A DNA stretch of 64,000 nucleotides from an uncultured Alphaproteobacteria bacterium (GTDB taxonomy: Bacteria > Pseudomonadota > Alphaproteobacteria > Micavibrionales > UBA1664). Position 1 is the first letter of the stretch. The number at the start of each line of letters is the position of its first letter. A program made the translations under genes and the position numbers. The stretch covers positions 247,053 to 311,052 of the forward strand of contig CALSUG010000008.1 in NCBI GenBank assembly GCA_943789475.1, read 5' to 3'. The notes beneath the pieces were generated by a model. That model did not search any database, was not told where the DNA came from, and saw only the letters and a list, made by a program, of their open reading frames with translations. Shown one piece after another: positions 1 through 64,000 of the stretch.

Positions 1-551
1 TTTGCTTCGTCAAAAGATGCTTTACCAACACCTGCTTGTACAATACCTGCTTTTTCTGCACGGAATTCAATTGCACCCGCTTTTGCTTCTGTAACGGCTT
101 TTGTTACATCTGGCGTTACTGTTCCCAATTTAGGGTTAGGCATCATACCTTTTGTACCCAAAATTTTACCCAAACGACCAACAAGTGCCATCATGTCTGG
201 TGTTGCAATACAACGATCAAAATCAATTGTACCTTTTTGAACTGTTTCAACTAATTCTTCTGCACCAACGATATCTGCGCCTGCTGCTTTTGCTTCATCC
301 GCTTTTGCATCACGTGCAAAAACCGCAACACGAACTGTTTTACCAGTACCATTTGGCAATGATGTCATCGCACGAACAGTTTGGTCAGCGTGTTTTGGAT
401 CAACACCAAGGTTCATTGAAATTTCAACAGATTCATCAAATTTTGATGTCGCTAATTCTTTTGCAAGCTTAACCGCGTCATCAACTGAATATAATTTTTC
501 AGCGTCAACTTTATCTGCCCATAATTTTTGTTTTTTTGTTAATTTCGCCAT
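1..551 (-). CDS. rplA: 50S ribosomal protein L1 (partial, C-terminus outside window)
   Basis: The reverse strand from an ATG at 551 reads [19 protein letters not shown] and continues with no stop to the window edge, giving about 183 residues of a roughly 230-residue family. The stretch [15 protein letters not shown] is the diagnostic L1 motif. L1 binds 23S rRNA at the mobile L1 stalk, helps release E-site tRNA, and in many bacteria represses its own operon by binding the mRNA leader. It follows rplK with a 4-nt gap, so the two are co-transcribed. Only the 3' end is missing, and this comes from the window boundary, not from truncation. Confidence 0.97.
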
Positions 552-555
552 GTTC

Positions 556-996
556 TTAACCTTCCACAACTTCAACGCCCATAGAGCGCGCAGAGCCTTC
601 AATAATTTTCATTGCTTGATCAATATCATTCGCAGAAAGATCAACCATTTTTGCTTCGGCGATTTCTTTTACTTTTGATTTTTTGATCTGACCCGCTGTT
701 TCTTTTGAAGGATTTGAAGATCCTTTTTGAAGTCCAGCAAATTTCTTGATGTAGTATGATGCTGGTGGAGTTTTAATAATGAAGTCGAATGAACGATCTT
801 CATAAACACTGATTATAACAGGACATGGAGTATTTTTTTCCATTTCCTTTGTCTTATCGTTAAATTGATTACAGAAATCCATAATCGCCACACCGGCTTG
901 ACCCAACGCTGGACCTACTGGTGGTGATGGATTTGCTGCGCCTGCAGGTACCTGAAGAGATACGACTTTAGACACTTTTTTCTTTTTAGCTGCCAT
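556..996 (-). CDS. rplK: 50S ribosomal protein L11
   Basis: This 146-residue protein starts [19 protein letters not shown] and carries the L11 signature [20 protein letters not shown] near the N-terminus. Its length is normal for the family. L11 binds the GTPase-associated centre of 23S rRNA and supports factor-dependent GTPase activity. An AAGGTG ribosome-binding site lies just before the ATG. It heads an rplK-rplA unit. The usual upstream genes nusG and secE are absent; a protease gene sits there instead. A promoter and a hairpin resembling an L1-binding site lie upstream. Confidence 0.98.
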
Positions 997-1041
997 TTTT
1001 TCACACCTTGTTAAAGTTAGTTTCGTTTAAACAATTGCTGA

Positions 1042-1068
1042 GTGGTAATAACGAGTTTCCTCTCCCAC
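1042..1068 (-). promoter_or_regulatory. Candidate L1-binding autoregulatory hairpin in the rplKA leader
   Basis: On the minus strand the leader reads GTGGGAG, loop AGGAAA, CTC, then seven unpaired bases and CCAC. This makes an outer GTGG/CCAC helix and an inner GAG/CTC helix separated by a one-sided internal loop. L1 recognises this kind of asymmetric helix with GTGGGAG-like sequence in rRNA and in its own operon leader. The placement before rplK-rplA fits. The assignment is an inference from fold and position. Confidence 0.45.
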
Positions 1069-1085
1069 GTCTGCTATTAGGGCGT

Positions 1086-1114
1086 AATAAACATCTTTTT
1101 GGTAGGAAATGCAA
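1086..1114 (-). promoter_or_regulatory. Promoter for rplK-rplA
   Basis: The minus strand has TTGCAT (1114-1109), a 17-nt spacer and TTTATT (1091-1086). The -35 box and the spacing are the same as in the promoter before rplP at 49121. Transcription would start near 1079, just before the candidate L1-binding hairpin. The box lies beside the 3' end of the upstream protease gene. Confidence 0.45.
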
Positions 1115-1123
1115 GTATTATTA

Positions 1124-2281
1124 TCAACAAGGCTCCATAGAAGATAGTAGAGAGGACGCAATGTATCCCGTGTTTTCATTACCGTTTTTTGTGTATTCAA
1201 CCTCAACCCAATCATATCCATCGATGAAACCTGCATTATCGTTAGTGACAGCTACTTGAAATCCAGAAGATAATTTGTCAACTATTTGTGAGTTTGTCGT
1301 TGCATCCTGTCGAATACGTGCTGTCGTGACATCAATTTCAGCACATTGTCTAGCGGGTGCAATAGATTCATCAATATTTCGTAGAGAGTTTATTCTATCC
1401 AATTCACGCTCAGGAATATATTGTGCGCAAGATGCTTCTGTTGCACACATATTATATGCATCGGCGATATGTGTTATGGTTGTTAAAGAATTTCTTCCTG
1501 TATGCTCTAAGAGAGGAACAAAGGAATTGTAAAAATCACCATTAATTAATGTTGTTGTATAGCTTTCATAAAAATTACCAGAAAGTATTCCCAGTACGTG
1601 GAGTTGATTATTTTTTTCGAAGTAATAGCCAGAGCCGCTATCCCCACTTCGAGAGTCACAGTCACTTAATATATAACCGGGAACGTCAACATGCCTATAA
1701 ACATTACATGTTTCTTCTTGCCAATCATATGATTCCCGGGACATGTTTCCTTGTCGAATACGTTTAACAAAGACTTCGTCTGTTTGGTATGATTCACCAT
1801 TAATTGTTATATCAGACCACTCTAAATCATCAGGATGTGCAAGAAGTGGAAAAGAAGCGCGATGAAATTCTCCATCATCTATACGAAAAAGGATTTTATC
1901 TCTAGCTGTTGTATCATAACCACCGATGTTATTATTATGAAGATAAGCAACCTGATCAAAATTGTTTCTGTTTAATTTTGCGATATCGTTATCTGTGTCA
2001 GGTAATGATACATTGATTGTTTCTGTATTACCTGTGGTTTCATCGTGGAAAATGACTTTTGTTGATTTGCTGGTGAAGGTGCTCCAACAATGAGCAGAAG
2101 TTAAACCCCATTCAGAGTTAATTAAAACGGAGGAACAAGCGTCGTGACCATTACGTTCTATAACGGCGGATATTTTATGTTTTGGATTGTTTTTATTTTC
2201 AAGTTCAATTTCTTCAGAGTTGTCACTGCATCCTGATGTAATGGCAAAAGCGGCAAGTAAAGCGGGACGCATTATTTTCAT
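1124..2281 (-). CDS. Trypsin-like serine protease lipoprotein with C-terminal SH3-like domain
   Basis: The 385-residue protein begins MKIMRPALLAAFAITSGC, a short signal peptide ending in a plausible lipobox cysteine (residue 18), so it is probably a periplasmic lipoprotein. The catalytic triad of a chymotrypsin-fold protease is visible: His in TSAHCW (about residue 69), Asp in DNDIAKL (about 102) and Ser in GDSGSGYYF (about 218). The last 70 residues, starting ARIRQDATTNSQIVDKL and ending DWVEVEY and GYIASSLL, resemble a bacterial SH3 domain, which often binds peptidoglycan. Its substrate is unknown. It lies between rplK and polysaccharide genes on the same strand. Confidence 0.8.
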   Translation of the reverse strand: MKIMRPALLAAFAITSGCSDNSEEIELENKNNPKHKISAVIERNGHDACSSVLINSEWGLTSAHCWSTFTSKSTKVIFHDETTGNTETINVSLPDTDNDIAKLNRNNFDQVAYLHNNNIGGYDTTARDKILFRIDDGEFHRASFPLLAHPDDLEWSDITINGESYQTDEVFVKRIRQGNMSRESYDWQEETCNVYRHVDVPGYILSDCDSRSGDSGSGYYFEKNNQLHVLGILSGNFYESYTTTLINGDFYNSFVPLLEHTGRNSLTTITHIADAYNMCATEASCAQYIPERELDRINSLRNIDESIAPARQCAEIDVTTARIRQDATTNSQIVDKLSSGFQVAVTNDNAGFIDGYDWVEVEYTKNGNENTGYIASSLLSSMEPC

Positions 2282-2308
2282 GCGATGAAATATACCGATA
2301 CTTTTAAA

Positions 2309-3481
2309 TTATGCCAATTTAAAAGTTGCTATTTTGATTAATATGAGAACAGCAATCATGACCAAAAACCACCATGTATAAAATATAGATGTGAGCGCAA
2401 GTGCGGCAATGGCATATGCAATGACGCTGAAAAATACGGTAATGCATTGAAATTTAAGTGTGCTATCTTCCGACCTGAAATAACGCCTTAAAAATCCAAT
2501 GACGATAACAAGTAAGGTGAATGTGAATACTGCTAAACCAACAAAGCCTGTTTCTAGCGCGATTTCTAAGGGTGCATTATGAACATGGCGAACAAATTTT
2601 CCATATCCCATACTGATTTTTAATTCATGTGCTCCTTTTATACCAACGCCCCATATGGGAGTTTCCTGAATATAATTCCAGGTGTCTTGCCAAACGATCA
2701 GGCGACCTGACATCGGACGATCTGTGTTTGTCATTGCCTCTGTACGTATTTCATAAACGTATTCGCCAACATTGGACTCGTATGATTTTAAACCGATAAA
2801 ACTGGCGGTAATTGATAGGGCAATTAAACCGATAATGTTTTTATATTTGAAAGGGGTGATTTTCCATGGGAAAAAGAAGATAGATAATGTGGTGACCGCA
2901 CCAAACGCAAGCCATGCCGTACGTCCACCACTGGCGAATATAGCAGAAACAATCAATACAAATACCAACCACCATAGATAAGAACGTTTTTGTGCCGTGA
3001 CCGCGCAATAGAGTGCCATCGGTGATATTACCGCGAGGACAGATCCATACGAGCTTCCCCATTCCACGGCATATTCACCCACCCATGGAGTAAGAACAAG
3101 CCATGAAGCGCATAACGCCGCGCCCGCATTAGCAACTTTGAAAAACGTATCAAAGTTAAATCGATGTGTTTGAAGCGCAGAAAAAATTATTATTCCACCA
3201 AAAGTAAGGCCAAATATTTCGGCCGTTTCTTTTATGGCCTTATCGGGATTGAGCCCTTGATACGCGGAATAAAACCAACATGCAAAGGTGATGAGGATAA
3301 GGTAGGTAACGCGTGATGTTAAAACCTGTTTAAATTGCGTGCGCACCATATCACGATTTTGAAGCAAAATAATGGCGGATATGATGACACATATCCCAAG
3401 ACCAATGCCGATCACGGCCTTGCCAAAAAAGATCATGGACAGGGATAACGCGATTAACGCGCATAAAGCATTATAAATCAT
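2309..3481 (-). CDS. O-antigen ligase/polymerase family membrane protein (Wzy/WaaL)
   Basis: The 390-residue protein has about ten hydrophobic segments and a large polar loop around residues 240-310 containing MSGRLIVWQDTWNYIQETP, GVGIKGAHE and HVHNAPLEIALETGFVGL. The pattern GxG followed by H(N)xxLE is typical of the Wzy_C family of O-antigen ligases and polymerases. Such proteins join or polymerise undecaprenyl-linked glycans at the periplasmic face of the inner membrane. Start and stop overlap the upstream sugar transferase by one base (TAATG), implying translational coupling. Ligase and polymerase cannot be told apart here. Confidence 0.82.
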   Translation of the reverse strand: MIYNALCALIALSLSMIFFGKAVIGIGLGICVIISAIILLQNRDMVRTQFKQVLTSRVTYLILITFACWFYSAYQGLNPDKAIKETAEIFGLTFGGIIIFSALQTHRFNFDTFFKVANAGAALCASWLVLTPWVGEYAVEWGSSYGSVLAVISPMALYCAVTAQKRSYLWWLVFVLIVSAIFASGGRTAWLAFGAVTTLSIFFFPWKITPFKYKNIIGLIALSITASFIGLKSYESNVGEYVYEIRTEAMTNTDRPMSGRLIVWQDTWNYIQETPIWGVGIKGAHELKISMGYGKFVRHVHNAPLEIALETGFVGLAVFTFTLLVIVIGFLRRYFRSEDSTLKFQCITVFFSVIAYAIAALALTSIFYTWWFLVMIAVLILIKIATFKLA

Positions 3482-4116
3482 TATTTTTTAATCATTCCTA
3501 AGATAGTCCACCAAATGATTTTGATATCAAGGAGGAGGCCGTAATTTTCGATATAGAATAGGTTGTATTTGAATTTCATTGGTAGAATTTTATTGATGTA
3601 AACTTCGTCGGCTTTTTCACCGGCCTGTTTTAACATGCGCTCTTCTGCTTCGTGGAATTTTATAGAAGATAGGCCAGTTATGCCAGGGCGAATAGAATTG
3701 ATAACGGCATATTGTTCAGGGTAAATTTCAACATATCGCGGTGTTTGTGGACGTGGTCCGACAAGGCTCATTTCACCAACTAGAACGTTCCATAGCTGAG
3801 TTAATTCATCCAAACGATATTTGCGGATGAAACGACCTGATTTTGTAATACGATTTTGCTTGTCTGGGGTTGTTACCCCATCATTCCCTGCATCACAATC
3901 AACAACGGTCATTGATCTAAATTTAACGGCCTTGAATGGCTTTCCACCCTTTGTAATGCGTGTTTGAAAATAAAGCGCAGGGCCAATCGAATCCAACTTC
4001 ACCCAAGCCGCCATGACAATCATGAAGGGGGATAAAAATACCAAACCAAATAAAGCGCCACATATATCCATGAGGCGCTTTAGAGGGAGATAGGATTTGC
4101 TTTGAAATCCTATCAC
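3481..4116 (-). CDS. Undecaprenyl-phosphate sugar phosphotransferase (bacterial sugar transferase family)
   Basis: This 211-residue protein starts with a basic stretch and one membrane segment (about residues 14-36). It then shows the family hallmarks FKAVKFRSM, the RLDELTQLWNVL segment, MSLVGPRPQTPRYVE, and RPGITGLSSI. These belong to the WcaJ/PglC superfamily of phosphoglycosyl transferases, which move a sugar phosphate from a nucleotide sugar to undecaprenyl phosphate as the first step of surface glycan synthesis. It is the short catalytic-core form. It lies only 2 nt after the ctaD stop codon, so it appears to be transcribed with the oxidase genes. Confidence 0.9.
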   Translation of the reverse strand: MIGFQSKSYLPLKRLMDICGALFGLVFLSPFMIVMAAWVKLDSIGPALYFQTRITKGGKPFKAVKFRSMTVVDCDAGNDGVTTPDKQNRITKSGRFIRKYRLDELTQLWNVLVGEMSLVGPRPQTPRYVEIYPEQYAVINSIRPGITGLSSIKFHEAEERMLKQAGEKADEVYINKILPMKFKYNLFYIENYGLLLDIKIIWWTILGMIKK

Positions 4117-4118
4117 GC

Positions 4119-5834
<1,716 letters not shown>

Positions 5835-6650
5835 TTATTTATCTTCTGCTATCGCTTTTGGTTTTAATTTTGCGCCTTGTTTGCGTGTCCATGCATCAAA
5901 TTCTTCTTTTGATACGGCGTGAATTTCGATCGGCATGTATGAATGTCCTGTTCCGCAAATTTCAGAGCATTGACCGTAATAAACACCTGGACGATCAATA
6001 CGCATCCATGTTTCGTTTAATTGACCTGGGACGGCGTCTTTTTTTACACCTGCGGCAGGTAATGCAAACGCATGTATAACATCCGCCGCTGCCACTAAAA
6101 TTTGAATATTTGTATCAACGGGAACAACGACAGGATTGTCAGTTGAAAGAAGGCGTTTTTGTCCTTTTGATTCATCAATATCTTCGTCCGCGATTGGATA
6201 TGACATGAATTCCAACCCATCGTAATCCATATATTCATATCCCCAATACCATTGATATCCAGTCGTTTTGATTGTTAATTCTGGTTCTGGAATACGGTCT
6301 TCTAAATATAATAATTTTAATGATGGAATGGCGATGATAATTAAAACAACGATTGGAACGATTGTCCAAATAACTTCGATCAACGTGTTATGTGCAAAAT
6401 TTGCAGGTTCAACGCCTTTTTTACGGCGAAATTTAACAACGGCATAGGCTAAGAGAGCGGTTACAAAAACAACAATTATGCCTGTGATCCATAATAACAT
6501 TGTGTGAAAGTCATATATCTCAGCTTGTAGAGGGCTTGCAGGTGTTTGCAAATTTAATTGCCATGATCCGGCATATCCATCTTGTGCATTCGCCATGAGT
6601 GGGGCGACAGATAATATTGTTGAAAAGATAAACGTAAAAATTTTAGACAT
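5835..6650 (-). CDS. ctaC: Cytochrome c oxidase subunit II
   Basis: The 271-residue protein has a signal peptide ending near MANAQDG, two membrane helices (about 51-73 and 92-113) and a periplasmic cupredoxin domain. The CuA centre is complete: H193, then YGQCSEICGTGHSYM supplying C228, E230, C232, H236 and M239. The aromatic patch YQWYWGYEY for electron entry from cytochrome c is present. It passes electrons to the heme a of CtaD and is the first gene of the ctaC-ctaD-glycan unit. No cytochrome c domain is fused at the C-terminus. Confidence 0.97.
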   Translation of the reverse strand: MSKIFTFIFSTILSVAPLMANAQDGYAGSWQLNLQTPASPLQAEIYDFHTMLLWITGIIVVFVTALLAYAVVKFRRKKGVEPANFAHNTLIEVIWTIVPIVVLIIIAIPSLKLLYLEDRIPEPELTIKTTGYQWYWGYEYMDYDGLEFMSYPIADEDIDESKGQKRLLSTDNPVVVPVDTNIQILVAAADVIHAFALPAAGVKKDAVPGQLNETWMRIDRPGVYYGQCSEICGTGHSYMPIEIHAVSKEEFDAWTRKQGAKLKPKAIAEDK

Positions 6651-6786
6651 GTTTAAACAATCATTTTATTTGAATTCAGCCATATTGATACCGCATTTAT
6701 TAACTATTGTGAAGGGGGATTTAGACTGGAAATTCAACGCACACCATGGTACATGACATAGTACAAATTTAATGACGGAGTGAAAA

Positions 6787-8403
6787 ATGGCATCTTACCA
6801 ATATATATATGTGATGAAAAACCTATCCAAAACCTATCAAGGTGGAAAACAGGTGATCAAGGATTTAACGCTACAGTTTTTGCCAGGCGCAAAAATTGGT
6901 GTTCTTGGACCAAATGGTGCGGGTAAATCAACACTTCTTAAAATTATGGCGGGTATCCAAACCGATTACCAAGGCGAAGCATGGGCGGCCGAAGGTGTGA
7001 AAATTGGTTATTTGGAACAAGAACCACAATTGGATAATTCAAAAACATGTCAAGAAAACGTGTTGGAAGGCGCAGCGGACAGCAAGGCTATTTTAGATCG
7101 TTATAACGAATTATGCCTTGATTACGAAAATGCAGATCCTGATGAAATGGCAAAATTACAAGATGAAATCGATGCCAAGGATTTGTGGGATCTGGATCGT
7201 AATGTTGAAAAAATTATGCAGGTTCTAAATTGTCCACCGGCCGACCAAGGTGTGGAACATTTATCAGGTGGTGAAAAACGCCGTATCGCATTGGCGCGTT
7301 TGATTATGGCCGAACCTGACATGTTATTGTTAGACGAACCAACAAACCATTTGGATGCGGAATCTGTTGCATGGTTACAAACATACTTGGCTGATTTCAA
7401 AGGGACAGTGATGATGATTACCCATGATCGTTATTTCCTTGATAACGTCACAGGTTGGATTCTTGAGCTTGACCGTGGACACGGCATTCCATACGAAGGA
7501 AACTATTCTGGTTATCTAGAGAAGAAAGCGAAACGTTTGGCGCAAGAAGCCCGCGAAGACAGCGCCCGTCAAAAAACATTGGATCGCGAATTGGAATGGA
7601 TTCGCCAATCACCAAAGGCACGTCAGGCAAAATCCAAAGCAAGGATCAGCTCGTACGACGAATTGTTGAAAGAATCACAACGCGACACGGTTGGAAATGC
7701 ACAAATCATTATCCCAACACCTGAACGTTTGGGTGATGTCGTTGTTGTTGCTGAAAATTTATGCAAGTCATTTGGTGATAAAGAATTGATAAAGGACTTT
7801 ACCTTCAAATTACCTGCGGGTGGAATCGTCGGAATTATCGGCCATAACGGTGCGGGTAAAACAACATTGTTCAAAATGATCACGGGTCAAGAACAACCAG
7901 ACAGTGGTACATTAACAATCGGTGAAACCGTGACAATGGGCTATGTGGATCAGAGCCGCGACAGTTTGAATGACGATAATAATGTTTGGGAAGAAATTTC
8001 GGGCGGAAACGATATTTTGACATTGGGTAAAATTGAAAAACCATCCCGTGCCTATGTCGGGTCATTTAATTTTAAATCACAAGATCAACAAAAGAAAGTC
8101 GGCACATTATCAGGTGGTGAACGTAACCGCGTTCATTTGGCGAAAATGTTGCAAAAGGGGTCTAACCTTCTTCTTCTCGATGAACCAACAAACGATCTGG
8201 ATACCGAAACATTAGGTGCATTGGAAGAAGCATTAGAAAAATTTGCAGGATGTGCCGTGGTAATCTCGCATGATAGATGGTTCCTCGACCGCCTTGCGAC
8301 ACACATCTTGGCATTCGAAGGCAACGGCCATGTTGAATGGTTCGAAGGTAACTTTGAAGATTACGAACGCGATAAAACAAGACGCGAAAACAAAGCGGCT
8401 TAA
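6787..8403 (+). CDS. ettA: Energy-dependent translational throttle protein EttA (ABC-F)
   Basis: The 538-residue protein has two ABC ATPase domains and no membrane segment, as expected for ABC-F. The first domain shows GPNGAGKST (about residue 41), [14 protein letters not shown] and [11 protein letters not shown]. The second shows [24 protein letters not shown] and [11 protein letters not shown]. The linker rich in charged residues (about 240-310) corresponds to the P-site tRNA interaction motif. EttA binds the ribosomal E site and gates the first elongation steps according to ATP/ADP ratio. The ATG at 6787 follows GGAG at a good distance. Confidence 0.93.
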
Positions 8404-8404
8404 A

Positions 8405-9232
8405 ATGTTTAACCGGTGTTTACGAAAGTATAAAATATCTTGCTGTAAACACCGTAGGTTTATTGTTCATTTTTTAGAGCAGTACAGGAACACTATTCGT
8501 GTATGTTCGATATGTGTCACGTTAGTATCGGTTGTCTCTATTTTAATGGATTATAAAACTATAAATAATCATGAAATTTATTACACAGTTTTTGTTGATG
8601 TTTTATCGGATTGGCAAACTTTAATTGCGGGTGTTTTAGCTTTATTAGGTGCTTGGATTACTGTCTCTACAATGCGTAAACAGGAGGCAGACAGAATATA
8701 TAGACGCTCTCTCGCATATCGAGCAAAATTACATATGTCATTGAAAACATTAGAAAACTATACAGACGATATAATTATAAAAATTGTTTTAGGTGAAGAA
8801 GTGAGTGACCTTGAAATGCCAGAGAAAGCACTGACAACCCTTGGAGAAATGATTGAGTATGTTGACGATCAAAGTGCTCAATATTTGTCCCAATTTCTTT
8901 CTAAATACCAAATAATGATGTCTAGAGTATTGGATGGAACATTACGAGAAGAGCATCTAAAAGATGTTTTTATTGTTCAAGGATTTTTATCACCAGCATG
9001 GGATTATGCAAGGGATGTAGAAATTATTGTTTTACCGAAAGAATTAGATATTTACTATGTACAAAATCGATTTAATTTATCGAAATTAGGGGACGAAAAA
9101 CAGGATATTTGGAAGAGATATCCTATAGATAGTAATGAGTTAAGTTCTTTAAATACGTTGGGGTTGCAAATATATCGTGCCGTTTGTTTTTTAAAAAGGA
9201 AAAAAAATATTAAATGGAACGCCAAACGATAA
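8405..9232 (+). CDS. Uncharacterised protein with two N-terminal membrane segments
   Basis: I do not recognise this 275-residue protein. The ATG at 8405 sits one base past the ettA stop codon; the open frame extends further upstream inside ettA, but that part is a shadow. Residues about 30-50 (IRVCSICVTLVSVVSILM) and 73-93 (TLIAGVLALLGAWITVSTM) are hydrophobic, followed by a soluble, charged, probably helical cytoplasmic region. Base composition is more A+T-rich than ettA. It may be co-transcribed with ettA. There is no clear ribosome-binding site, so translational coupling is possible. Confidence 0.6.
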   Translation: MFNRCLRKYKISCCKHRRFIVHFLEQYRNTIRVCSICVTLVSVVSILMDYKTINNHEIYYTVFVDVLSDWQTLIAGVLALLGAWITVSTMRKQEADRIYRRSLAYRAKLHMSLKTLENYTDDIIIKIVLGEEVSDLEMPEKALTTLGEMIEYVDDQSAQYLSQFLSKYQIMMSRVLDGTLREEHLKDVFIVQGFLSPAWDYARDVEIIVLPKELDIYYVQNRFNLSKLGDEKQDIWKRYPIDSNELSSLNTLGLQIYRAVCFLKRKKNIKWNAKR

Positions 9233-9280
9233 ATGCAGATGGATATTTTAATTTTTTTGAAACCCTGGTATTATTTTATC

Positions 9281-9691
9281 ATGAAAAATACAGGAAAATG
9301 TTTATGTGGTGCGGTTGGGTTTACCGTGGCGGTGTGCGATACAAAATCGGGTGCGTGTCATTGTGACATGTGTCGTAAATGGGTTGGTGGACCTTATATG
9401 GCGACGAACTGTGGAACGGATGTGACATTCACGAGCGAAGAAAATATCACACGGTATGATTCATCCGATTGGGGTGCACGTGGTTTCTGTAATAAATGCG
9501 GAACGTCATTGTTTTATTACCTAAAACCCAAATCTGAATATCATATGCCCGTTGGATTATTCGATAACCAAGACGAATTTGTATTTGATCATCAAATTTT
9601 CATTGATGAAAAACCAGACTATTATGATTTTGCCAATGACACATCAAAAATGACAGGCGCCGAATTATTCGCCGAGGCAATGAAAGAATAG
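9281..9691 (+). CDS. GFA family (glutathione-dependent formaldehyde-activating/CENP-V-like) protein
   Basis: From the ATG at 9281 the 136-residue protein begins MKNTGKCLCGAVGFTV and continues with GACHCDMCRKWVGGP and FCNKCGTSLFYY. The CxC, CxxC and CxxC cysteine sets are the zinc-binding ligands of the GFA fold. The founding member was proposed to accelerate glutathione-formaldehyde adduct formation, but most members have no proven substrate. An upstream in-frame ATG at 9233 would add 16 hydrophobic residues; I prefer 9281 because family members start just before the CxCG motif. Confidence 0.85.
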   Translation: MKNTGKCLCGAVGFTVAVCDTKSGACHCDMCRKWVGGPYMATNCGTDVTFTSEENITRYDSSDWGARGFCNKCGTSLFYYLKPKSEYHMPVGLFDNQDEFVFDHQIFIDEKPDYYDFANDTSKMTGAELFAEAMKE

Positions 9692-9693
9692 AG

Positions 9694-9990
9694 CTATCGT
9701 TTAAGTTTGCAAAATACCGTCTCGACTCGCGGTTCTTTAATATCTAACGCCTCTGTAGCGTTGTGCGTTTTTCTTTTGTCAGATGGAATAGGATCGCTTT
9801 CAAATTGTGATGTGTTGCCAGACCATTTAAATTCTTTATCACTTGTACGGATCGATAATCCGTGACCAGATTGAATGCGGTGGGTGTATAAAACAACATC
9901 ACCATTTTTTAATTTTATAGTGTAGTGCCCGTTTTCATCTGCATCTGTTTGCGAATAGTATAAATCAACGTTTTCGTCTTTTCCTAGCAT
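9694..9990 (-). CDS. Uncharacterised 98-residue protein
   Basis: I do not recognise a family. The protein starts MLGKDENVDLYYSQTDADENG and is polar with no signal peptide or membrane segment. A GAGG ribosome-binding site lies 6-10 nt before the ATG. The stretch YTIKLKNGDVVLYTHRIQ resembles the LKNGDFVTLSRAEIA stretch of the next upstream small gene (10014-10229), which suggests two related or partner proteins. It is convergent with the GFA-family gene, with 2 nt between the stops. Confidence 0.6.
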   Translation of the reverse strand: MLGKDENVDLYYSQTDADENGHYTIKLKNGDVVLYTHRIQSGHGLSIRTSDKEFKWSGNTSQFESDPIPSDKRKTHNATEALDIKEPRVETVFCKLKR

Positions 9991-10013
9991 CTGTATCCTC
10001 GTGTTTTGATTTA

Positions 10014-10229
10014 TTATTGAATATAGGGTCTGAGTTGAGTTGGTTTTTCAAATGATTGTAAAGGAAAGTAACCTTTTGCAATTTCACCATCACGTGGTTG
10101 CGGTCTTTCCTTTGCTATTTCTGCACGAGACAATGTTACAAAATCACCATTTTTGAGCGGAATGCATGCACATGTTCCATTGCTGTTTTTTCTTGAAAAT
10201 ACCCATACAAGTTGATTTGTACCTGACAT
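10014..10229 (-). CDS. Uncharacterised 71-residue protein
   Basis: I do not recognise a family. It begins MSGTNQLVWVFSRKNSNGTC, has a short beta-rich look (VWVFSRK, CACIPLKNGDFVTL), and no membrane segment. The gene is 23 nt upstream of the 98-residue gene on the same strand, and the two probably form a pair. It is separated by 52 nt from the ispE stop codon. Confidence 0.55.
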   Translation of the reverse strand: MSGTNQLVWVFSRKNSNGTCACIPLKNGDFVTLSRAEIAKERPQPRDGEIAKGYFPLQSFEKPTQLRPYIQ

Positions 10230-10281
10230 ATAAATTATCCCTGTTCGCTGTTATTTTTATATTAACATAAAGAAAGATAAT

Positions 10282-11097
10282 TTAATTGCAAGTTGAAATG
10301 CTGTTTTTGAAATTTTGTGACGCTTTTTCTGACTGTTCCGCGGTTTCAAAAATACCAAAGCATGCAGACCCTGATCCACTCATTCTTGCAATTATACATC
10401 CATCACAATCCATGAGGGTTGATAATAGGTCGCCAATGTCTGGGCATAGTTGAATGGCAGAACCAGTAAGATCGTTTTGTGATGATTGCCAGTCATTGTT
10501 GAATTGTGTGAAGGGTAATCCTGATTGGTGATAGTGTTTGAACATCTCAATCGTTGATAGTTCATGGTCGGGCCAAACAATTAAAATATGTAACGGTTCA
10601 ATATCTACAGGTGTAATGATGTCACCAATTCCACGCACATGCGCAGGTTTGCCATGCAGACAGACAGGTAATTCCGCTCCTAATGTTAAACCCATGGCGC
10701 ATAAATCCTCTATGGACAATCCGATATTCCAGTATTCATTGAGCGCTTTCATAACGATGGCGGCGTCGTTTGATCCTCCACCCAATCCTGCACCCGTCGG
10801 AATATTTTTTGTTAGATGGATGTGAAATCGTGGCTCTTGTTGCGCTTTGTCTGTCATCATCCATAGGGCACGAATAATCAGATTTGGGCTATCACGTTCA
10901 ACGGATAATAATTCGGGGGTAAAAATAGTGGCATAGGGGCCATCGACCGTGAATTGTAATTCATCAGCGGGGGTGACTGTTATCTCATCTCCCCATTTTG
11001 TGAATGTCATGATGGAATCGAGTGTGTGATATCCGTCATCTCGCCGACCCGTGATGTTCAGGTTTAAATTTATTTTTGCGGGGGCGGTGAATTTCAT
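10282..11097 (-). CDS. ispE: 4-diphosphocytidyl-2-C-methyl-D-erythritol kinase
   Basis: The 271-residue GHMP kinase phosphorylates CDP-methylerythritol in the MEP isoprenoid pathway. Motif 1 is in FTAPAKINLNLNITGRRDDG at the N-terminus, the ATP-binding glycine loop is IPTGAGLGGGSNDAA (about 99-113), and motif 3 is MSGSGSACFGIF near the C-terminus. Length is slightly short but normal. It starts directly after the stop codon of the HemY-like gene, so the two are one transcriptional unit, an association seen in other alphaproteobacteria only loosely, as far as I know. Confidence 0.95.
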   Translation of the reverse strand: MKFTAPAKINLNLNITGRRDDGYHTLDSIMTFTKWGDEITVTPADELQFTVDGPYATIFTPELLSVERDSPNLIIRALWMMTDKAQQEPRFHIHLTKNIPTGAGLGGGSNDAAIVMKALNEYWNIGLSIEDLCAMGLTLGAELPVCLHGKPAHVRGIGDIITPVDIEPLHILIVWPDHELSTIEMFKHYHQSGLPFTQFNNDWQSSQNDLTGSAIQLCPDIGDLLSTLMDCDGCIIARMSGSGSACFGIFETAEQSEKASQNFKNSISTCN

Positions 11098-12402
11098 TTA
11101 GGCGGCTTGTGGATCGAGGAGAGATAGTCCAGATGGTAGCGCGCTTTGACTATCTTCGTTATCTTGGCGAACATCATCAGGGTATGTCCATTCAATCGTG
11201 TTGAAATCACCATTGATATTTGTGGCATCCCAGGTGGGGTAAATTTTACCTGTTTTATGACATGCCCATGCCATGTTTTGATGTGCCGTCGCGATATTTT
11301 CTAACCATCCGCCAAGTGGATCAATACGGTGCATTAATTGATAGGCGCGCACGGTTGGTTTGTTTTTTATACTCTCACGTAAAAATCGTGTGGCATGTTC
11401 GGATTGATTGAGACGTAATACTGCCTCGGCAATGTAAAGAGCGCCTGATGGTGATTGTGGATTAAAACGGTGGAGGTCTTCTATCCATGACACCATGGCG
11501 TGCGTATTGTCGATCGTTTTCTTTGGTGCGTATTTGATCCAAAAATCTAATATTTGTGGGTGTGGTGTTTCGCTCCATATTTTTTTAATCAGGTTTAGTG
11601 ATTTGCGCCGCTTATTATCTTGCGCCCATGATTTTAAATTGTTGAGCGCAATAGGGAGGGATAGAGCATTTAACTTTGATGCTTTTTTAAGGTCGCCGTT
11701 CATTAAATATAAAATGGATTCATCGTCAACCCATTGGTCAATATGATCTTTGTCTGTCTTCTTTAAATTTTTAAGCAGGTCTAGTGCGCGATCATAGTCC
11801 TTAGTATGGAGGGCTATTTGATAAAATGATTGCGCGATCCAAGGTTGTTTGGGTGATTGTTTATGGGCCTTTTCGGCCAATACGCGAGCATAACGATAGT
11901 CACCTTTTTCGATAGCGATTTGTAGTAACCCTTTGAGGCCAAGGAATGAGGTTTCTTTATGATCAACAAGGGTGTTGAATGATTGTATAGCCTTTTTGTC
12001 ATCTTGATTTAATCGTGCAGTGAGACCAGAAAGAAGCGCAGATAATCCAAAATCATTATTTAAAAACCGTGAGGTTCGTTTGGCGTAGTATTGGGCTGAT
12101 TTTGCATCGCCTGCGGCTACTGCCGATAGGCCATAGGCCAAGGCTTGCAATCCCTTTGCATGTGATTTTTTTTCGTTATAAGTCGCGATAGATTTTGGTG
12201 CATGAACGAATGCGCGTAACGTGCGATAGATAATTGACAGGGTCCAAAGGGATGTGAGTGCTAATAATGTAAAAACACCGAGGTTTGTGGTTAGGCTATA
12301 ATCTTGAAAACCGACATGAATGGTTCCACCAATATTGATCATCCACATAAATGCGGTGATGAATAATCCTGTTTTAATAAAGAACCAAAACGTTGATAGC
12401 AT
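11098..12402 (-). CDS. HemY-like TPR-repeat inner-membrane protein
   Basis: This 434-residue protein has two N-terminal membrane helices (about 5-25 and 38-60: FFIKTGLFITAFMWMINIGG and NLGVFTLLALTSLWTLSIIY). A cytoplasmic or periplasmic array of helical repeats follows, with the start motif KGLQALAYGLSAVAAGDAKSAQYYAKR that is typical of the HemY N-terminal family. HemY homologues sit in heme-biosynthesis operons of proteobacteria; their biochemical role is unclear, and they are not the protoporphyrinogen oxidase of the same name in Gram-positives. No heme gene is adjacent here; ispE is. The TPR identity rests on the helical repeat pattern. Confidence 0.75.
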   Translation of the reverse strand: MLSTFWFFIKTGLFITAFMWMINIGGTIHVGFQDYSLTTNLGVFTLLALTSLWTLSIIYRTLRAFVHAPKSIATYNEKKSHAKGLQALAYGLSAVAAGDAKSAQYYAKRTSRFLNNDFGLSALLSGLTARLNQDDKKAIQSFNTLVDHKETSFLGLKGLLQIAIEKGDYRYARVLAEKAHKQSPKQPWIAQSFYQIALHTKDYDRALDLLKNLKKTDKDHIDQWVDDESILYLMNGDLKKASKLNALSLPIALNNLKSWAQDNKRRKSLNLIKKIWSETPHPQILDFWIKYAPKKTIDNTHAMVSWIEDLHRFNPQSPSGALYIAEAVLRLNQSEHATRFLRESIKNKPTVRAYQLMHRIDPLGGWLENIATAHQNMAWACHKTGKIYPTWDATNINGDFNTIEWTYPDDVRQDNEDSQSALPSGLSLLDPQAA

Positions 12403-12461
12403 AAGGTTATATGATAGGAGTTGAAGTGGGTTGTCACGGAAAAAACGAGAACTATCCAGAC

Positions 12462-12486
12462 AAAAAAAGACGGGGAAACCCCCGCC
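12462..12486 (-). terminator. Intrinsic terminator of the LuxR-type gene
   Basis: On the minus strand GGCGGGG, loop GTTT and CCCCGTC form a seven-base-pair stem (one G-T pair) followed by seven T residues. It lies 33 nt after the stop of the LuxR-type gene and before the HemY-like gene. Confidence 0.75.
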
Positions 12487-12518
12487 AGTCGAATAAAAAT
12501 AGTTTCTATTTATGTCTT

Positions 12519-13298
12519 TTAGTCTATGTCGGTTTTATACAAAATGGAACTACCATTGTTGGTAGTAAATTCAAATTGTTCAGGTGTTATAAGGCCTGAA
12601 TTGATCGCACGGATAACTGCGAAAACGCGATTGTTTGTTTCTAATTTTTTAAAAATATTTTTCCAATGATATCGCACTGTGTTAACGCTGATATGGCTGA
12701 TTGTTGCGATATCGAGGTCTGTTTTTCCTATGGCGGCAAGATTTATGATGTTTTGTTCTTTTGTGGTTAACGTTGTGGAGGTTGTTTTTGCGGTCTCAGA
12801 TTTTTCATAGGCGGTAACCAAATACGAGCTAAGTAAATAAAGTGCACTTAATAGCGCAGGATCATAATCTGTGATCATTTCTTGTTTTGCAATTGATATG
12901 AAATAACTATCACCACCTTGACGGAGATAGCTCGCAGCTAATCCGTCCATTAGGCCATATTTTTGAGCATCGTGCATCATGAGCATTTGTGATGTTGAAG
13001 GAGATATTGTTTGCATATACTCACTCCAGTAAAATGGATCTTGGCTTTTTATGAGTTTAAGGTGAATTGGATCGACAGAAAAATACTCTTGCTCAACGTA
13101 TCTTTGCTGCCATTCCGGTGGGAAAGTTGTGTTGTAGTATTTGTGGTTTAGGGTCGCTGGAATTTCAGAAATATTTGCTTGTGAAAAAATATAATAATCA
13201 AATCCGTAATTTGTAATGGCATCATTGAATGTTTTGATGGCCTCTTCAAAATTATCGACGGTTTTTATTGTTGTTATATAGTCGTGTAATTTATTCAT
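12519..13298 (-). CDS. LuxR-family regulator with autoinducer-binding domain (LuxR solo)
   Basis: The 259-residue protein has an N-terminal acyl-homoserine-lactone-binding-type domain and a C-terminal LuxR helix-turn-helix. The ligand-domain landmarks have the same spacing as TraR: W63, Y67, D76-P77, W91 and G119, equivalent to W57, Y61, D70-P71, W85 and G113. The DNA-binding part contains TTKEQNIINLAAIGKTDLDIA and SVNTVRYHWKNIFKKL. No luxI-type synthase is nearby, so it would respond to signals made elsewhere or by other cells. Ligand and targets are unknown. It has its own terminator, so it is probably transcribed alone. Confidence 0.87.
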   Translation of the reverse strand: MNKLHDYITTIKTVDNFEEAIKTFNDAITNYGFDYYIFSQANISEIPATLNHKYYNTTFPPEWQQRYVEQEYFSVDPIHLKLIKSQDPFYWSEYMQTISPSTSQMLMMHDAQKYGLMDGLAASYLRQGGDSYFISIAKQEMITDYDPALLSALYLLSSYLVTAYEKSETAKTTSTTLTTKEQNIINLAAIGKTDLDIATISHISVNTVRYHWKNIFKKLETNNRVFAVIRAINSGLITPEQFEFTTNNGSSILYKTDID

Positions 13299-13332
13299 AC
13301 AAATGCATTCAATAGTATTCTTTCGTATATGT

Positions 13333-13995
13333 CTAAATGTTTTTTAGAAAATTTACAGCTTTATCAAAACGATAGTCGACATGCATTGGGAGATCTTTTG
13401 GTTGGCTGGGGTGATCAATTAAGACAGTTGTTAATCCCATCTTGTGAGGAATGTTTAAATTCCAGTCACGATCTTCTGCAAATGCGGTTTCATTCGGATC
13501 TGTTTCTAAAATTTCTAACGATCGTTTGGTTACGATATCGGATTCGTGTTTGTGGTTAAAATCAACATCTTCCAATCCCATAATGGCGTGTGGTTCAAAA
13601 AAATCTTCTAAACCTAGATGAGGAAGCATTCGTACTGCCCAATCACGTGATGCATGTGTCATTAAAACATGTTTTACATCAGGTAATGCGCGAAACGCGC
13701 TGGGTAAATCGGGACATGCATTTGTTACGGTGTGATCCATTTCGGCATGAAATGGGATGTGTAAATCACGTTTTTCAATACCAAATTTGTCGACGAGCAT
13801 TTTAACCGTCAGGCGATGTTTTTCTTGTGATTCTTCGGCCAGTTTGAGCGCATCATCAAAATTGATATCATACCCCATTTTGACGACAGCGCGAGCAACA
13901 GATTCACGCATGGATTGATGGAGTGCGGGGGTGACGCTGTATAATGTGTCATCTAAATCCCAAATAATACCTTTGATGTTTTTTAATTTTTCCAT
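13333..13995 (-). CDS. HAD-family hydrolase, pyrimidine 5'-nucleotidase type
   Basis: From the ATG at 13995 the 220-residue protein begins MEKLKNIKGIIWDLDDTLYS, with the HAD nucleophile motif DLDDT (residues 13-17). LMTHASRDWAVRMLPHLGLED carries motif II, and AFAEDRDWNLNIPHKMGLTTV holds the acidic motif IV region. The arrangement matches the SDT1/PYRUVATE-type pyrimidine 5'-nucleotidase subfamily, which dephosphorylates UMP/CMP-like substrates; the exact substrate is not predictable. The longer open frame to 14052 overlaps the upstream methyltransferase and is not the likely start. Confidence 0.85.
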   Translation of the reverse strand: MEKLKNIKGIIWDLDDTLYSVTPALHQSMRESVARAVVKMGYDINFDDALKLAEESQEKHRLTVKMLVDKFGIEKRDLHIPFHAEMDHTVTNACPDLPSAFRALPDVKHVLMTHASRDWAVRMLPHLGLEDFFEPHAIMGLEDVDFNHKHESDIVTKRSLEILETDPNETAFAEDRDWNLNIPHKMGLTTVLIDHPSQPKDLPMHVDYRFDKAVNFLKNI

Positions 13996-14011
13996 ACTGG
14001 AAATGTAGCAT

Positions 14012-14797
14012 TTATTTAATGCACTTAAAAATTTTAAATCCGTTTTGTTCAACTATTTTTTCGCAAGATTTAAAGTGTTTTAGGATCGCTTTTTCGTATG
14101 GCATGTGTTTGTTCGCGACAATCCATGCACGTCCTTTTGATCGTAAATGACGTGCGGCGGTTTCAATAAATTTTATGCCCATATCGCGATCTTCAGTGGC
14201 ACCATCATGGAATGGGGGATTCATAATTACAAAATCCAATGGCTTTAAATCGTCGACCCGGTTTGTGCAATCCGCTTGTTTAATAACAGCGCGTGCATCG
14301 GATATGTTTTTTGTGCAGGCATCAACAGCACGGGTATCAAAATCTAATGAATATAGTGTGGTGATGTCGATATTTTGGGTTAGAGCATGCCGCGTTAAAA
14401 ATCCATAACCGCATCCAAAATCGGCACCTGTCCCTTTTAAGTTTGGGAGGTGCTCGCTCAGTAATTGAGAGCCGGCATCAATTTTATTCCACCCAAACAA
14501 TCCAGGCATGGAATAAAACCCAGTGCTGTCAATCATGCGTAATTGTGTATGGGTAATCCATTCATCAATAATAGAGGGTGTGTCATCTGTTTTTGTGAGG
14601 GTAATAAAACGCGATTTTTTTTTACTCTCACTCTGTGCATTTGGAAAGTGCTTGAGAAGCATTTTTTCAAGGGATTTTCCACCCAAGTCATTGGGTTGAA
14701 TAATTTCTATTTCCGAACCAGCATCTGCCTCTTGCCATGTTTTGGCGATGAGACCATGTGTTTCTTCTTTTTGTTTTGTTCCGTGAATTCTGATCAT
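14012..14797 (-). CDS. RsmC-like class I SAM-dependent methyltransferase
   Basis: The 261-residue protein contains the SAM-binding motif GADFGCGYGFLTRHAL (about 131-146) and the catalytic NPPFHDG (about 199-205) of N6/N2 base methyltransferases. The closest architecture is RsmC (16S rRNA m2G1207), with a degenerate N-terminal domain before the catalytic one. The NPPF motif together with the downstream TARHLRSKGRAWIVANKHMPYEK is typical of the RsmC/RlmG group. Precise rRNA target is an inference. It ends 16 nt before the HAD hydrolase start, and the two are probably co-transcribed. Confidence 0.85.
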   Translation of the reverse strand: MIRIHGTKQKEETHGLIAKTWQEADAGSEIEIIQPNDLGGKSLEKMLLKHFPNAQSESKKKSRFITLTKTDDTPSIIDEWITHTQLRMIDSTGFYSMPGLFGWNKIDAGSQLLSEHLPNLKGTGADFGCGYGFLTRHALTQNIDITTLYSLDFDTRAVDACTKNISDARAVIKQADCTNRVDDLKPLDFVIMNPPFHDGATEDRDMGIKFIETAARHLRSKGRAWIVANKHMPYEKAILKHFKSCEKIVEQNGFKIFKCIK

Positions 14798-14878
14798 CTT
14801 ATCGGTATCCTGAATTTATTTTTGTATCTAATCAATGTAAATTTGTATATTGGACATAATTATGATATGGTAATTGCT

Positions 14879-15334
14879 ATGAAAATGGTATTTAAAATAG
14901 CAGCAAAGCCTAAATTGCGATTGCTTTGTATTGCATCGACAGATGAAATTAAAAGAGAATATCTCGAAAAGAGAGGGGTAGCTGAAGGAAGAACACAATT
15001 TCCATTGGGGGATGATAGGCCTGAATGGGATGAGAGTTCATATTTTATTACCCATAAAAAGAAACCTATCGCATTTTTTCGGATTCGAAAAAGAGAAATT
15101 GATGGAGAAAGGGTTTTAACTTTGTTAGTTGCAGAGTCTAAGGTACATAGCGTGTTGAAAGGACATGTGCTTGATGCAGTTTTGGATTGTGTTGAAAAAA
15201 TGGCTAAAGATGAAAGATTTGACGTAATTGTCATGGATAGACCAAATTATCAAGCTCCCCACATGAAAACATTATTTGAAAAAAGAGGTTATAATGAATC
15301 TAATGCAGGTGAATACCCTCGTAAAATTCTTTAG
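14879..15334 (+). CDS. Uncharacterised protein, possible GNAT-fold
   Basis: The 151-residue product from the ATG at 14879 begins MKMVFKIAAKPKLRLLCIAS; an ATG at 14867 would add four residues. The open frame continues far upstream but overlaps the divergent methyltransferase, so it is not coding there. The end, FDVIVMDRPNYQAPHMKTLFEKRGY, resembles the last strand-helix of GNAT acetyltransferases, where a FxxxGF/Y motif is common. No acetyl-CoA P-loop is obvious, so this is weak. It is convergent with usg. Confidence 0.55.
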   Translation: MKMVFKIAAKPKLRLLCIASTDEIKREYLEKRGVAEGRTQFPLGDDRPEWDESSYFITHKKKPIAFFRIRKREIDGERVLTLLVAESKVHSVLKGHVLDAVLDCVEKMAKDERFDVIVMDRPNYQAPHMKTLFEKRGYNESNAGEYPRKIL

Positions 15335-15336
15335 CA

Positions 15337-15606
15337 TTACTGCAATGTATATTCACCTGTGTAATATAAAAATTCATCTGCTTTGATTAATTTTTGTTCG
15401 GCGAGGATGATTGAGTGTAATGGGCCATCCAATTCCTTTTCCCAAAAATGGAGAAATCCATTTAGAACTGGAAATTCAGGCGCAATATCGTAATCTTGCC
15501 AAACGTATGATTGTAAAAGGTGAGGCATATCAGGCATGTGATAAATGATTTCAGCTGTGGTCAGATTGTATCCATCAACCATGCGTTTTTCAAAATCAGA
15601 ATTCAT
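15337..15606 (-). CDS. usg: Usg family protein
   Basis: The 89-residue protein contains TTAEIIYHMPDMPHLLQSYV, followed by WQDYDIAPEFPVLNGFL and a C-terminal LDGPLHSI. These are hallmarks of the small alphaproteobacterial Usg family (named from a tryptophan-locus neighbour). Function is unknown; members are probably soluble. A normal-length copy. It is convergent with the preceding gene, with two nucleotides between the stops, and divergent from groES. Confidence 0.85.
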   Translation of the reverse strand: MNSDFEKRMVDGYNLTTAEIIYHMPDMPHLLQSYVWQDYDIAPEFPVLNGFLHFWEKELDGPLHSIILAEQKLIKADEFLYYTGEYTLQ

Positions 15607-15700
15607 GTCTCATTAACCTCCTGTCATTAATCGTGCAAAGGCAATCCTTGCCTCTAACATTCAGGATATGAACAAAAGGTTAATTTTTAGTGAAAAACAT

Positions 15701-15729
15701 CTTGAAAATGCCACAATTATTTCTATATG
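15701..15729 (+). promoter_or_regulatory. Heat-shock (RpoH/sigma-32) type promoter for groESL
   Basis: CTTGAAAAT at 15701-15709 is followed, 13-14 nt on, by CTATATGA at 15723-15730. The CTTG to C-TAT spacing of 17-18 nt matches alphaproteobacterial RpoH promoters. It lies 117 nt before the groES ATG. I see no CIRCE inverted repeat (TTAGCACTC/GAGTGCTAA) in the region, so RpoH control is the more likely mode. Confidence 0.55.
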
Positions 15730-15817
15730 ATGTCCTTGTCTTTTGAGGTGCTGGTTTACAGGCTTTGAAAGGCTTTTGGTTTAAAAATGTAAACAAAAGA
15801 AAAGGAGCAAGAGAGAC

Positions 15818-16108
15818 ATGAAATTTCGTCCTCTACACGATCGCGTATTATTAAGACGCGTTGAACAAGAAAATAAAACAGCCGGTGGAATTATTATCCC
15901 TGATACAGCACAAGAAAAGCCAATGGAAGGTGAAATCCTTGCATGTGGTAACGGTCTTCGTGATGAAACAGGTAACGTTGTTGCATTGGATGTAAAAGCG
16001 GGCGACCGTGTTTTATTCACAAAATGGGCTGGTACGGAAGTCACAATCGATGGTGAAGAGCTGTTGGTGATGAAAGAGTCTGACATTGTTGGCGTAATCG
16101 CTGCTTAA
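15818..16108 (+). CDS. groES: Co-chaperonin GroES
   Basis: The 96-residue protein begins [19 protein letters not shown] and has the mobile-loop segment [15 protein letters not shown] (about 25-39). It forms the heptameric lid of the GroEL folding chamber. The ATG is preceded by AAGGAGCAAGAGAG. Length is the family norm. It is the first gene of the groES-groEL operon, 30 nt before groEL. Confidence 0.98.
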
Positions 16109-16123
16109 TTTATAAAAATTTAA

Positions 16124-17785
<1,662 letters not shown>

Positions 17786-17810
17786 ATCATATCTTTCCAA
17801 ATAAGGAATC

Positions 17811-17841
17811 TAAAAGGAGGTCTTTATGGCCTCTTTTTTTT
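17811..17841 (+). terminator. Intrinsic terminator of groESL
   Basis: AAAGGAGGTC and GGCCTCTTTT pair around a TTTAT loop (ten pairs, two of them G-T) and run into a T tract. It lies about 25 nt after the groEL stop. Confidence 0.8.
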
Positions 17842-17877
17842 ATTTGTGTTTCTTTAAATTTACGGTTACAAATAAAT

Positions 17878-18297
17878 ATGGATAATAAAAACGCAAAAAT
17901 TGAATTTAAAGTTGTAGCAAGACTAGATGGTAATGTATTCCAGTTTGATAAGGGGGGTAATAGTTATCAGTTTTCTGAAATATCATTGTCTGGATATCAT
18001 GGTGAGTTAGCCCTGCATGCTATAAGAGGTGAAACAGTTGATATTATTCGAGAAGGAACAACCTTATCGTATGAACCACTTGTTGTTTCTCAATCTGGTT
18101 ATGAGGGACATGTTGTGTTCTTCAAAGATGTTCCTGATGAAATTGCGGCCTTGTTAAAAAAAGAGTGCGATGGTACCCATTTTTTAGCGGCACAGTTTTT
18201 AAATGATGCAGATGTGGTTCGTCTTTATGTGAGAAATAATGATCATGAACGAGCATCTTCTATATCTAATATTCTCGCTAATAAACTAGGACGCTAA
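17878..18297 (+). CDS. Uncharacterised 139-residue protein
   Basis: I do not recognise a family. It begins MDNKNAKIEFKVVARLDGNV and is polar, with no signal peptide or membrane segment. The sequence alternates short beta-like stretches with loops. It sits alone between the groEL terminator and a promoter for the SapC-like gene. No convincing ribosome-binding site precedes the ATG, so expression is less certain. G+C content is lower than that of groEL. Confidence 0.55.
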   Translation: MDNKNAKIEFKVVARLDGNVFQFDKGGNSYQFSEISLSGYHGELALHAIRGETVDIIREGTTLSYEPLVVSQSGYEGHVVFFKDVPDEIAALLKKECDGTHFLAAQFLNDADVVRLYVRNNDHERASSISNILANKLGR

Positions 18298-18302
18298 TAC
18301 GC

Positions 18303-18331
18303 TTGCAACGCTTATGCAATGCTCGTATCCT
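18303..18331 (+). promoter_or_regulatory. Promoter for the SapC-like gene
   Basis: TTGCAA at 18303-18308, a 17-nt spacer and TATCCT at 18326-18331 fit a sigma-70-type promoter 33 nt before the ATG of the SapC-like gene. The -35 box begins TTGCA as in the rplKA and rplP promoters of this window. Confidence 0.45.
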
Positions 18332-18363
18332 ATTTGTGTTATTAATTAAAAGGACGAATTATT

Positions 18364-19107
18364 ATGGCTGATGAAGCAACACAACAACTTCCACTATTTT
18401 ATAAAAACCCTGTCTTGTTAGACGGTGAAAAGCACCAAAAAATGTCATTGGTCAAAAATTTTGGCCTTGGATTTACGAAAGGTACAAATGCGGTTCCAGT
18501 TAATTTGATCGAATTTCCGCAAATTGCACATTTTTATCCTATCGCATTTTCAAACGACGGTCAGGCAACGCCTGTTGCAATCATGGGGGTTCGTAATGAT
18601 GAAAATTTATTTGTAACGGATAAGGGAGAATGGCAAGAAGATACGTATATTCCATCATATATTCGTCGTTATCCGTTTATTTTGACTGAGGTGAATGAAG
18701 GTGAATCTTTATCACTTTGTATTGATGAAACAGAAGAGGTTATATCAAATGATAACGATAATCCTTTGTTTGGTGACGACAAAAAACCAACTGATCTGGC
18801 GAATAATGCAATGGAATTTTGCAAATCTTATCACGCGGCAAGCCAACAAACATTGGAATTTTCAAAGGCCTTGGCCGATAGTGGTTTGTTGATTGAGCGT
18901 ACGGCCGAGTTGGTTGTAAAGGGGGATCAAAAAATTAATTTTTCTGGATTTGCGATTATTGATGAAGAAAAATTCAATAAACTGGACGATGCAACATTTG
19001 CCGAATGGCGTCAAAAAGGTTGGATCGGTGCGATTTATGCCCATCTATTTTCAGGATTTCACTGGAATGGAATTACAAAACTATTGAACGAAAAAATGGT
19101 GAATTAA
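18364..19107 (+). CDS. SapC family protein
   Basis: The 247-residue protein shows the SapC family pattern: LPLFYKNPVLLDGEKHQKM near the N-terminus, then NLIEFPQIAHFYPIAFSND, and YIPSYIRRYPFILTEV (about 98-113). The name comes from a Campylobacter S-layer-associated gene, but most alphaproteobacterial members are soluble proteins of unknown role. No signal peptide is visible. The ATG is preceded by AAAAGGACG. The gene has its own promoter and terminator, so it is a single-gene unit. Confidence 0.8.
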   Translation: MADEATQQLPLFYKNPVLLDGEKHQKMSLVKNFGLGFTKGTNAVPVNLIEFPQIAHFYPIAFSNDGQATPVAIMGVRNDENLFVTDKGEWQEDTYIPSYIRRYPFILTEVNEGESLSLCIDETEEVISNDNDNPLFGDDKKPTDLANNAMEFCKSYHAASQQTLEFSKALADSGLLIERTAELVVKGDQKINFSGFAIIDEEKFNKLDDATFAEWRQKGWIGAIYAHLFSGFHWNGITKLLNEKMVN

Positions 19108-19138
19108 TAATTTTAAAAACATCATTTTAGATGATCTT

Positions 19139-19164
19139 AAAAGTGGCTTTACTGCCACTTTTTT
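19139..19164 (+). terminator. Intrinsic terminator of the SapC-like gene
   Basis: AAAAGTGGC and GCCACTTTT form a perfect nine-base-pair stem with a TTTACT loop, followed by a T run. The start codon of the next gene is only 17 nt further on. Confidence 0.85.
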
Positions 19165-19180
19165 ATTAGAATGAATATTC

Positions 19181-22100
19181 ATGATCAAAAAATCATTTCA
19201 CTTTAGTTTTAAAATATTTGTAGAAATCTTACTTGGGATTTTAATACTCGTATTTATCGCAGGTGGTTTTGCCGCGTGGAAACTATCAGAGGGCCCTATT
19301 CAAATTGATCAGGCGATCCCCTTTATTCAAGATCAATTGAATACGCAGAGCGATAACAAATTTGAAGTTGGCGGATTAAAATTAGAATGGCAAGGGTTTG
19401 AAAATCCGCTTGGTATTGAAGCGCAGAACGTAAAGGTGAGCAATGCACGTGGGCCATTTTTATTTTCACCTGAGATTGATATTAACATTTCCCTTCGTTC
19501 ACTCCTTATTGGAAAACTTCGTATAGAGGCCTTGTGGATTAGGCGTATCGCATTATCCATTACGCGTGATAATGAAGGTCAAATTAATATTACTGGTCAA
19601 CAAATTAAAAATGAAACACAAGATAAAGAGGTTAGTGCCGTTCCCGCGACTGTAACATTAAACAGCCTGATTTATGATTTGCCTGACTTAGATGTGTTGT
19701 GGATTGATCAGGCAAAAATTATTTATCGTGATTTGCCGAACAAGAAAACGCATGTTTTTGACCCCGCAACAGTTTTTGTCGAGGCGCAAAAAACAGAAGA
19801 AGAAAAAACATTGTCTGGTTTTTTAACGTTCCCATTTGGGCGAGGAACGATAGAAAATGTGATTAAGATTAATTTTAATACTGTGTCGGATCCTGCATCA
19901 TTGAATGTAAGTGCCGCATTTAAGGATACACCTATCGACAGTTTCATGCCGTTTTTACCTGTTTTACCGGATGGTTACGATTTGAACATGGTTGTGAATG
20001 CGAATGTGAATGCAAGATTGAGTAATATTTGGGAGTTGGAAAATATTGATTTGGATATCCATGCACCGCGTGGGCAAATCCATTTTCCATTAAATGGGGC
20101 TGAAGATCATGTTGAGGTCGAAAATTTAAAAATTCATGTCATTGAAGATCCGAAAACAAAAGAAATTACAGTGGATGAAATCTCTGCCAAAATTAATGAC
20201 CAGGCAACGGTTAATATCACTGGTGGGATTTTAAACATTAATCAGGTGGATAATGTTTCGGGCAATATTGTCGTTGATTTAAAGGAGTTGCCACAGTCTT
20301 GGTTAAAAAAATACTGGCCAGTTGAAGTCAGCGACAATGGTGCTTATCGTTGGTTGGTTAAAAAAATGGATGGGGGCATTTTTTCTTCAATTCATTTTGA
20401 AACAGCGTTCGATATGAACATTAAAGAAAGAGAAGATGAAAAGCCATTACCATCATGGTTGTCTTATGCGCGTGGTAAATTTTCGTATGATGGTGTGACA
20501 ATTGATTATCGTGCGCCATTGCCAAGTGCGACAAAAACAAAAGGGACGGGGGAATATGATGATGTTTCGTTAACGTTAGATATTGAATCATCGGATGTTG
20601 GTGGTTTGAATGTTGCGAACGGTACATTATATTTTGATGATTTGTTGACCAGTGGTACAGGGTGGGGTGAATTAAAATTTCCCGTAAAGGCGCAGGCACA
20701 AGATGTATTTGACTATATTGCGTACGAACCGATCGCCGCATTTAAAAATATCGATTTTAAACCTAAAAATACTAAAGGTGATGTTGAGGCAACGGTGGAT
20801 ATTAGAATTCCACTACTTAAAGATTTACCGATGGAGGATGTAAAGGTTAGTGTTGAAGGTGTTTTAAAAAATGCGACAATTCCAAATGCAGTTCGTGGAT
20901 TAACCTTGTCAGGTGGACCATATGATATCGCTGCATCGACACGTGATATCGCGGTTAAAGGCAGCGGTCAAATTGAGGAAAAATCCATTACATTGGATTG
21001 GCATGAATATTTTTCAACGGAAAGTGCCAAAGGCTACATGTCGAAAATTACAGCTACACTGACCGCAAATGATAAAATTCGCCGTGCGTTTATAAGTGAC
21101 GTTGCGAAATATTTTAAAGGTGATGTGGATATAGATTTAAATTATGTCACTGAAGCTCGTGGTAAAAACACAGATATTGATTTGGCACTAGATTTAACAA
21201 AAACAGCGGTTGAGGTGCACGATTTTGGTTTGGATAAGCCATATGGTCGTACCGCACGTGCAACATTGAATGTTGATTTAATTAATGGTGATTTGAAGTC
21301 GATTAATAAGTTGAAAGTAAAGGGCCAAGGCATATCGTTGGCCAATGGTGACATCGATTTTATGACACGCGGTGGTGAACCAATTGTTAAGGATGTGAAG
21401 TTACAAAATATTGCGTTTAATGAGAATCGCCTGTCGGTTATTGCGAGTGAACAAAAAGGTGTTCTAAAAACAAATGTAACGGGTGCATTTTTGGACGCAC
21501 GTCCATTTTTGTCTGGTAAAAAGGACGAATTTTCGACAAAGGTTGAATCGGTTGGTCGTGCATCCGAAATTGGTGTTGATGTTTTAGAAATGCGAACATC
21601 AGATAATGAAACTTTAAAAAATTCTAAGGCTTACATTCGTTTGAATAAGATGGGGGAACCTGAACAATTTGAATTGGATAGTTTATTGGGTACGCAGGGT
21701 AAATCAGGAGATTTGCATGTGCGTTATACACCTGAGGTTGCAGATGGATTAACCTTGCGCGTTGAATCAAATAATGCAGGTGAAACTTTACGTGCGTTTG
21801 ATTTATATCCCTATATTCAAGGGGGAACATTACAAATTGCGGGTGTGCCCTTATCATCAGGTCGTTTTGGTGATGTTCGTGGTAAGGCAAGGATCAATAA
21901 TTTTAAAGTGTCAGATGCACCAGTATTATTGCGTTTGATTAATGCGTTATCATTTGAAGGTGATGATTTGTCATTTCAACGCTTAGAATCAGATTTTAAA
22001 TGGGAACTGGGTGATGGTGGTGACGTTTATACGATTAAAAATGGAACAACATCGGGGGCGGCGATTGCATTAACGTTTGACGGGTATGTTGATACGCAAA

Positions 22101-22381
22101 AGGATGACATCAATGTAAAGGGTACGGCGGCACCGTTGTCGGCATTGGATAGCTTCATTGGGAAAATTCCATTACTTGGACAAATTTTGACGGGTGGGGA
22201 TGCACTTTTGGCCGCAACATATAGTGTTAAGGGTAGTACGAAAGATCCATCGGTGAGTGTTAACCCTCTATCTGTTTTGGCACCAGGGATTATCCGCAAG
22301 ATGTTATTCGAAAGCGAAATCAAACACGAAGATGCAGATAAAGAAAAAATTCCGCAACGTAAAATGGGACAGTTGAATTAA
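19181..22381 (+). CDS. AsmA/YhdP-like large envelope protein
   Basis: The 1066-residue protein has one N-terminal membrane helix (about 10-32, [20 protein letters not shown]) followed by a very long beta-rich periplasmic region with repeated short strands. The C-terminal part ([21 protein letters not shown], then [18 protein letters not shown], and [16 protein letters not shown]) matches the AsmA C-terminal/YhdP-type domain. YhdP, TamB and AsmA relatives form long grooves thought to carry phospholipids between inner and outer membranes. It is convergent with tyrS, overlapping it by four bases. Confidence 0.83.
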
Positions 22382-23610
22382 GCTGCCTTCACAAGGACGT
22401 GTTTTTTCTTACCTGCGGATACTTTAATCGTGCCATCAATTGTGCATGTCATTGCATCGTCAGTCACGGCAATGTCATCAATTTTTGCACCACCGCCCTT
22501 GATTAAACGGCGCGCCTCACCCTTTGAAGATACAAGCTCTGTCGCTAGGAAAAGATCCAGGACATTCATCTCGGCATCAGATACTTCAACAGTTGGTAAG
22601 CCTTGTGAACTCATACCTTGTTCAAATGTTTGGCGTGCGGTTTCTTCCGCGCCTTTTGCTTCCGCTTCACCGTGGCATAATTTTGTTGCCTCGAATGCTA
22701 AAACCTTTTTGGCTTCGTTAATCTCTTGGCCTTCTAATGCCTCTAATTTTGCGATTTCATCCATTGGCATCATTGTGAATTTTTTCAACATCATACCAAC
22801 CATGGAATCATCAACATTACGCCAAAATTGATAATAATCATAAGGTGACAACATATCTTTGTTTAGCCATACCGCACCATTTTCGGTTTTACCCATTTTT
22901 TTACCATCTGGTGTAGTAAGCAATGGTGTTGTGAATGCGAATAAGCCAAATTGGTGTGATTTACGACCCAATTCAACACCGTTAATGATGTTCCCCCATT
23001 GGTCAGATCCTCCCATTTGCATGATCGTTCCGTGACGTTTGTGTAATTCAACGAAATCGTATCCTTGCATCACCATATAATTGAATTCAAGTAATGTTAA
23101 TGGGCTTTCACGGTCTAAGCGTTGCTTCACTGAATCAAAACCAATCATGCGATTAATGGTGAAATAACGACCATAATCACGCAAGAAATCGAGGTAGGAT
23201 AATTCAGCCAACCAATCATCATTGTTGACCATTAATGCGTCTGTTTCACCGTCACCATATTGTAAGAATTGGTCAAAACATGTTGCGCGAATATGGGACA
23301 TGTTTTCGTTAATCATGTCATCTGTCATGAGGTTTCTTGATTCGTCTTTAAATGAAGGGTCGCCAATTTTTGATGTTCCCCCACCCATTAATGTGATCGG
23401 TTTGTGACCACATTCTTGGAACCATTTTAACATCATGATGTTAATCAAATTTCCAACATGCAATGATTTTGCCGTGGCATCGAAACCAACATAGGCCGAT
23501 TGAACGCCGTCTGATAATTTTTTATCTAATTCTTCTAGATCGCTGGTTTGATAAATAAACCCGCGTTCTTGCATCACGTTTAAAAAATCTGATTTATATT
23601 GGTTGGTCAT
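22378..23610 (-). CDS. tyrS: Tyrosyl-tRNA synthetase
   Basis: The 410-residue class I synthetase charges tRNA-Tyr. The HIGH-type motif is HVGN in [15 protein letters not shown] (about 51-54), the KMSKS-type motif is [10 protein letters not shown] (about 232), and [20 protein letters not shown] is part of the tyrosine pocket. The C-terminal S4-like RNA-binding domain is visible as [19 protein letters not shown]. It is divergent from anmK, 44 nt apart, an arrangement common in alphaproteobacteria. Confidence 0.97.
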
Positions 23611-23654
23611 TGTTATTCCTTTAATTTTCTATCTAAATGTTTTAAATAAAAGGT

Positions 23655-24764
23655 ATGAAAAAATCCAGCGAAAACAAAACATATCGTGCAATTGGTTTGA
23701 TGTCGGGAACGGCAATGGACGGTATTGACGGTGCACTAATTGAAACGGATGGTTATGATTACATTCAAAGATTAGGTTTTTCGTCATGTGATCACGATGA
23801 CGATTTGCGGACACAATTACGTGCACAGTTGAATAAACATAATTTTGATACCGATGTTGAACGAAAATTTACATTGGCACAGTTGCCGATCATTCAACAA
23901 TTACTGGATCAATGTTCCTTGTCCTTTAATGATATCGATGCAATTGGATTCCATGGACAAACAACACATCATGATCCCGATAATGGCATCACGGTGCAAA
24001 TGGGTGATGGTCAATTATTGGCAAATGAAACAGGTGCCGATGTTGTTTATGATTTTCGTACCAATGACATGAAAAATGGTGGTCAGGGTGCGCCACTTAT
24101 CCCTGTTTACCATCGTGCATTATTACAAAATGCGAATGTTGAATTACCGATCGCTATATTGAATTTGGGTGGTGTGGGAAATGTCACATGGGTGTCTAAC
24201 GATGAAATGGTTGCATTTGATACGGGGCCTGCGAACGCCATGATTGATGATTGGGTCGGACAACACACATCACAAAAATTTGATAAAGGCGGAGAGATTG
24301 CATCACGTGGAATGGCAGACGAGAATGTCTTAAAACAATTTGTATCACTTCCTTATTTTGACAAATCATATCCAAAATCATTGGATCGCAATGATTTCCA
24401 AAATATATTGGTTGAAGATTTGCCAGTTGAAGATGGCGCGGCAACACTCACCGAAATGACAGTGCAATCAGTTGCAAAAGGGATCGATCTTTGTCCATCA
24501 AAACCGAATGCAATTTATGTCACAGGTGGCGGTCGCCATAATGATTACATGATGAAACGTTTTGCGGATGTGATGGAATTGCCTATTCATTCTGTTGATG
24601 ATTTGGGATGGAATGGTGATGCGATGGAGGCCGAGGGATTTGCCTATATGGCGGTGCGGTCATTATTAAATGAACCAATTTCATTTCCTAAAACAACAGG
24701 ATGTGCACAAGCAGTCACGGGTGGAGTGCATGCACGTTCCATGAAAAATAGGAAAACCGCATGA
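23655..24764 (+). CDS. anmK: Anhydro-N-acetylmuramic acid kinase
   Basis: The 369-residue protein has the AnmK opening AIGLMSGTAMDGIDGALIET and the ATP-binding ILNLGGVGNVTWV (about 171-183) and VAFDTGPANAMIDDW. It opens the 1,6-anhydro ring of recycled anhydro-MurNAc while phosphorylating it to MurNAc-6-phosphate in cell-wall recycling. The late TGGGRHNDYMMKRF motif is also typical. Its stop overlaps the start of the Sua5-like gene by four bases (ATGA). Confidence 0.96.
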   Translation: MKKSSENKTYRAIGLMSGTAMDGIDGALIETDGYDYIQRLGFSSCDHDDDLRTQLRAQLNKHNFDTDVERKFTLAQLPIIQQLLDQCSLSFNDIDAIGFHGQTTHHDPDNGITVQMGDGQLLANETGADVVYDFRTNDMKNGGQGAPLIPVYHRALLQNANVELPIAILNLGGVGNVTWVSNDEMVAFDTGPANAMIDDWVGQHTSQKFDKGGEIASRGMADENVLKQFVSLPYFDKSYPKSLDRNDFQNILVEDLPVEDGAATLTEMTVQSVAKGIDLCPSKPNAIYVTGGGRHNDYMMKRFADVMELPIHSVDDLGWNGDAMEAEGFAYMAVRSLLNEPISFPKTTGCAQAVTGGVHARSMKNRKTA

Positions 24765-25729
24765 CAATCAAAGCCGTGAATGACGACGTTATCGCACAAG
24801 GTGTAACCTTGTTACAATCGGGTGAATGCGTGGTGATACCAACCGAAACGGTTTATGGATTGGCCGCAGATGCAACAAATGGTCAGGCCGTTGCAAAAAT
24901 TTTTGATATAAAGGGGCGACCAACATTTAACCCACTTATTTCTCATTTTTATAATTTAGATCATGTGTGTGAATATGTTGATTTGAATGATGATGCGCTG
25001 GCCTTGGCACAATCATTTTGGCCTGGCCCAATGACACTTATTACAAATCGTAAGGATAATTGCTCTATCCATGATGTTACAACGGCGGGGTTGGATACGG
25101 TTGCCGTGCGTGTACCATCACACCTAACGGCGCAAAAAATTATTCGTGGTGCGGATAAACCTTTGGCCGCGCCGAGTGCAAATGCGTCAGGTGAGGTCAG
25201 CCCGACAAGCGCCATGCATGTGGCGGACAGTTTGGGTGGCAAGGCGCCGTTGGTTATCGCCGATGGTTTTTGCGAGGTTGGTTTGGAATCAACGGTTATT
25301 GATGTGTCGAGTGACAAGGCGATTATTCTACGCCCTGGTGCGATTACGGCGGATCAATGTGCAGATGTGTTAGGTTATGATGTTGAAATTGATTTGGGTG
25401 ACAAGGGCGCGGATGTGAAATCGCCAGGGCAATTGTTGAAACATTATGCACCATCAACGCCTGTTCGATTAAAGGCGTTTGATTTGCACGAGGGGGAGGC
25501 ATTGTTAGCCTTTGGTTCGACTAAATTTATGCCCGTATCAAACGTACCAGATACACATATTTTAAACCTGAGCGAAACAGGTGATTTGTGTGAGGCGGCA
25601 AGTAATCTTTTTTCTTATTTACGGCGTTTGGATCAGGTTGATGCATCATCGATTGCCGTTATGGATGTGCCCAATATAGGGGTTGGCATCGCCATTAATG
25701 ATCGGTTACAAAGGGCATCAGAAAAATAA
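24761..25729 (+). CDS. L-threonylcarbamoyladenylate synthase (Sua5/YwlC/TsaC type)
   Basis: The 322-residue protein has an N-terminal YrdC domain (VVIPTETVYGLAADATN about 27-43; KGRPTFNPLISHF; SANASGEVSPTSA) and an additional C-terminal Sua5 domain of about 110 residues. It makes threonylcarbamoyl-AMP for the t6A37 modification of ANN-decoding tRNAs. The start overlaps anmK by four bases, giving a coupled pair. Length fits Sua5-type enzymes, not short TsaC. Confidence 0.93.
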   Translation: MTIKAVNDDVIAQGVTLLQSGECVVIPTETVYGLAADATNGQAVAKIFDIKGRPTFNPLISHFYNLDHVCEYVDLNDDALALAQSFWPGPMTLITNRKDNCSIHDVTTAGLDTVAVRVPSHLTAQKIIRGADKPLAAPSANASGEVSPTSAMHVADSLGGKAPLVIADGFCEVGLESTVIDVSSDKAIILRPGAITADQCADVLGYDVEIDLGDKGADVKSPGQLLKHYAPSTPVRLKAFDLHEGEALLAFGSTKFMPVSNVPDTHILNLSETGDLCEAASNLFSYLRRLDQVDASSIAVMDVPNIGVGIAINDRLQRASEK

Positions 25730-25740
25730 AGGGGTTATCC

Positions 25741-26667
25741 ATGAACGCAATTGAAATTAAAAACCTGACAAAAGTTTACCAGCGATCAAAGAAATCGGCT
25801 GAAAAATTGGCATTGGATAATATTGATCTGAATATTCCAAGGGGGTCGATGTTTGCGCTTCTTGGGCCCAATGGTGCGGGAAAATCAACAACGATTAATA
25901 TTATGGCTGGATTGGTTGTGAAAACATCGGGGACTGTCGCGATCAATGGATATGACATTGACGAAATGACACGTTCGGCGAAAAAATCAATTGGTATCGT
26001 GCCACAAGAGATAACATTTGATCCGTTTTTTACACCGCGTGCGGTATTGGAATTACAGGCAGGTATGTATGGTTTGGCAGAGCGCGATCGCCGTACAATG
26101 GAAATTTTAGATATGGTTGGTTTGGCAGATAAGGCGGATGCTACGGCAAGATCTTTATCAGGTGGTATGAAACGCCGTTTGATGGTGGCCAAGGCGATGG
26201 TGCATGACCCTGATATTTTGGTATTGGATGAACCAACGGCTGGTGTAGATATCGAATTGCGTCAACAATTATGGGACAATGTGAAATTGTTAAACAAAGA
26301 GGGAAAAACAATCCTTCTTACGACCCATTATTTGGAAGAGGCGGAACAGTTATGTGATCGCATCGCCATTATTAATAATGGGAAAGTGATCGCAGATGAA
26401 AGTAAGGATGATATTTTATCGCGCATCGAAGGAAAAGAAATCACATTCCGTTTGGACCGTGATATTGTCGATGTTCCAAAAGAATTGATTGAATATAATG
26501 CACGGATTGAAGGTAAACGCCGTTTGGTTGTGTCGTATCAACCTGCCGAAGTTGCCGTTGGTGCGCTTATTGATGCCGTGAAAAAGGCAAAGTACGATAT
26601 AGCCGACATCACAACGGATCAGAGTGATCTAGAAGATGTATTCTTGCAAATTACCCGCGCGGCGTAG
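25741..26667 (+). CDS. ABC transporter ATP-binding protein (YadG-like)
   Basis: The 308-residue protein has one ABC ATPase domain with GPNGAGKST (about 40-48), the signature LSGGMKRRLMVAKAM, and LVLDEPTAGVD. The end, ITTDQSDLEDVFLQITRAA, is the regulatory C-terminus seen in YadG/CcmA-type ABC-2 exporters. Length equals that of YadG. No ABC-2 permease gene follows; a tRNA gene does, so the partner must be elsewhere. Substrate unknown. It is 11 nt after the Sua5-like gene and probably in its operon. Confidence 0.87.
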   Translation: MNAIEIKNLTKVYQRSKKSAEKLALDNIDLNIPRGSMFALLGPNGAGKSTTINIMAGLVVKTSGTVAINGYDIDEMTRSAKKSIGIVPQEITFDPFFTPRAVLELQAGMYGLAERDRRTMEILDMVGLADKADATARSLSGGMKRRLMVAKAMVHDPDILVLDEPTAGVDIELRQQLWDNVKLLNKEGKTILLTTHYLEEAEQLCDRIAIINNGKVIADESKDDILSRIEGKEITFRLDRDIVDVPKELIEYNARIEGKRRLVVSYQPAEVAVGALIDAVKKAKYDIADITTDQSDLEDVFLQITRAA

Positions 26668-26722
26668 GTTAACTTAACGATACTTGTATCTTGATTATAG
26701 ATGAGATAGAACATTTTTATAC

Positions 26723-26799
<77 letters not shown>

Positions 26800-26817
26800 C
26801 TTGCTCTTATTTTATTA

Positions 26818-26846
26818 TTGACATATTTTAAATATTTGTATATCTT
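26818..26846 (+). promoter_or_regulatory. Promoter for the 157-residue unknown gene
   Basis: TTGACA at 26818-26823, a 17-nt spacer and TATCTT at 26841-26846 fit a sigma-70-type promoter. It lies just after tRNA-Arg and about 37 nt before the ATG at 26884. Confidence 0.55.
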
Positions 26847-26883
26847 ATCTCCAACATTATATTTGAAAACAGGGAGTATTATA

Positions 26884-27357
26884 ATGACATCATCTGCACC
26901 AGAAGTTACCCAAGGATTTCATTTGTCCGTTAAACGTGATCCAGAATTGAAAACAGAGGAAACGCCAGCACAATTTAAAGATCGTATTTTAGGTGTTGTG
27001 CGTGAAATTGTTGATTTTGGATTGTATGTTGAAGATGGTGAATTGCATTATCATGATAATGTAGATCGTGTGCATCGTGCGGTTAAAACAATATCAGGAA
27101 ATGATGCGGAGGTTTTGCACCATTCTAATGATAGTGTTTTGAAACGCGCTGGAATGTTGATATCTGATTGGGGGCTAGTGGGGTGTTTGGTCAAAAACCA
27201 AACGATGGAAGAATCTCGTGCCGGTGGCCTTGTTCGAATGGGGCGTACTTTAGAACTCTTACGTGATGCGGGTTATGATAAAATGCCAGTGGCTAAGGAT
27301 AATTCAAGAATTGATATTGAGCTTTATCAAGGTGGATTGCATTTAGGATTAAGCTAA
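26884..27357 (+). CDS. Uncharacterised 157-residue protein
   Basis: I do not recognise a family. The ATG at 26884 follows a GGGAG ribosome-binding site and starts MTSSAPEVTQGFHLSVKRDP. The open frame extends upstream but that part carries the promoter, not coding sequence. The protein is charged and probably helical, with no membrane segment. The middle contains DRVHRAVKTISGNDAEVLHHSNDS and a short hydrophobic stretch (MLISDWGLVGCLVKN). It is followed 17 nt later by a small 55-residue gene on the same strand. Confidence 0.65.
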   Translation: MTSSAPEVTQGFHLSVKRDPELKTEETPAQFKDRILGVVREIVDFGLYVEDGELHYHDNVDRVHRAVKTISGNDAEVLHHSNDSVLKRAGMLISDWGLVGCLVKNQTMEESRAGGLVRMGRTLELLRDAGYDKMPVAKDNSRIDIELYQGGLHLGLS

Positions 27358-27374
27358 AAATAAGGAGTGATAAT

Positions 27375-27542
27375 ATGAAAAAAATAGTAAAATCTGATTT
27401 CGACAAATCAGGTGATGATCAAAAAAAAGAGCAAGACAATACAGGCACTCCTGTTCGAAAAACAGAGGCGAGTCCATTTGGGCGAGCAACAGGAGTGTCT
27501 GCCCAACAGTCTCTTGCAGGCCGTGGTCTGGTGCTTAAGTAA
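27375..27542 (+). CDS. Uncharacterised 55-residue protein
   Basis: An ATG at 27375, preceded by AAGGAGTGATA, opens a 55-residue frame that starts MKKIVKSDFDKSGDDQKKEQ and ends LAGRGLVLK. It is highly charged and probably disordered, with no membrane segment. The strong ribosome-binding site and the 17-nt gap to the preceding unknown gene suggest a two-gene operon. The stop lies only 7 nt before the rplJ promoter -35 box. Unknown function. Confidence 0.6.
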   Translation: MKKIVKSDFDKSGDDQKKEQDNTGTPVRKTEASPFGRATGVSAQQSLAGRGLVLK

Positions 27543-27549
27543 CTTTTTC

Positions 27550-27578
27550 TTGACATTATCTCTCTGACTGGATTATAA
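27550..27578 (+). promoter_or_regulatory. Strong promoter of rplJ-rplL
   Basis: TTGACA at 27550-27555, a 17-nt spacer and TTATAA at 27573-27578 are near consensus for the housekeeping sigma factor. The transcript would begin near 27586 and include a leader of about 210 nt before rplJ. Confidence 0.75.
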
Positions 27579-27598
27579 ACCACCCATCCTGTCAGAGA
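27561..27598 (+). promoter_or_regulatory. Inverted repeat flanking the rplJ promoter -10 element
   Basis: TCTCTGAC (27561-27568) and its exact reverse complement GTCAGAGA (27591-27598) flank the -10 box TTATAA and the likely start site. The position suits a DNA operator or a hairpin spanning the start of the transcript. No regulator is identified. Confidence 0.4.
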
Positions 27599-27703
27599 CT
27601 ATAGGGATTGGACAATTGGGTTCAATTTAATAATCCTATATAGATACGGTGGTAGAAGAATTTTTATGCGTAGTTTATTTAGACCTACGTCATCTCAGTT
27701 TTG

Positions 27704-27737
27704 AAACCAGGCAGGTATAGGTGTCTGGTTTTTTTAT
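27704..27737 (+). terminator. Attenuator-like hairpin in the rplJ leader
   Basis: AAACCAGGCA and TGTCTGGTTT form a ten-base-pair stem (one G-T pair) with loop GGTATAGG, followed by a T-rich run. It is a textbook intrinsic terminator, but placed about 60 nt before rplJ and downstream of the rplJ promoter. It would therefore give a roughly 150-nt terminated leader RNA unless antiterminated. Control of rplJL expression is the simplest reading. Confidence 0.6.
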
Positions 27738-27797
27738 TTTCAAATAAAAATATCAGGCGAATTGAAACCCTTGTAACAAGGAAAGGTTCGAATTCAC

Positions 27798-28307
27798 ATG
27801 AATCGTACTGAAAAACAAGAAGCTATCCAAACGTATAACGGTATGTTTGCGGGTTCTAATTCTGTTGTTGTTTGTGGCTACAAAGGCCTAACAGTAGAAG
27901 ACATGAATGCGTTCCGTGCTGAACTACGCAAGGAAGGTGGAAAATTTACTGTTACAAAAAATACTCTGGCAAAACTGGCTTCGAAGGATACTGATTATGA
28001 AGGTCTTAATGACCTTTTCTCTGGTCCAACGGGGATCGTTTATTCTGAGGATGCAGTGGCTGCGGCCAAGGTTGCATATAACTTTGCTAAAACGAATGAC
28101 AATCTTGTTATTCTTGGTGGTGGATTGGGCGATAAAGTGCTTGATGTTGCGGGCGTTGAGGCGTTGGCAAAACTTCCATCTTTGGACGAAGTTCGTGGAA
28201 CACTTGTTGGTTTGATACAAGCACCTGCAACGAAGATTGCTCGCGTTCTACAGGCCCCTGCACAGCAGATGGTCAATGTAACAAAGGCATATGGCGAAAA
28301 AGGTTAA
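27798..28307 (+). CDS. rplJ: 50S ribosomal protein L10
   Basis: The 169-residue protein starts MNRTEKQEAIQTYNGMFAGS and shows the L10 segment VTKNTLAKLA and the C-terminal helix that binds L7/L12 dimers. L10 anchors the L7/L12 stalk on 23S rRNA and, with L12, represses its own operon in many bacteria. The ATG follows AAGGAAAGG. A promoter and an attenuator-like hairpin precede it. rplKA, usually just upstream, is elsewhere in this window on the other strand. Confidence 0.97.
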   Translation: MNRTEKQEAIQTYNGMFAGSNSVVVCGYKGLTVEDMNAFRAELRKEGGKFTVTKNTLAKLASKDTDYEGLNDLFSGPTGIVYSEDAVAAAKVAYNFAKTNDNLVILGGGLGDKVLDVAGVEALAKLPSLDEVRGTLVGLIQAPATKIARVLQAPAQQMVNVTKAYGEKG

Positions 28308-28369
28308 ACCCAGAACTATTATTTGTAATATTTACAAAACAAAATCATTTTTAAAAAAGGAAAATTAAA

Positions 28370-28741
28370 ATGGCTGACTTAAATAAAATCGTAGACACAC
28401 TTTCAGAACTTTCAGTTCTTGAAGCTGCTGAACTTTCAACAATGCTAGAAGACAAGTGGGGCGTTTCTGCTTCTGCTGCTGTTGCTGTTGCGGCTCCTGC
28501 TGCTGGTGGCGATGCTGCTGCTGAAGAAAAGACTGACTTTGATGTTGTCTTGGCTTCTGCTGGCGCTTCTAAAATCAACGTGATTAAAGAAGTTCGCGCA
28601 ATCACAGGTCTTGGCTTGAAAGAAGCTAAAGAACTAGTTGATGGTGCACCAAAACCTGTTAAAGAAGGTGTTGCTGCAGCGGATGCTGAAGACATGAAAG
28701 CAAAGTTGGAAGCAGCTGGTGCTACAGTAGAATTGAAGTAA
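28370..28741 (+). CDS. rplL: 50S ribosomal protein L7/L12
   Basis: The 123-residue acidic protein has the N-terminal dimerisation domain ([19 protein letters not shown]), an alanine-rich hinge ([18 protein letters not shown], about 42-59), and the C-terminal factor-binding domain with [20 protein letters not shown]. It forms the stalk that recruits elongation factors. A strong terminator lies 23 nt after the stop, so rplJL is a closed unit, unlike the usual rplJL-rpoBC operon. Confidence 0.98.
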
Positions 28742-28763
28742 TTCAATTTTATTTGATAATTTT

Positions 28764-28794
28764 AAAAGCCTCGCAAAACGCGAGGCTTTTTTTG
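28764..28794 (+). terminator. Intrinsic terminator of rplJL
   Basis: AAAAGCCTCGC and GCGAGGCTTTT form a perfect 11-base-pair stem with loop AAAAC and a T run. Because of the A-rich 5' side it may also act on the opposite strand for the LysM-type gene ending at 28795. Confidence 0.92.
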
Positions 28795-30204
28795 TTAGAC
28801 GGTTGGTTTGTTGTAGTGACTCATGCCAGCTGATGTGTTTTCTGCGGCAATGTCTCTTGTGATTTCAAGTGTTGATGGATCAATACCAGATAAATCTTTC
28901 ATCACAATTTCTTGTCCTACAAATATTTCGTTTCTATTATCTAATCCGTTCATATCAGCTATATTGTCAATAATGGCATTTAAAACGGTATTGCGCTCGC
29001 TGTCTGGAACACTATCTAAAATAGCGGAATAAACATCGTTGTTTTCAATAATTTTTGTAAGGTTGTCACCAGATTCTATTGTATATGATGTAACGCCTGC
29101 TTCTTGATTGGCCAGAACCTCCTGCAATGTCAAGCTCGCTTCTTCTGCATGGATGCCATCGGCTTCAACAACAGCTTCTAAGCGCTCAACAGCAATAGCG
29201 TCATTCCCAAACTGTCCATCATCTACCAAATTTTCGGCAGAAATTTTTACAACTTCACTTGTATCTGGTTCTGATAGGTCGGCCTCTGAGTGCGCCATGA
29301 TTTCTTGGGCGACAGACTCAATGATTTGCTCGGCAACTTCAGGGGCTGATTCTGCAACAACAGTTGTGGGTTCTACAAGGCCTTGATCTACTAATTCTTG
29401 GCCTGCATGTGTGCTTCCCATTTTTCCATCATCAAGGGCATCTGCTGTTACTAGTGCATCTTCAGCAAGTTTTTCGATTTCAGGTGCGCCCATATCTGCA
29501 ATAATTTCTGGTGTTGCAGATGCTACATTATTTGCGGCTTCATTTAATTGTGATTCAATTGGTGAAACGATATTATCATTATCAATGCTATCGAGGGCAT
29601 GATTTCCTAGTTCATTAACATCTGGAACATCGGGCATTATGACTGGGATGTCAGATGATGCGTTTGCTGGGTTAATAATCCCCTCTAATCCTTCAGCTAA
29701 TCCTAGGCCCATTCCTACAGCGCCAGTTGCTGTCATTAGGGCTTTTGAGATTAATTTAGCGGCTTTTTCAGGATTGTTTTTAAAGCCATCTTTAAAGCTG
29801 CCATTTCCTTCCGCTTTGATGTCTTTAAAGCTTTTGACCAGGCCTCGGGCACCAAGGGCAGCCATTGCCATGCCGCCAATACCTATCGCGGAAGTTGCTG
29901 CGGTAGGTAGTGTTGTTAAGAGGACGCCAGCGGCACCAACTATTAGGGCTGTTTTTGCAGAACTAACAAGGAGTTGTGCGCCAAATCGTCTGGCATAGCC
30001 TTTGTTTTTTTGTGAATTTACAAGGCTGTCACCAAGATGGTTTATCGCTAAAACAGGCTTTGCAATTTGTTGGCCGACCTTTATTGCAGGGGCGGGCATT
30101 TTAACTTGGCTGAAGGTGGATGTTGCTTGTTGAAAGGCGCTTTTTGCTTTTTGTGCTAGGTTTTCTTCTTGGGCCTGAAAGGGGGGGATTGTTGTAACTG
30201 TCAT
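28795..30204 (-). CDS. Uncharacterised protein with C-terminal LysM-like domain
   Basis: I do not recognise the full protein. From the ATG at 30204 it has 469 residues and begins MTVTTIPPFQAQEENLAQKA; an ATG at 30225 would add seven more and overlap the upstream gene. Residues about 85-190 are hydrophobic and rich in Gly/Ala (TALIVGAAGVLLTTLPTAAT; GIGGMAMAALGARGL), like membrane or pore-associated segments. A long acidic, probably disordered region follows. The end, VTSYTIESGDNLTKIIENN to FVGQEIVMKDL, looks like a LysM domain, which normally binds peptidoglycan. No signal peptide is evident. Confidence 0.65.
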   Translation of the reverse strand: MTVTTIPPFQAQEENLAQKAKSAFQQATSTFSQVKMPAPAIKVGQQIAKPVLAINHLGDSLVNSQKNKGYARRFGAQLLVSSAKTALIVGAAGVLLTTLPTAATSAIGIGGMAMAALGARGLVKSFKDIKAEGNGSFKDGFKNNPEKAAKLISKALMTATGAVGMGLGLAEGLEGIINPANASSDIPVIMPDVPDVNELGNHALDSIDNDNIVSPIESQLNEAANNVASATPEIIADMGAPEIEKLAEDALVTADALDDGKMGSTHAGQELVDQGLVEPTTVVAESAPEVAEQIIESVAQEIMAHSEADLSEPDTSEVVKISAENLVDDGQFGNDAIAVERLEAVVEADGIHAEEASLTLQEVLANQEAGVTSYTIESGDNLTKIIENNDVYSAILDSVPDSERNTVLNAIIDNIADMNGLDNRNEIFVGQEIVMKDLSGIDPSTLEITRDIAAENTSAGMSHYNKPTV

Positions 30205-30205
30205 A

Positions 30206-30493
30206 TTAGTTAATCTTTGTTTCATCAATTAATTTTGCAACATGTGTATATGTGTTTGGAATTTTATCGTTTTTGTCGTGTGCGATAATACCAATCTCAT
30301 CTTGCATGAGAGATAAAATTAATATGTTTTCGTCAATATCTCTAAGCCTTCCTATTTCTTTTCCTTGAGTGACAAATGAAATGGAATTGTCCTGTGATAG
30401 CTTCATGACAAGATTTCCTGGTTCGATTTTTTCTTCAATAACAAATATTGGCCTTGCATATTCATCAAACAAAACGTCAGCTGTGTTAAACAT
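30206..30493 (-). CDS. Uncharacterised small protein upstream of the LysM-type gene
   Basis: From the ATG at 30493, preceded by AAAGGGAT, the product has 95 residues and begins MFNTADVLFDEYARPIFVIE. A longer frame to 30640 adds 49 residues, but its start lies in a hairpin-forming AT-rich stretch with no ribosome-binding site, so I prefer the short form. It resembles no family I know; the pattern of short beta strands (PIFVIEEKIEPGNLVMKL, ISFVTQGKEIGRLRDID) suggests a compact soluble domain. Its stop is one base before the LysM-type ATG, so they form a pair. Confidence 0.55.
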   Translation of the reverse strand: MFNTADVLFDEYARPIFVIEEKIEPGNLVMKLSQDNSISFVTQGKEIGRLRDIDENILILSLMQDEIGIIAHDKNDKIPNTYTHVAKLIDETKIN

Positions 30494-30740
30494 TTTCTTT
30501 ATCCCTTTAATCTTTTGTTCTGATCTCAGCTTAATTATATTTCCATATGTTAAAAATTGTTTTAAGAATAGATAAAATTTGAAATAAATATCGACGCGAT
30601 CTGAAAATGCCTCAGAGACGTTGAGGGTGTTTTTTTTCATGTAAAAAACACTTGCAATTGAGGGTGTTAAAGGGTAAAACGCGTATCACACGTGAGCTCT
30701 AGAGATAAAAATTGATCGTATTTAAATAGACAAAAACCGA

Positions 30741-30746
30741 TATAAT
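30741..30746 (+). promoter_or_regulatory. Consensus -10 element of the rpoB promoter
   Basis: A perfect TATAAT lies 94 nt before the rpoB ATG. No good -35 box is seen at 16-18 nt upstream; TTGATC at 30712 is 23 nt away, too far. A transcript would start near 30752 at the foot of the hairpin described next. Confidence 0.5.
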
Positions 30747-30749
30747 GAA

Positions 30750-30788
30750 CGCGGAAAGGCAAGAGCAGCCTTCTTCTCCGCGGTTTTT
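30750..30788 (+). promoter_or_regulatory. Nested hairpin at the 5' end of the rpoB leader
   Basis: CGCGGA pairs with TCCGCG (outer stem) and AAGGC with GCCTT (inner stem), around an AAGAGCA loop, followed by GTTTTTG. The stem begins where the transcript would start. It could be an attenuator or a 5' stabilising structure for rpoBC mRNA. Confidence 0.5.
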
Positions 30789-30845
30789 GATGTTTGAACG
30801 ATTGCTAAATTAAAACGGATAAATAAAGGCCGAGGAATATTTATT

Positions 30846-33800
30846 ATGAGTGCAAAAGCCGCTAAAAAAACAAAAAACCCAAAATTTTATAATGAAGTTG
30901 ATGTTCAGTCCTATACAGGACGTAAAAAAGTGCGTCGTTCATTTGGTAAAATTCGTGAAGTTATCGAAATGCCAAACCTTATTAATGTGCAAACAAGTTC
31001 TTATGCGGAATTCTTGCAAGCGCACATTGCAAATGATGATAAGATAAAGGCAGGTCTTCAGGAAGTTTTGATGACGTCATTCCCAGTGAATGATTTTGGT
31101 GGTAAAGCCGTTCTGGATTTTGTGTCTTATGAATTTGAAGAGCCAAAATATGATGAGGAAGAATGTATTGCACGCGATATGACGTATTCTGCGCCATTGC
31201 GTGTGACGTTGCGTTTGTCAGTATTCGATATTGATGAAGACACGGGATTGAAATCAATTCGTGATATTAAAGAGCAAGATGTTTATATGGCGGATATGCC
31301 AATGATGACAAAACGCGGAACATTCATCGTGAATGGTACGGAGCGTGTTATCGTTTCACAAATGCACAGATCACCTGGTGTGTTCTTTGATCACGATGGT
31401 GGTAAATCGCATGCATCTGGTAAATTCTTGTTCTCGGCACGTGTTATTCCTTACCGTGGTTCATGGTTGGATTTTGAATATGATGCAAAAGATATATTGA
31501 ACTGTCGTATTGACCGTCGTCGTAAATTGCCTGCGACAACATTCTTGCGTGCGTTGGATTCTGCAGATACAGAAGCAGCACGTGCAGCAGCAGTGGAAAA
31601 AGGCGCAGAGCTTAACCCATTGTTGGTTCAGGGGATGACAAATGAAGAGATTCTTTCTTCGTTCTATGAGACATCAACATATAAAAAAGATAAAAAGGGC
31701 TGGAAGGCTCCGTTTGATGCGGCGCGTTACCGCGGCGTTAAGCTTGTTGATGCATTGGTTGATGCGAAGACGGGTGAGACAGTTGCGGAAGCTGGCGACA
31801 AAATGACGCCACGTAAACTGAAGAAATTGGAGGAAGCTGGATTGAAAAATATCATGGTTTCAGAAGAGCAAGTTCTGGGTAGTTTTTTGGCGATTGATTT
31901 GTTTGATGAAAATACAGGTGAAGTCGTTGCGGAGGCTGGTGAAGAAGTAACGATAGAGATGTTGGAAACTTTGGAACAGCGCGGGACAAAAGAATTGCCG
32001 TTGTTGGCGATTGATCATGTTTCAACGTCGGCGCATTTGCGTAACACGTTGATGGCAGATAAATGTGCAACACGTGAAGAGGCATTGATCGATATTTATC
32101 GTGTTATGCGTCCGGGTGAGCCGCCTACTGTTGAATCAGCAGAAAATCTATTTAATTCATTGTTCTTTGATGCTGAGCGTTATGACTTGTCAGCTGTTGG
32201 TCGTGTAAAAATGAATCAACGTTTGGATTTGAATGCTCCGGATACATTCCGTATCTTGAATAAGAAAGATATCTTGGCGATTGCTAAATATTTGGTTGAT
32301 TTGAAAGATGGTAAAGGTGATGTTGATGATATTGATAACCTTGGTAACCGTCGTGTGCGTTCAGTTGGTGAATTGATGGAAAATCAAATCCGTTTGGGTT
32401 TGACACGTATGGAACGTCCAATTCGTGAGCGTATGTCATCTGTTGAAATTGACACTTACATGCCACATGATTTGATTAATTCAAAACCATTGCAAGCGGC
32501 AGTTCGTGAATTTTTTGGATCATCACAATTGTCACAATTTATGGACCAAACGAATCCATTGTCTGAAATTACGCATAAGCGTCGTTTGTCAGCTCTTGGG
32601 CCAGGTGGTTTATCACGTGAACGCGCTGGTTTTGAAGTTCGTGACGTGCATCCAACGCACTATGGTCGTATTTGTCCGATTGAAACGCCAGAGGGGCCAA
32701 ATATTGGTTTGATTAACTCTCTGTCAACGTTCGCGCGTGTAAACAAATACGGTTTCATCGAAAGCCCTTACCGTAAGGTTGTTGAAGGTCAAGTAAGTGA
32801 TGAGGTTGTTTACCTTTCAGCAATGGAAGAGGCGCGTTATACAGTTGCGCAGGCGAACTCATCATTGAATGACAAGGGTGAATTCGTAAATGAATTTGTT
32901 TCATGTCGTCAAAATGGTGAAAACGTGATGGCAACATCAGAACAAATCGATTTGATCGATGTGTCACCGAAACAGGTTGTATCTGTTGCAGCGTCACTTA
33001 TTCCATTCTTGGAAAATGACGATGCGAACCGTGCATTGATGGGATCAAACATGATGCGTCAAGCGGTACCATTGTTACAAGCGGACGCACCATTGGTTGG
33101 TACAGGTATGGAATCAATTGTTGCGCGTGACTCTGGCGCGGCGGTAACGGCACGTCGTGCGGGTATCGTTGACCAAGTTGATGCAAAGCGTATTGTTATT
33201 CGTGCGACAGAAGATCTTGCATCTGATGAAGCGACTGTTGATATTTATCGTTTACAAAAATTCCAACGTTCAAACCAAGATACATGTTTGAACCAGCGTC
33301 CATTGGTGAGTGTTGGTGATACAATCCGTAAGGGTGATATTATCGTGGATGGTCCATCAACGGAATTGGGTGAATTGGCATTGGGTCGTAACGTTTTGGC
33401 GGCATTCATGCCATGGAATGGTTATAACTTTGAAGACTCCATTTTGGTTTCTGATCGTATCGTGAAAGATGATGTTTATACATCAATCCATATCGAAGAA
33501 TTCGAAGTTATGGCGCGTGATACAAAATTGGGCCAAGAAGAAATTACACGTGATATTCCAAATGTTGGTGAAGAGGCTCTTCGTCATTTGGATGAGGCGG
33601 GTATCGTTTATGTTGGTGCCGAGGTTCAACCAGGTGATATCTTGATTGGTAAAGTAACACCAAAAGGTGAAAGCCTGATGACACCAGAAGAAAAATTGCT
33701 TCGTGCGATCTTTGGTGAAAAGGCGTCTGATGTAAAAGATACATCATTGCGTGTTAAACCAGGTGTTGGTGGAACGATTGTTGATGTTCGTGTATTTAAC

Positions 33801-35087
33801 CGTCGCGGTGTTGATAAAGATGCGCGTGCATTACAAATTGAGAAAGAGGAAATTGTTTCTCTTGCGAAAGACCGTGATGACGAACGTGTGATTTTGGAAG
33901 GTGGTTTCTATAGCCGTCTACAAACATTATTGACGGGCGAAGAAGTTGCATCTGCACCAAAAGGAACGTTGAAAAAAGGTGACAAGATCACGAAGAAAGA
34001 TCTTGAAGCTCTACAGCGTGGTCAATGGCGTCAAATCTCTATCGTGAAAGAAGACAAGATGTCTGAAATCGAAGCGATGGGTAAAACATTTGACGAGCAA
34101 ATCGACAACTTGATGGCGCGTTTTGAAAACAAGGTTGAAAAATTACAACGTGGTGATGAATTATTACCAGGTGTGATGAAGATGGTTAAAGTCTTTGTTG
34201 CGGTTAAGCGTAAACTTCAATCAGGTGATAAAATGGCGGGTCGTCATGGTAACAAAGGGGTTATCTCTCGTGTTATGCCACAAGAAGATATGCCATACCT
34301 AGAAGACGGAACACCGGTTGATATGGTGTTGAACCCATTGGGTGTACCATCACGTATGAACGTTGGACAAATTTTGGAAACTCACCTTGGGTGGGCGGCG
34401 AAAAACCTTGGTCAACAAATCAATACAATGATTAGTGCGTTCCAAGATAAGGAAGCACCATCAAAAGATGAAATGGACGGTTTGAAAGATAAGCTTCGCG
34501 TTGTTTACGGGAATGTTTATGAAGATAAAGTTCAAAATCTTGATGATGCACAATTGGTTGAAATGTCAGGTAACCTTCGTAAAGGGGTTCCATTCGCAAC
34601 ACCAGTATTTGATGGTGCGGTTGAAAAAGACATTGATGCAATGTTGACTGAGGCTGGCCTTGAAACACATGCACAATCTGTTGTTTATGATGGACGTACG
34701 GGTGAAAAATTTGACCGTAATGTTACCGTTGGTATCATGTACATGTTGAAACTTCATCACTTGGTTGATGAAAAAATTCACGCGCGTTCAACTGGACCAT
34801 ATTCACTTGTGACACAACAACCATTGGGTGGTAAGGCTCAATTTGGTGGTCAAAGATTTGGTGAAATGGAAGTGTGGGCATTGCAAGCATACGGTGCGGC
34901 ATACACATTGCAGGAACTATTGACTGTGAAATCAGATGATGTTGCGGGTCGTGCGAAAGTATATGAAAGCATCGTTCGCGGTGAAGATAACTTTGAAATC
35001 GGTATTCCTGAATCATTTAACGTTTTGACGAAAGAGCTTCGCGCACTTGGTCTGAACATTGATTTGAAAAATACAGGAAACGCATAA
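30846..35087 (+). CDS. rpoB: DNA-directed RNA polymerase subunit beta
   Basis: The 1413-residue protein is a full RpoB. The rifampicin pocket [20 protein letters not shown] and [19 protein letters not shown] matches wild type at the positions equivalent to D516, H526 and S531, so a rifampicin-sensitive sequence is expected. [20 protein letters not shown] and the C-terminal [20 protein letters not shown] are catalytic-core landmarks. It is slightly longer than typical alphaproteobacterial RpoB. It starts its own unit with rpoC because rplJL terminates upstream. Confidence 0.99.
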
Positions 35088-35100
35088 ATTGAACATGTCA

Positions 35101-35122
35101 TCCCCGTATGAAAATACGGGGA
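35101..35122 (+). other. Perfect hairpin with GAAA tetraloop between rpoB and rpoC
   Basis: TCCCCGTAT and ATACGGGGA form nine perfect pairs closed by a GAAA (GNRA) tetraloop. No T tract follows, so it is not an intrinsic terminator. It may be an mRNA processing or stability element in the 81-nt rpoB-rpoC gap. Confidence 0.6.
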
Positions 35123-35168
35123 TTAAGACAGTTTTAAAGACAGAATTTTTAAAAGGCAGGACTAAAAA

Positions 35169-38100
35169 ATGAATGAATTAATGAACCTCTTTGGAAATGT
35201 GCAAGGCCCACAAAGCTTTGACGCATTACGCATCGCGATTGCATCACCTGATCAAGTGAACAGCTGGTCTTATGGTGAAGTGAAAAAGCCAGAAACAATT
35301 AACTATCGTACGTTTAAACCAGAACGGGATGGATTGTTTTGTGCACGTATCTTTGGACCAGTAAAAGATTACGAATGTCTATGTGGTAAATATAAACGCA
35401 TGAAGTTCAAAGGAATTATTTGTGAAAAATGTGGTGTTGAAGTCACATTGACAAAGGTTCGTCGTGAACGCATGGGGCACATCGATTTGGCGGCACCTGT
35501 TGCGCATATTTGGTTCTTGAAATCATTGCCATCACGCATCGGTTTGATGATGGATATGACATTGAAAGAATTGGAAAAGGTTCTTTATTTTGAATCATAC
35601 ATGGTTGTTGAACCAGGTATGACACCATTGAAAATGTATCAAACATTGACTGAAGAAGAATACATGGATGCTCAGGATGAGTATGGTGAAGAAAACTTCC
35701 GTGCATTGATTGGTGCTGAAGCTTTGAAAGAAGTTTTGTCGAATATCGATTTAGAAGAAGAAAAAGCAAAAGTTGAACAAGACTTGGCTGAAACTGGTTC
35801 TGAAATGAAGCGTAAAAAATACGTGAAACGTATTAAATTGCTTGAAGCGTTTATTTCATCAGGTACACGTCCAGAATGGATGATCATGGATACGCTTCCT
35901 GTTCTTCCACCTGAATTGCGCCCATTGGTTCCTTTGGATGGTGGTCGTTTTGCGACATCAGACTTGAACGACCTTTACCGTCGTGTGATTAACCGTAATA
36001 ACCGTTTGCACCGTTTGATCGAGCTTCGCGCTCCTGACATCATCGTGCGTAACGAAAAACGTATGTTGCAAGAATCTGTTGATGCGTTGTTTGATAACGG
36101 TCGTCGTGGTCGTGTGATTACAGGGACAAACAAACGTCCATTGAAATCATTGTCAGACATGTTGAAAGGGAAACAAGGTCGTTTCCGTCAAAACTTGCTT
36201 GGTAAGCGTGTTGATTACTCTGCGCGTTCGGTTATTACCGTTGGACCTGAATTGATGTTGCATCAATGTGGTTTGCCAAAGAAAATGGCACTCGAGCTAT
36301 TTAAACCATTCATTTACCACAAGTTAGAACTTTATGGTCATGCGTCGACTGTTAAGGCGGCCAAGAAAATGGTTGAAAAGGAAAGACCAGAAGTTTGGGA
36401 TATCCTTGAAGAATGTATTCGTGAACATCCAGTAATGTTAAACCGTGCGCCAACATTGCATAGACTTGGTATCCAAGCATTTGAACCAGTATTGGTTGAA
36501 GGTAAAGCAATTCGCTTACACCCATTGGTCTGTACTGCGTTTAACGCGGACTTTGATGGTGACCAAATGGCGGTTCACTTACCATTATCAATCGAGGCTC
36601 AATTGGAAGCACGTTGTTTGATGATGTCGACAAATAATATTTTGTCACCTTCATCAGGTAAGCCGATTATCGTTCCATCACAGGATATTGTTCTTGGTCT
36701 TTACTACATGTCATTGGAATTAGATGGCGAACAAGGTGAAGGAATGATTTTCCGTGGAACGGGTGAAATTCAACACGCATTGGCAAACAAAGAATTGTCA
36801 ATTCATGCGAAAATTAAATGTCGTTATGAAGGTGTAGATGCCGAAGGTAATAAAAAATACGAAATCGTTGAATCAACACCAGGTCGTATGATTTTGTCTG
36901 ACCTATTGCCACGTAACCCAAATGTACCATTTGATGCGTTGAACCGTGTTTTGACAAAGAAAGAAACATCAAACTTGATCGACGTAATTTACCGTCACTG
37001 TGGTCAAAAAGAGACTGTTATCTTCTGTGACCGCTTGATGAAACTTGGTTTCAAACATGCGTGTATGTCAGGTATTTCATTTGGTAAAGCGGATATGTTG
37101 ATCCCAGATGCGAAAGAAACATTGGTTTCAACTGCAACGGAAAAAACAAAAGAATTTGAACAACAATACCAAGATGGTTTGATCACAAAAGGTGAGAAAT
37201 ACAACAAGGTTATTGATATTTGGTCAGCATGTACGGATGAAGTATCCGATGCGATGATGGCGGAAATTTCTGATGTTAACAAAGTTGGATTGAACAGCGT
37301 TTATATGATGGCTCATTCTGGTGCTCGTGGATCGGCAACACAGATTCGTCAATTGGCGGGTATGCGTGGATTGATGGCGAAACCATCTGGTGAAATTATC
37401 GAAACACCGATTATTTCTAACTTTAAAGAAGGTCTGTCTGTCCTTGAATACTTTAACTCTACCCATGGTGCGCGTAAAGGTTTGGCGGATACGGCGTTGA
37501 AGACAGCGAACTCGGGTTACCTAACACGTCGTTTGGTTGATGTTGCACAAGATGTGATTGTGACTGAAGCGGATTGTGGAACGGAAAACGGTTTGACATT
37601 GCGTGCGGTTATTGATGGTGGCGATATTATCGTTCCATTGAGCGAACGTATGTTGGGTCGTGTGCCAGTTGGTGATATTACAAATCCTGAAACGGGTGAT
37701 GTTATCGTTCCTGCAGGCCAAGTTGTTGACGAAGCAATGGCTGAGGCAATTGAGACAGCAGGCGTGGATACGATCCTTGTTCGTTCTGTTTTGACATGTG
37801 ACACGGTCGAGGGATGTTGTGCCAAATGTTACGGTCGTGACCTTGCACGTGGTACAGAAGTTAACGTTGGTGAAGCGGTCGGTGTTATGGCGGCGCAATC
37901 AATTGGTGAACCTGGAACACAATTGACGATGCGTACATTCCACATTGGTGGTGCGGCGCAACGTGGTGCAGAACAATCATCAATCGAGGCGTCATTGGAT
38001 GGTACTGTTGTTATCGAAAACGAAAACACAGTTACAAATTCTGATGGTGTTGCAATTGTTATGGGTCGTAACATGGAATTGGAAATCAAAGATGCAAATG

Positions 38101-39344
38101 GTGCTGTTAAGGCATCATACCGTTTGCAATATGGTTCTAAACTTCTTGTTAAAAATGGTGCAAAGGTTAAGGCTGGTGCAACATTGTCTGATTGGGATCC
38201 ATACACAATGCCAGTGATCGTTGAAAAAGACGGTATCGCAAATTACGCTGACTTAGTTGAAGGAACTTCATTGTCTGAACAAGTTGATGATGCAACAGGT
38301 ATCGCGTCTAAGGTTGTGACTGACTGGCGTTCAACACCAAAAGGTGGTGATCTGAAACCTCGTATTTCATTGATGAGCGACAAGGGTGAGGCAATCACAT
38401 TGTCAAATGGTTTGCCTGCAAACTATTACCTATCAACGGGGGCTGTTTTGTCTATTGAAAATGGTTCTACGGTTAAAGCGGGTGACGTTATTGCACGTAT
38501 CCCACGCGAGTCATCAAAAACACGCGATATTACGGGTGGTTTGCCACGTGTGGCCGAATTGTTCGAGGCGCGACGTCCAAAAGATTTTGCTGTTATCTCT
38601 GAAATCGATGGTTACATCGAATTTGGTAAGGATTACAAGGCGAAACGTCGTATCGTTGTTAACCCAACGGATGAAAGTATGGAAGCATCTGAATACATGA
38701 TTCCAAAAGGTCGTCCATTGGCCGTTGCCGAAGGTGACTTTGTCCGTAAAGGTGACAAGATCCTTGATGGTGCGTTGGTTCCTCATGATATTTTGGAAGT
38801 TATGGGTGTTGAGGCGTTGGCTGATTACCTTGTTAACGAAATTCAAGATGTTTACCGTTTGCAAGGTGTGAAAATCGATGACAAACATATTGAGGTTATC
38901 GCACGTCAAATGATGCAAAAGGTTGAGGTTCATGAAGTTGGCGATACAACATTTGTTGTTGGTGAACAGATTGACCGCCGTGACTATGAACATGAAAACC
39001 AAAAATTCATTGATGCGGGTAAGCGCGGTGCGTTTGCGAAACCTGTTCTTCAAGGAATTACAAAGGCTTCATTGCAAACACGTTCATTCATCTCTGCGGC
39101 TTCATTCCAGGAAACAACACGTGTGTTAACGGATGCGGCAACACAAGGTAAAATGGATAAATTGCATGGTTTGAAAGAAAACGTGATCGTGGGTCGTTTG
39201 ATCCCTGCGGGTACTGGTTCATACGTGAACAAGGTTCGCAAGCTTGCGGCTGACCGTGATGCAATTGCCTTAGCGGCCCAACAATCCGCCGAAGGTGAAA
39301 TGCCAGCGATAGAAGATAATGCATCTGAAGAAGAAGCAGCGTAA
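35169..39344 (+). CDS. rpoC: DNA-directed RNA polymerase subunit beta'
   Basis: The 1391-residue protein begins [20 protein letters not shown]. The N-terminal zinc site is [21 protein letters not shown] (about 73-93). The catalytic magnesium motif [16 protein letters not shown] (about 462) is intact, and a second cysteine cluster, [13 protein letters not shown] (about 877-889), binds zinc. It completes the polymerase core. A GGCAGG ribosome-binding site precedes the ATG, and a terminator follows. Confidence 0.99.
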
Positions 39345-39368
39345 TCTAAACATAAATATATTAAATTT

Positions 39369-39402
39369 AAAAACGCCTTGATGAAAATCATGGCGTTTTT
39401 TT
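39369..39402 (+). terminator. Intrinsic terminator of rpoBC
   Basis: AAAAACGCC and GGCGTTTTT form the outer stem. TTGAT/ATCA pairs inside with one T-T mismatch and a GAAA loop. A T run follows. It is 25 nt after the rpoC stop. Confidence 0.8.
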
Positions 39403-39404
39403 GT

Positions 39405-39433
39405 TTGACAATTTAAAAATGATTATATACATA
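39405..39433 (+). promoter_or_regulatory. Possible promoter for the 216-residue unknown gene
   Basis: TTGACA at 39405-39410, a 17-nt spacer and TACATA at 39428-39433 lie just after the rpoBC terminator and about 29 nt before the ATG at 39462. Confidence 0.4.
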
Positions 39434-39461
39434 TTTCAGTAATAATTAATGGGAGAAATAA

Positions 39462-40112
39462 ATGGAACTAGATTTTCAAACGGTAAAAAATGGTGCAAAA
39501 AATACGTACAACGCATTGAATGACAATATTGCCATCAATGCGTTTCGTTCTGGGGTGGGTAAGAGTCTCCGTCTTGTCTATAATAAATGTTCTGGGGTGG
39601 CTGTGTCGGATGAGGTGCAAGTTAATGCAGATCGTGTGATGGAACGTCATGTTGATTATTTCGTGAACAAGGGAATTAATCCATTGAATATTGCGGCGTT
39701 TACGCTTAGCCATGATACGCCAGTTGGTATGGCGGCTTATGGTCTTGTGACGACGCTTGAAATGGGAACTGCAATAGCAAGCACTCGCCGCGCAAAACAA
39801 GGTGAATTGGATCAAGAGCCGTTAACACAATGGATTGGCACGCGATCATTGCTTGCCGCAGGGTTGGTTGCGGTTGCATATACACAAGGGTTAAATGTTG
39901 CTGAGGCGTGGAATGTGCTTAAAGATGATCTTGCAAATATTCGTTTCTTTACGGCTGAACGTCTTGTTTGGGATGATATGTTGGAAATGGCACTGCATAG
40001 TGCAAATGCCGTTGGTGCATTGTATGTGGCTGCGTCTAAAAATTTATGGCAACGTGATGTTTATACAGCTGATTCACAGGTAAGTGAGGTGAAAACTAAA
40101 TTGGCGATGTAA
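39462..40112 (+). CDS. Uncharacterised 216-residue protein
   Basis: I do not recognise a family. The ATG follows GGGAGAAATAA. The protein starts MELDFQTVKNGAKNTYNALN. Moderately hydrophobic, Ala-rich segments (about 88-105, 125-145 and 178-193) suggest helices that may associate with the membrane, but they are not clear transmembrane segments. It stands alone between the rpoBC terminator and the rpsL promoter. Confidence 0.65.
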   Translation: MELDFQTVKNGAKNTYNALNDNIAINAFRSGVGKSLRLVYNKCSGVAVSDEVQVNADRVMERHVDYFVNKGINPLNIAAFTLSHDTPVGMAAYGLVTTLEMGTAIASTRRAKQGELDQEPLTQWIGTRSLLAAGLVAVAYTQGLNVAEAWNVLKDDLANIRFFTAERLVWDDMLEMALHSANAVGALYVAASKNLWQRDVYTADSQVSEVKTKLAM

Positions 40113-40172
40113 AATCGTCTTTGTGAACTTTGTTCAAGGCAAGACTTTCTTTACCTTTTGTTCATTTTTCCC

Positions 40173-40202
40173 TTGACGGGATGGGGGTATCCATCATATA
40201 AC
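40173..40202 (+). promoter_or_regulatory. Promoter upstream of rpsL-rpsG-fusA-tuf
   Basis: TTGACG at 40173-40178 followed after 18 nt by TATAAC at 40197-40202 (or CATATA after 16 nt) fits a housekeeping promoter. It leaves a leader of about 160 nt before rpsL, in which I see no clear terminator. Confidence 0.5.
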
Positions 40203-40367
40203 ACGCACACATGAATGAATCGGGTGGTTATCCACATGACAGATTCCTCTTCAAACGCTTGTGTTTCTTGACTTAATAGAAACATTGTCGATTGATGAAA
40301 AATCTTTCACGTTGTCCCCCCTGAAGTAAATAAAGTTTTAAAACTAGATAGTAAGGAGTTTGGCCAT

Positions 40368-41284
<917 letters not shown>

Positions 41285-41317
41285 GAAATTAAAAGTTAGA
41301 TTTAGGAACATAATAAA

Positions 41318-43402
<2,085 letters not shown>

Positions 43403-43435
43403 TCAGTTTAGAAATTAAAACTAAGGAGCACGATA

Positions 43436-44606
43436 ATGGTCAAAGGAAAAATTTGAGCGAACGAAGCCACATGTAATATCGGTACGATTGGTCACGTTGA
43501 CCACGGTAAGACGACATTGACAGCAGCGATTACGAAATATTTTGGTGACATTTAAAGCTTACGATGAGATTGATGGAGCGCCAGAAGAGAAGGAGCGCGG
43601 TATTACAATTTCAACAGCACACGTTGAGTATGAAACTGAAGCGCGTCACTATGCGCACGTTGATTGTCCAGGCCACGCTGACTATGTGAAAAACATGATC
43701 ACTGGTGCTGCACAAATGGACGGTGCTATCTTAGTTGTTAACGCAGCTGATGGTCCAATGCCACAAACACGTGAACATATCCTTCTTGCACGTCAAGTTG
43801 GTGTTCCAGCATGGTTGTATTCATGAACAAAGTTGACCAGGTTGATGATGATGAGCTTTTGAATTGGTTGAAATGGAAATTCGTGAACTTTGTCTTCATA
43901 CGATTTCCTGGTGATGATATTCCAATTATTGCTGGTATCAGCTTTAGCAGCCTTAGAAGGTCGTGACCTATGATATTGGTAAAATCAGATTCATGAACTT
44001 ATGGTAAGCTGTGGATGCTACTATTCCACAACCTGCACGTGCAGTAGATGAGCCTTTCTTGATGCCAATTGAGGATGTGTTCTCAATTTCAGGTCGTGGT
44101 ACTGTTGTAACTGGTCGTGTAGAACGCGGTGTTGTCAACGTGGGTGATGAAGTTGAGAATCGTTGGTATCAAAGATACACAGAAGACAACATGTACTGGT
44201 GTTGAAATGTTCCGTAAATTCTTGACGTAGGTCAAGCTGGTGATAACGTAGGTGTGTTGCTACGTGGTACCAACGTGAAGATGTTGAGCGTGGTCAAGTA
44301 TGTAGCCAACCTGGTACAATCAAGCCCACACAAATTTGAAGCTGAAGTATATATTCTGTCTAAAGATGAAGGTGGTCGTCACACACCATTCTTTGTAAAC
44401 TACCGTCCACAGTTTTACTTTCCGTACAACCGACGTTACAGGTGTTGAATTCCATCAGGAACTAGAAATGGTTATGCCTGGTGATAACGTTAAGATCGAC
44501 GTTGAACTGATTGCTCCAATTGCGATGGAACGAAGGTTTACGTTTTGCGATCCGCGAAGGTGGCCGTACTGTTGGTGCTGGTGTAGTTCGTAAAATCACT
44601 GAATAA
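43436..44606 (+). pseudogene. tuf: Elongation factor Tu, broken by many single-base indels (probable sequencing artefact)
   Basis: All EF-Tu landmarks are present in shifting frames: [110 protein letters not shown] and AGVVRKITE at the end. Errors are visible near 43446, 43473, 43550, 43812, 43858, 43893 and 43908, and more downstream. Total length, 1171 nt, fits a 390-residue EF-Tu, which delivers aminoacyl-tRNA to the ribosome. The ATG follows AAGGAGCACGATA. Many genomes have two tuf copies; a second copy is not in this window. Confidence 0.9.
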
Positions 44607-44640
44607 ATTTAGATAGAGAATAAGGTTAGAGGAATAAAAA

Positions 44641-44961
44641 ATGCAAACACAGGACATTCGTATTAGATTACAGGCGTTTGATCACCGTATCTTGGATACA
44701 TCTGCAAGCGAGATCGTGAACACGGCAAAGCGTACAGGTGCATCGGTACGTGGTCCTGTGCCTCTACCAACGAACAAAAAACGTTTTACGGTGATCCAAT
44801 CACCACACGTGTACAAATCATCACAAGAACATTTTGAGATGCGTACGCATAAACGTTTGATCGATATCGTGGATCCAACACCACAAACAGTTGATGCTTT
44901 GATGAAGCTAGACTTGGCAGCTGGTGTTGATGTTGAAATCAAGCTTCGGGATGCGGCATAA
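44641..44961 (+). CDS. rpsJ: 30S ribosomal protein S10
   Basis: The 106-residue protein contains [20 protein letters not shown] and [20 protein letters not shown], the diagnostic S10 segments, and ends in the conserved [14 protein letters not shown]. It is part of the 30S head and, as NusE, of transcription antitermination complexes. It is the first gene after tuf and the first clean gene after the indel-rich patch. It follows tuf by 34 nt and an AGAGGAATAAAA ribosome-binding region. Confidence 0.98.
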
Positions 44962-45002
44962 GCCTAAATTCTGTCGGAAGCCTATGATAAGGAAGTAAGA
45001 AA

Positions 45003-45752
45003 ATGAGAACTGGATTAATAGCACGGAAGGAAGGCATGACGCGTATCTTTGATACTGAAGGTCGCGCTGTTCCTGTTACCGTATTAAAAATAGATAATTG
45101 CCAAGTTGTTGCACAACGCACAGCCGATCAAGATGGTTATGTTGCCATTCAGATGGGTGCAGGAACACGCAAAATCAAACGTACAACAAAAGCAATGCGT
45201 GGACATTTTGCAAAATCAAAAGTTGAGCCAAAACAAAAAGTGGCTGAATTTGTTGTGTCTGCAGAAAACATGGTTGAAGTTGGCGCAGAACTTGGTGCAA
45301 ATCACTTTGTTGAAGGTCAATTGGTTGATGTTGTTGGAACATCAATTGGTAAAGGTTTTGCCGGTGCGATGAAGCGTCATAACTTTGGTGGTATGCGTGC
45401 ATCTCACGGTGTGTCAATTTCTCACCGTGCGCATGGTTCAACTGGTCAGTGTCAAGATCCTGGTAAAGTTTTCAAGGGTAAGAAGATGGCTGGTCATATG
45501 GGTAATACTCGTATCACGACACAAAACTTAAAAGTTGTAGGATTGGATCTTGAAGAAGGTTTGATCTTGGTAAAAGGTGCGGTCCCTGGTTCTAAGAACG
45601 GTTGGGTTTTGGTATCTGATGCTGTTAAAAAACAAACTAAAGACATTGAATTGCCAATGCCTGCTGGTTTGAAACAGGTTGCCGAGCAACAAAACACAGA
45701 AAATAATTCTGAAGCTCCTGCGGAAGCAACAGAAGAAAATAGCGAGGCGTAA
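45003..45752 (+). CDS. rplC: 50S ribosomal protein L3
   Basis: The 249-residue protein begins [20 protein letters not shown] and carries the L3 signature [20 protein letters not shown] and [20 protein letters not shown] near the peptidyl transferase-binding loop. The last 20 residues ([17 protein letters not shown]) are an acidic, low-complexity extension beyond the usual end. L3 is an early-assembly protein of the 50S subunit. Start follows AAGGAAGTAAGAAA. Confidence 0.98.
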
Positions 45753-45755
45753 TTC

Positions 45756-46379
45756 ATGAAACTTGCAGTTAAAACATTTGATGGTAAAGACAGCGGCGAA
45801 ATCACATTGGATAAAGATGTGTTTGGATTGCCAGAGCGTGCAGACATTCTGAACGCAATGGTGAAATACCAATTGGCAAACCGTCGTCAAGGATCACATA
45901 AAACAAAAACACGCGCTGAAGTTTCAGCAACTGGTAAAAAAGCGTTCGCGCAAAAAGGTACTGGTAATGCACGTGCAAGCACATTGGTGACCCCTCGTCA
46001 TCGTGGTGGTGGTACGGCGCACGGTCCTGTTGTTCGTGATCACTCAATCAAGATGAACAAGAAAGTTCGTACGTTGGCGTTGAAGACAGCATTGTCATCA
46101 AAAGCAGCAGCGAAAAAATTGATCATCGTTAAGGATGCAGTTGCAAAAACACACAAGACAAAAGCGATGGCAGATGCCTTTGCAAAAATGGATGTGAGTA
46201 ATGCAGTGATCGTAACGGGTAAAGAAATTGATGCGAATTTTGATCGCGCAACAAACAACATCCCATGTATTGATGTATTAAACATCGATGGTGCGAATGT
46301 TTATGATATTTTGCGTCGTGACAATTTGGTATTGACTGAAGAAGCTGTAAAAGAATTAACAGCGAAGTTGAAAGGATAA
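45756..46379 (+). CDS. rplD: 50S ribosomal protein L4
   Basis: The 207-residue protein shows [20 protein letters not shown] and [20 protein letters not shown], the conserved extended loop that reaches the exit tunnel. In gamma-proteobacteria L4 also represses the S10 operon; such control is not evident here. It starts 3 nt after rplC. Confidence 0.98.
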
Positions 46380-46384
46380 GTCAG

Positions 46385-46705
46385 ATGGCTGCGAAGAAAA
46401 AAGAAAAAATGGCACCTGCGCCGTGGATGTACGATGTTGTTCGTAAACCAATCGTGACTGAGAAATCAGCACGCGGATCAGAAAACGGTCAGATGACTTT
46501 TGAAGTTGCAATTGATGCAACAAAACCAAAAATTAAAACAGCTGTTGAAACTTTGTTTGAAGTTGAAGTTAAGGCTGTGAACACTTTGGTTCAAAAAGGT
46601 AAGACAAAACGTTTTAAAGGTATCATGGGTCAACGCAAGAACACTAAAAAAGCGATAGTAACGCTTAAAGATGGTCAAGCGATCGACACAGGGTCAGGCG
46701 TTTAA
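46385..46705 (+). CDS. rplW: 50S ribosomal protein L23
   Basis: The 106-residue protein contains [20 protein letters not shown] and [21 protein letters not shown]23 lies at the tunnel exit and is the docking site for trigger factor and SRP. It starts 5 nt after rplD, with AAAGGATAAGTCAG upstream. Confidence 0.98.
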
Positions 46706-46755
46706 TAATTTAAAACTATGGTACTCCACCGATATTGGAGAAAGGTAAGAAGAAA

Positions 46756-47583
46756 ATGGCACTAAAAAAATATAGACCGATAACCCCTTCACAACGTCAG
46801 TTGGTAACAGTTGACCGTTCTGAATTGTGGAAAGGTAAACCAGAAAAATCATTGACCGAAGGTAAGAAGAAAACTGGTGGTCGTAACAACACTGGACGTA
46901 TTACAACACGTCACATTGGTGGTGGACACAAACAACGTTACCGTTTGATCGATTTCAAACGTCGTAAGTTTGATATGGAAGCAACAGTATTGCGTATGGA
47001 ATATGATCCAAACCGTACTGCGTTCATCGCATTGATCGAATATACAGATGGTGAAAAGGCTTATATCTTGGCGCCACAACGTATCCAAGCTGGTGATAAA
47101 GTTATCGCAGGCGCGAAAACAGATGTTAAACCAGGTAACGCAATGCCTTTGAAGGCAATGCCAGTTGGTACAATTGTTCACAACATCGAAATGAAACCTG
47201 GTAAAGGCGGACAGATGTGTCGTTCAGCAGGAACATATGCACAAGTTGTTGGTCGTGATCAAGGATATGCGCAGGTTAAACTTGCATCAGGTGAATTACG
47301 CTTGATCTTGGGTGATTGTATGGCAACTGTTGGTGCTGTATCAAACGCAGATCATTCAAACACAAATGATGGTAAAGCCGGTCGTTCACGTTGGAAGGGT
47401 AAACGCCCAACAGTACGTGGTGTTGTTATGAACCCGATTGATCACCCACATGGTGGTGGTGAAGGTCGTACATCAGGTGGTCGTCATCCAGTGACACCAT
47501 GGGGTAAACCAACAAAAGGTGCGAAGACACGTAACAAGAATAAAGCATCAAGCAAATTGATTATTAGAAGAAGGAAGAAATAG
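46756..47583 (+). CDS. rplB: 50S ribosomal protein L2
   Basis: From the ATG at 46756 the 275-residue protein begins [20 protein letters not shown], the normal L2 N-terminus. A TTG at 46735 opens seven extra residues that include the ribosome-binding site, so it is not the start. [20 protein letters not shown] and [20 protein letters not shown], with the histidine near the peptidyl transferase centre, are intact. Confidence 0.98.
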
Positions 47584-47585
47584 AA

Positions 47586-47861
47586 ATGGCACGTTCAGTA
47601 TGGAAAGGTCCGTTTGTTCACCCAAGCCTTTTGAAAAAGGTAGAGGTTGCACGCGCGGCATCAAAAAACATGGTTATCCAAACATGGTCACGTTCATCAA
47701 CTATCCTTCCACATTTCGTTGGATTGACATTTGGTGTTCATAACGGGAAAAAATTTGTTCCTGTATTGGTTACTGACCGCATGATCGGACATAAACTTGG
47801 CGAATTTGCCCCTACACGTACCTATTATGGTCACGGTGCGGACAAAAAAGGCAAGAAGTAG
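47586..47861 (+). CDS. rpsS: 30S ribosomal protein S19
   Basis: The 91-residue protein begins [20 protein letters not shown] and contains [20 protein letters not shown] and [20 protein letters not shown]. It forms the 30S head with S13 and contacts the 50S subunit through a bridge. The start codon is 2 nt after the rplB stop. Confidence 0.98.
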
Positions 47862-47890
47862 AATTTAGGTTTTAAAAAGAGAGTAGAAAA

Positions 47891-48271
47891 ATGGGACAAT
47901 CAAAAAACGCACCAAGAACGGCTGATAACGAAGCCCGCGCATTTGTAAAATATGTCAGAACAAGCCCACAAAAGCTTAATCTGGTTGCACAAATGATCCG
48001 TGGTAAAAAGGCTGAAAAAGCAGTTGTAGATTTGGAATTTTCAAATCGCCGTGTATCACAAGATGTTAAAAAATGTCTTGAAAGCGCAATTGCAAATGCG
48101 GAAAATAACCACAACCTTGATATCGATAAATTGATCGTGTCTGAGGCATATGTTGGAAAATCAATCGTGATGAAACGTTTCCGTGCACGTGCAAAAGGTC
48201 GTGGCGCACGTATTTTGAAACCATTCAGTAACTTGACAATTGTTGTCAAGGAACAAGCAGAGCAAGAGTAA
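47891..48271 (+). CDS. rplV: 50S ribosomal protein L22
   Basis: The 126-residue protein shows [20 protein letters not shown] and the loop-tip region [20 protein letters not shown], which lines the exit tunnel at the macrolide-sensitive constriction. Length is normal. It is separated from rpsS by 29 nt with no promoter or terminator. Confidence 0.98.
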
Positions 48272-48286
48272 GGATAAGGAATTATT

Positions 48287-48997
48287 ATGGGTCAGAAAGT
48301 TAATCCAATTGGGCTTCGCCTACAAGTTAACAGAACATGGGATTCAAGATGGTTTGCGGATCGCAACTATGCCGATCTTTTGATCAAAGACTTGGATGCT
48401 AAAAAATACATTCACACAAACATGAAGCCTGCAGGGATCTCTCAGGTTAAAATTGAACGTGCGGCGAAAAATGTAACTGTTACAATTTACGCAGGTCGTC
48501 CAGGTATGATTATCGGGAAAAAAGGTGCGGATATTGAAAAATTACGCAACAAACTTTCTGAAAAAATGGGTGCTCCAGTATCATTGAATATTGTTGAAAT
48601 TCGTAAACCAGACGTTGATGCACAATTGGTTGCCGAAGGTGTATGTCAACAACTTGAACGTCGTATTTCTTTCCGTCGTGCGATGAAACGTGCGGTTCAA
48701 AATTCACTTCGCATGGGTGCGCTTGGTATTCGTATTAACGTATCTGGCCGTTTAGGTGGTGCAGATATCGCGCGTACAGAATGGTACCGTGAAGGACGCG
48801 TTCCATTGCACACATTACGTGCAGATATTGACTATGGTTTTGCAGAGGCATTAACAACATATGGTATCATTGGTGTTAAGGTTTGGTTGTACAAAGGTGA
48901 CGTTATGGCTCATGACCCATTGGGACATGATAAAAACCTAGAAGCAGCAAACCAAGGCCCAAGTCAAAACCAAGGTGGTTACAACAAAAAACGTTAA
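48287..48997 (+). CDS. rpsC: 30S ribosomal protein S3
   Basis: The 236-residue protein begins [20 protein letters not shown] and has the KH motif [20 protein letters not shown] and the S3 C-terminal signature [20 protein letters not shown]. The asparagine/glutamine-rich tail ([20 protein letters not shown]) is slightly extended. It forms the mRNA entry tunnel. A strong terminator follows at 49024, unusual inside the S10 operon. Confidence 0.98.
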
Positions 48998-49023
48998 GAG
49001 ATTGATGTTTAAATAAGAATTTT

Positions 49024-49048
49024 AAAAGAGCCTTCGGGCTCTTTTTTT
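49024..49048 (+). terminator. Intrinsic terminator between rpsC and rplP
   Basis: AAAAGAGCC and GGCTCTTTT form a perfect nine-base-pair stem with an ultra-stable TTCG tetraloop, followed by T residues. It closes the rpsJ-rpsC half of the operon. Confidence 0.93.
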
Positions 49049-49120
49049 AATGAGAAGTTGTGATTTTTATCAATGGTTTGGTTTTATTTGCTTATTTATT
49101 AAAAAAACGTAAAAAACCCC

Positions 49121-49149
49121 TTGCATGTAAAGTCGTTATCGCGTTATAG
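49121..49149 (+). promoter_or_regulatory. Promoter for rplP-rplO
   Basis: TTGCAT at 49121-49126, a 17-nt spacer and TTATAG at 49144-49149 fit a strong promoter. The transcript would start near 49157 with a leader of about 110 nt before rplP. The -35 box is identical to that of the rplKA promoter. Confidence 0.75.
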
Positions 49150-49268
49150 TGCCGCAGAATTTAGCAAAAAGTATCAATAGGTGCTTGGCAAACATATAGG
49201 AACTGGAACTTTTACGAAGGTTTTAAGTCTATGTGAAAGTTTATTTTTTTATATGGAGAGCAGTCAGA

Positions 49269-49682
49269 ATGCTACAACCTAAGAAGACAAAATTTAGAAA
49301 AGCCCATAAGGGTCGTATCCATGGTAATGCCAAGGGCGGAACAGACTTGAACTTTGGTTCAATCGGATTAAAGGCTCTTTCGCCTGACCGTGTAACAGCG
49401 CGTCAAATCGAAGCGGCCCGTCGTGCGATTACACGTCACATTCGTCGTCAAGGTAAATTGTGGATCCGCATCTTCCCAGATGTGCCTGTGACAAAGAAAC
49501 CTCTTGAGGTTCGTCAAGGTAAAGGTAAGGGCTCTGTTGAGTTTTGGGCGGCACGTGTAAAGCCAGGCCGTATCATGTTTGAAATGGACGGTGTTCCACA
49601 TGATTTGGCAGTTGGTGCATTAGAACGCGCGCAAATGAAATTACCATTGAAATCAAAAATCGTTACACGTATTGGCGAATAA
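49269..49682 (+). CDS. rplP: 50S ribosomal protein L16
   Basis: From the ATG at 49269, preceded by GGAGAGCAG, the 137-residue protein begins [20 protein letters not shown] and carries [20 protein letters not shown] and [20 protein letters not shown], typical of L16. The longer open frame to 49233 includes the ribosome-binding site and is not the start. L16 binds near the A site of the 50S subunit. First gene of a separately promoted spc-like unit. Confidence 0.98.
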
Positions 49683-49697
49683 GGAATTGGTGAAGTT

Positions 49698-49943
49698 ATG
49701 AATTATGAAGATTTAAAAGCAAAATCAAAAGATGAGTTGACTAAAACTCTTCTTGATTTGAAAAAAGACCAAATGGAAATGCGTTTTAAGCATAAAGGTG
49801 GTCAATTGGATAAAACACATGAGGTTCGCGCAATGCGTCGTGATATCGCACGTGTGCAAACGGCTTTGAATGCGCTTGCTGAAGTTAAAGCGGCGAAAAA
49901 AGAAACTAAAAAGAAGACTGCAAAGTCTGATAAAGCAGCATAA
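49698..49943 (+). CDS. rpmC: 50S ribosomal protein L29
   Basis: The 81-residue protein begins MNYEDLKAKSKDELTKTLLD and includes KKDQMEMRFKHKGGQL and VRAMRRDIARVQTALNALAE. L29 is usually 61-70 residues; the extra Lys/Ala/Thr-rich tail VKAAKKETKKKTAKSDKAA accounts for the length. It sits by L23 at the tunnel exit. Confidence 0.97.
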   Translation: MNYEDLKAKSKDELTKTLLDLKKDQMEMRFKHKGGQLDKTHEVRAMRRDIARVQTALNALAEVKAAKKETKKKTAKSDKAA

Positions 49944-49955
49944 GGAATTTAAGAT

Positions 49956-50291
49956 ATGCCACGTCGTATATTAGAAGGTAGAGTTGTTAGTGATAAGCAA
50001 GACAAAACAGTAACTGTTTTGGTTGAGCGTCGTACAATGCACCCAATTTATAAAAAGTATGTGAAGAAGTCATCTAAGTTGGCTGCTCACGACGAAGCGA
50101 ATTCTGCTAAAGAAGGTGATGTTATTCGTATTATCGAATGTGCGCCTATTTCAAAGAATAAGCGTTTTACTGTTTACACTGGTGCTGAAGCAACAGAAGT
50201 AAAAGAAGAGGCTAAGAAGGCTCCAGCTAAAAAAGCTGCAGCAAAGAAAGCGCCTGCTAAAAAAGCAGCTGCTAAAAAAGAAGATAAGTAA
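49956..50291 (+). CDS. rpsQ: 30S ribosomal protein S17 with Lys/Ala-rich C-terminal extension
   Basis: The 111-residue protein has a normal S17 core: [40 protein letters not shown] and [18 protein letters not shown]. From about residue 78 a low-complexity tail follows, with repeated [12 protein letters not shown] units, extending beyond the normal 80-90 residues. The tail resembles the basic tails of histone-H1-like proteins and may bind rRNA. S17 binds 16S rRNA in the 30S body. Confidence 0.97.
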
Positions 50292-50314
50292 GTTAAGGTT
50301 AGAGGGCAAAAGCC

Positions 50315-50683
50315 ATGATACAAATGCAAAGTGTATGTGAAGTTGCTGATAACTCTGGTGCAAAGAAAGTTATGTGCATCAAAGTTCCAGGTGGTTCAGG
50401 TAAAAATGACGCAAATATTGGGGAGCAAATTGTTGTTTCTGTCCGTGAAGCTTTGCCTCGCGGTCGCGTTAAAAAAGGTCAGGTTATGAAGGCTGTGATC
50501 GTTCGTACAAAAAAAGGTATTCAACGTAAAGATGGTTCTGTTATCCGTTTCGATACAAACAGTGTTGTTTTGGTTAACCCAAACAAAGAGCCAGTTGGAA
50601 CACGTATTTTTGGTCCAGTAACACGTGAATTAAGAGGTGAAGGCTACATGAAAATTATTTCATTGGCTGAAGAGGTTTTGTAA
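50315..50683 (+). CDS. rplN: 50S ribosomal protein L14
   Basis: The 122-residue protein begins [20 protein letters not shown] and contains [20 protein letters not shown] and ARIFGP-type C-terminal [19 protein letters not shown]. Length is the family standard. L14 lies at the subunit interface next to L19. Confidence 0.98.
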
Positions 50684-50685
50684 AA

Positions 50686-51009
50686 ATGGCAAACGCAAAA
50701 ATGAAAATTAAAAAAGGTGACACGGTTGTTGTTACTACAGGTACAAGCAAGGGCGCAAAAGGCGAAGTTCTGAAGGTTGATCTTCAAAAGTCACGTGTTT
50801 TGGTTCAAGGTGTTAATCTTCGTAAGAAGCATAAGAAGCCAACGCAACAAGCGGCAGGTGGAATTGAATCTATCGAAGTACCAATTCATGTTTCTAACGT
50901 AGCTTTGGCAGATCCTAAATCAGGTGAAGCAACACGTGTTGGATATAAAACATTGAAAGATGGTAAAAAGGTTCGTTTCGCTAAAAAATCTGGCGAAACA
51001 GTTGAATAA
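50686..51009 (+). CDS. rplX: 50S ribosomal protein L24
   Basis: The 107-residue protein has the KOW motif KKGDTVVVTTGTSKGAKGEV and the following VNLRKKHKKPTQQAAGGIES and NVALADPKSGEATRVGYK. L24 starts 50S assembly at the 5' end of 23S rRNA. It begins 2 nt after rplN. Confidence 0.98.
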   Translation: MANAKMKIKKGDTVVVTTGTSKGAKGEVLKVDLQKSRVLVQGVNLRKKHKKPTQQAAGGIESIEVPIHVSNVALADPKSGEATRVGYKTLKDGKKVRFAKKSGETVE

Positions 51010-51021
51010 GGATAAATGACG

Positions 51022-51582
51022 ATGAGTGCACAAGAAAATTACACACCGCGTTTGCAAGCTGAGTACGCTAATACAATTAAAAAAGCGATGCAGGAAGAGC
51101 ATGGATATAAAAATGTTCATGAGATTCCAAAGCTTGAAAAGATTGTTTTGAATTGTGGTGCTGGTGAATCAACACAAGATTCACGTAAGGCACAAAACGC
51201 AGCAGATGATTTGACATTAATTGCAGGTCAAAAAGCAGTTGTTACACGCGCAAAAAAATCAATCGCGACTTATAAAGTTCGTGAAGACATGCCTTTGGGT
51301 GCGAAAGTAACATTGCGCGGCAAGCAAATGTACGATTTTATGGATCGTTTGGTTAATATTGCATTGCCACGTGTTCGTGACTTTCGTGGATTGAAAAAGA
51401 ATTCATGTGACGGTCGTGGAAATTACGCAATGGGAATTAAAGAACACATCGTGTTCCCAGAAATTAACTACGATAAAATTGATTCAATTCGCGGTATGGA
51501 TATCGTGATTTGTACGTCGGCAAAAACAGATGACGAAGCAAGATCTCTTCTAAAGAAATTCAAGCTTCCGATTAAAGATTAA
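51022..51582 (+). CDS. rplE: 50S ribosomal protein L5
   Basis: The 186-residue protein starts [20 protein letters not shown]; an ATG at 51016 would add two residues. The AAGGAT ribosome-binding site suits 51022 slightly better. [40 protein letters not shown] and [19 protein letters not shown] are L5 signatures. It binds 5S rRNA and the P-site tRNA elbow. Confidence 0.97.
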
Positions 51583-51599
51583 AAAGAGGACGATAAAAA

Positions 51600-51905
51600 A
51601 TGGCAAAAGTATCAATGATACAGCGTGATGTAAAACGCACGAAGATGGTAAAAAGCAAAGCGAATAAACGCGCAGCGCTTTTGGCTGTTGCACGTGATCG
51701 TAATGCAAATCCAGAAGATATTTTTAAGGCAAACATGGCTTTGGCAAAATTGCCAAAAAATTCGATGCCTTCACGTCAACGTAATCGTTGTGCGTTAACA
51801 GGTCGCCCTCGTGGTTATCACAGAAAATTCAATCTATGTCGCGTTAAGCTTCGTGAATTGGCCCTAAAAGGTCAGTTACCAGGCGTAACAAAGGCAAGTT
51901 GGTAA
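51600..51905 (+). CDS. rpsN: 30S ribosomal protein S14 (zinc-free long form)
   Basis: The 101-residue protein contains [20 protein letters not shown] and the conserved [20 protein letters not shown] end. It lacks the CxxC-x-CxxC zinc motif of the short form, as is normal for proteobacteria. It binds the 30S head close to the A site. Confidence 0.98.
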
Positions 51906-51930
51906 GGTTTAAGGAAGAGAGAGAATCGAT

Positions 51931-52329
51931 ATGGCACAAAGTCATCCCCTCAGTGATATGTTGACACGTATTAGAAATGGTCTAGCCCGTCAAAAGGCAT
52001 CAGTTCATACAAATGCGTCAAAACTGAATAAACATGTTCTAGATGTTCTACAAGGCGAAGGTTATATTCGCGGGTATGTCGTCGAAAAGAACGAAAGAAA
52101 TATGGATATCCTCCGTGTTGACTTGAAATATTCCGAAGGCCAACCAGCCATTCGCGAATTGAAAACGGTTTCAAAACCGGGTCGTCGTGTGTATTCATCT
52201 GTGAAAACAATGCCTCGCGTTCATAACGGTCTTGGTACATCAATTGTTACAACACCAAAAGGTGTGATGACAGATGCAAGTGCTCGTTCACAAAATGTTG
52301 GTGGCGAAGTCCTTTGTCAGGTCTTTTAA
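51931..52329 (+). CDS. rpsH: 30S ribosomal protein S8
   Basis: The 132-residue protein begins [20 protein letters not shown] and ends with [20 protein letters not shown] and GGEVLCQVF, the S8 RNA-binding C-terminus. S8 organises the 16S central domain and controls the spc operon in E. coli. An AAGGAAGAG ribosome-binding region lies upstream. Confidence 0.98.
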
Positions 52330-52347
52330 GGTTAGAGGTATAGAGAA

Positions 52348-52881
52348 ATGTCACGTATTGCAAAAAATGAATTGGCTATTCCTGAAGGCGTTGAAGTTAA
52401 CGTTAATGGATCTGAAGTAAAAGCCAAAGGTAAATTAGGTGAATTAACACTGACTATGGTTTCTGAAGTTAAGGCTTCTGTAAACGATAATGGTGTGTTG
52501 GTTGAAAAGACAAGCAAGTCTAAATTCGCAAATGCGATGTGGGCAACAACTTGGCGTTTGATTAACAACCTATGTATCGGTGTATCAAAAGGTTTTGAAA
52601 AGAAACTAGAAATTAACGGGGTTGGTCTTCGTGCGAATATGCAGGGATCAACATTGGTGATGAACCTTGGTTTTTCACACGAAGTTCGTTACGAAGTTCC
52701 GAAAGACATTAAAGTAGAAGTTGAAAAAAATACTCAACTAACTGTTTCTGGTATTGATAAACAACGTGTTGGACAAGTTGCGGCAGAGATCCGTGAGTTC
52801 AAGAAACCTGAACCATATAAAGGTAAAGGTATCAAATATGCGGATGAGCGTATTATCCGTAAAGAGGGTAAGAAAAAATAA
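52348..52881 (+). CDS. rplF: 50S ribosomal protein L6
   Basis: The 177-residue protein begins [20 protein letters not shown], contains [20 protein letters not shown] and ends with the conserved [20 protein letters not shown] segment. L6 lies by the sarcin-ricin loop. The stop overlaps the rplR start by one base (TAATG), so the two are coupled. Confidence 0.98.
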
Positions 52882-53252
52882 TGGCACAAGTTAAATTAAC
52901 ATCTACTCAGCGTCGTAAATATCGTGTGCGTAACCGCATTCGTGCAACAGCATTGAAACAAGGTAAGCCACGTTTAAGCATTCACCGTACTTCATTGCAC
53001 ATGCATGCTCAAATTATTGATGATGTTTCTGGTAAAACTTTGGCTTCTGCGTCAACAATGAATGCAGATATCAAAAAAGCTTTGAAATCGACATCAAACG
53101 TTGATGCTGCGACAGCAGTTGGTGATGCAATTGCAGCAGCGGCAAAAAAGGCAAAGGTTAAAACAGTAATTTTTGACCGTGGACAATTTTTATATCACGG
53201 ACGTGTTAAGGCAGTTGCCGAAGCAGCACGCGCCGGTGGATTAGAATTTTAA
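52881..53252 (+). CDS. rplR: 50S ribosomal protein L18
   Basis: The 123-residue protein has the L18 pattern [20 protein letters not shown] and the C-terminal [20 protein letters not shown] and GGLEF. It binds 5S rRNA together with L5 and L25. Length is standard. Confidence 0.98.
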
Positions 53253-53269
53253 GAAGTAAGGATTTAAAA

Positions 53270-53839
53270 ATGGCTAGACAAGATCAAGCAAGATCAAAAG
53301 ATCAAGAACAAGAAGGCCCAGAACTTCAAGAACGTTTGGTTGCGGTTAACCGTGTTGCCAAAGTTGTTAAAGGTGGGCGTCGTTTCGGTTTCGCAGCATT
53401 GATGGTTATCGGTGACGGAAAAGGTCAAGTTGGTTTTGGTACTGGTAAAGCAAAAGAAGTACCAGAAGCGATCCGTAAAGCAACAGAAGATGCAAAACGT
53501 AACATGATCCGCGTTCCATTACGTGATGGTCGTACAATTCACCATGACATCACGGGCCGTTATGGCGCAGGTAAAGTTGTTTTACGTGCGGCACCATCTG
53601 GTACCGGTATCATCGGTGGTGGTCCAATGCGTGCAATTTTCGAAGCATTAGGTATCCAAGATATCGTTTCAAAATCAAATGGAACTGCAAACCCACACAA
53701 CATGGTTCGTGCAACATTGGAAGCGTTGAAAAACATTCAATCACCACGTCAAATTGCTGCACGTCGTGGTAAAAAAGTTGGTGATGTTATCGCTAACCGT
53801 GAAGTTATGGCTGGTACTGTTGCAGGATCAGAGGAGTAA
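53270..53839 (+). CDS. rpsE: 30S ribosomal protein S5
   Basis: The 189-residue protein has [20 protein letters not shown] and the following [40 protein letters not shown] and [18 protein letters not shown]. The N-terminal 20 residues are charged ([12 protein letters not shown]). S5 is at the mRNA entry site and affects translational accuracy. Confidence 0.98.
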
Positions 53840-53844
53840 GAATT

Positions 53845-54078
53845 ATGGCTGAAACAAAGAAAACAACTGCTAAAAAAGCACCAGCGAAAAAGGCTGCTGC
53901 AAAAACAGTAACAGTACGTCAGATCGGATCACCAATTGGTCGTCCAACGGATCAACGTGGAACATTAATTGGTTTGGGATTGAACAAAATGAACCGCACA
54001 AACACATTGGAAGATACTCCATCAGTGCGCGGCATGATTAATAAACTTCCTCACCTTGTTGAGATCGTAGAAGGATAA
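53845..54078 (+). CDS. rpmD: 50S ribosomal protein L30 with basic N-terminal extension
   Basis: The 77-residue protein is longer than the usual 58-64 because of an N-terminal tail, [16 protein letters not shown], before the L30 core [40 protein letters not shown] and [12 protein letters not shown]. The tail repeats the same Lys/Ala/Pro pattern as the S17 C-terminus. The ATG at 53845 is 5 nt after rpsE. Confidence 0.97.
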
Positions 54079-54086
54079 ATAGAGCT

Positions 54087-54596
54087 ATGAAATTAAATGA
54101 ATTAGCACCAAAAGAAGGATCAGTAAAAGGCCGCATGCGTGTTGGTCGTGGTATTGGTTCGGGTAAAGGTAAGACATCGGCCAAAGGTCAAAAAGGTCAA
54201 AAAGCACGTTCAGGTGTTGCGATTAAAGGTTTCGAAGGCGGTCAAATGCCATTGTACCAACGTTTGCCAAAACGTGGTTTTACATCACGTGTTGATAACA
54301 ACTTCGCAGAATTGAACTTGGCTAAATTGCAACAATTCATTGATGCAAAAAAAGTTGATACAAAAGGTACAATTGATGAAGACGCATTGGTTGCATCAGG
54401 TGTTATCCGTCGTAAATTGGATGGTGTTCGTTTGTTGGGTAACGGTGAATTAACATCAAAAGTGACTTTGAACATCACAGGCGCAACAAAATCAGCAATC
54501 GCAGCAGTTGAAAAAGCTGGCGGTAAAGTTGAAATTTTGGATAAGTCAGTGGCTCCTGTAGTTCGTAAGAAGCCAAAATCAGACGGTTCAATGTAA
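54087..54596 (+). CDS. rplO: 50S ribosomal protein L15
   Basis: The 169-residue protein begins [20 protein letters not shown] and has [20 protein letters not shown] and [17 protein letters not shown], the L15 signature. It is the last gene of the ribosomal cluster. secY, adk, rpsM, rpsK, rpoA and rplQ, which usually follow, are not here; a terminator and an unrelated gene follow instead. Confidence 0.98.
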
Positions 54597-54618
54597 TCAC
54601 TGAATAATATAAGAATTC

Positions 54619-54646
54619 AAAAGCCCGCTTTTATAGCGGGTTTTTT
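54619..54646 (+). terminator. Intrinsic terminator after rplO
   Basis: AAAAGCCCGCT and AGCGGGTTTT form ten pairs (one G-T) with loop TTTAT and a T run. It lies 23 nt after the rplO stop. Confidence 0.9.
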
Positions 54647-54694
54647 ATTATTCTAAAACTTGTGCTTATCATATTTTTACCATATATGTTATAT

Positions 54695-55396
54695 ATGAAA
54701 ATATTTACAGGCAAGCAAGCGGCGTTTTTAGATTCTATTACAAGAGAAATACCTGTCATATTGGATAATTTTAACGTTGTGGCACGGTTGGATCCGTCAG
54801 TACGATGGCAATGGTCAGAAGAAATGTTAAAAGAAGTGTTTCGTGATGGATGGTTTGTAAATACACCCGTTGGTGTTCATGGTGATGCAGAAACAGTTTT
54901 AGATCATAAAAAGGATCATTTACCTCATCTTATTGAGCAATATTACCCTGTCGAAATGCAAGAAACTTTAAAGGCGTATGCAAACGTCCATGATAATCAA
55001 GAGGCTATTGCCCACGCCCTTATCAATGGGGTGCGCCGTGACTTGAATCCCCGATTTAATAAAAAGGCATACTCTATAACTGATCAACAAAAAGAAGGGG
55101 TAGAGGAAATGGCTATCTCAATGTTGCTTGAGAGTGAACCAGAAAAAATGGCAATTTGGAGAGAGTATAAGGCAAAAAAAACAGAAGCATCTGTAGAGTT
55201 TAGTGGGTTAGATAAGTTATGCGTGATGTGGAAATGTGTCAGTTTTGTTGAGCAGGGTGGGTATGAGTATTCTGATTTTCAAAGATATTGGGATTATTGG
55301 CCCTTGGGTAAAGTTAGGGATGGAACGCCTCCAATTATTGCCAGAGCTTATGAGGAGGACTTGTGGCCTAGAATACAACGTCTTCACGTCAGTTAA
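54695..55396 (+). CDS. Uncharacterised 233-residue protein
   Basis: I do not recognise a family. From the ATG at 54695 the protein begins MKIFTGKQAAFLDSITREIP. GTG at 54662 and ATG at 54686 would add a few residues. It is soluble, helical and charged, with a possible metal-site-like cluster, GVHGDAETVLDHKKDHLPHL (about 67-86). A distant HD-type hydrolase is conceivable but not supported by a clear HD motif. It overlaps dusB (convergent) by four bases at the 3' ends. Confidence 0.6.
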   Translation: MKIFTGKQAAFLDSITREIPVILDNFNVVARLDPSVRWQWSEEMLKEVFRDGWFVNTPVGVHGDAETVLDHKKDHLPHLIEQYYPVEMQETLKAYANVHDNQEAIAHALINGVRRDLNPRFNKKAYSITDQQKEGVEEMAISMLLESEPEKMAIWREYKAKKTEASVEFSGLDKLCVMWKCVSFVEQGGYEYSDFQRYWDYWPLGKVRDGTPPIIARAYEEDLWPRIQRLHVS

Positions 55397-56400
55397 AAAA
55401 ACTCAACTAGCATCTCTTTAACAAGAATTGGATCTTTAATTTTATTAATTTCTGAGCGAAATTCATTTGCGTCACGCATGCCGGTGACGTACCAGGCAAG
55501 GTGTTTACGCGCGATGGCGACACCCTTTACATCACCATAATGATCAATAATATCATCGTAGTGAGAAAGTATGATTGAGATCAAATCTTTACCTGTTGGA
55601 GCGTTGGACACATTCTGTCCGTTGAAGTGTTCGATCATTTGTTTAATCAACCATGGTTTCCCTTGTGTTCCACGCCCGACCATCACACCGTTTGCACCTG
55701 ATTGTTCAATCGCGGTTTGTGCATGTTCGATCGATAAAATATCACCATTGGCAATGAGGGGAAGGGATATCGCATCACGTACCGCATGTATGGCCGACCA
55801 ATCGGCGGTTCCCGTATACATTTGTTCACGTGTGCGTCCGTGAATGGTTATCATTTTAATACCGACATCTTCGGCCTTTTTACAAAGGGATGGCGCGTTA
55901 AGGTTTTGTGCGTTCCATCCCAATCTTGTTTTCATGGTGACGGGAATATTCACGGCTTTCACCACTGTATCCATAATCGCGGTGGCTAAATCTTCATCTT
56001 GCATTAATGCAGACCCTGCATATTTTTTGACGATCTTTTTAACGGGACATCCAAAATTAATATCAATGATTGATGCGCCACGGTCTTCGTTCATTTTTGC
56101 GGCCTCGGCCATAACGTCGGGGTCACATCCCGCCAATTGAACCGCCAATGGATACGGATCATCATGGGGGGATGACATGCGTAGGGTTTCTTTTGAATGA
56201 TTGATCATTTCACGGCTGGCGATCATTTCAGAAAAGACGAGCCCGCACCCAAATTTTTGGACAAGGCGTCGAAAGGGGAGATCCGATATCCCCGACATAG
56301 GTGCCAAAAATATTGGGTTGTCTATATGGATATTGCCAATAGAAAATGGATTAAGTTTTGCTCTCATATATGAACTTGGTTTTACTACGAAATAATTCAT
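55393..56400 (-). CDS. dusB: tRNA-dihydrouridine synthase (DusB type)
   Basis: The 335-residue flavoprotein has LAPMSGISDLPFRRLVQKFG (FMN-binding start), NFGCPVKKIVKKYAGSALMQ with the catalytic cysteine (about residue 109), VTMKTRLGW, and MITIHGRTREQMYTG. It reduces uridines in the tRNA D-loop using FMN and NADPH. An internal ATG at 56367 (MRAKLNPFSIGNIHI) may be the true start. In many alphaproteobacteria dusB (nifR3) precedes ntrBC; not here. Confidence 0.93.
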   Translation of the reverse strand: MNYFVVKPSSYMRAKLNPFSIGNIHIDNPIFLAPMSGISDLPFRRLVQKFGCGLVFSEMIASREMINHSKETLRMSSPHDDPYPLAVQLAGCDPDVMAEAAKMNEDRGASIIDINFGCPVKKIVKKYAGSALMQDEDLATAIMDTVVKAVNIPVTMKTRLGWNAQNLNAPSLCKKAEDVGIKMITIHGRTREQMYTGTADWSAIHAVRDAISLPLIANGDILSIEHAQTAIEQSGANGVMVGRGTQGKPWLIKQMIEHFNGQNVSNAPTGKDLISIILSHYDDIIDHYGDVKGVAIARKHLAWYVTGMRDANEFRSEINKIKDPILVKEMLVEFF

Positions 56401-56471
56401 ACGTCACGCAAATAAATATTAACATATTGTAAAAGTTAGATTAATGTTTCTATCAACAGAAGGAATAAATT

Positions 56472-56825
56472 ATGTCATCAGAATTAGCGGTAGGGCTTGC
56501 TTTAGGTGTAGTCATAAGTATTGGTTTCAGTTCAGACAGTGTTGAACAATACACAAATGAAATTGAAACGTATGAAGTCGAAACTGATACAGGTTATACT
56601 TGTCATTAGAGTGGGCGTTTTGCAATGGTCCAGCAAAAATCTGAAGGTGGTCTTGTATATGAATTCCATGGGGCAAGTGCAGGTAATTTATCAGGTAATT
56701 CTTTTATTTTAGATCAGGGCGCCACTATTACAGAAGAGCCAAAATTGTCTGATATGGAGTCTAGAATAAAAGAGGCAAAAGATTATTGTCAACGAGGACA
56801 GTTGCCTCCCCCTGCAGTAGGATAA
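56472..56825 (+). pseudogene. Small unknown gene interrupted by one in-frame TAG
   Basis: An ATG at 56472, preceded by AAGGAATAAAT, opens a frame beginning MSSELAVGLALGVVISIGFS (an N-terminal hydrophobic segment). The frame stops at TAG 56607-56609 and continues in the same frame, with SGRFAMVQQKSEGGLVYEFH, to a stop at 56825. Without the TAG the product would be 117 residues. It could be a nonsense mutation, a base-call error, or two small genes; the second half has an ATG at 56625 with no ribosome-binding site. No homologue recognised. Confidence 0.55.
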
Positions 56826-56826
56826 T

Positions 56827-56854
56827 AAAAAAGCGCCGAAATGGCGCTTTTTTT
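56827..56854 (+). terminator. Intrinsic terminator, possibly shared with pntB
   Basis: AAAAAAGCGCC and GGCGCTTTTT pair around GAAAT, with T runs on the plus side and A-rich sequence on the other. Because pntB ends at 56870 on the minus strand, it probably works in both directions. Confidence 0.85.
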
Positions 56855-56869
56855 TGATGTATATCTTTC

Positions 56870-58264
56870 TTATTCCATCGCTTTAATAATGTTTTCGGCC
56901 ATTGTTTTTGCATCGCCCAGTAACATCATTGTATTTTCGTTAAAGAATAATGGATTATCAACACCCGCATAACCCGTACCCAGTGAACGTTTAATAAACA
57001 GAACCGTTTTCGCCTTTTCAACATCCAAAATAGGCATGCCGTAAATTGGTGATTGTGGGTCTGTTTTTGCCGCAGGATTTGTAATGTCATTCGCACCAAT
57101 AACAAATGCAACGTCGGTTTGGGCGAAATCGCGATTGATATCTTCCAATTCCAATACATCATCATATGGCACGTTGGCTTCGGCCAACAAAACATTCATA
57201 TGACCCGGCATACGACCGGCAACAGGATGAATGGCATAACGCACATTGATACCCTCGGCCTTTAACACATCCGCCATTTCACGAAGGGCGTGTTGAGCCT
57301 GAGCCACCGCCATACCATATCCAGGTACAATCACAACGGATGATGCGTTCTTCATGATGAACCCTGCATCGTCGGCTGATCCCAATTTAACAGGACGATC
57401 ACCAGCCGCGGCAGTCGGTGAATTGGCCGCATCTTCATCACCACCAAATCCACCAAGGATCACGTTTAAGAATGAACGATTCATCCCCTTACACATGATG
57501 TATGAAAGGATTGCACCCGATGCACCAACAAGCGCACCCGTGATAATCAACAATGTATTTTCAAGTGTGAAACCGATACCAGCGGCAGCCCAACCTGAAT
57601 ATGAATTCAACATTGAAACGATAACGGGCATGTCCGCGCCACCAATTGGCATGATGAGTAATACACCAAGTGCCAACGCAACGGCGACCAACACCATCAA
57701 CATAAATGTCGATTGCGTTCCACAAAATGCAAAGATAAGGAGGAACATTAATATCCCTAATCCCGCGTTCAATTTATGTTGTCCGATAAATGTTAGTGGT
57801 TTTCCTGTGATGAACCCCTGTAATTTACCAAACGCGATGATTGATCCTGTAAACGTAATCGCACCAATCGCCGCGCCCAACGCCATTTCGATCAATGAAT
57901 TGACGGCAATTGCACCAACCTCACCAATGCCATAGGCCGATGGGTTAAAAAATGCAGCCAAGGCCACAAATACGGCGGCCAAACCAACAAGTGAGTGAAA
58001 ACCAGCCATCAATTGGGGAAGGTCGCGCATGTCGATTTTTTTTGCAATTGTTGCACCAACACCACCACCTAATGCGATACCCAGCAATGGTAAACCGATG
58101 CTGTCGACCGTGTCGGTCATAAGGGTCGTTACGATGGCCAATGCCATACCAAACATCCCGTATAAAACACCGTGGCGTGCGCTTTCAGGTGATGAAAGGC
58201 CCTTGAGTGCCATAATAAAACAAACGGCCGAAACCAAGTATGAAAATGAAGTCATTGTATCCAT
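56870..58264 (-). CDS. pntB: NAD(P) transhydrogenase subunit beta
   Basis: The 464-residue protein has about nine N-terminal membrane helices (residues 1-270) and a C-terminal NADP(H)-binding domain with VVIVPGYGMAVAQAQHALRE and HPVAGRMPGHMNVLLAEANV. It moves hydride between NAD(H) and NADP(H) while passing protons through the membrane, and is a main source of NADPH. The gene order pntA-pntAB-pntB with short gaps is the alphaproteobacterial three-subunit arrangement. Confidence 0.97.
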   Translation of the reverse strand: MDTMTSFSYLVSAVCFIMALKGLSSPESARHGVLYGMFGMALAIVTTLMTDTVDSIGLPLLGIALGGGVGATIAKKIDMRDLPQLMAGFHSLVGLAAVFVALAAFFNPSAYGIGEVGAIAVNSLIEMALGAAIGAITFTGSIIAFGKLQGFITGKPLTFIGQHKLNAGLGILMFLLIFAFCGTQSTFMLMVLVAVALALGVLLIMPIGGADMPVIVSMLNSYSGWAAAGIGFTLENTLLIITGALVGASGAILSYIMCKGMNRSFLNVILGGFGGDEDAANSPTAAAGDRPVKLGSADDAGFIMKNASSVVIVPGYGMAVAQAQHALREMADVLKAEGINVRYAIHPVAGRMPGHMNVLLAEANVPYDDVLELEDINRDFAQTDVAFVIGANDITNPAAKTDPQSPIYGMPILDVEKAKTVLFIKRSLGTGYAGVDNPLFFNENTMMLLGDAKTMAENIIKAME

Positions 58265-58270
58265 GGCTGT

Positions 58271-58711
58271 TTACTCGCCTTTCTTTTTAAACATTGAAAG
58301 CATACGGCGAGTGATAATGAACCCACCAAAAATATTAACGGATGCAAGGGTAATTCCAAGGAAACCAAGCAGTTTTGCAAATCCACCGTCGGCTGGCCCT
58401 GCGGCCAAAATGGCACCCACGATAATCACGGATGAAATCGCGTTTGTAATACCCATTAGCGGCGAATGAAGCGCGGGTGTTACCTTCCACACAACGTAAT
58501 ACCCAACGAAACAGGCCAAAACAAAAATGGTTAAACCCGTCATGAAAAATCCACCATGACTGGCATCACCGACCATTCCATTTGAAATGGCATCTGTGCT
58601 GGCTTGTGTCATTTGAACTGCATAATCGGCAAGTTTATCGGCAAGTGTTCTTGCCTGTGTTGCCAAATTCGCGGCCTCTTGCGGTTGTAAATTTGTTGTT
58701 GTGTCTGTCAT
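58271..58711 (-). CDS. pntAB: NAD(P) transhydrogenase subunit alpha part 2 (membrane part)
   Basis: The 146-residue protein has three to four membrane helices (FMTGLTIFVLACFVGYYVVW, LMGITNAISSVIIVGAILAA and GFLGITLASVNIFGGFIITR), matching the membrane part of PntA. Its first 45 residues are soluble. It is separate from the NAD-binding part, as in Rhodospirillum. The start overlaps the upstream pntAA stop by one base, so translation is coupled. Confidence 0.95.
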   Translation of the reverse strand: MTDTTTNLQPQEAANLATQARTLADKLADYAVQMTQASTDAISNGMVGDASHGGFFMTGLTIFVLACFVGYYVVWKVTPALHSPLMGITNAISSVIIVGAILAAGPADGGFAKLLGFLGITLASVNIFGGFIITRRMLSMFKKKGE

Positions 58712-59976
58712 TATTTCGTTCCCTTTGTTTTGGAAGCTGTTGATTTTTTCTTGGCAGGCTCTTTTTTGACGGCAGTTTTCTTTGTAGTTGTCTTTTTTGC
58801 GGGTGCCTTTTTCTTTGCCCTGGGCGCTTTCTTTTTCGGTGCAGGTTTTGCGCCTAAAATTTCGTGAACGGCCTTACCCTTTTCCATTAATGTAATGGCC
58901 TTTGTTATTTCTTCGTCTTTGGATAAATCAATCTTCTTCTTATCCGCATCGTAAACGAGCGTGATGAAGTTGAACAAGTTACGTGAAAATAATGCCGATG
59001 CATCGGTTGATAGCATTCCTGCTAAATTTGTATGACCGATGATGGTCACGCCGTGTTTAACGACGACTTTATCCGCTTCGGTTAATGGACAGTTTCCGCC
59101 CATTGGCGCGGCAAGGTCAACAATCACTGATCCTGGTTTCATGGTTTTGACCATGTCTTCACTCACCAATACAGGTGCAGGACGACCAGGGATCAATGCC
59201 GTTGTAATGACGATGTCTTGTTTTGAAATTGTTTCGGTGATGAGGGCGGCTTGTTTTGCCTTATACTCATCAGACATTTCTTTTGCGTATCCGCCTGCGG
59301 TTTCTGCATTGGCGGATTCTTCGTCTTTAACCATCACGAATTTTGCGCCCAAAGATTCAACTTGTTCTTTCGTGGCGGCACGAACATCAGTGGCCGATAC
59401 GGACGCACCCAAACGACGAGCCGTGGCGATTGCTTGTAACCCGGCAACACCAACACCCATGATGAATGTTTTTGCAGGGGCAATTGTACCCGCCGCGGTC
59501 ATCATCATTGGGAATGCACGGTTAAATGCGTGGGATGCCTCAATCACGGATTGATATCCAGCCAAGTTTGATTGAGATGATAATATATCCATGTTTTGTG
59601 CACGCGTAATACGTGGCATTAATTCCATCGCAAGGGCGCTTAGGCCCGCGTCTTTAAAACCTTTATCGTCAAATGCAAAGGGGGATAGTCCACCAATGAC
59701 AAGTGCCCCTTTTTTTGCTTTGCCTAATGTTTTCGCATCGGGTGTACGGATACAAAAAATGGCATCGGCTTTTTCTACGGCGTTATCGTTGCTTGTCGCA
59801 ATTGTCGCACCCGCATCTTTAAAATCTTTGTCCGCGTATGACGCATTTTCGCCCGCGCCTTTTGCAACGACAATATTAATACCCAATGCGGTTAGCTTTT
59901 TAACGGTTTCTGGTATCGCGGAAACGCGTGTTTCTTGTTTGTTGGTTTCTTTTAAAACGGCAATGGTGACTGGCAC
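58711..59976 (-). CDS. pntAA: NAD(P) transhydrogenase subunit alpha part 1 (NAD-binding), with Lys/Ala-rich tail
   Basis: The 421-residue protein resembles alanine dehydrogenase: VTIAVLKETNKQETRVSAIP at the start, GVGVAGLQAIATARRLGASV (NAD-binding, about 174-193) and MKPGSVIVDLAAPMGGNCPL. It binds NAD(H) in the cytoplasm. The last 45-50 residues are an unusual low-complexity tail with repeats such as KKAPAKKTTTKK and EPAKKK, absent from typical PntAA proteins. The tail has the same style as those of S17, L29 and L30 in this genome. Confidence 0.95.
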   Translation of the reverse strand: MPVTIAVLKETNKQETRVSAIPETVKKLTALGINIVVAKGAGENASYADKDFKDAGATIATSNDNAVEKADAIFCIRTPDAKTLGKAKKGALVIGGLSPFAFDDKGFKDAGLSALAMELMPRITRAQNMDILSSQSNLAGYQSVIEASHAFNRAFPMMMTAAGTIAPAKTFIMGVGVAGLQAIATARRLGASVSATDVRAATKEQVESLGAKFVMVKDEESANAETAGGYAKEMSDEYKAKQAALITETISKQDIVITTALIPGRPAPVLVSEDMVKTMKPGSVIVDLAAPMGGNCPLTEADKVVVKHGVTIIGHTNLAGMLSTDASALFSRNLFNFITLVYDADKKKIDLSKDEEITKAITLMEKGKAVHEILGAKPAPKKKAPRAKKKAPAKKTTTKKTAVKKEPAKKKSTASKTKGTK

Positions 59977-60144
59977 GACATTTTCCCCTTATTGTTTATA
60001 TTAAGATAGGGATGACAATAGGATGAAAATGAGTATTTGTGAAGAGGAAACGCGTCTTATCTTTTTGGATTTTTGAAATGTTTGCATATTGTTTTTTGCT
60101 ATGATAGTGAGATGCGAAAATTAATTGATACTAAGGAAATATTC

Positions 60145-60555
60145 ATGATGAATGATCAAATGCTACATTTTACGGATGCACTAAAAGAGGAGGTTCCTTC
60201 TGGCTTGGGAAATAATCTTATGGCGATGGGCTTAGGTTCTATTTTGGGTGCGACGGGTTTTGGTCCAGCTATTACAGGAATTTTTTGTATGGCAGCGTCA
60301 TACTCTGAGCATATGCTAACGGCAGGCTTGGTTTGTAGCTTTTTGTTTGTAACGTCGACAGAGGCATCGAAAAAATTACGGGATGTTTTTCAAATGACTT
60401 CTTTTAAAGCTGCAATTGCGCTTTCTGCTGTGGTTTCATTTGTCACATTAGTGCATGTCCATCCAGAGAGTTTTGAGGATCTGGCTTGGAAATTTGTTGA
60501 AAATAACAAAGTGGAAATGATGAATGTAAAGGCACCGTCTCTTCATGGCCATTGA
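60145..60555 (+). CDS. Uncharacterised small membrane protein (136 residues)
   Basis: From the ATG at 60145, preceded by AAGGAAATATTC, the protein begins MMNDQMLHFTDALKEEVPSG. Two or three hydrophobic segments (GSILGATGFGPAITGIFCMA, AGLVCSFLFVTSTE and AAIALSAVVSFVTLVHVHP) predict an inner-membrane protein. No family recognised. It overlaps the 3' end of the aspartoacylase-family gene on the opposite strand by 13 bases. Confidence 0.6.
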   Translation: MMNDQMLHFTDALKEEVPSGLGNNLMAMGLGSILGATGFGPAITGIFCMAASYSEHMLTAGLVCSFLFVTSTEASKKLRDVFQMTSFKAAIALSAVVSFVTLVHVHPESFEDLAWKFVENNKVEMMNVKAPSLHGH

Positions 60556-61400
60556 TTGTGGAGATCGTAAACCGTTGCATATTCTTCGTTCACTGGTGTG
60601 TTTGCATTGCGCATAAATAGGTTTCCGTGAACGGGGGAGTAAATTATTTCGCCGTTTGATGTTTTGAGCAAGGGGTCGCCAAGTTCTATTTTCTCACGTT
60701 CCATAAGTGGGAATATAAGTTCTTCATCCTTATTATTGTGAATTGTGCCTGTAATTTTTAAAAATTCGTGTTCTGGTGAAGGTGTTGTACTTGTATCAAT
60801 CATACCATGGAGATTAAGGATGTTGATGATTGATTGATATGCAATTTCAATCGATTGTGTATCATCATGTTGACCGCATTCGACCAAGATTGCTGGTTTT
60901 GATTGTTCGCGCGCATAATGCGTAGACATACATGTTCCTTTTTTTGTCAGGAACGGAGTATCGCAAACAATACGTTTTATAGGGCACTCTTCTGCCATAC
61001 TTTTTGATGTTTCATTTTTATCATCAATGCAAATGACGCATGGTGGCATGTCTTCGGTGAAGCTGTGTAAATCCACGAAATAATCACAATCGTCGATAGC
61101 GTCCATGATTGTATCGCATAGTTCTGCTTCGTAGGTTTCGTCATGCTTTTGTGTGAGTTTACGACTAAAAATTCGATTCATATTGGTGTCGATGAAACGC
61201 TTGTTTTCTTGTGCGCCTTTCGGATTTGCGCAAGAAATTAGGGTGAGTTGACCTGATAAAAGTGGAATGTGACCATGTTCAATATTTTGAATAAGGCGGT
61301 TTAGAGCAATTTCGCCGCATGGTTCGTTGCCGTGTATGCGTGCGGTAAAAAAAATGTGAGGGCCTTTTTTTATCCCATGAAAAATGTGTGGTTTGATCAT
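60543..61400 (-). CDS. Succinylglutamate desuccinylase/aspartoacylase family protein
   Basis: The 285-residue protein has the zinc carboxypeptidase-like motif ARIHGNEPCGE (HxxE, about 22-25) and the third ligand histidine in CDYFVDLHSFTEDMPP (about 116). CANPKGAQENKRFIDTNMNR carries the conserved Asn-Arg pair typical of the AstE/aspartoacylase family. Substrate is unknown; these enzymes remove acyl groups from amino acids or similar amides. It starts 4 nt after the DUF1489 gene, so the two are linked. Confidence 0.85.
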   Translation of the reverse strand: MIKPHIFHGIKKGPHIFFTARIHGNEPCGEIALNRLIQNIEHGHIPLLSGQLTLISCANPKGAQENKRFIDTNMNRIFSRKLTQKHDETYEAELCDTIMDAIDDCDYFVDLHSFTEDMPPCVICIDDKNETSKSMAEECPIKRIVCDTPFLTKKGTCMSTHYAREQSKPAILVECGQHDDTQSIEIAYQSIINILNLHGMIDTSTTPSPEHEFLKITGTIHNNKDEELIFPLMEREKIELGDPLLKTSNGEIIYSPVHGNLFMRNANTPVNEEYATVYDLHNQWP

Positions 61401-61404
61401 GAGG

Positions 61405-61848
61405 TTATAATAAGCCTAATTCTGCTAACTGCTTTGCCATTTCTGGATCTGGTTGATCTTGTTGGACTGTCTCTTCGGTTAGGGGGTATAAATCGGCGGG
61501 CGCTTTTTCAGCTTCGAAATATCGCCATCCTTGCATGGCGCGATGAGGTTGGGGAACGGTTAACATGATTTCGGGTGATTTAATAATACGGCAGAATTTT
61601 TTGTTATTTTCGTCAAGTAGTGTTTCGATACCAACAATGGTTTGGCGCATAACAATCGCGCCCTTTATGATCCAATAAACACTTCCGCCATTGAGGATTT
61701 CATCTTTGCGTTTTGGTGTATTACGTGTGTCGAAGAAATTCAATTTATCACCATTCTCATCAATAATACCGCGATGGGTGATTTGATGTTCATAGAGGGC
61801 TTGAGGGCTTTCTATGCCGACACATGGGCGTATTAAATTGACGTGCAT
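61405..61848 (-). CDS. DUF1489 family protein
   Basis: The 147-residue protein has the DUF1489 pattern: LIRPCVGIESPQALYEHQ, TRNTPKRKDEILNGGSVYWI, IKGAIVMRQTIVGIETL and PHRAMQGWRYFEAEKAPADL. The family is limited mainly to alphaproteobacteria and has no known function. It lies just upstream of the aspartoacylase-family gene. Confidence 0.85.
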   Translation of the reverse strand: MHVNLIRPCVGIESPQALYEHQITHRGIIDENGDKLNFFDTRNTPKRKDEILNGGSVYWIIKGAIVMRQTIVGIETLLDENNKKFCRIIKSPEIMLTVPQPHRAMQGWRYFEAEKAPADLYPLTEETVQQDQPDPEMAKQLAELGLL

Positions 61849-61891
61849 ATTTGTGATTCACAACCTCTCGTTTTTCTCTATACTCTATACC

Positions 61892-64000
61892 ATGACAATT
61901 TTTCGCGCGGTTTCAAGTGCAATAATCTCATTGATAATTTTTAATAGTGTGGCATCCCTTGCTCAAGATAGCTTTGATGTCGACGATGCATCGGCATATG
62001 CAGGATATCGTGGTTATACCACATATCGTCAGGGGGTTGTTGATAATGTTCAGCGGTTAAATAAGAGTGGTGAAGATATTCCGGTGCAACGTTTTGTGGA
62101 TGGACGGTTGAATGATGAACCGTTGTATAAAAATTTACAAAAGGCAAAAAAAAATGAAGACACTTCTAGGTTGGAAAAATTCTATCAAGAGCGTTCGGGC
62201 GTAAAGGACCTCAAGCAATTTGGATATGATCTTTTTTATACTCCTTCCGTGTCAGGAAGGGATGAAAGGCAGGATGATTGGGTTAGGCCGTCTGGCGCAG
62301 TTCAGGATGATTATGTTGTTCAGGCAGGTGATGAAATATTTGTTATTTTTTCGGGAGAGCGAAAAGAACGGAAAAAATATATCGTTGGTTCGGATGGTCG
62401 ATTATTAATTGATGATTTCTTACCGATTGTTGCAATGGGACGATCATTGATCGATGTTAAAAATGAAATCAATATTATTGCACAACAAAATTTTTACCGT
62501 GGTGAAATTGATTTGTCTGTTTCAGGTATGAAGCAGATTGGAGTGTTGGTCGCAGGGTATGTTGGCAAGCCAGGTCGCCATAATCTGAATGCGTCTCATT
62601 CCGTATTGGATGCACTTTCGATCGCGGGTGGTGTGCGTAAAAGTGGAACCTTTCGTAATATAAAGTTGATTCGTAATGGTCAATCTCAATATATTGATTT
62701 GTATGAATATATTGGAGTTAAAAATTTTAAAAATAATGTAAAATTGCGTGATGGTGACCGTTTGATTGTTCCGCCAATTGGTGAAACATTTGCCATTGTT
62801 GGTGATGTTCGCGCGCAAGGTGTTTTTGAATTTTTATCATCTGAAAAACGAATTGATTTGCGTTCATCTCTTGGCTTGTCTTCGGGGTTGATTGGTGATG
62901 GGGATTACAAATTTTCTCTTTCTCGTGCGGGTGGTGAGGTTGTTAATTTAAATTATTCTAGTCCTGCGCTGATTTCCAATGGATCGATTCTTAATGTTTT
63001 ACGATCAAAAGATAGGATGCGTAACGCCGTAAAATTGAAAGGTCACAGTTTGCGTAATGGCGCTTATGATATTTCACATGCGGGAACGTTGTCACAATTG
63101 ATTGGATCTGGACGTGTTTTGGCGGATGACACTTATCCGTTGATGGGGGTTGTTTCGCGAATTTCTGCGGATGGTTTTGGTCGTAATTTAATGGCTTTTT
63201 CTCCTCAATCTGTTCTGGATAAGAGTGATGATCGTCAGTTGGAGGTTGGTGATGATGTTTACTTATTTTCGCAAGAAAATGTAATGAGCTTTAATGATGT
63301 AAAATCAGAAAAATCAAATAAAAACAATAATAAAAATAATTTTTCTGACAAAATAATTCAATTTGTTTTGTCGCAAAATGTTAAAGTTAATGGAGCTGTT
63401 TTTGACGAAAAGTCGTGGCCTGTTGGTACGACGGTTGATTTAAAAACATTAATATCTGTTGCAGGTGGATTTCTACCAACGGCTAATAAAAATGATATTG
63501 AAATTGTATCAAACGCAGATGTTGGTGAAGGGCGCATCCGTCGTAAAATTTCAGAAACACAAGATTTGTCGACGATCATTTTACGTCCTGGAGATCAGGT
63601 TCGCGTGAATGAAAAATTTGATAAGGCGGTTGTGAAAACAGTACGTGTGAGTGGTGAAGTTAAAAACCCAGGATCATATGATTTAATGCGTGGCGATAAA
63701 TTGTCATCGCTTATTGATCGTGCGGGTGGATTGACAAATGATGCTTATGCACCTGCCGCGGTATTTAGTCGTAAGGCAGAGCGCAAACGGGAAGAGCAAA
63801 AATTTAGAACTGCTGCGCAAGAATTGGAACGCACTGTATCGGTTAATTTGAATGCAACGGACAAAAATGCATCATTGACCCCAGCACAGATATCAATGGC
63901 GCGAAAATTGGCGGATGATTTGCGCGCAGTGAAGGCCATCGGCCGTGTTACGGTTGAGGTGGATCCAGATGTTTTACAATTACGTCCGGAATTGGATATG
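61892..64000 (+). CDS. Polysaccharide export outer-membrane protein (Wza-like), partial at the window edge
   Basis: The ATG at 61892 opens a frame with no stop to the window end (703 residues visible). It begins MTIFRAVSSAIISLIIFNSV with a signal peptide ending near SLAQD. A Poly_export domain (about 150-210) is seen as YVVQAGDEIFVIFSGERK and GRLLIDDFLPIVAMGR. It is followed by repeated SLBB domains (GYVGKPGRHNLNASHSVLDA, VGDVRAQGVFEFL, and VSGEVKNPGSYDLMRGDKLS). Such proteins form outer-membrane channels for capsule or exopolysaccharide export. It is longer than Wza and has several SLBB repeats, like the extended export proteins of exopolysaccharide loci. Confidence 0.9.
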   Translation, partial: MTIFRAVSSAIISLIIFNSVASLAQDSFDVDDASAYAGYRGYTTYRQGVVDNVQRLNKSGEDIPVQRFVDGRLNDEPLYKNLQKAKKNEDTSRLEKFYQERSGVKDLKQFGYDLFYTPSVSGRDERQDDWVRPSGAVQDDYVVQAGDEIFVIFSGERKERKKYIVGSDGRLLIDDFLPIVAMGRSLIDVKNEINIIAQQNFYRGEIDLSVSGMKQIGVLVAGYVGKPGRHNLNASHSVLDALSIAGGVRKSGTFRNIKLIRNGQSQYIDLYEYIGVKNFKNNVKLRDGDRLIVPPIGETFAIVGDVRAQGVFEFLSSEKRIDLRSSLGLSSGLIGDGDYKFSLSRAGGEVVNLNYSSPALISNGSILNVLRSKDRMRNAVKLKGHSLRNGAYDISHAGTLSQLIGSGRVLADDTYPLMGVVSRISADGFGRNLMAFSPQSVLDKSDDRQLEVGDDVYLFSQENVMSFNDVKSEKSNKNNNKNNFSDKIIQFVLSQNVKVNGAVFDEKSWPVGTTVDLKTLISVAGGFLPTANKNDIEIVSNADVGEGRIRRKISETQDLSTIILRPGDQVRVNEKFDKAVVKTVRVSGEVKNPGSYDLMRGDKLSSLIDRAGGLTNDAYAPAAVFSRKAERKREEQKFRTAAQELERTVSVNLNATDKNASLTPAQISMARKLADDLRAVKAIGRVTVEVDPDVLQLRPELDM

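Follow-up and report, generated by a model that had tools for sequence, protein, structure and literature searches.

An L10(L12)4-type leader upstream of rplJL in an alphaproteobacterium, with a proposed attenuator in which one strand pairs twice

Control of L10 synthesis in E. coli is described as translational, and a 2024 review calls its details unresolved, including how binding at a distance from the ribosome site takes effect (PMC10931766). For the B. subtilis rplJL leader, a logic of anti-antiterminator, antiterminator and terminator governed by L10 was shown experimentally; the antiterminator lies immediately downstream, overlapping the first structure by 8 nt and the terminator by 5 nt (PMC4538822). 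In these two bacteria, a single L10 site is put to use by different mechanisms (PMC4647458). No alphaproteobacterial L10 attenuator was found described in the titles and abstracts that searches of an open-licence library gave, and the main text of PMC2965389 mentions neither L10 nor rplJ.

The locus studied here lies in a stretch of 64,000 nt from an uncultured alphaproteobacterium (the window), with the leader elements and the genes rplJ and rplL on its + strand. The leader is a conserved one of the known L10 kind, its recognition is of the E. coli type, and the arrangement of its output part is new. Our main reading, reached by comparison, folding and analogy and given a probability of about 0.6, is that of an autoregulatory L10(L12)4 leader that would act by transcription attenuation in a B. 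subtilis-like manner; transcription of rplJL would probably be halted when enough L10 is present. Like the E. coli rplJL leader, that of the window has a lower stem (P1a), an AGAC internal loop, an upper stem (P2) and a UUAA loop, and its core parts come in the same order. It differs in having a terminator 66 nt before rplJ, whereas the 5' strand of the E. coli leader folds with an upstream hairpin and not into a second, long-range pairing, P1b, which was looked for in the E. coli fold and not seen. As in the B. subtilis rplJL attenuator, an L10-type hairpin comes first and is followed by an alternative pairing, in the window a candidate one that would exclude the hairpin, and by a terminator. 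Unlike that of B. subtilis, the antiterminator would enclose the leader, taking up again the L10 hairpin's 5' strand and having its 3' strand entirely inside the terminator.

The leader sits directly upstream of rplJ (27798–28307; PF00466, E=1.2e-25) and rplL (28370–28741; PF00542, E=2.1e-31), with 145 nt between the end of its core and rplJ. A strong terminator-like hairpin (28764–28790) stands 3' of rplL, and two minus-strand open frames (28795–30228, with a LysM match, and 30206–30640) come between rplJL and rpoB, which makes rplJL look like an operon standing by itself. In the region 26723–27542, directly 5' of the rplJ promoter, are found a tRNA gene and two small frames (26884–27357 and 27375–27542, neither with a match in a Pfam search), not rplK-rplA.

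The promoter at 27550–27579, already recognised as near-consensus in the original prediction, consists of a -35 box TTGACA (27550–27555), an 18 bp spacer and a -10 box TATAAA (27574–27579). It has 11 of 12 consensus bases, a score identical in the congeneric leaders L002 and L003, and from it we infer an RNA start near 27586. The same prediction had placed a perfect palindrome over this promoter. The 8-bp inverted repeat is indeed exact, and its two arms (TCTCTGAC, 27561–27568, and GTCAGAGA, 27591–27598) flank the -10 box, an arrangement that would suit a DNA-binding regulator. Repeats of this length with a spacer of up to 40 are nevertheless common by chance: when the region was shuffled 2000 times, 343 of the shuffles had one, as did 51 of 250 real tiles of 255 bases from the window, and the matching 50-base stretch of L002 and L003 contains no inverted repeat of at least 6 bp. 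Its right arm moreover overlaps the conserved leader core, which accounts for it. An operator at the palindrome found no support, given the chance frequency and the absence from both congeners, and a regulator acting there is very improbable; since the repeat is missing in two congeners that have the locus and its second arm is part of the leader RNA, it is probably a coincidence.

The core of the leader spans 27586–27652 and comprises P1a, an AGAGAC internal loop, P2 and a loop with UAA. P2 pairs UAUAGG (27600–27605) with CCUAUA (27635–27640), and the P1a 3' strand GAUACG (27643–27648) pairs with 27588–27593, a single C-C mismatch interrupting the stem in the window. The loop segment UUUAAUAA (27626–27633) contains the UAA expected beside P2 (PMC4538822); this UAA and the AGAGAC/UA internal loop, both present in the window, are the predicted kink-turn and L10-site elements. 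Downstream follows a variable arm, P3 (27653–27703).

A covariance model, R1, was built from 63 leaders, the window's genus being left out; they were taken from 88 short leaders among 109 with a clear P2 outside that genus. In a search of 72.7 kb, R1 matched the window at 27586–27652 with 39.1 bits (E=2.4e-9), pointing to a predicted binding site, and likewise L002 (E=1.1e-11) and L003 (E=1.6e-8). It also detected the E. coli K-12 rplJ leader (30.2 bits, E=1.2e-6), the next match having E=1.7. There was a single match at E<=0.01 in the window's own genome, and 160 of 241 genomes of the class had matches, counted wherever they were located and not only before rplJ. On the alignment of the 63 leaders (A3), 91.0% of the P1a and P2 cells were paired, versus 82.0% in shuffles and 26–52% when the pairing was slid, and 82 cells were altered on both sides versus 26.4 in shuffles. 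Both P1a and P2 covary in relatives, and a model built without the genus finds the core; a covariance search in related genomes had been proposed with the original prediction.

The motif itself is widespread. A sequence of the CCUGUCCGAGACUACAGG...UUAA...CCUGUAUAGAUAGG type preceded rplJ in all 46 relatives first extracted (eight of the motif anchors were typed by hand). When the search was widened, L10 was detected in 120 of 142 genomes of the order, from which 119 leaders were fetched, G141 being left out as its L10 match lacked a start. Among 73 further leaders, 71 scored above the best shuffled motif (10.1); L163 was kept despite a score of 7.9, and L191 was dropped, its contig ending 126 nt before rplJ. 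For named alphaproteobacterial loci, 77 of 80 motif scores were above 11. Judged by sequence, it is close to certain that the window's leader belongs to the proteobacterial L10(L12)4 group.

The leader-based control of L10/L12 levels that had been predicted is well supported by comparison. The further claim that it differs from the E. coli type applies to the predicted output, a terminator competing with a long-range pairing, and fails for recognition: a model built only from leaders of the order picks up that of E. coli rplJ, and the core aligns with the Rfam model RF00557 below its cut-off. A small stem, CGTAG (27669–27673) with CTACG (27685–27689), had also been put forward as a possible L10-binding element. 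The stem is present, but it lies in P3, the most variable part of the leader among the three congeners, where it is not kept, and it was discarded as the L10 site. The core at 27586–27652 and the long-range pairing of 27588–27593 with 27710–27715 had both escaped that first inspection.

This long-range pairing gives the strand CCUGUC (27588–27593) two partners. Locally it can form P1a, the base of the L10 hairpin, with a GAUAGG-type strand; distally it can form P1b with a GGRCAGG-type strand, GGCAGG at 27710–27715 in the window, and so enclose the leader. P1b is our candidate antiterminator: P1a uses the same 5' strand, and the terminator includes the same 3' strand. Both pairings covary on alignment A2, and P1a does so on A3 as well. 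When whole strands were permuted among species in 28 leaders, P1a (p=0.0014), P1b in a 9-bp version (p=0.0002) and P1b in a 6-bp version (p=0.007) were all significant. In 12 leaders of family f4, P1a was not equalled in any of 5000 permutations and the 9-bp P1b had p=0.039; the 6-bp version was not significant in f4 alone (p=0.30). The P1b 3' ends of 18 of 46 leaders were placed by eye.

In single sequences, P1b was significant in 66 of 90 leaders of f4, 2/2 of f2, 2/13 of f3, 1/1 of f5, 1/6 of f6, 0/1 of f7 and in none of five from the window's family, f1. In the window it is only 6 bp long; since it is unconvincing in the single sequences of the family, P1b rests there on homology and position, its formation in folds of the nascent RNA being a prediction. 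Outside the order, the single-sequence test was positive in 14 of 71 named loci, and GGACAGG or GGGCAGG alone was the best partner in 42 of the 71. P1b is thus not an invention of the attenuator, being found far beyond terminator-bearing leaders. A downstream strand that recaptures the P1b 3' strand was considered as a general rule and found no support: recapture at p<=0.05 was seen in 3 of 25 leaders of f1/g2, f1/g3, f2, f3, f5, f6 and f7, in 8 of 90 of f4 and in 0 of 3 of the window's genus.

Another reading is a reverse wiring, in which L10 would bind the P1b-closed form and favour readthrough, with repression exerted elsewhere. The occurrence of P1b in leaders that bear no terminator is in line with it. 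Such wiring would however be a positive feedback. In B. subtilis, tight binding needs no RNA beyond the end of the local hairpin (PMC4538822). The match in E. coli is confined to the local hairpin, and P1b was not seen in the fold of that leader. We regard this reading as improbable.

The terminator-like hairpin occupies 27704–27731 and is followed by a T-rich tract (27729–27740). Its strands AAACCAGGCA-GGTATAGG-TGTCTGGTTT form ten pairs, one of them G-U, in agreement with the ten-pair hairpin followed by Ts that had been predicted; the distance to rplJ, given then as 60 nt, is 66 nt. By our scanner the hairpin has 11 pairs and -14.0 kcal/mol, and the scan gave 6 terminator-like sites in 2400 bases versus 1.3 expected. 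An intrinsic terminator in the leader, a trait of B. subtilis-type attenuators, is in this way present at the sequence level. The sample of the genus amounts to three leaders, the window, L002 and L003; G002 and G003 gave no match. The hairpin is kept in all three (that of L002, with a 10-nt loop, was missed by an earlier scan and set by hand for folding, and the later automatic scan found it). P3 drifts among these congeners, in contrast to promoter, core and terminator, which are conserved.

The terminator hairpin encompasses the whole P1b strand in each of these three leaders, and the two Gs of P1b situated in the terminator loop are kept, as P1b would require. Since the terminator contains the entire P1b strand, the two structures would be mutually exclusive in the genus. 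Folding energies, which leave aside the kink-turn and the protein, were calculated for the nascent RNA without the terminator 3' arm: the P1b form with P2 and P3 reached -32.8, -35.6 and -34.9 kcal/mol (window, L002 and L003), and the P1a form -24.8, -25.3 and -26.8 kcal/mol, so that P1b was favoured by 8.0–10.3 kcal/mol. Once the 3' arm was added, the forced terminator had -36.8, -39.8 and -42.5 kcal/mol versus -32.8, -36.2 and -36.0 for forced P1b; the probability of P1b fell from 1.00 to 0.00–0.01, and that of the terminator was 0.99–1.00. At equilibrium the terminator beats P1b, and readthrough would therefore need P1b to be held by kinetics.

The attenuation mechanism that we propose would work as follows. 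When free L10(L12)4 is plentiful, it would bind the P1a-P2 hairpin and hold CCUGUC in P1a; with P1b blocked, 27704–27715 would remain free and the terminator would form, ending transcription near 27737 with an RNA some 150 nt long. Once rRNA has taken up the L10, CCUGUC would instead be captured by 27710–27715, and P1b together with the base of P3 would hold the 5' arm of the terminator until RNA polymerase has passed. With its double pairing, the 5' strand suggests an explanation, open to test, for the effect of binding at a distance from the ribosome site.

A different reading keeps the L10 leader and takes the terminator out of L10 control: it would cause a fixed lowering of rplJL transcription or respond to elongation factors, and L10 would act on translation as in E. 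coli. Family f4 provides a case in its favour, as terminator and P1b are compatible there in 16 of the 18 leaders folded, so that a terminator beside the core need not be switched by the core. It is also served by a small hairpin, CCTTGTAACAAGG (27769–27781), which adjoins the Shine-Dalgarno stretch in the window. The inclusion of the entire P1b strand in the terminator arm, in three of three leaders of the genus, speaks against it, as does the absence from the same three of the Shine-Dalgarno hairpin motif carried by other groups. We hold an uncontrolled terminator to be unlikely. The CCTTGTAACAAGG hairpin, directly 5' of the Shine-Dalgarno stretch, has a counterpart in L002 that is altered yet pairing (CTCTT...AAGAG) and a weaker one in L003; a second, translational layer is possible.

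Output parts were compared across the order. An automatic scan of 118 leaders detected terminators in 82 of 90 from f4, in 3 of 3 from the window's genus and in none of the 25 others; among 590 shuffles it gave 20. By eye, a terminator is visible in six of the eight f4 leaders that the scan missed, and an earlier, looser scan had given one weak match in f3 (-5.1 kcal/mol). A Shine-Dalgarno hairpin motif of the CGGAG...CCGTG type with a GTG start, a pattern composed after the sequences had been seen, was carried by 22 of the 22 leaders scored in f2, f3, f6 and f1/g2; elsewhere the counts were 0/77 of f4, 0/3 of the window's genus, 0/1 of f5 and 0/1 of f7. This scoring covered 104 of the 118 leaders, the other 14 (13 from f4, and L024) having no ATG, GTG or TTG at the predicted place. 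Shine-Dalgarno pairing estimated by folding did not separate the groups (means of 0.57 in f4, 0.60 in f3, 0.56 in f6 and 0.42 in the window's genus). Pairing of the start codon separated them partly, with 0.18 in f4 and 0.08 in the window's genus, 0.64 in f3 and 0.59 in f6, but only 0.14 in f1/g2.

An upstream promoter-like pair was present in 77 of 90 f4 leaders, 3/3 of the window's genus, 1/1 of f1/g3 and 1/1 of f7, and in 0/13 of f3, 1/6 of f6, 1/2 of f2, 0/1 of f1/g2 and 0/1 of f5; a control stretch had one in 13 of 108 cases. From the group counts of terminators, Shine-Dalgarno motifs and promoter-like pairs, the output platform goes roughly with rplJ having its own promoter. The leaders of f2, f3, f6 and f1/g2 have the same core in those examined and, unlike the window, have no terminator at the cut-off and carry the GTG-start hairpin motif. 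Those of f4 resemble the window in core, own promoter-like pair and terminator, and differ in that the terminator abuts P1b with a fixed geometry (overlap mostly 2–3 nt, range 0–10). As the f4 terminator and P1b form together in 16 of the 18 leaders folded, the switch proposed for the genus does not explain f4. This placement of the terminator on the end of P1b is seen in L007, L013, L018, L028 and other f4 leaders.

The geometry and the family's other two genera, used in place of a tree, would imply two independent joinings of a terminator, one in the genus and one in f4. A broader interpretation, which we put forward tentatively and at somewhat less than even odds, is that of a second type of L10 attenuator with a wiring of its own: the hairpin's 5' strand would itself be the antiterminator strand enclosing the leader, with its distal partner inside the terminator, and the same sensor would have been joined to terminators twice in one order, with full overlap in the window's genus and by abutment in f4, and in other groups to Shine-Dalgarno hairpins, a choice that would go along with the presence or absence of a promoter of rplJ's own. 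It appears from the comparison that close relatives couple one and the same protein-sensing RNA either to transcriptional or to translational output, which makes the order a natural comparison for the exchange of expression platforms. Within f4, L150 (genome G080) has no visible terminator but a CGGAG...TCGTG stretch preceding its GTG start, perhaps a platform change inside the family. Outside the order, terminator-like matches between motif and rplJ were seen in five of the 71 named alphaproteobacterial loci with the motif (L084, L099, L103, L108 and L117).

At gathering scores, an Rfam search of the window returned tRNA only, as did a search of 20 of 30 relative loci; membership of the L10_leader family (RF00557, gathering score 44 bits) was thus rejected at the cut-off, and RF00557 was not among the Rfam matches listed for the window below the gathering score. 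In the comparison with known L10 leader models suggested earlier, RF00557, given 231 bases, aligned over its full length to the window, terminator included, with 17.9 bits (E=0.62). It gave 34.8 bits against the relative L028. In 55 genomes of the order, weaker RF00557 matches stood directly before rplJ in seven. An L10 sensor can in this way be recognised, at sequence level, in an order of Alphaproteobacteria where RF00557 fails at its cut-off. The one match above the cut-off in the 55 genomes lies beside a second, distant L10-like gene in G029 (C228, 11302–11917; 26% identity, two in-frame TGA), which is perhaps a contamination of the assembly.

By E-value, the best Rfam match of the window was RF02858, Arrc08 (27553–27766, 21.4 bits, E=0.0012). 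The E. coli K-12 rplJ leader (L200, 1239–1445) likewise had its lowest Rfam E-value with Arrc08 (37.0 bits, E=1.1e-8; gathering score 219). Arrc08 is called an Actinobacillus sRNA, and its source paper places it between genes inside an operon (PMC4986893); instead of an sRNA acting in trans, it may be an L10 leader of Pasteurellaceae.
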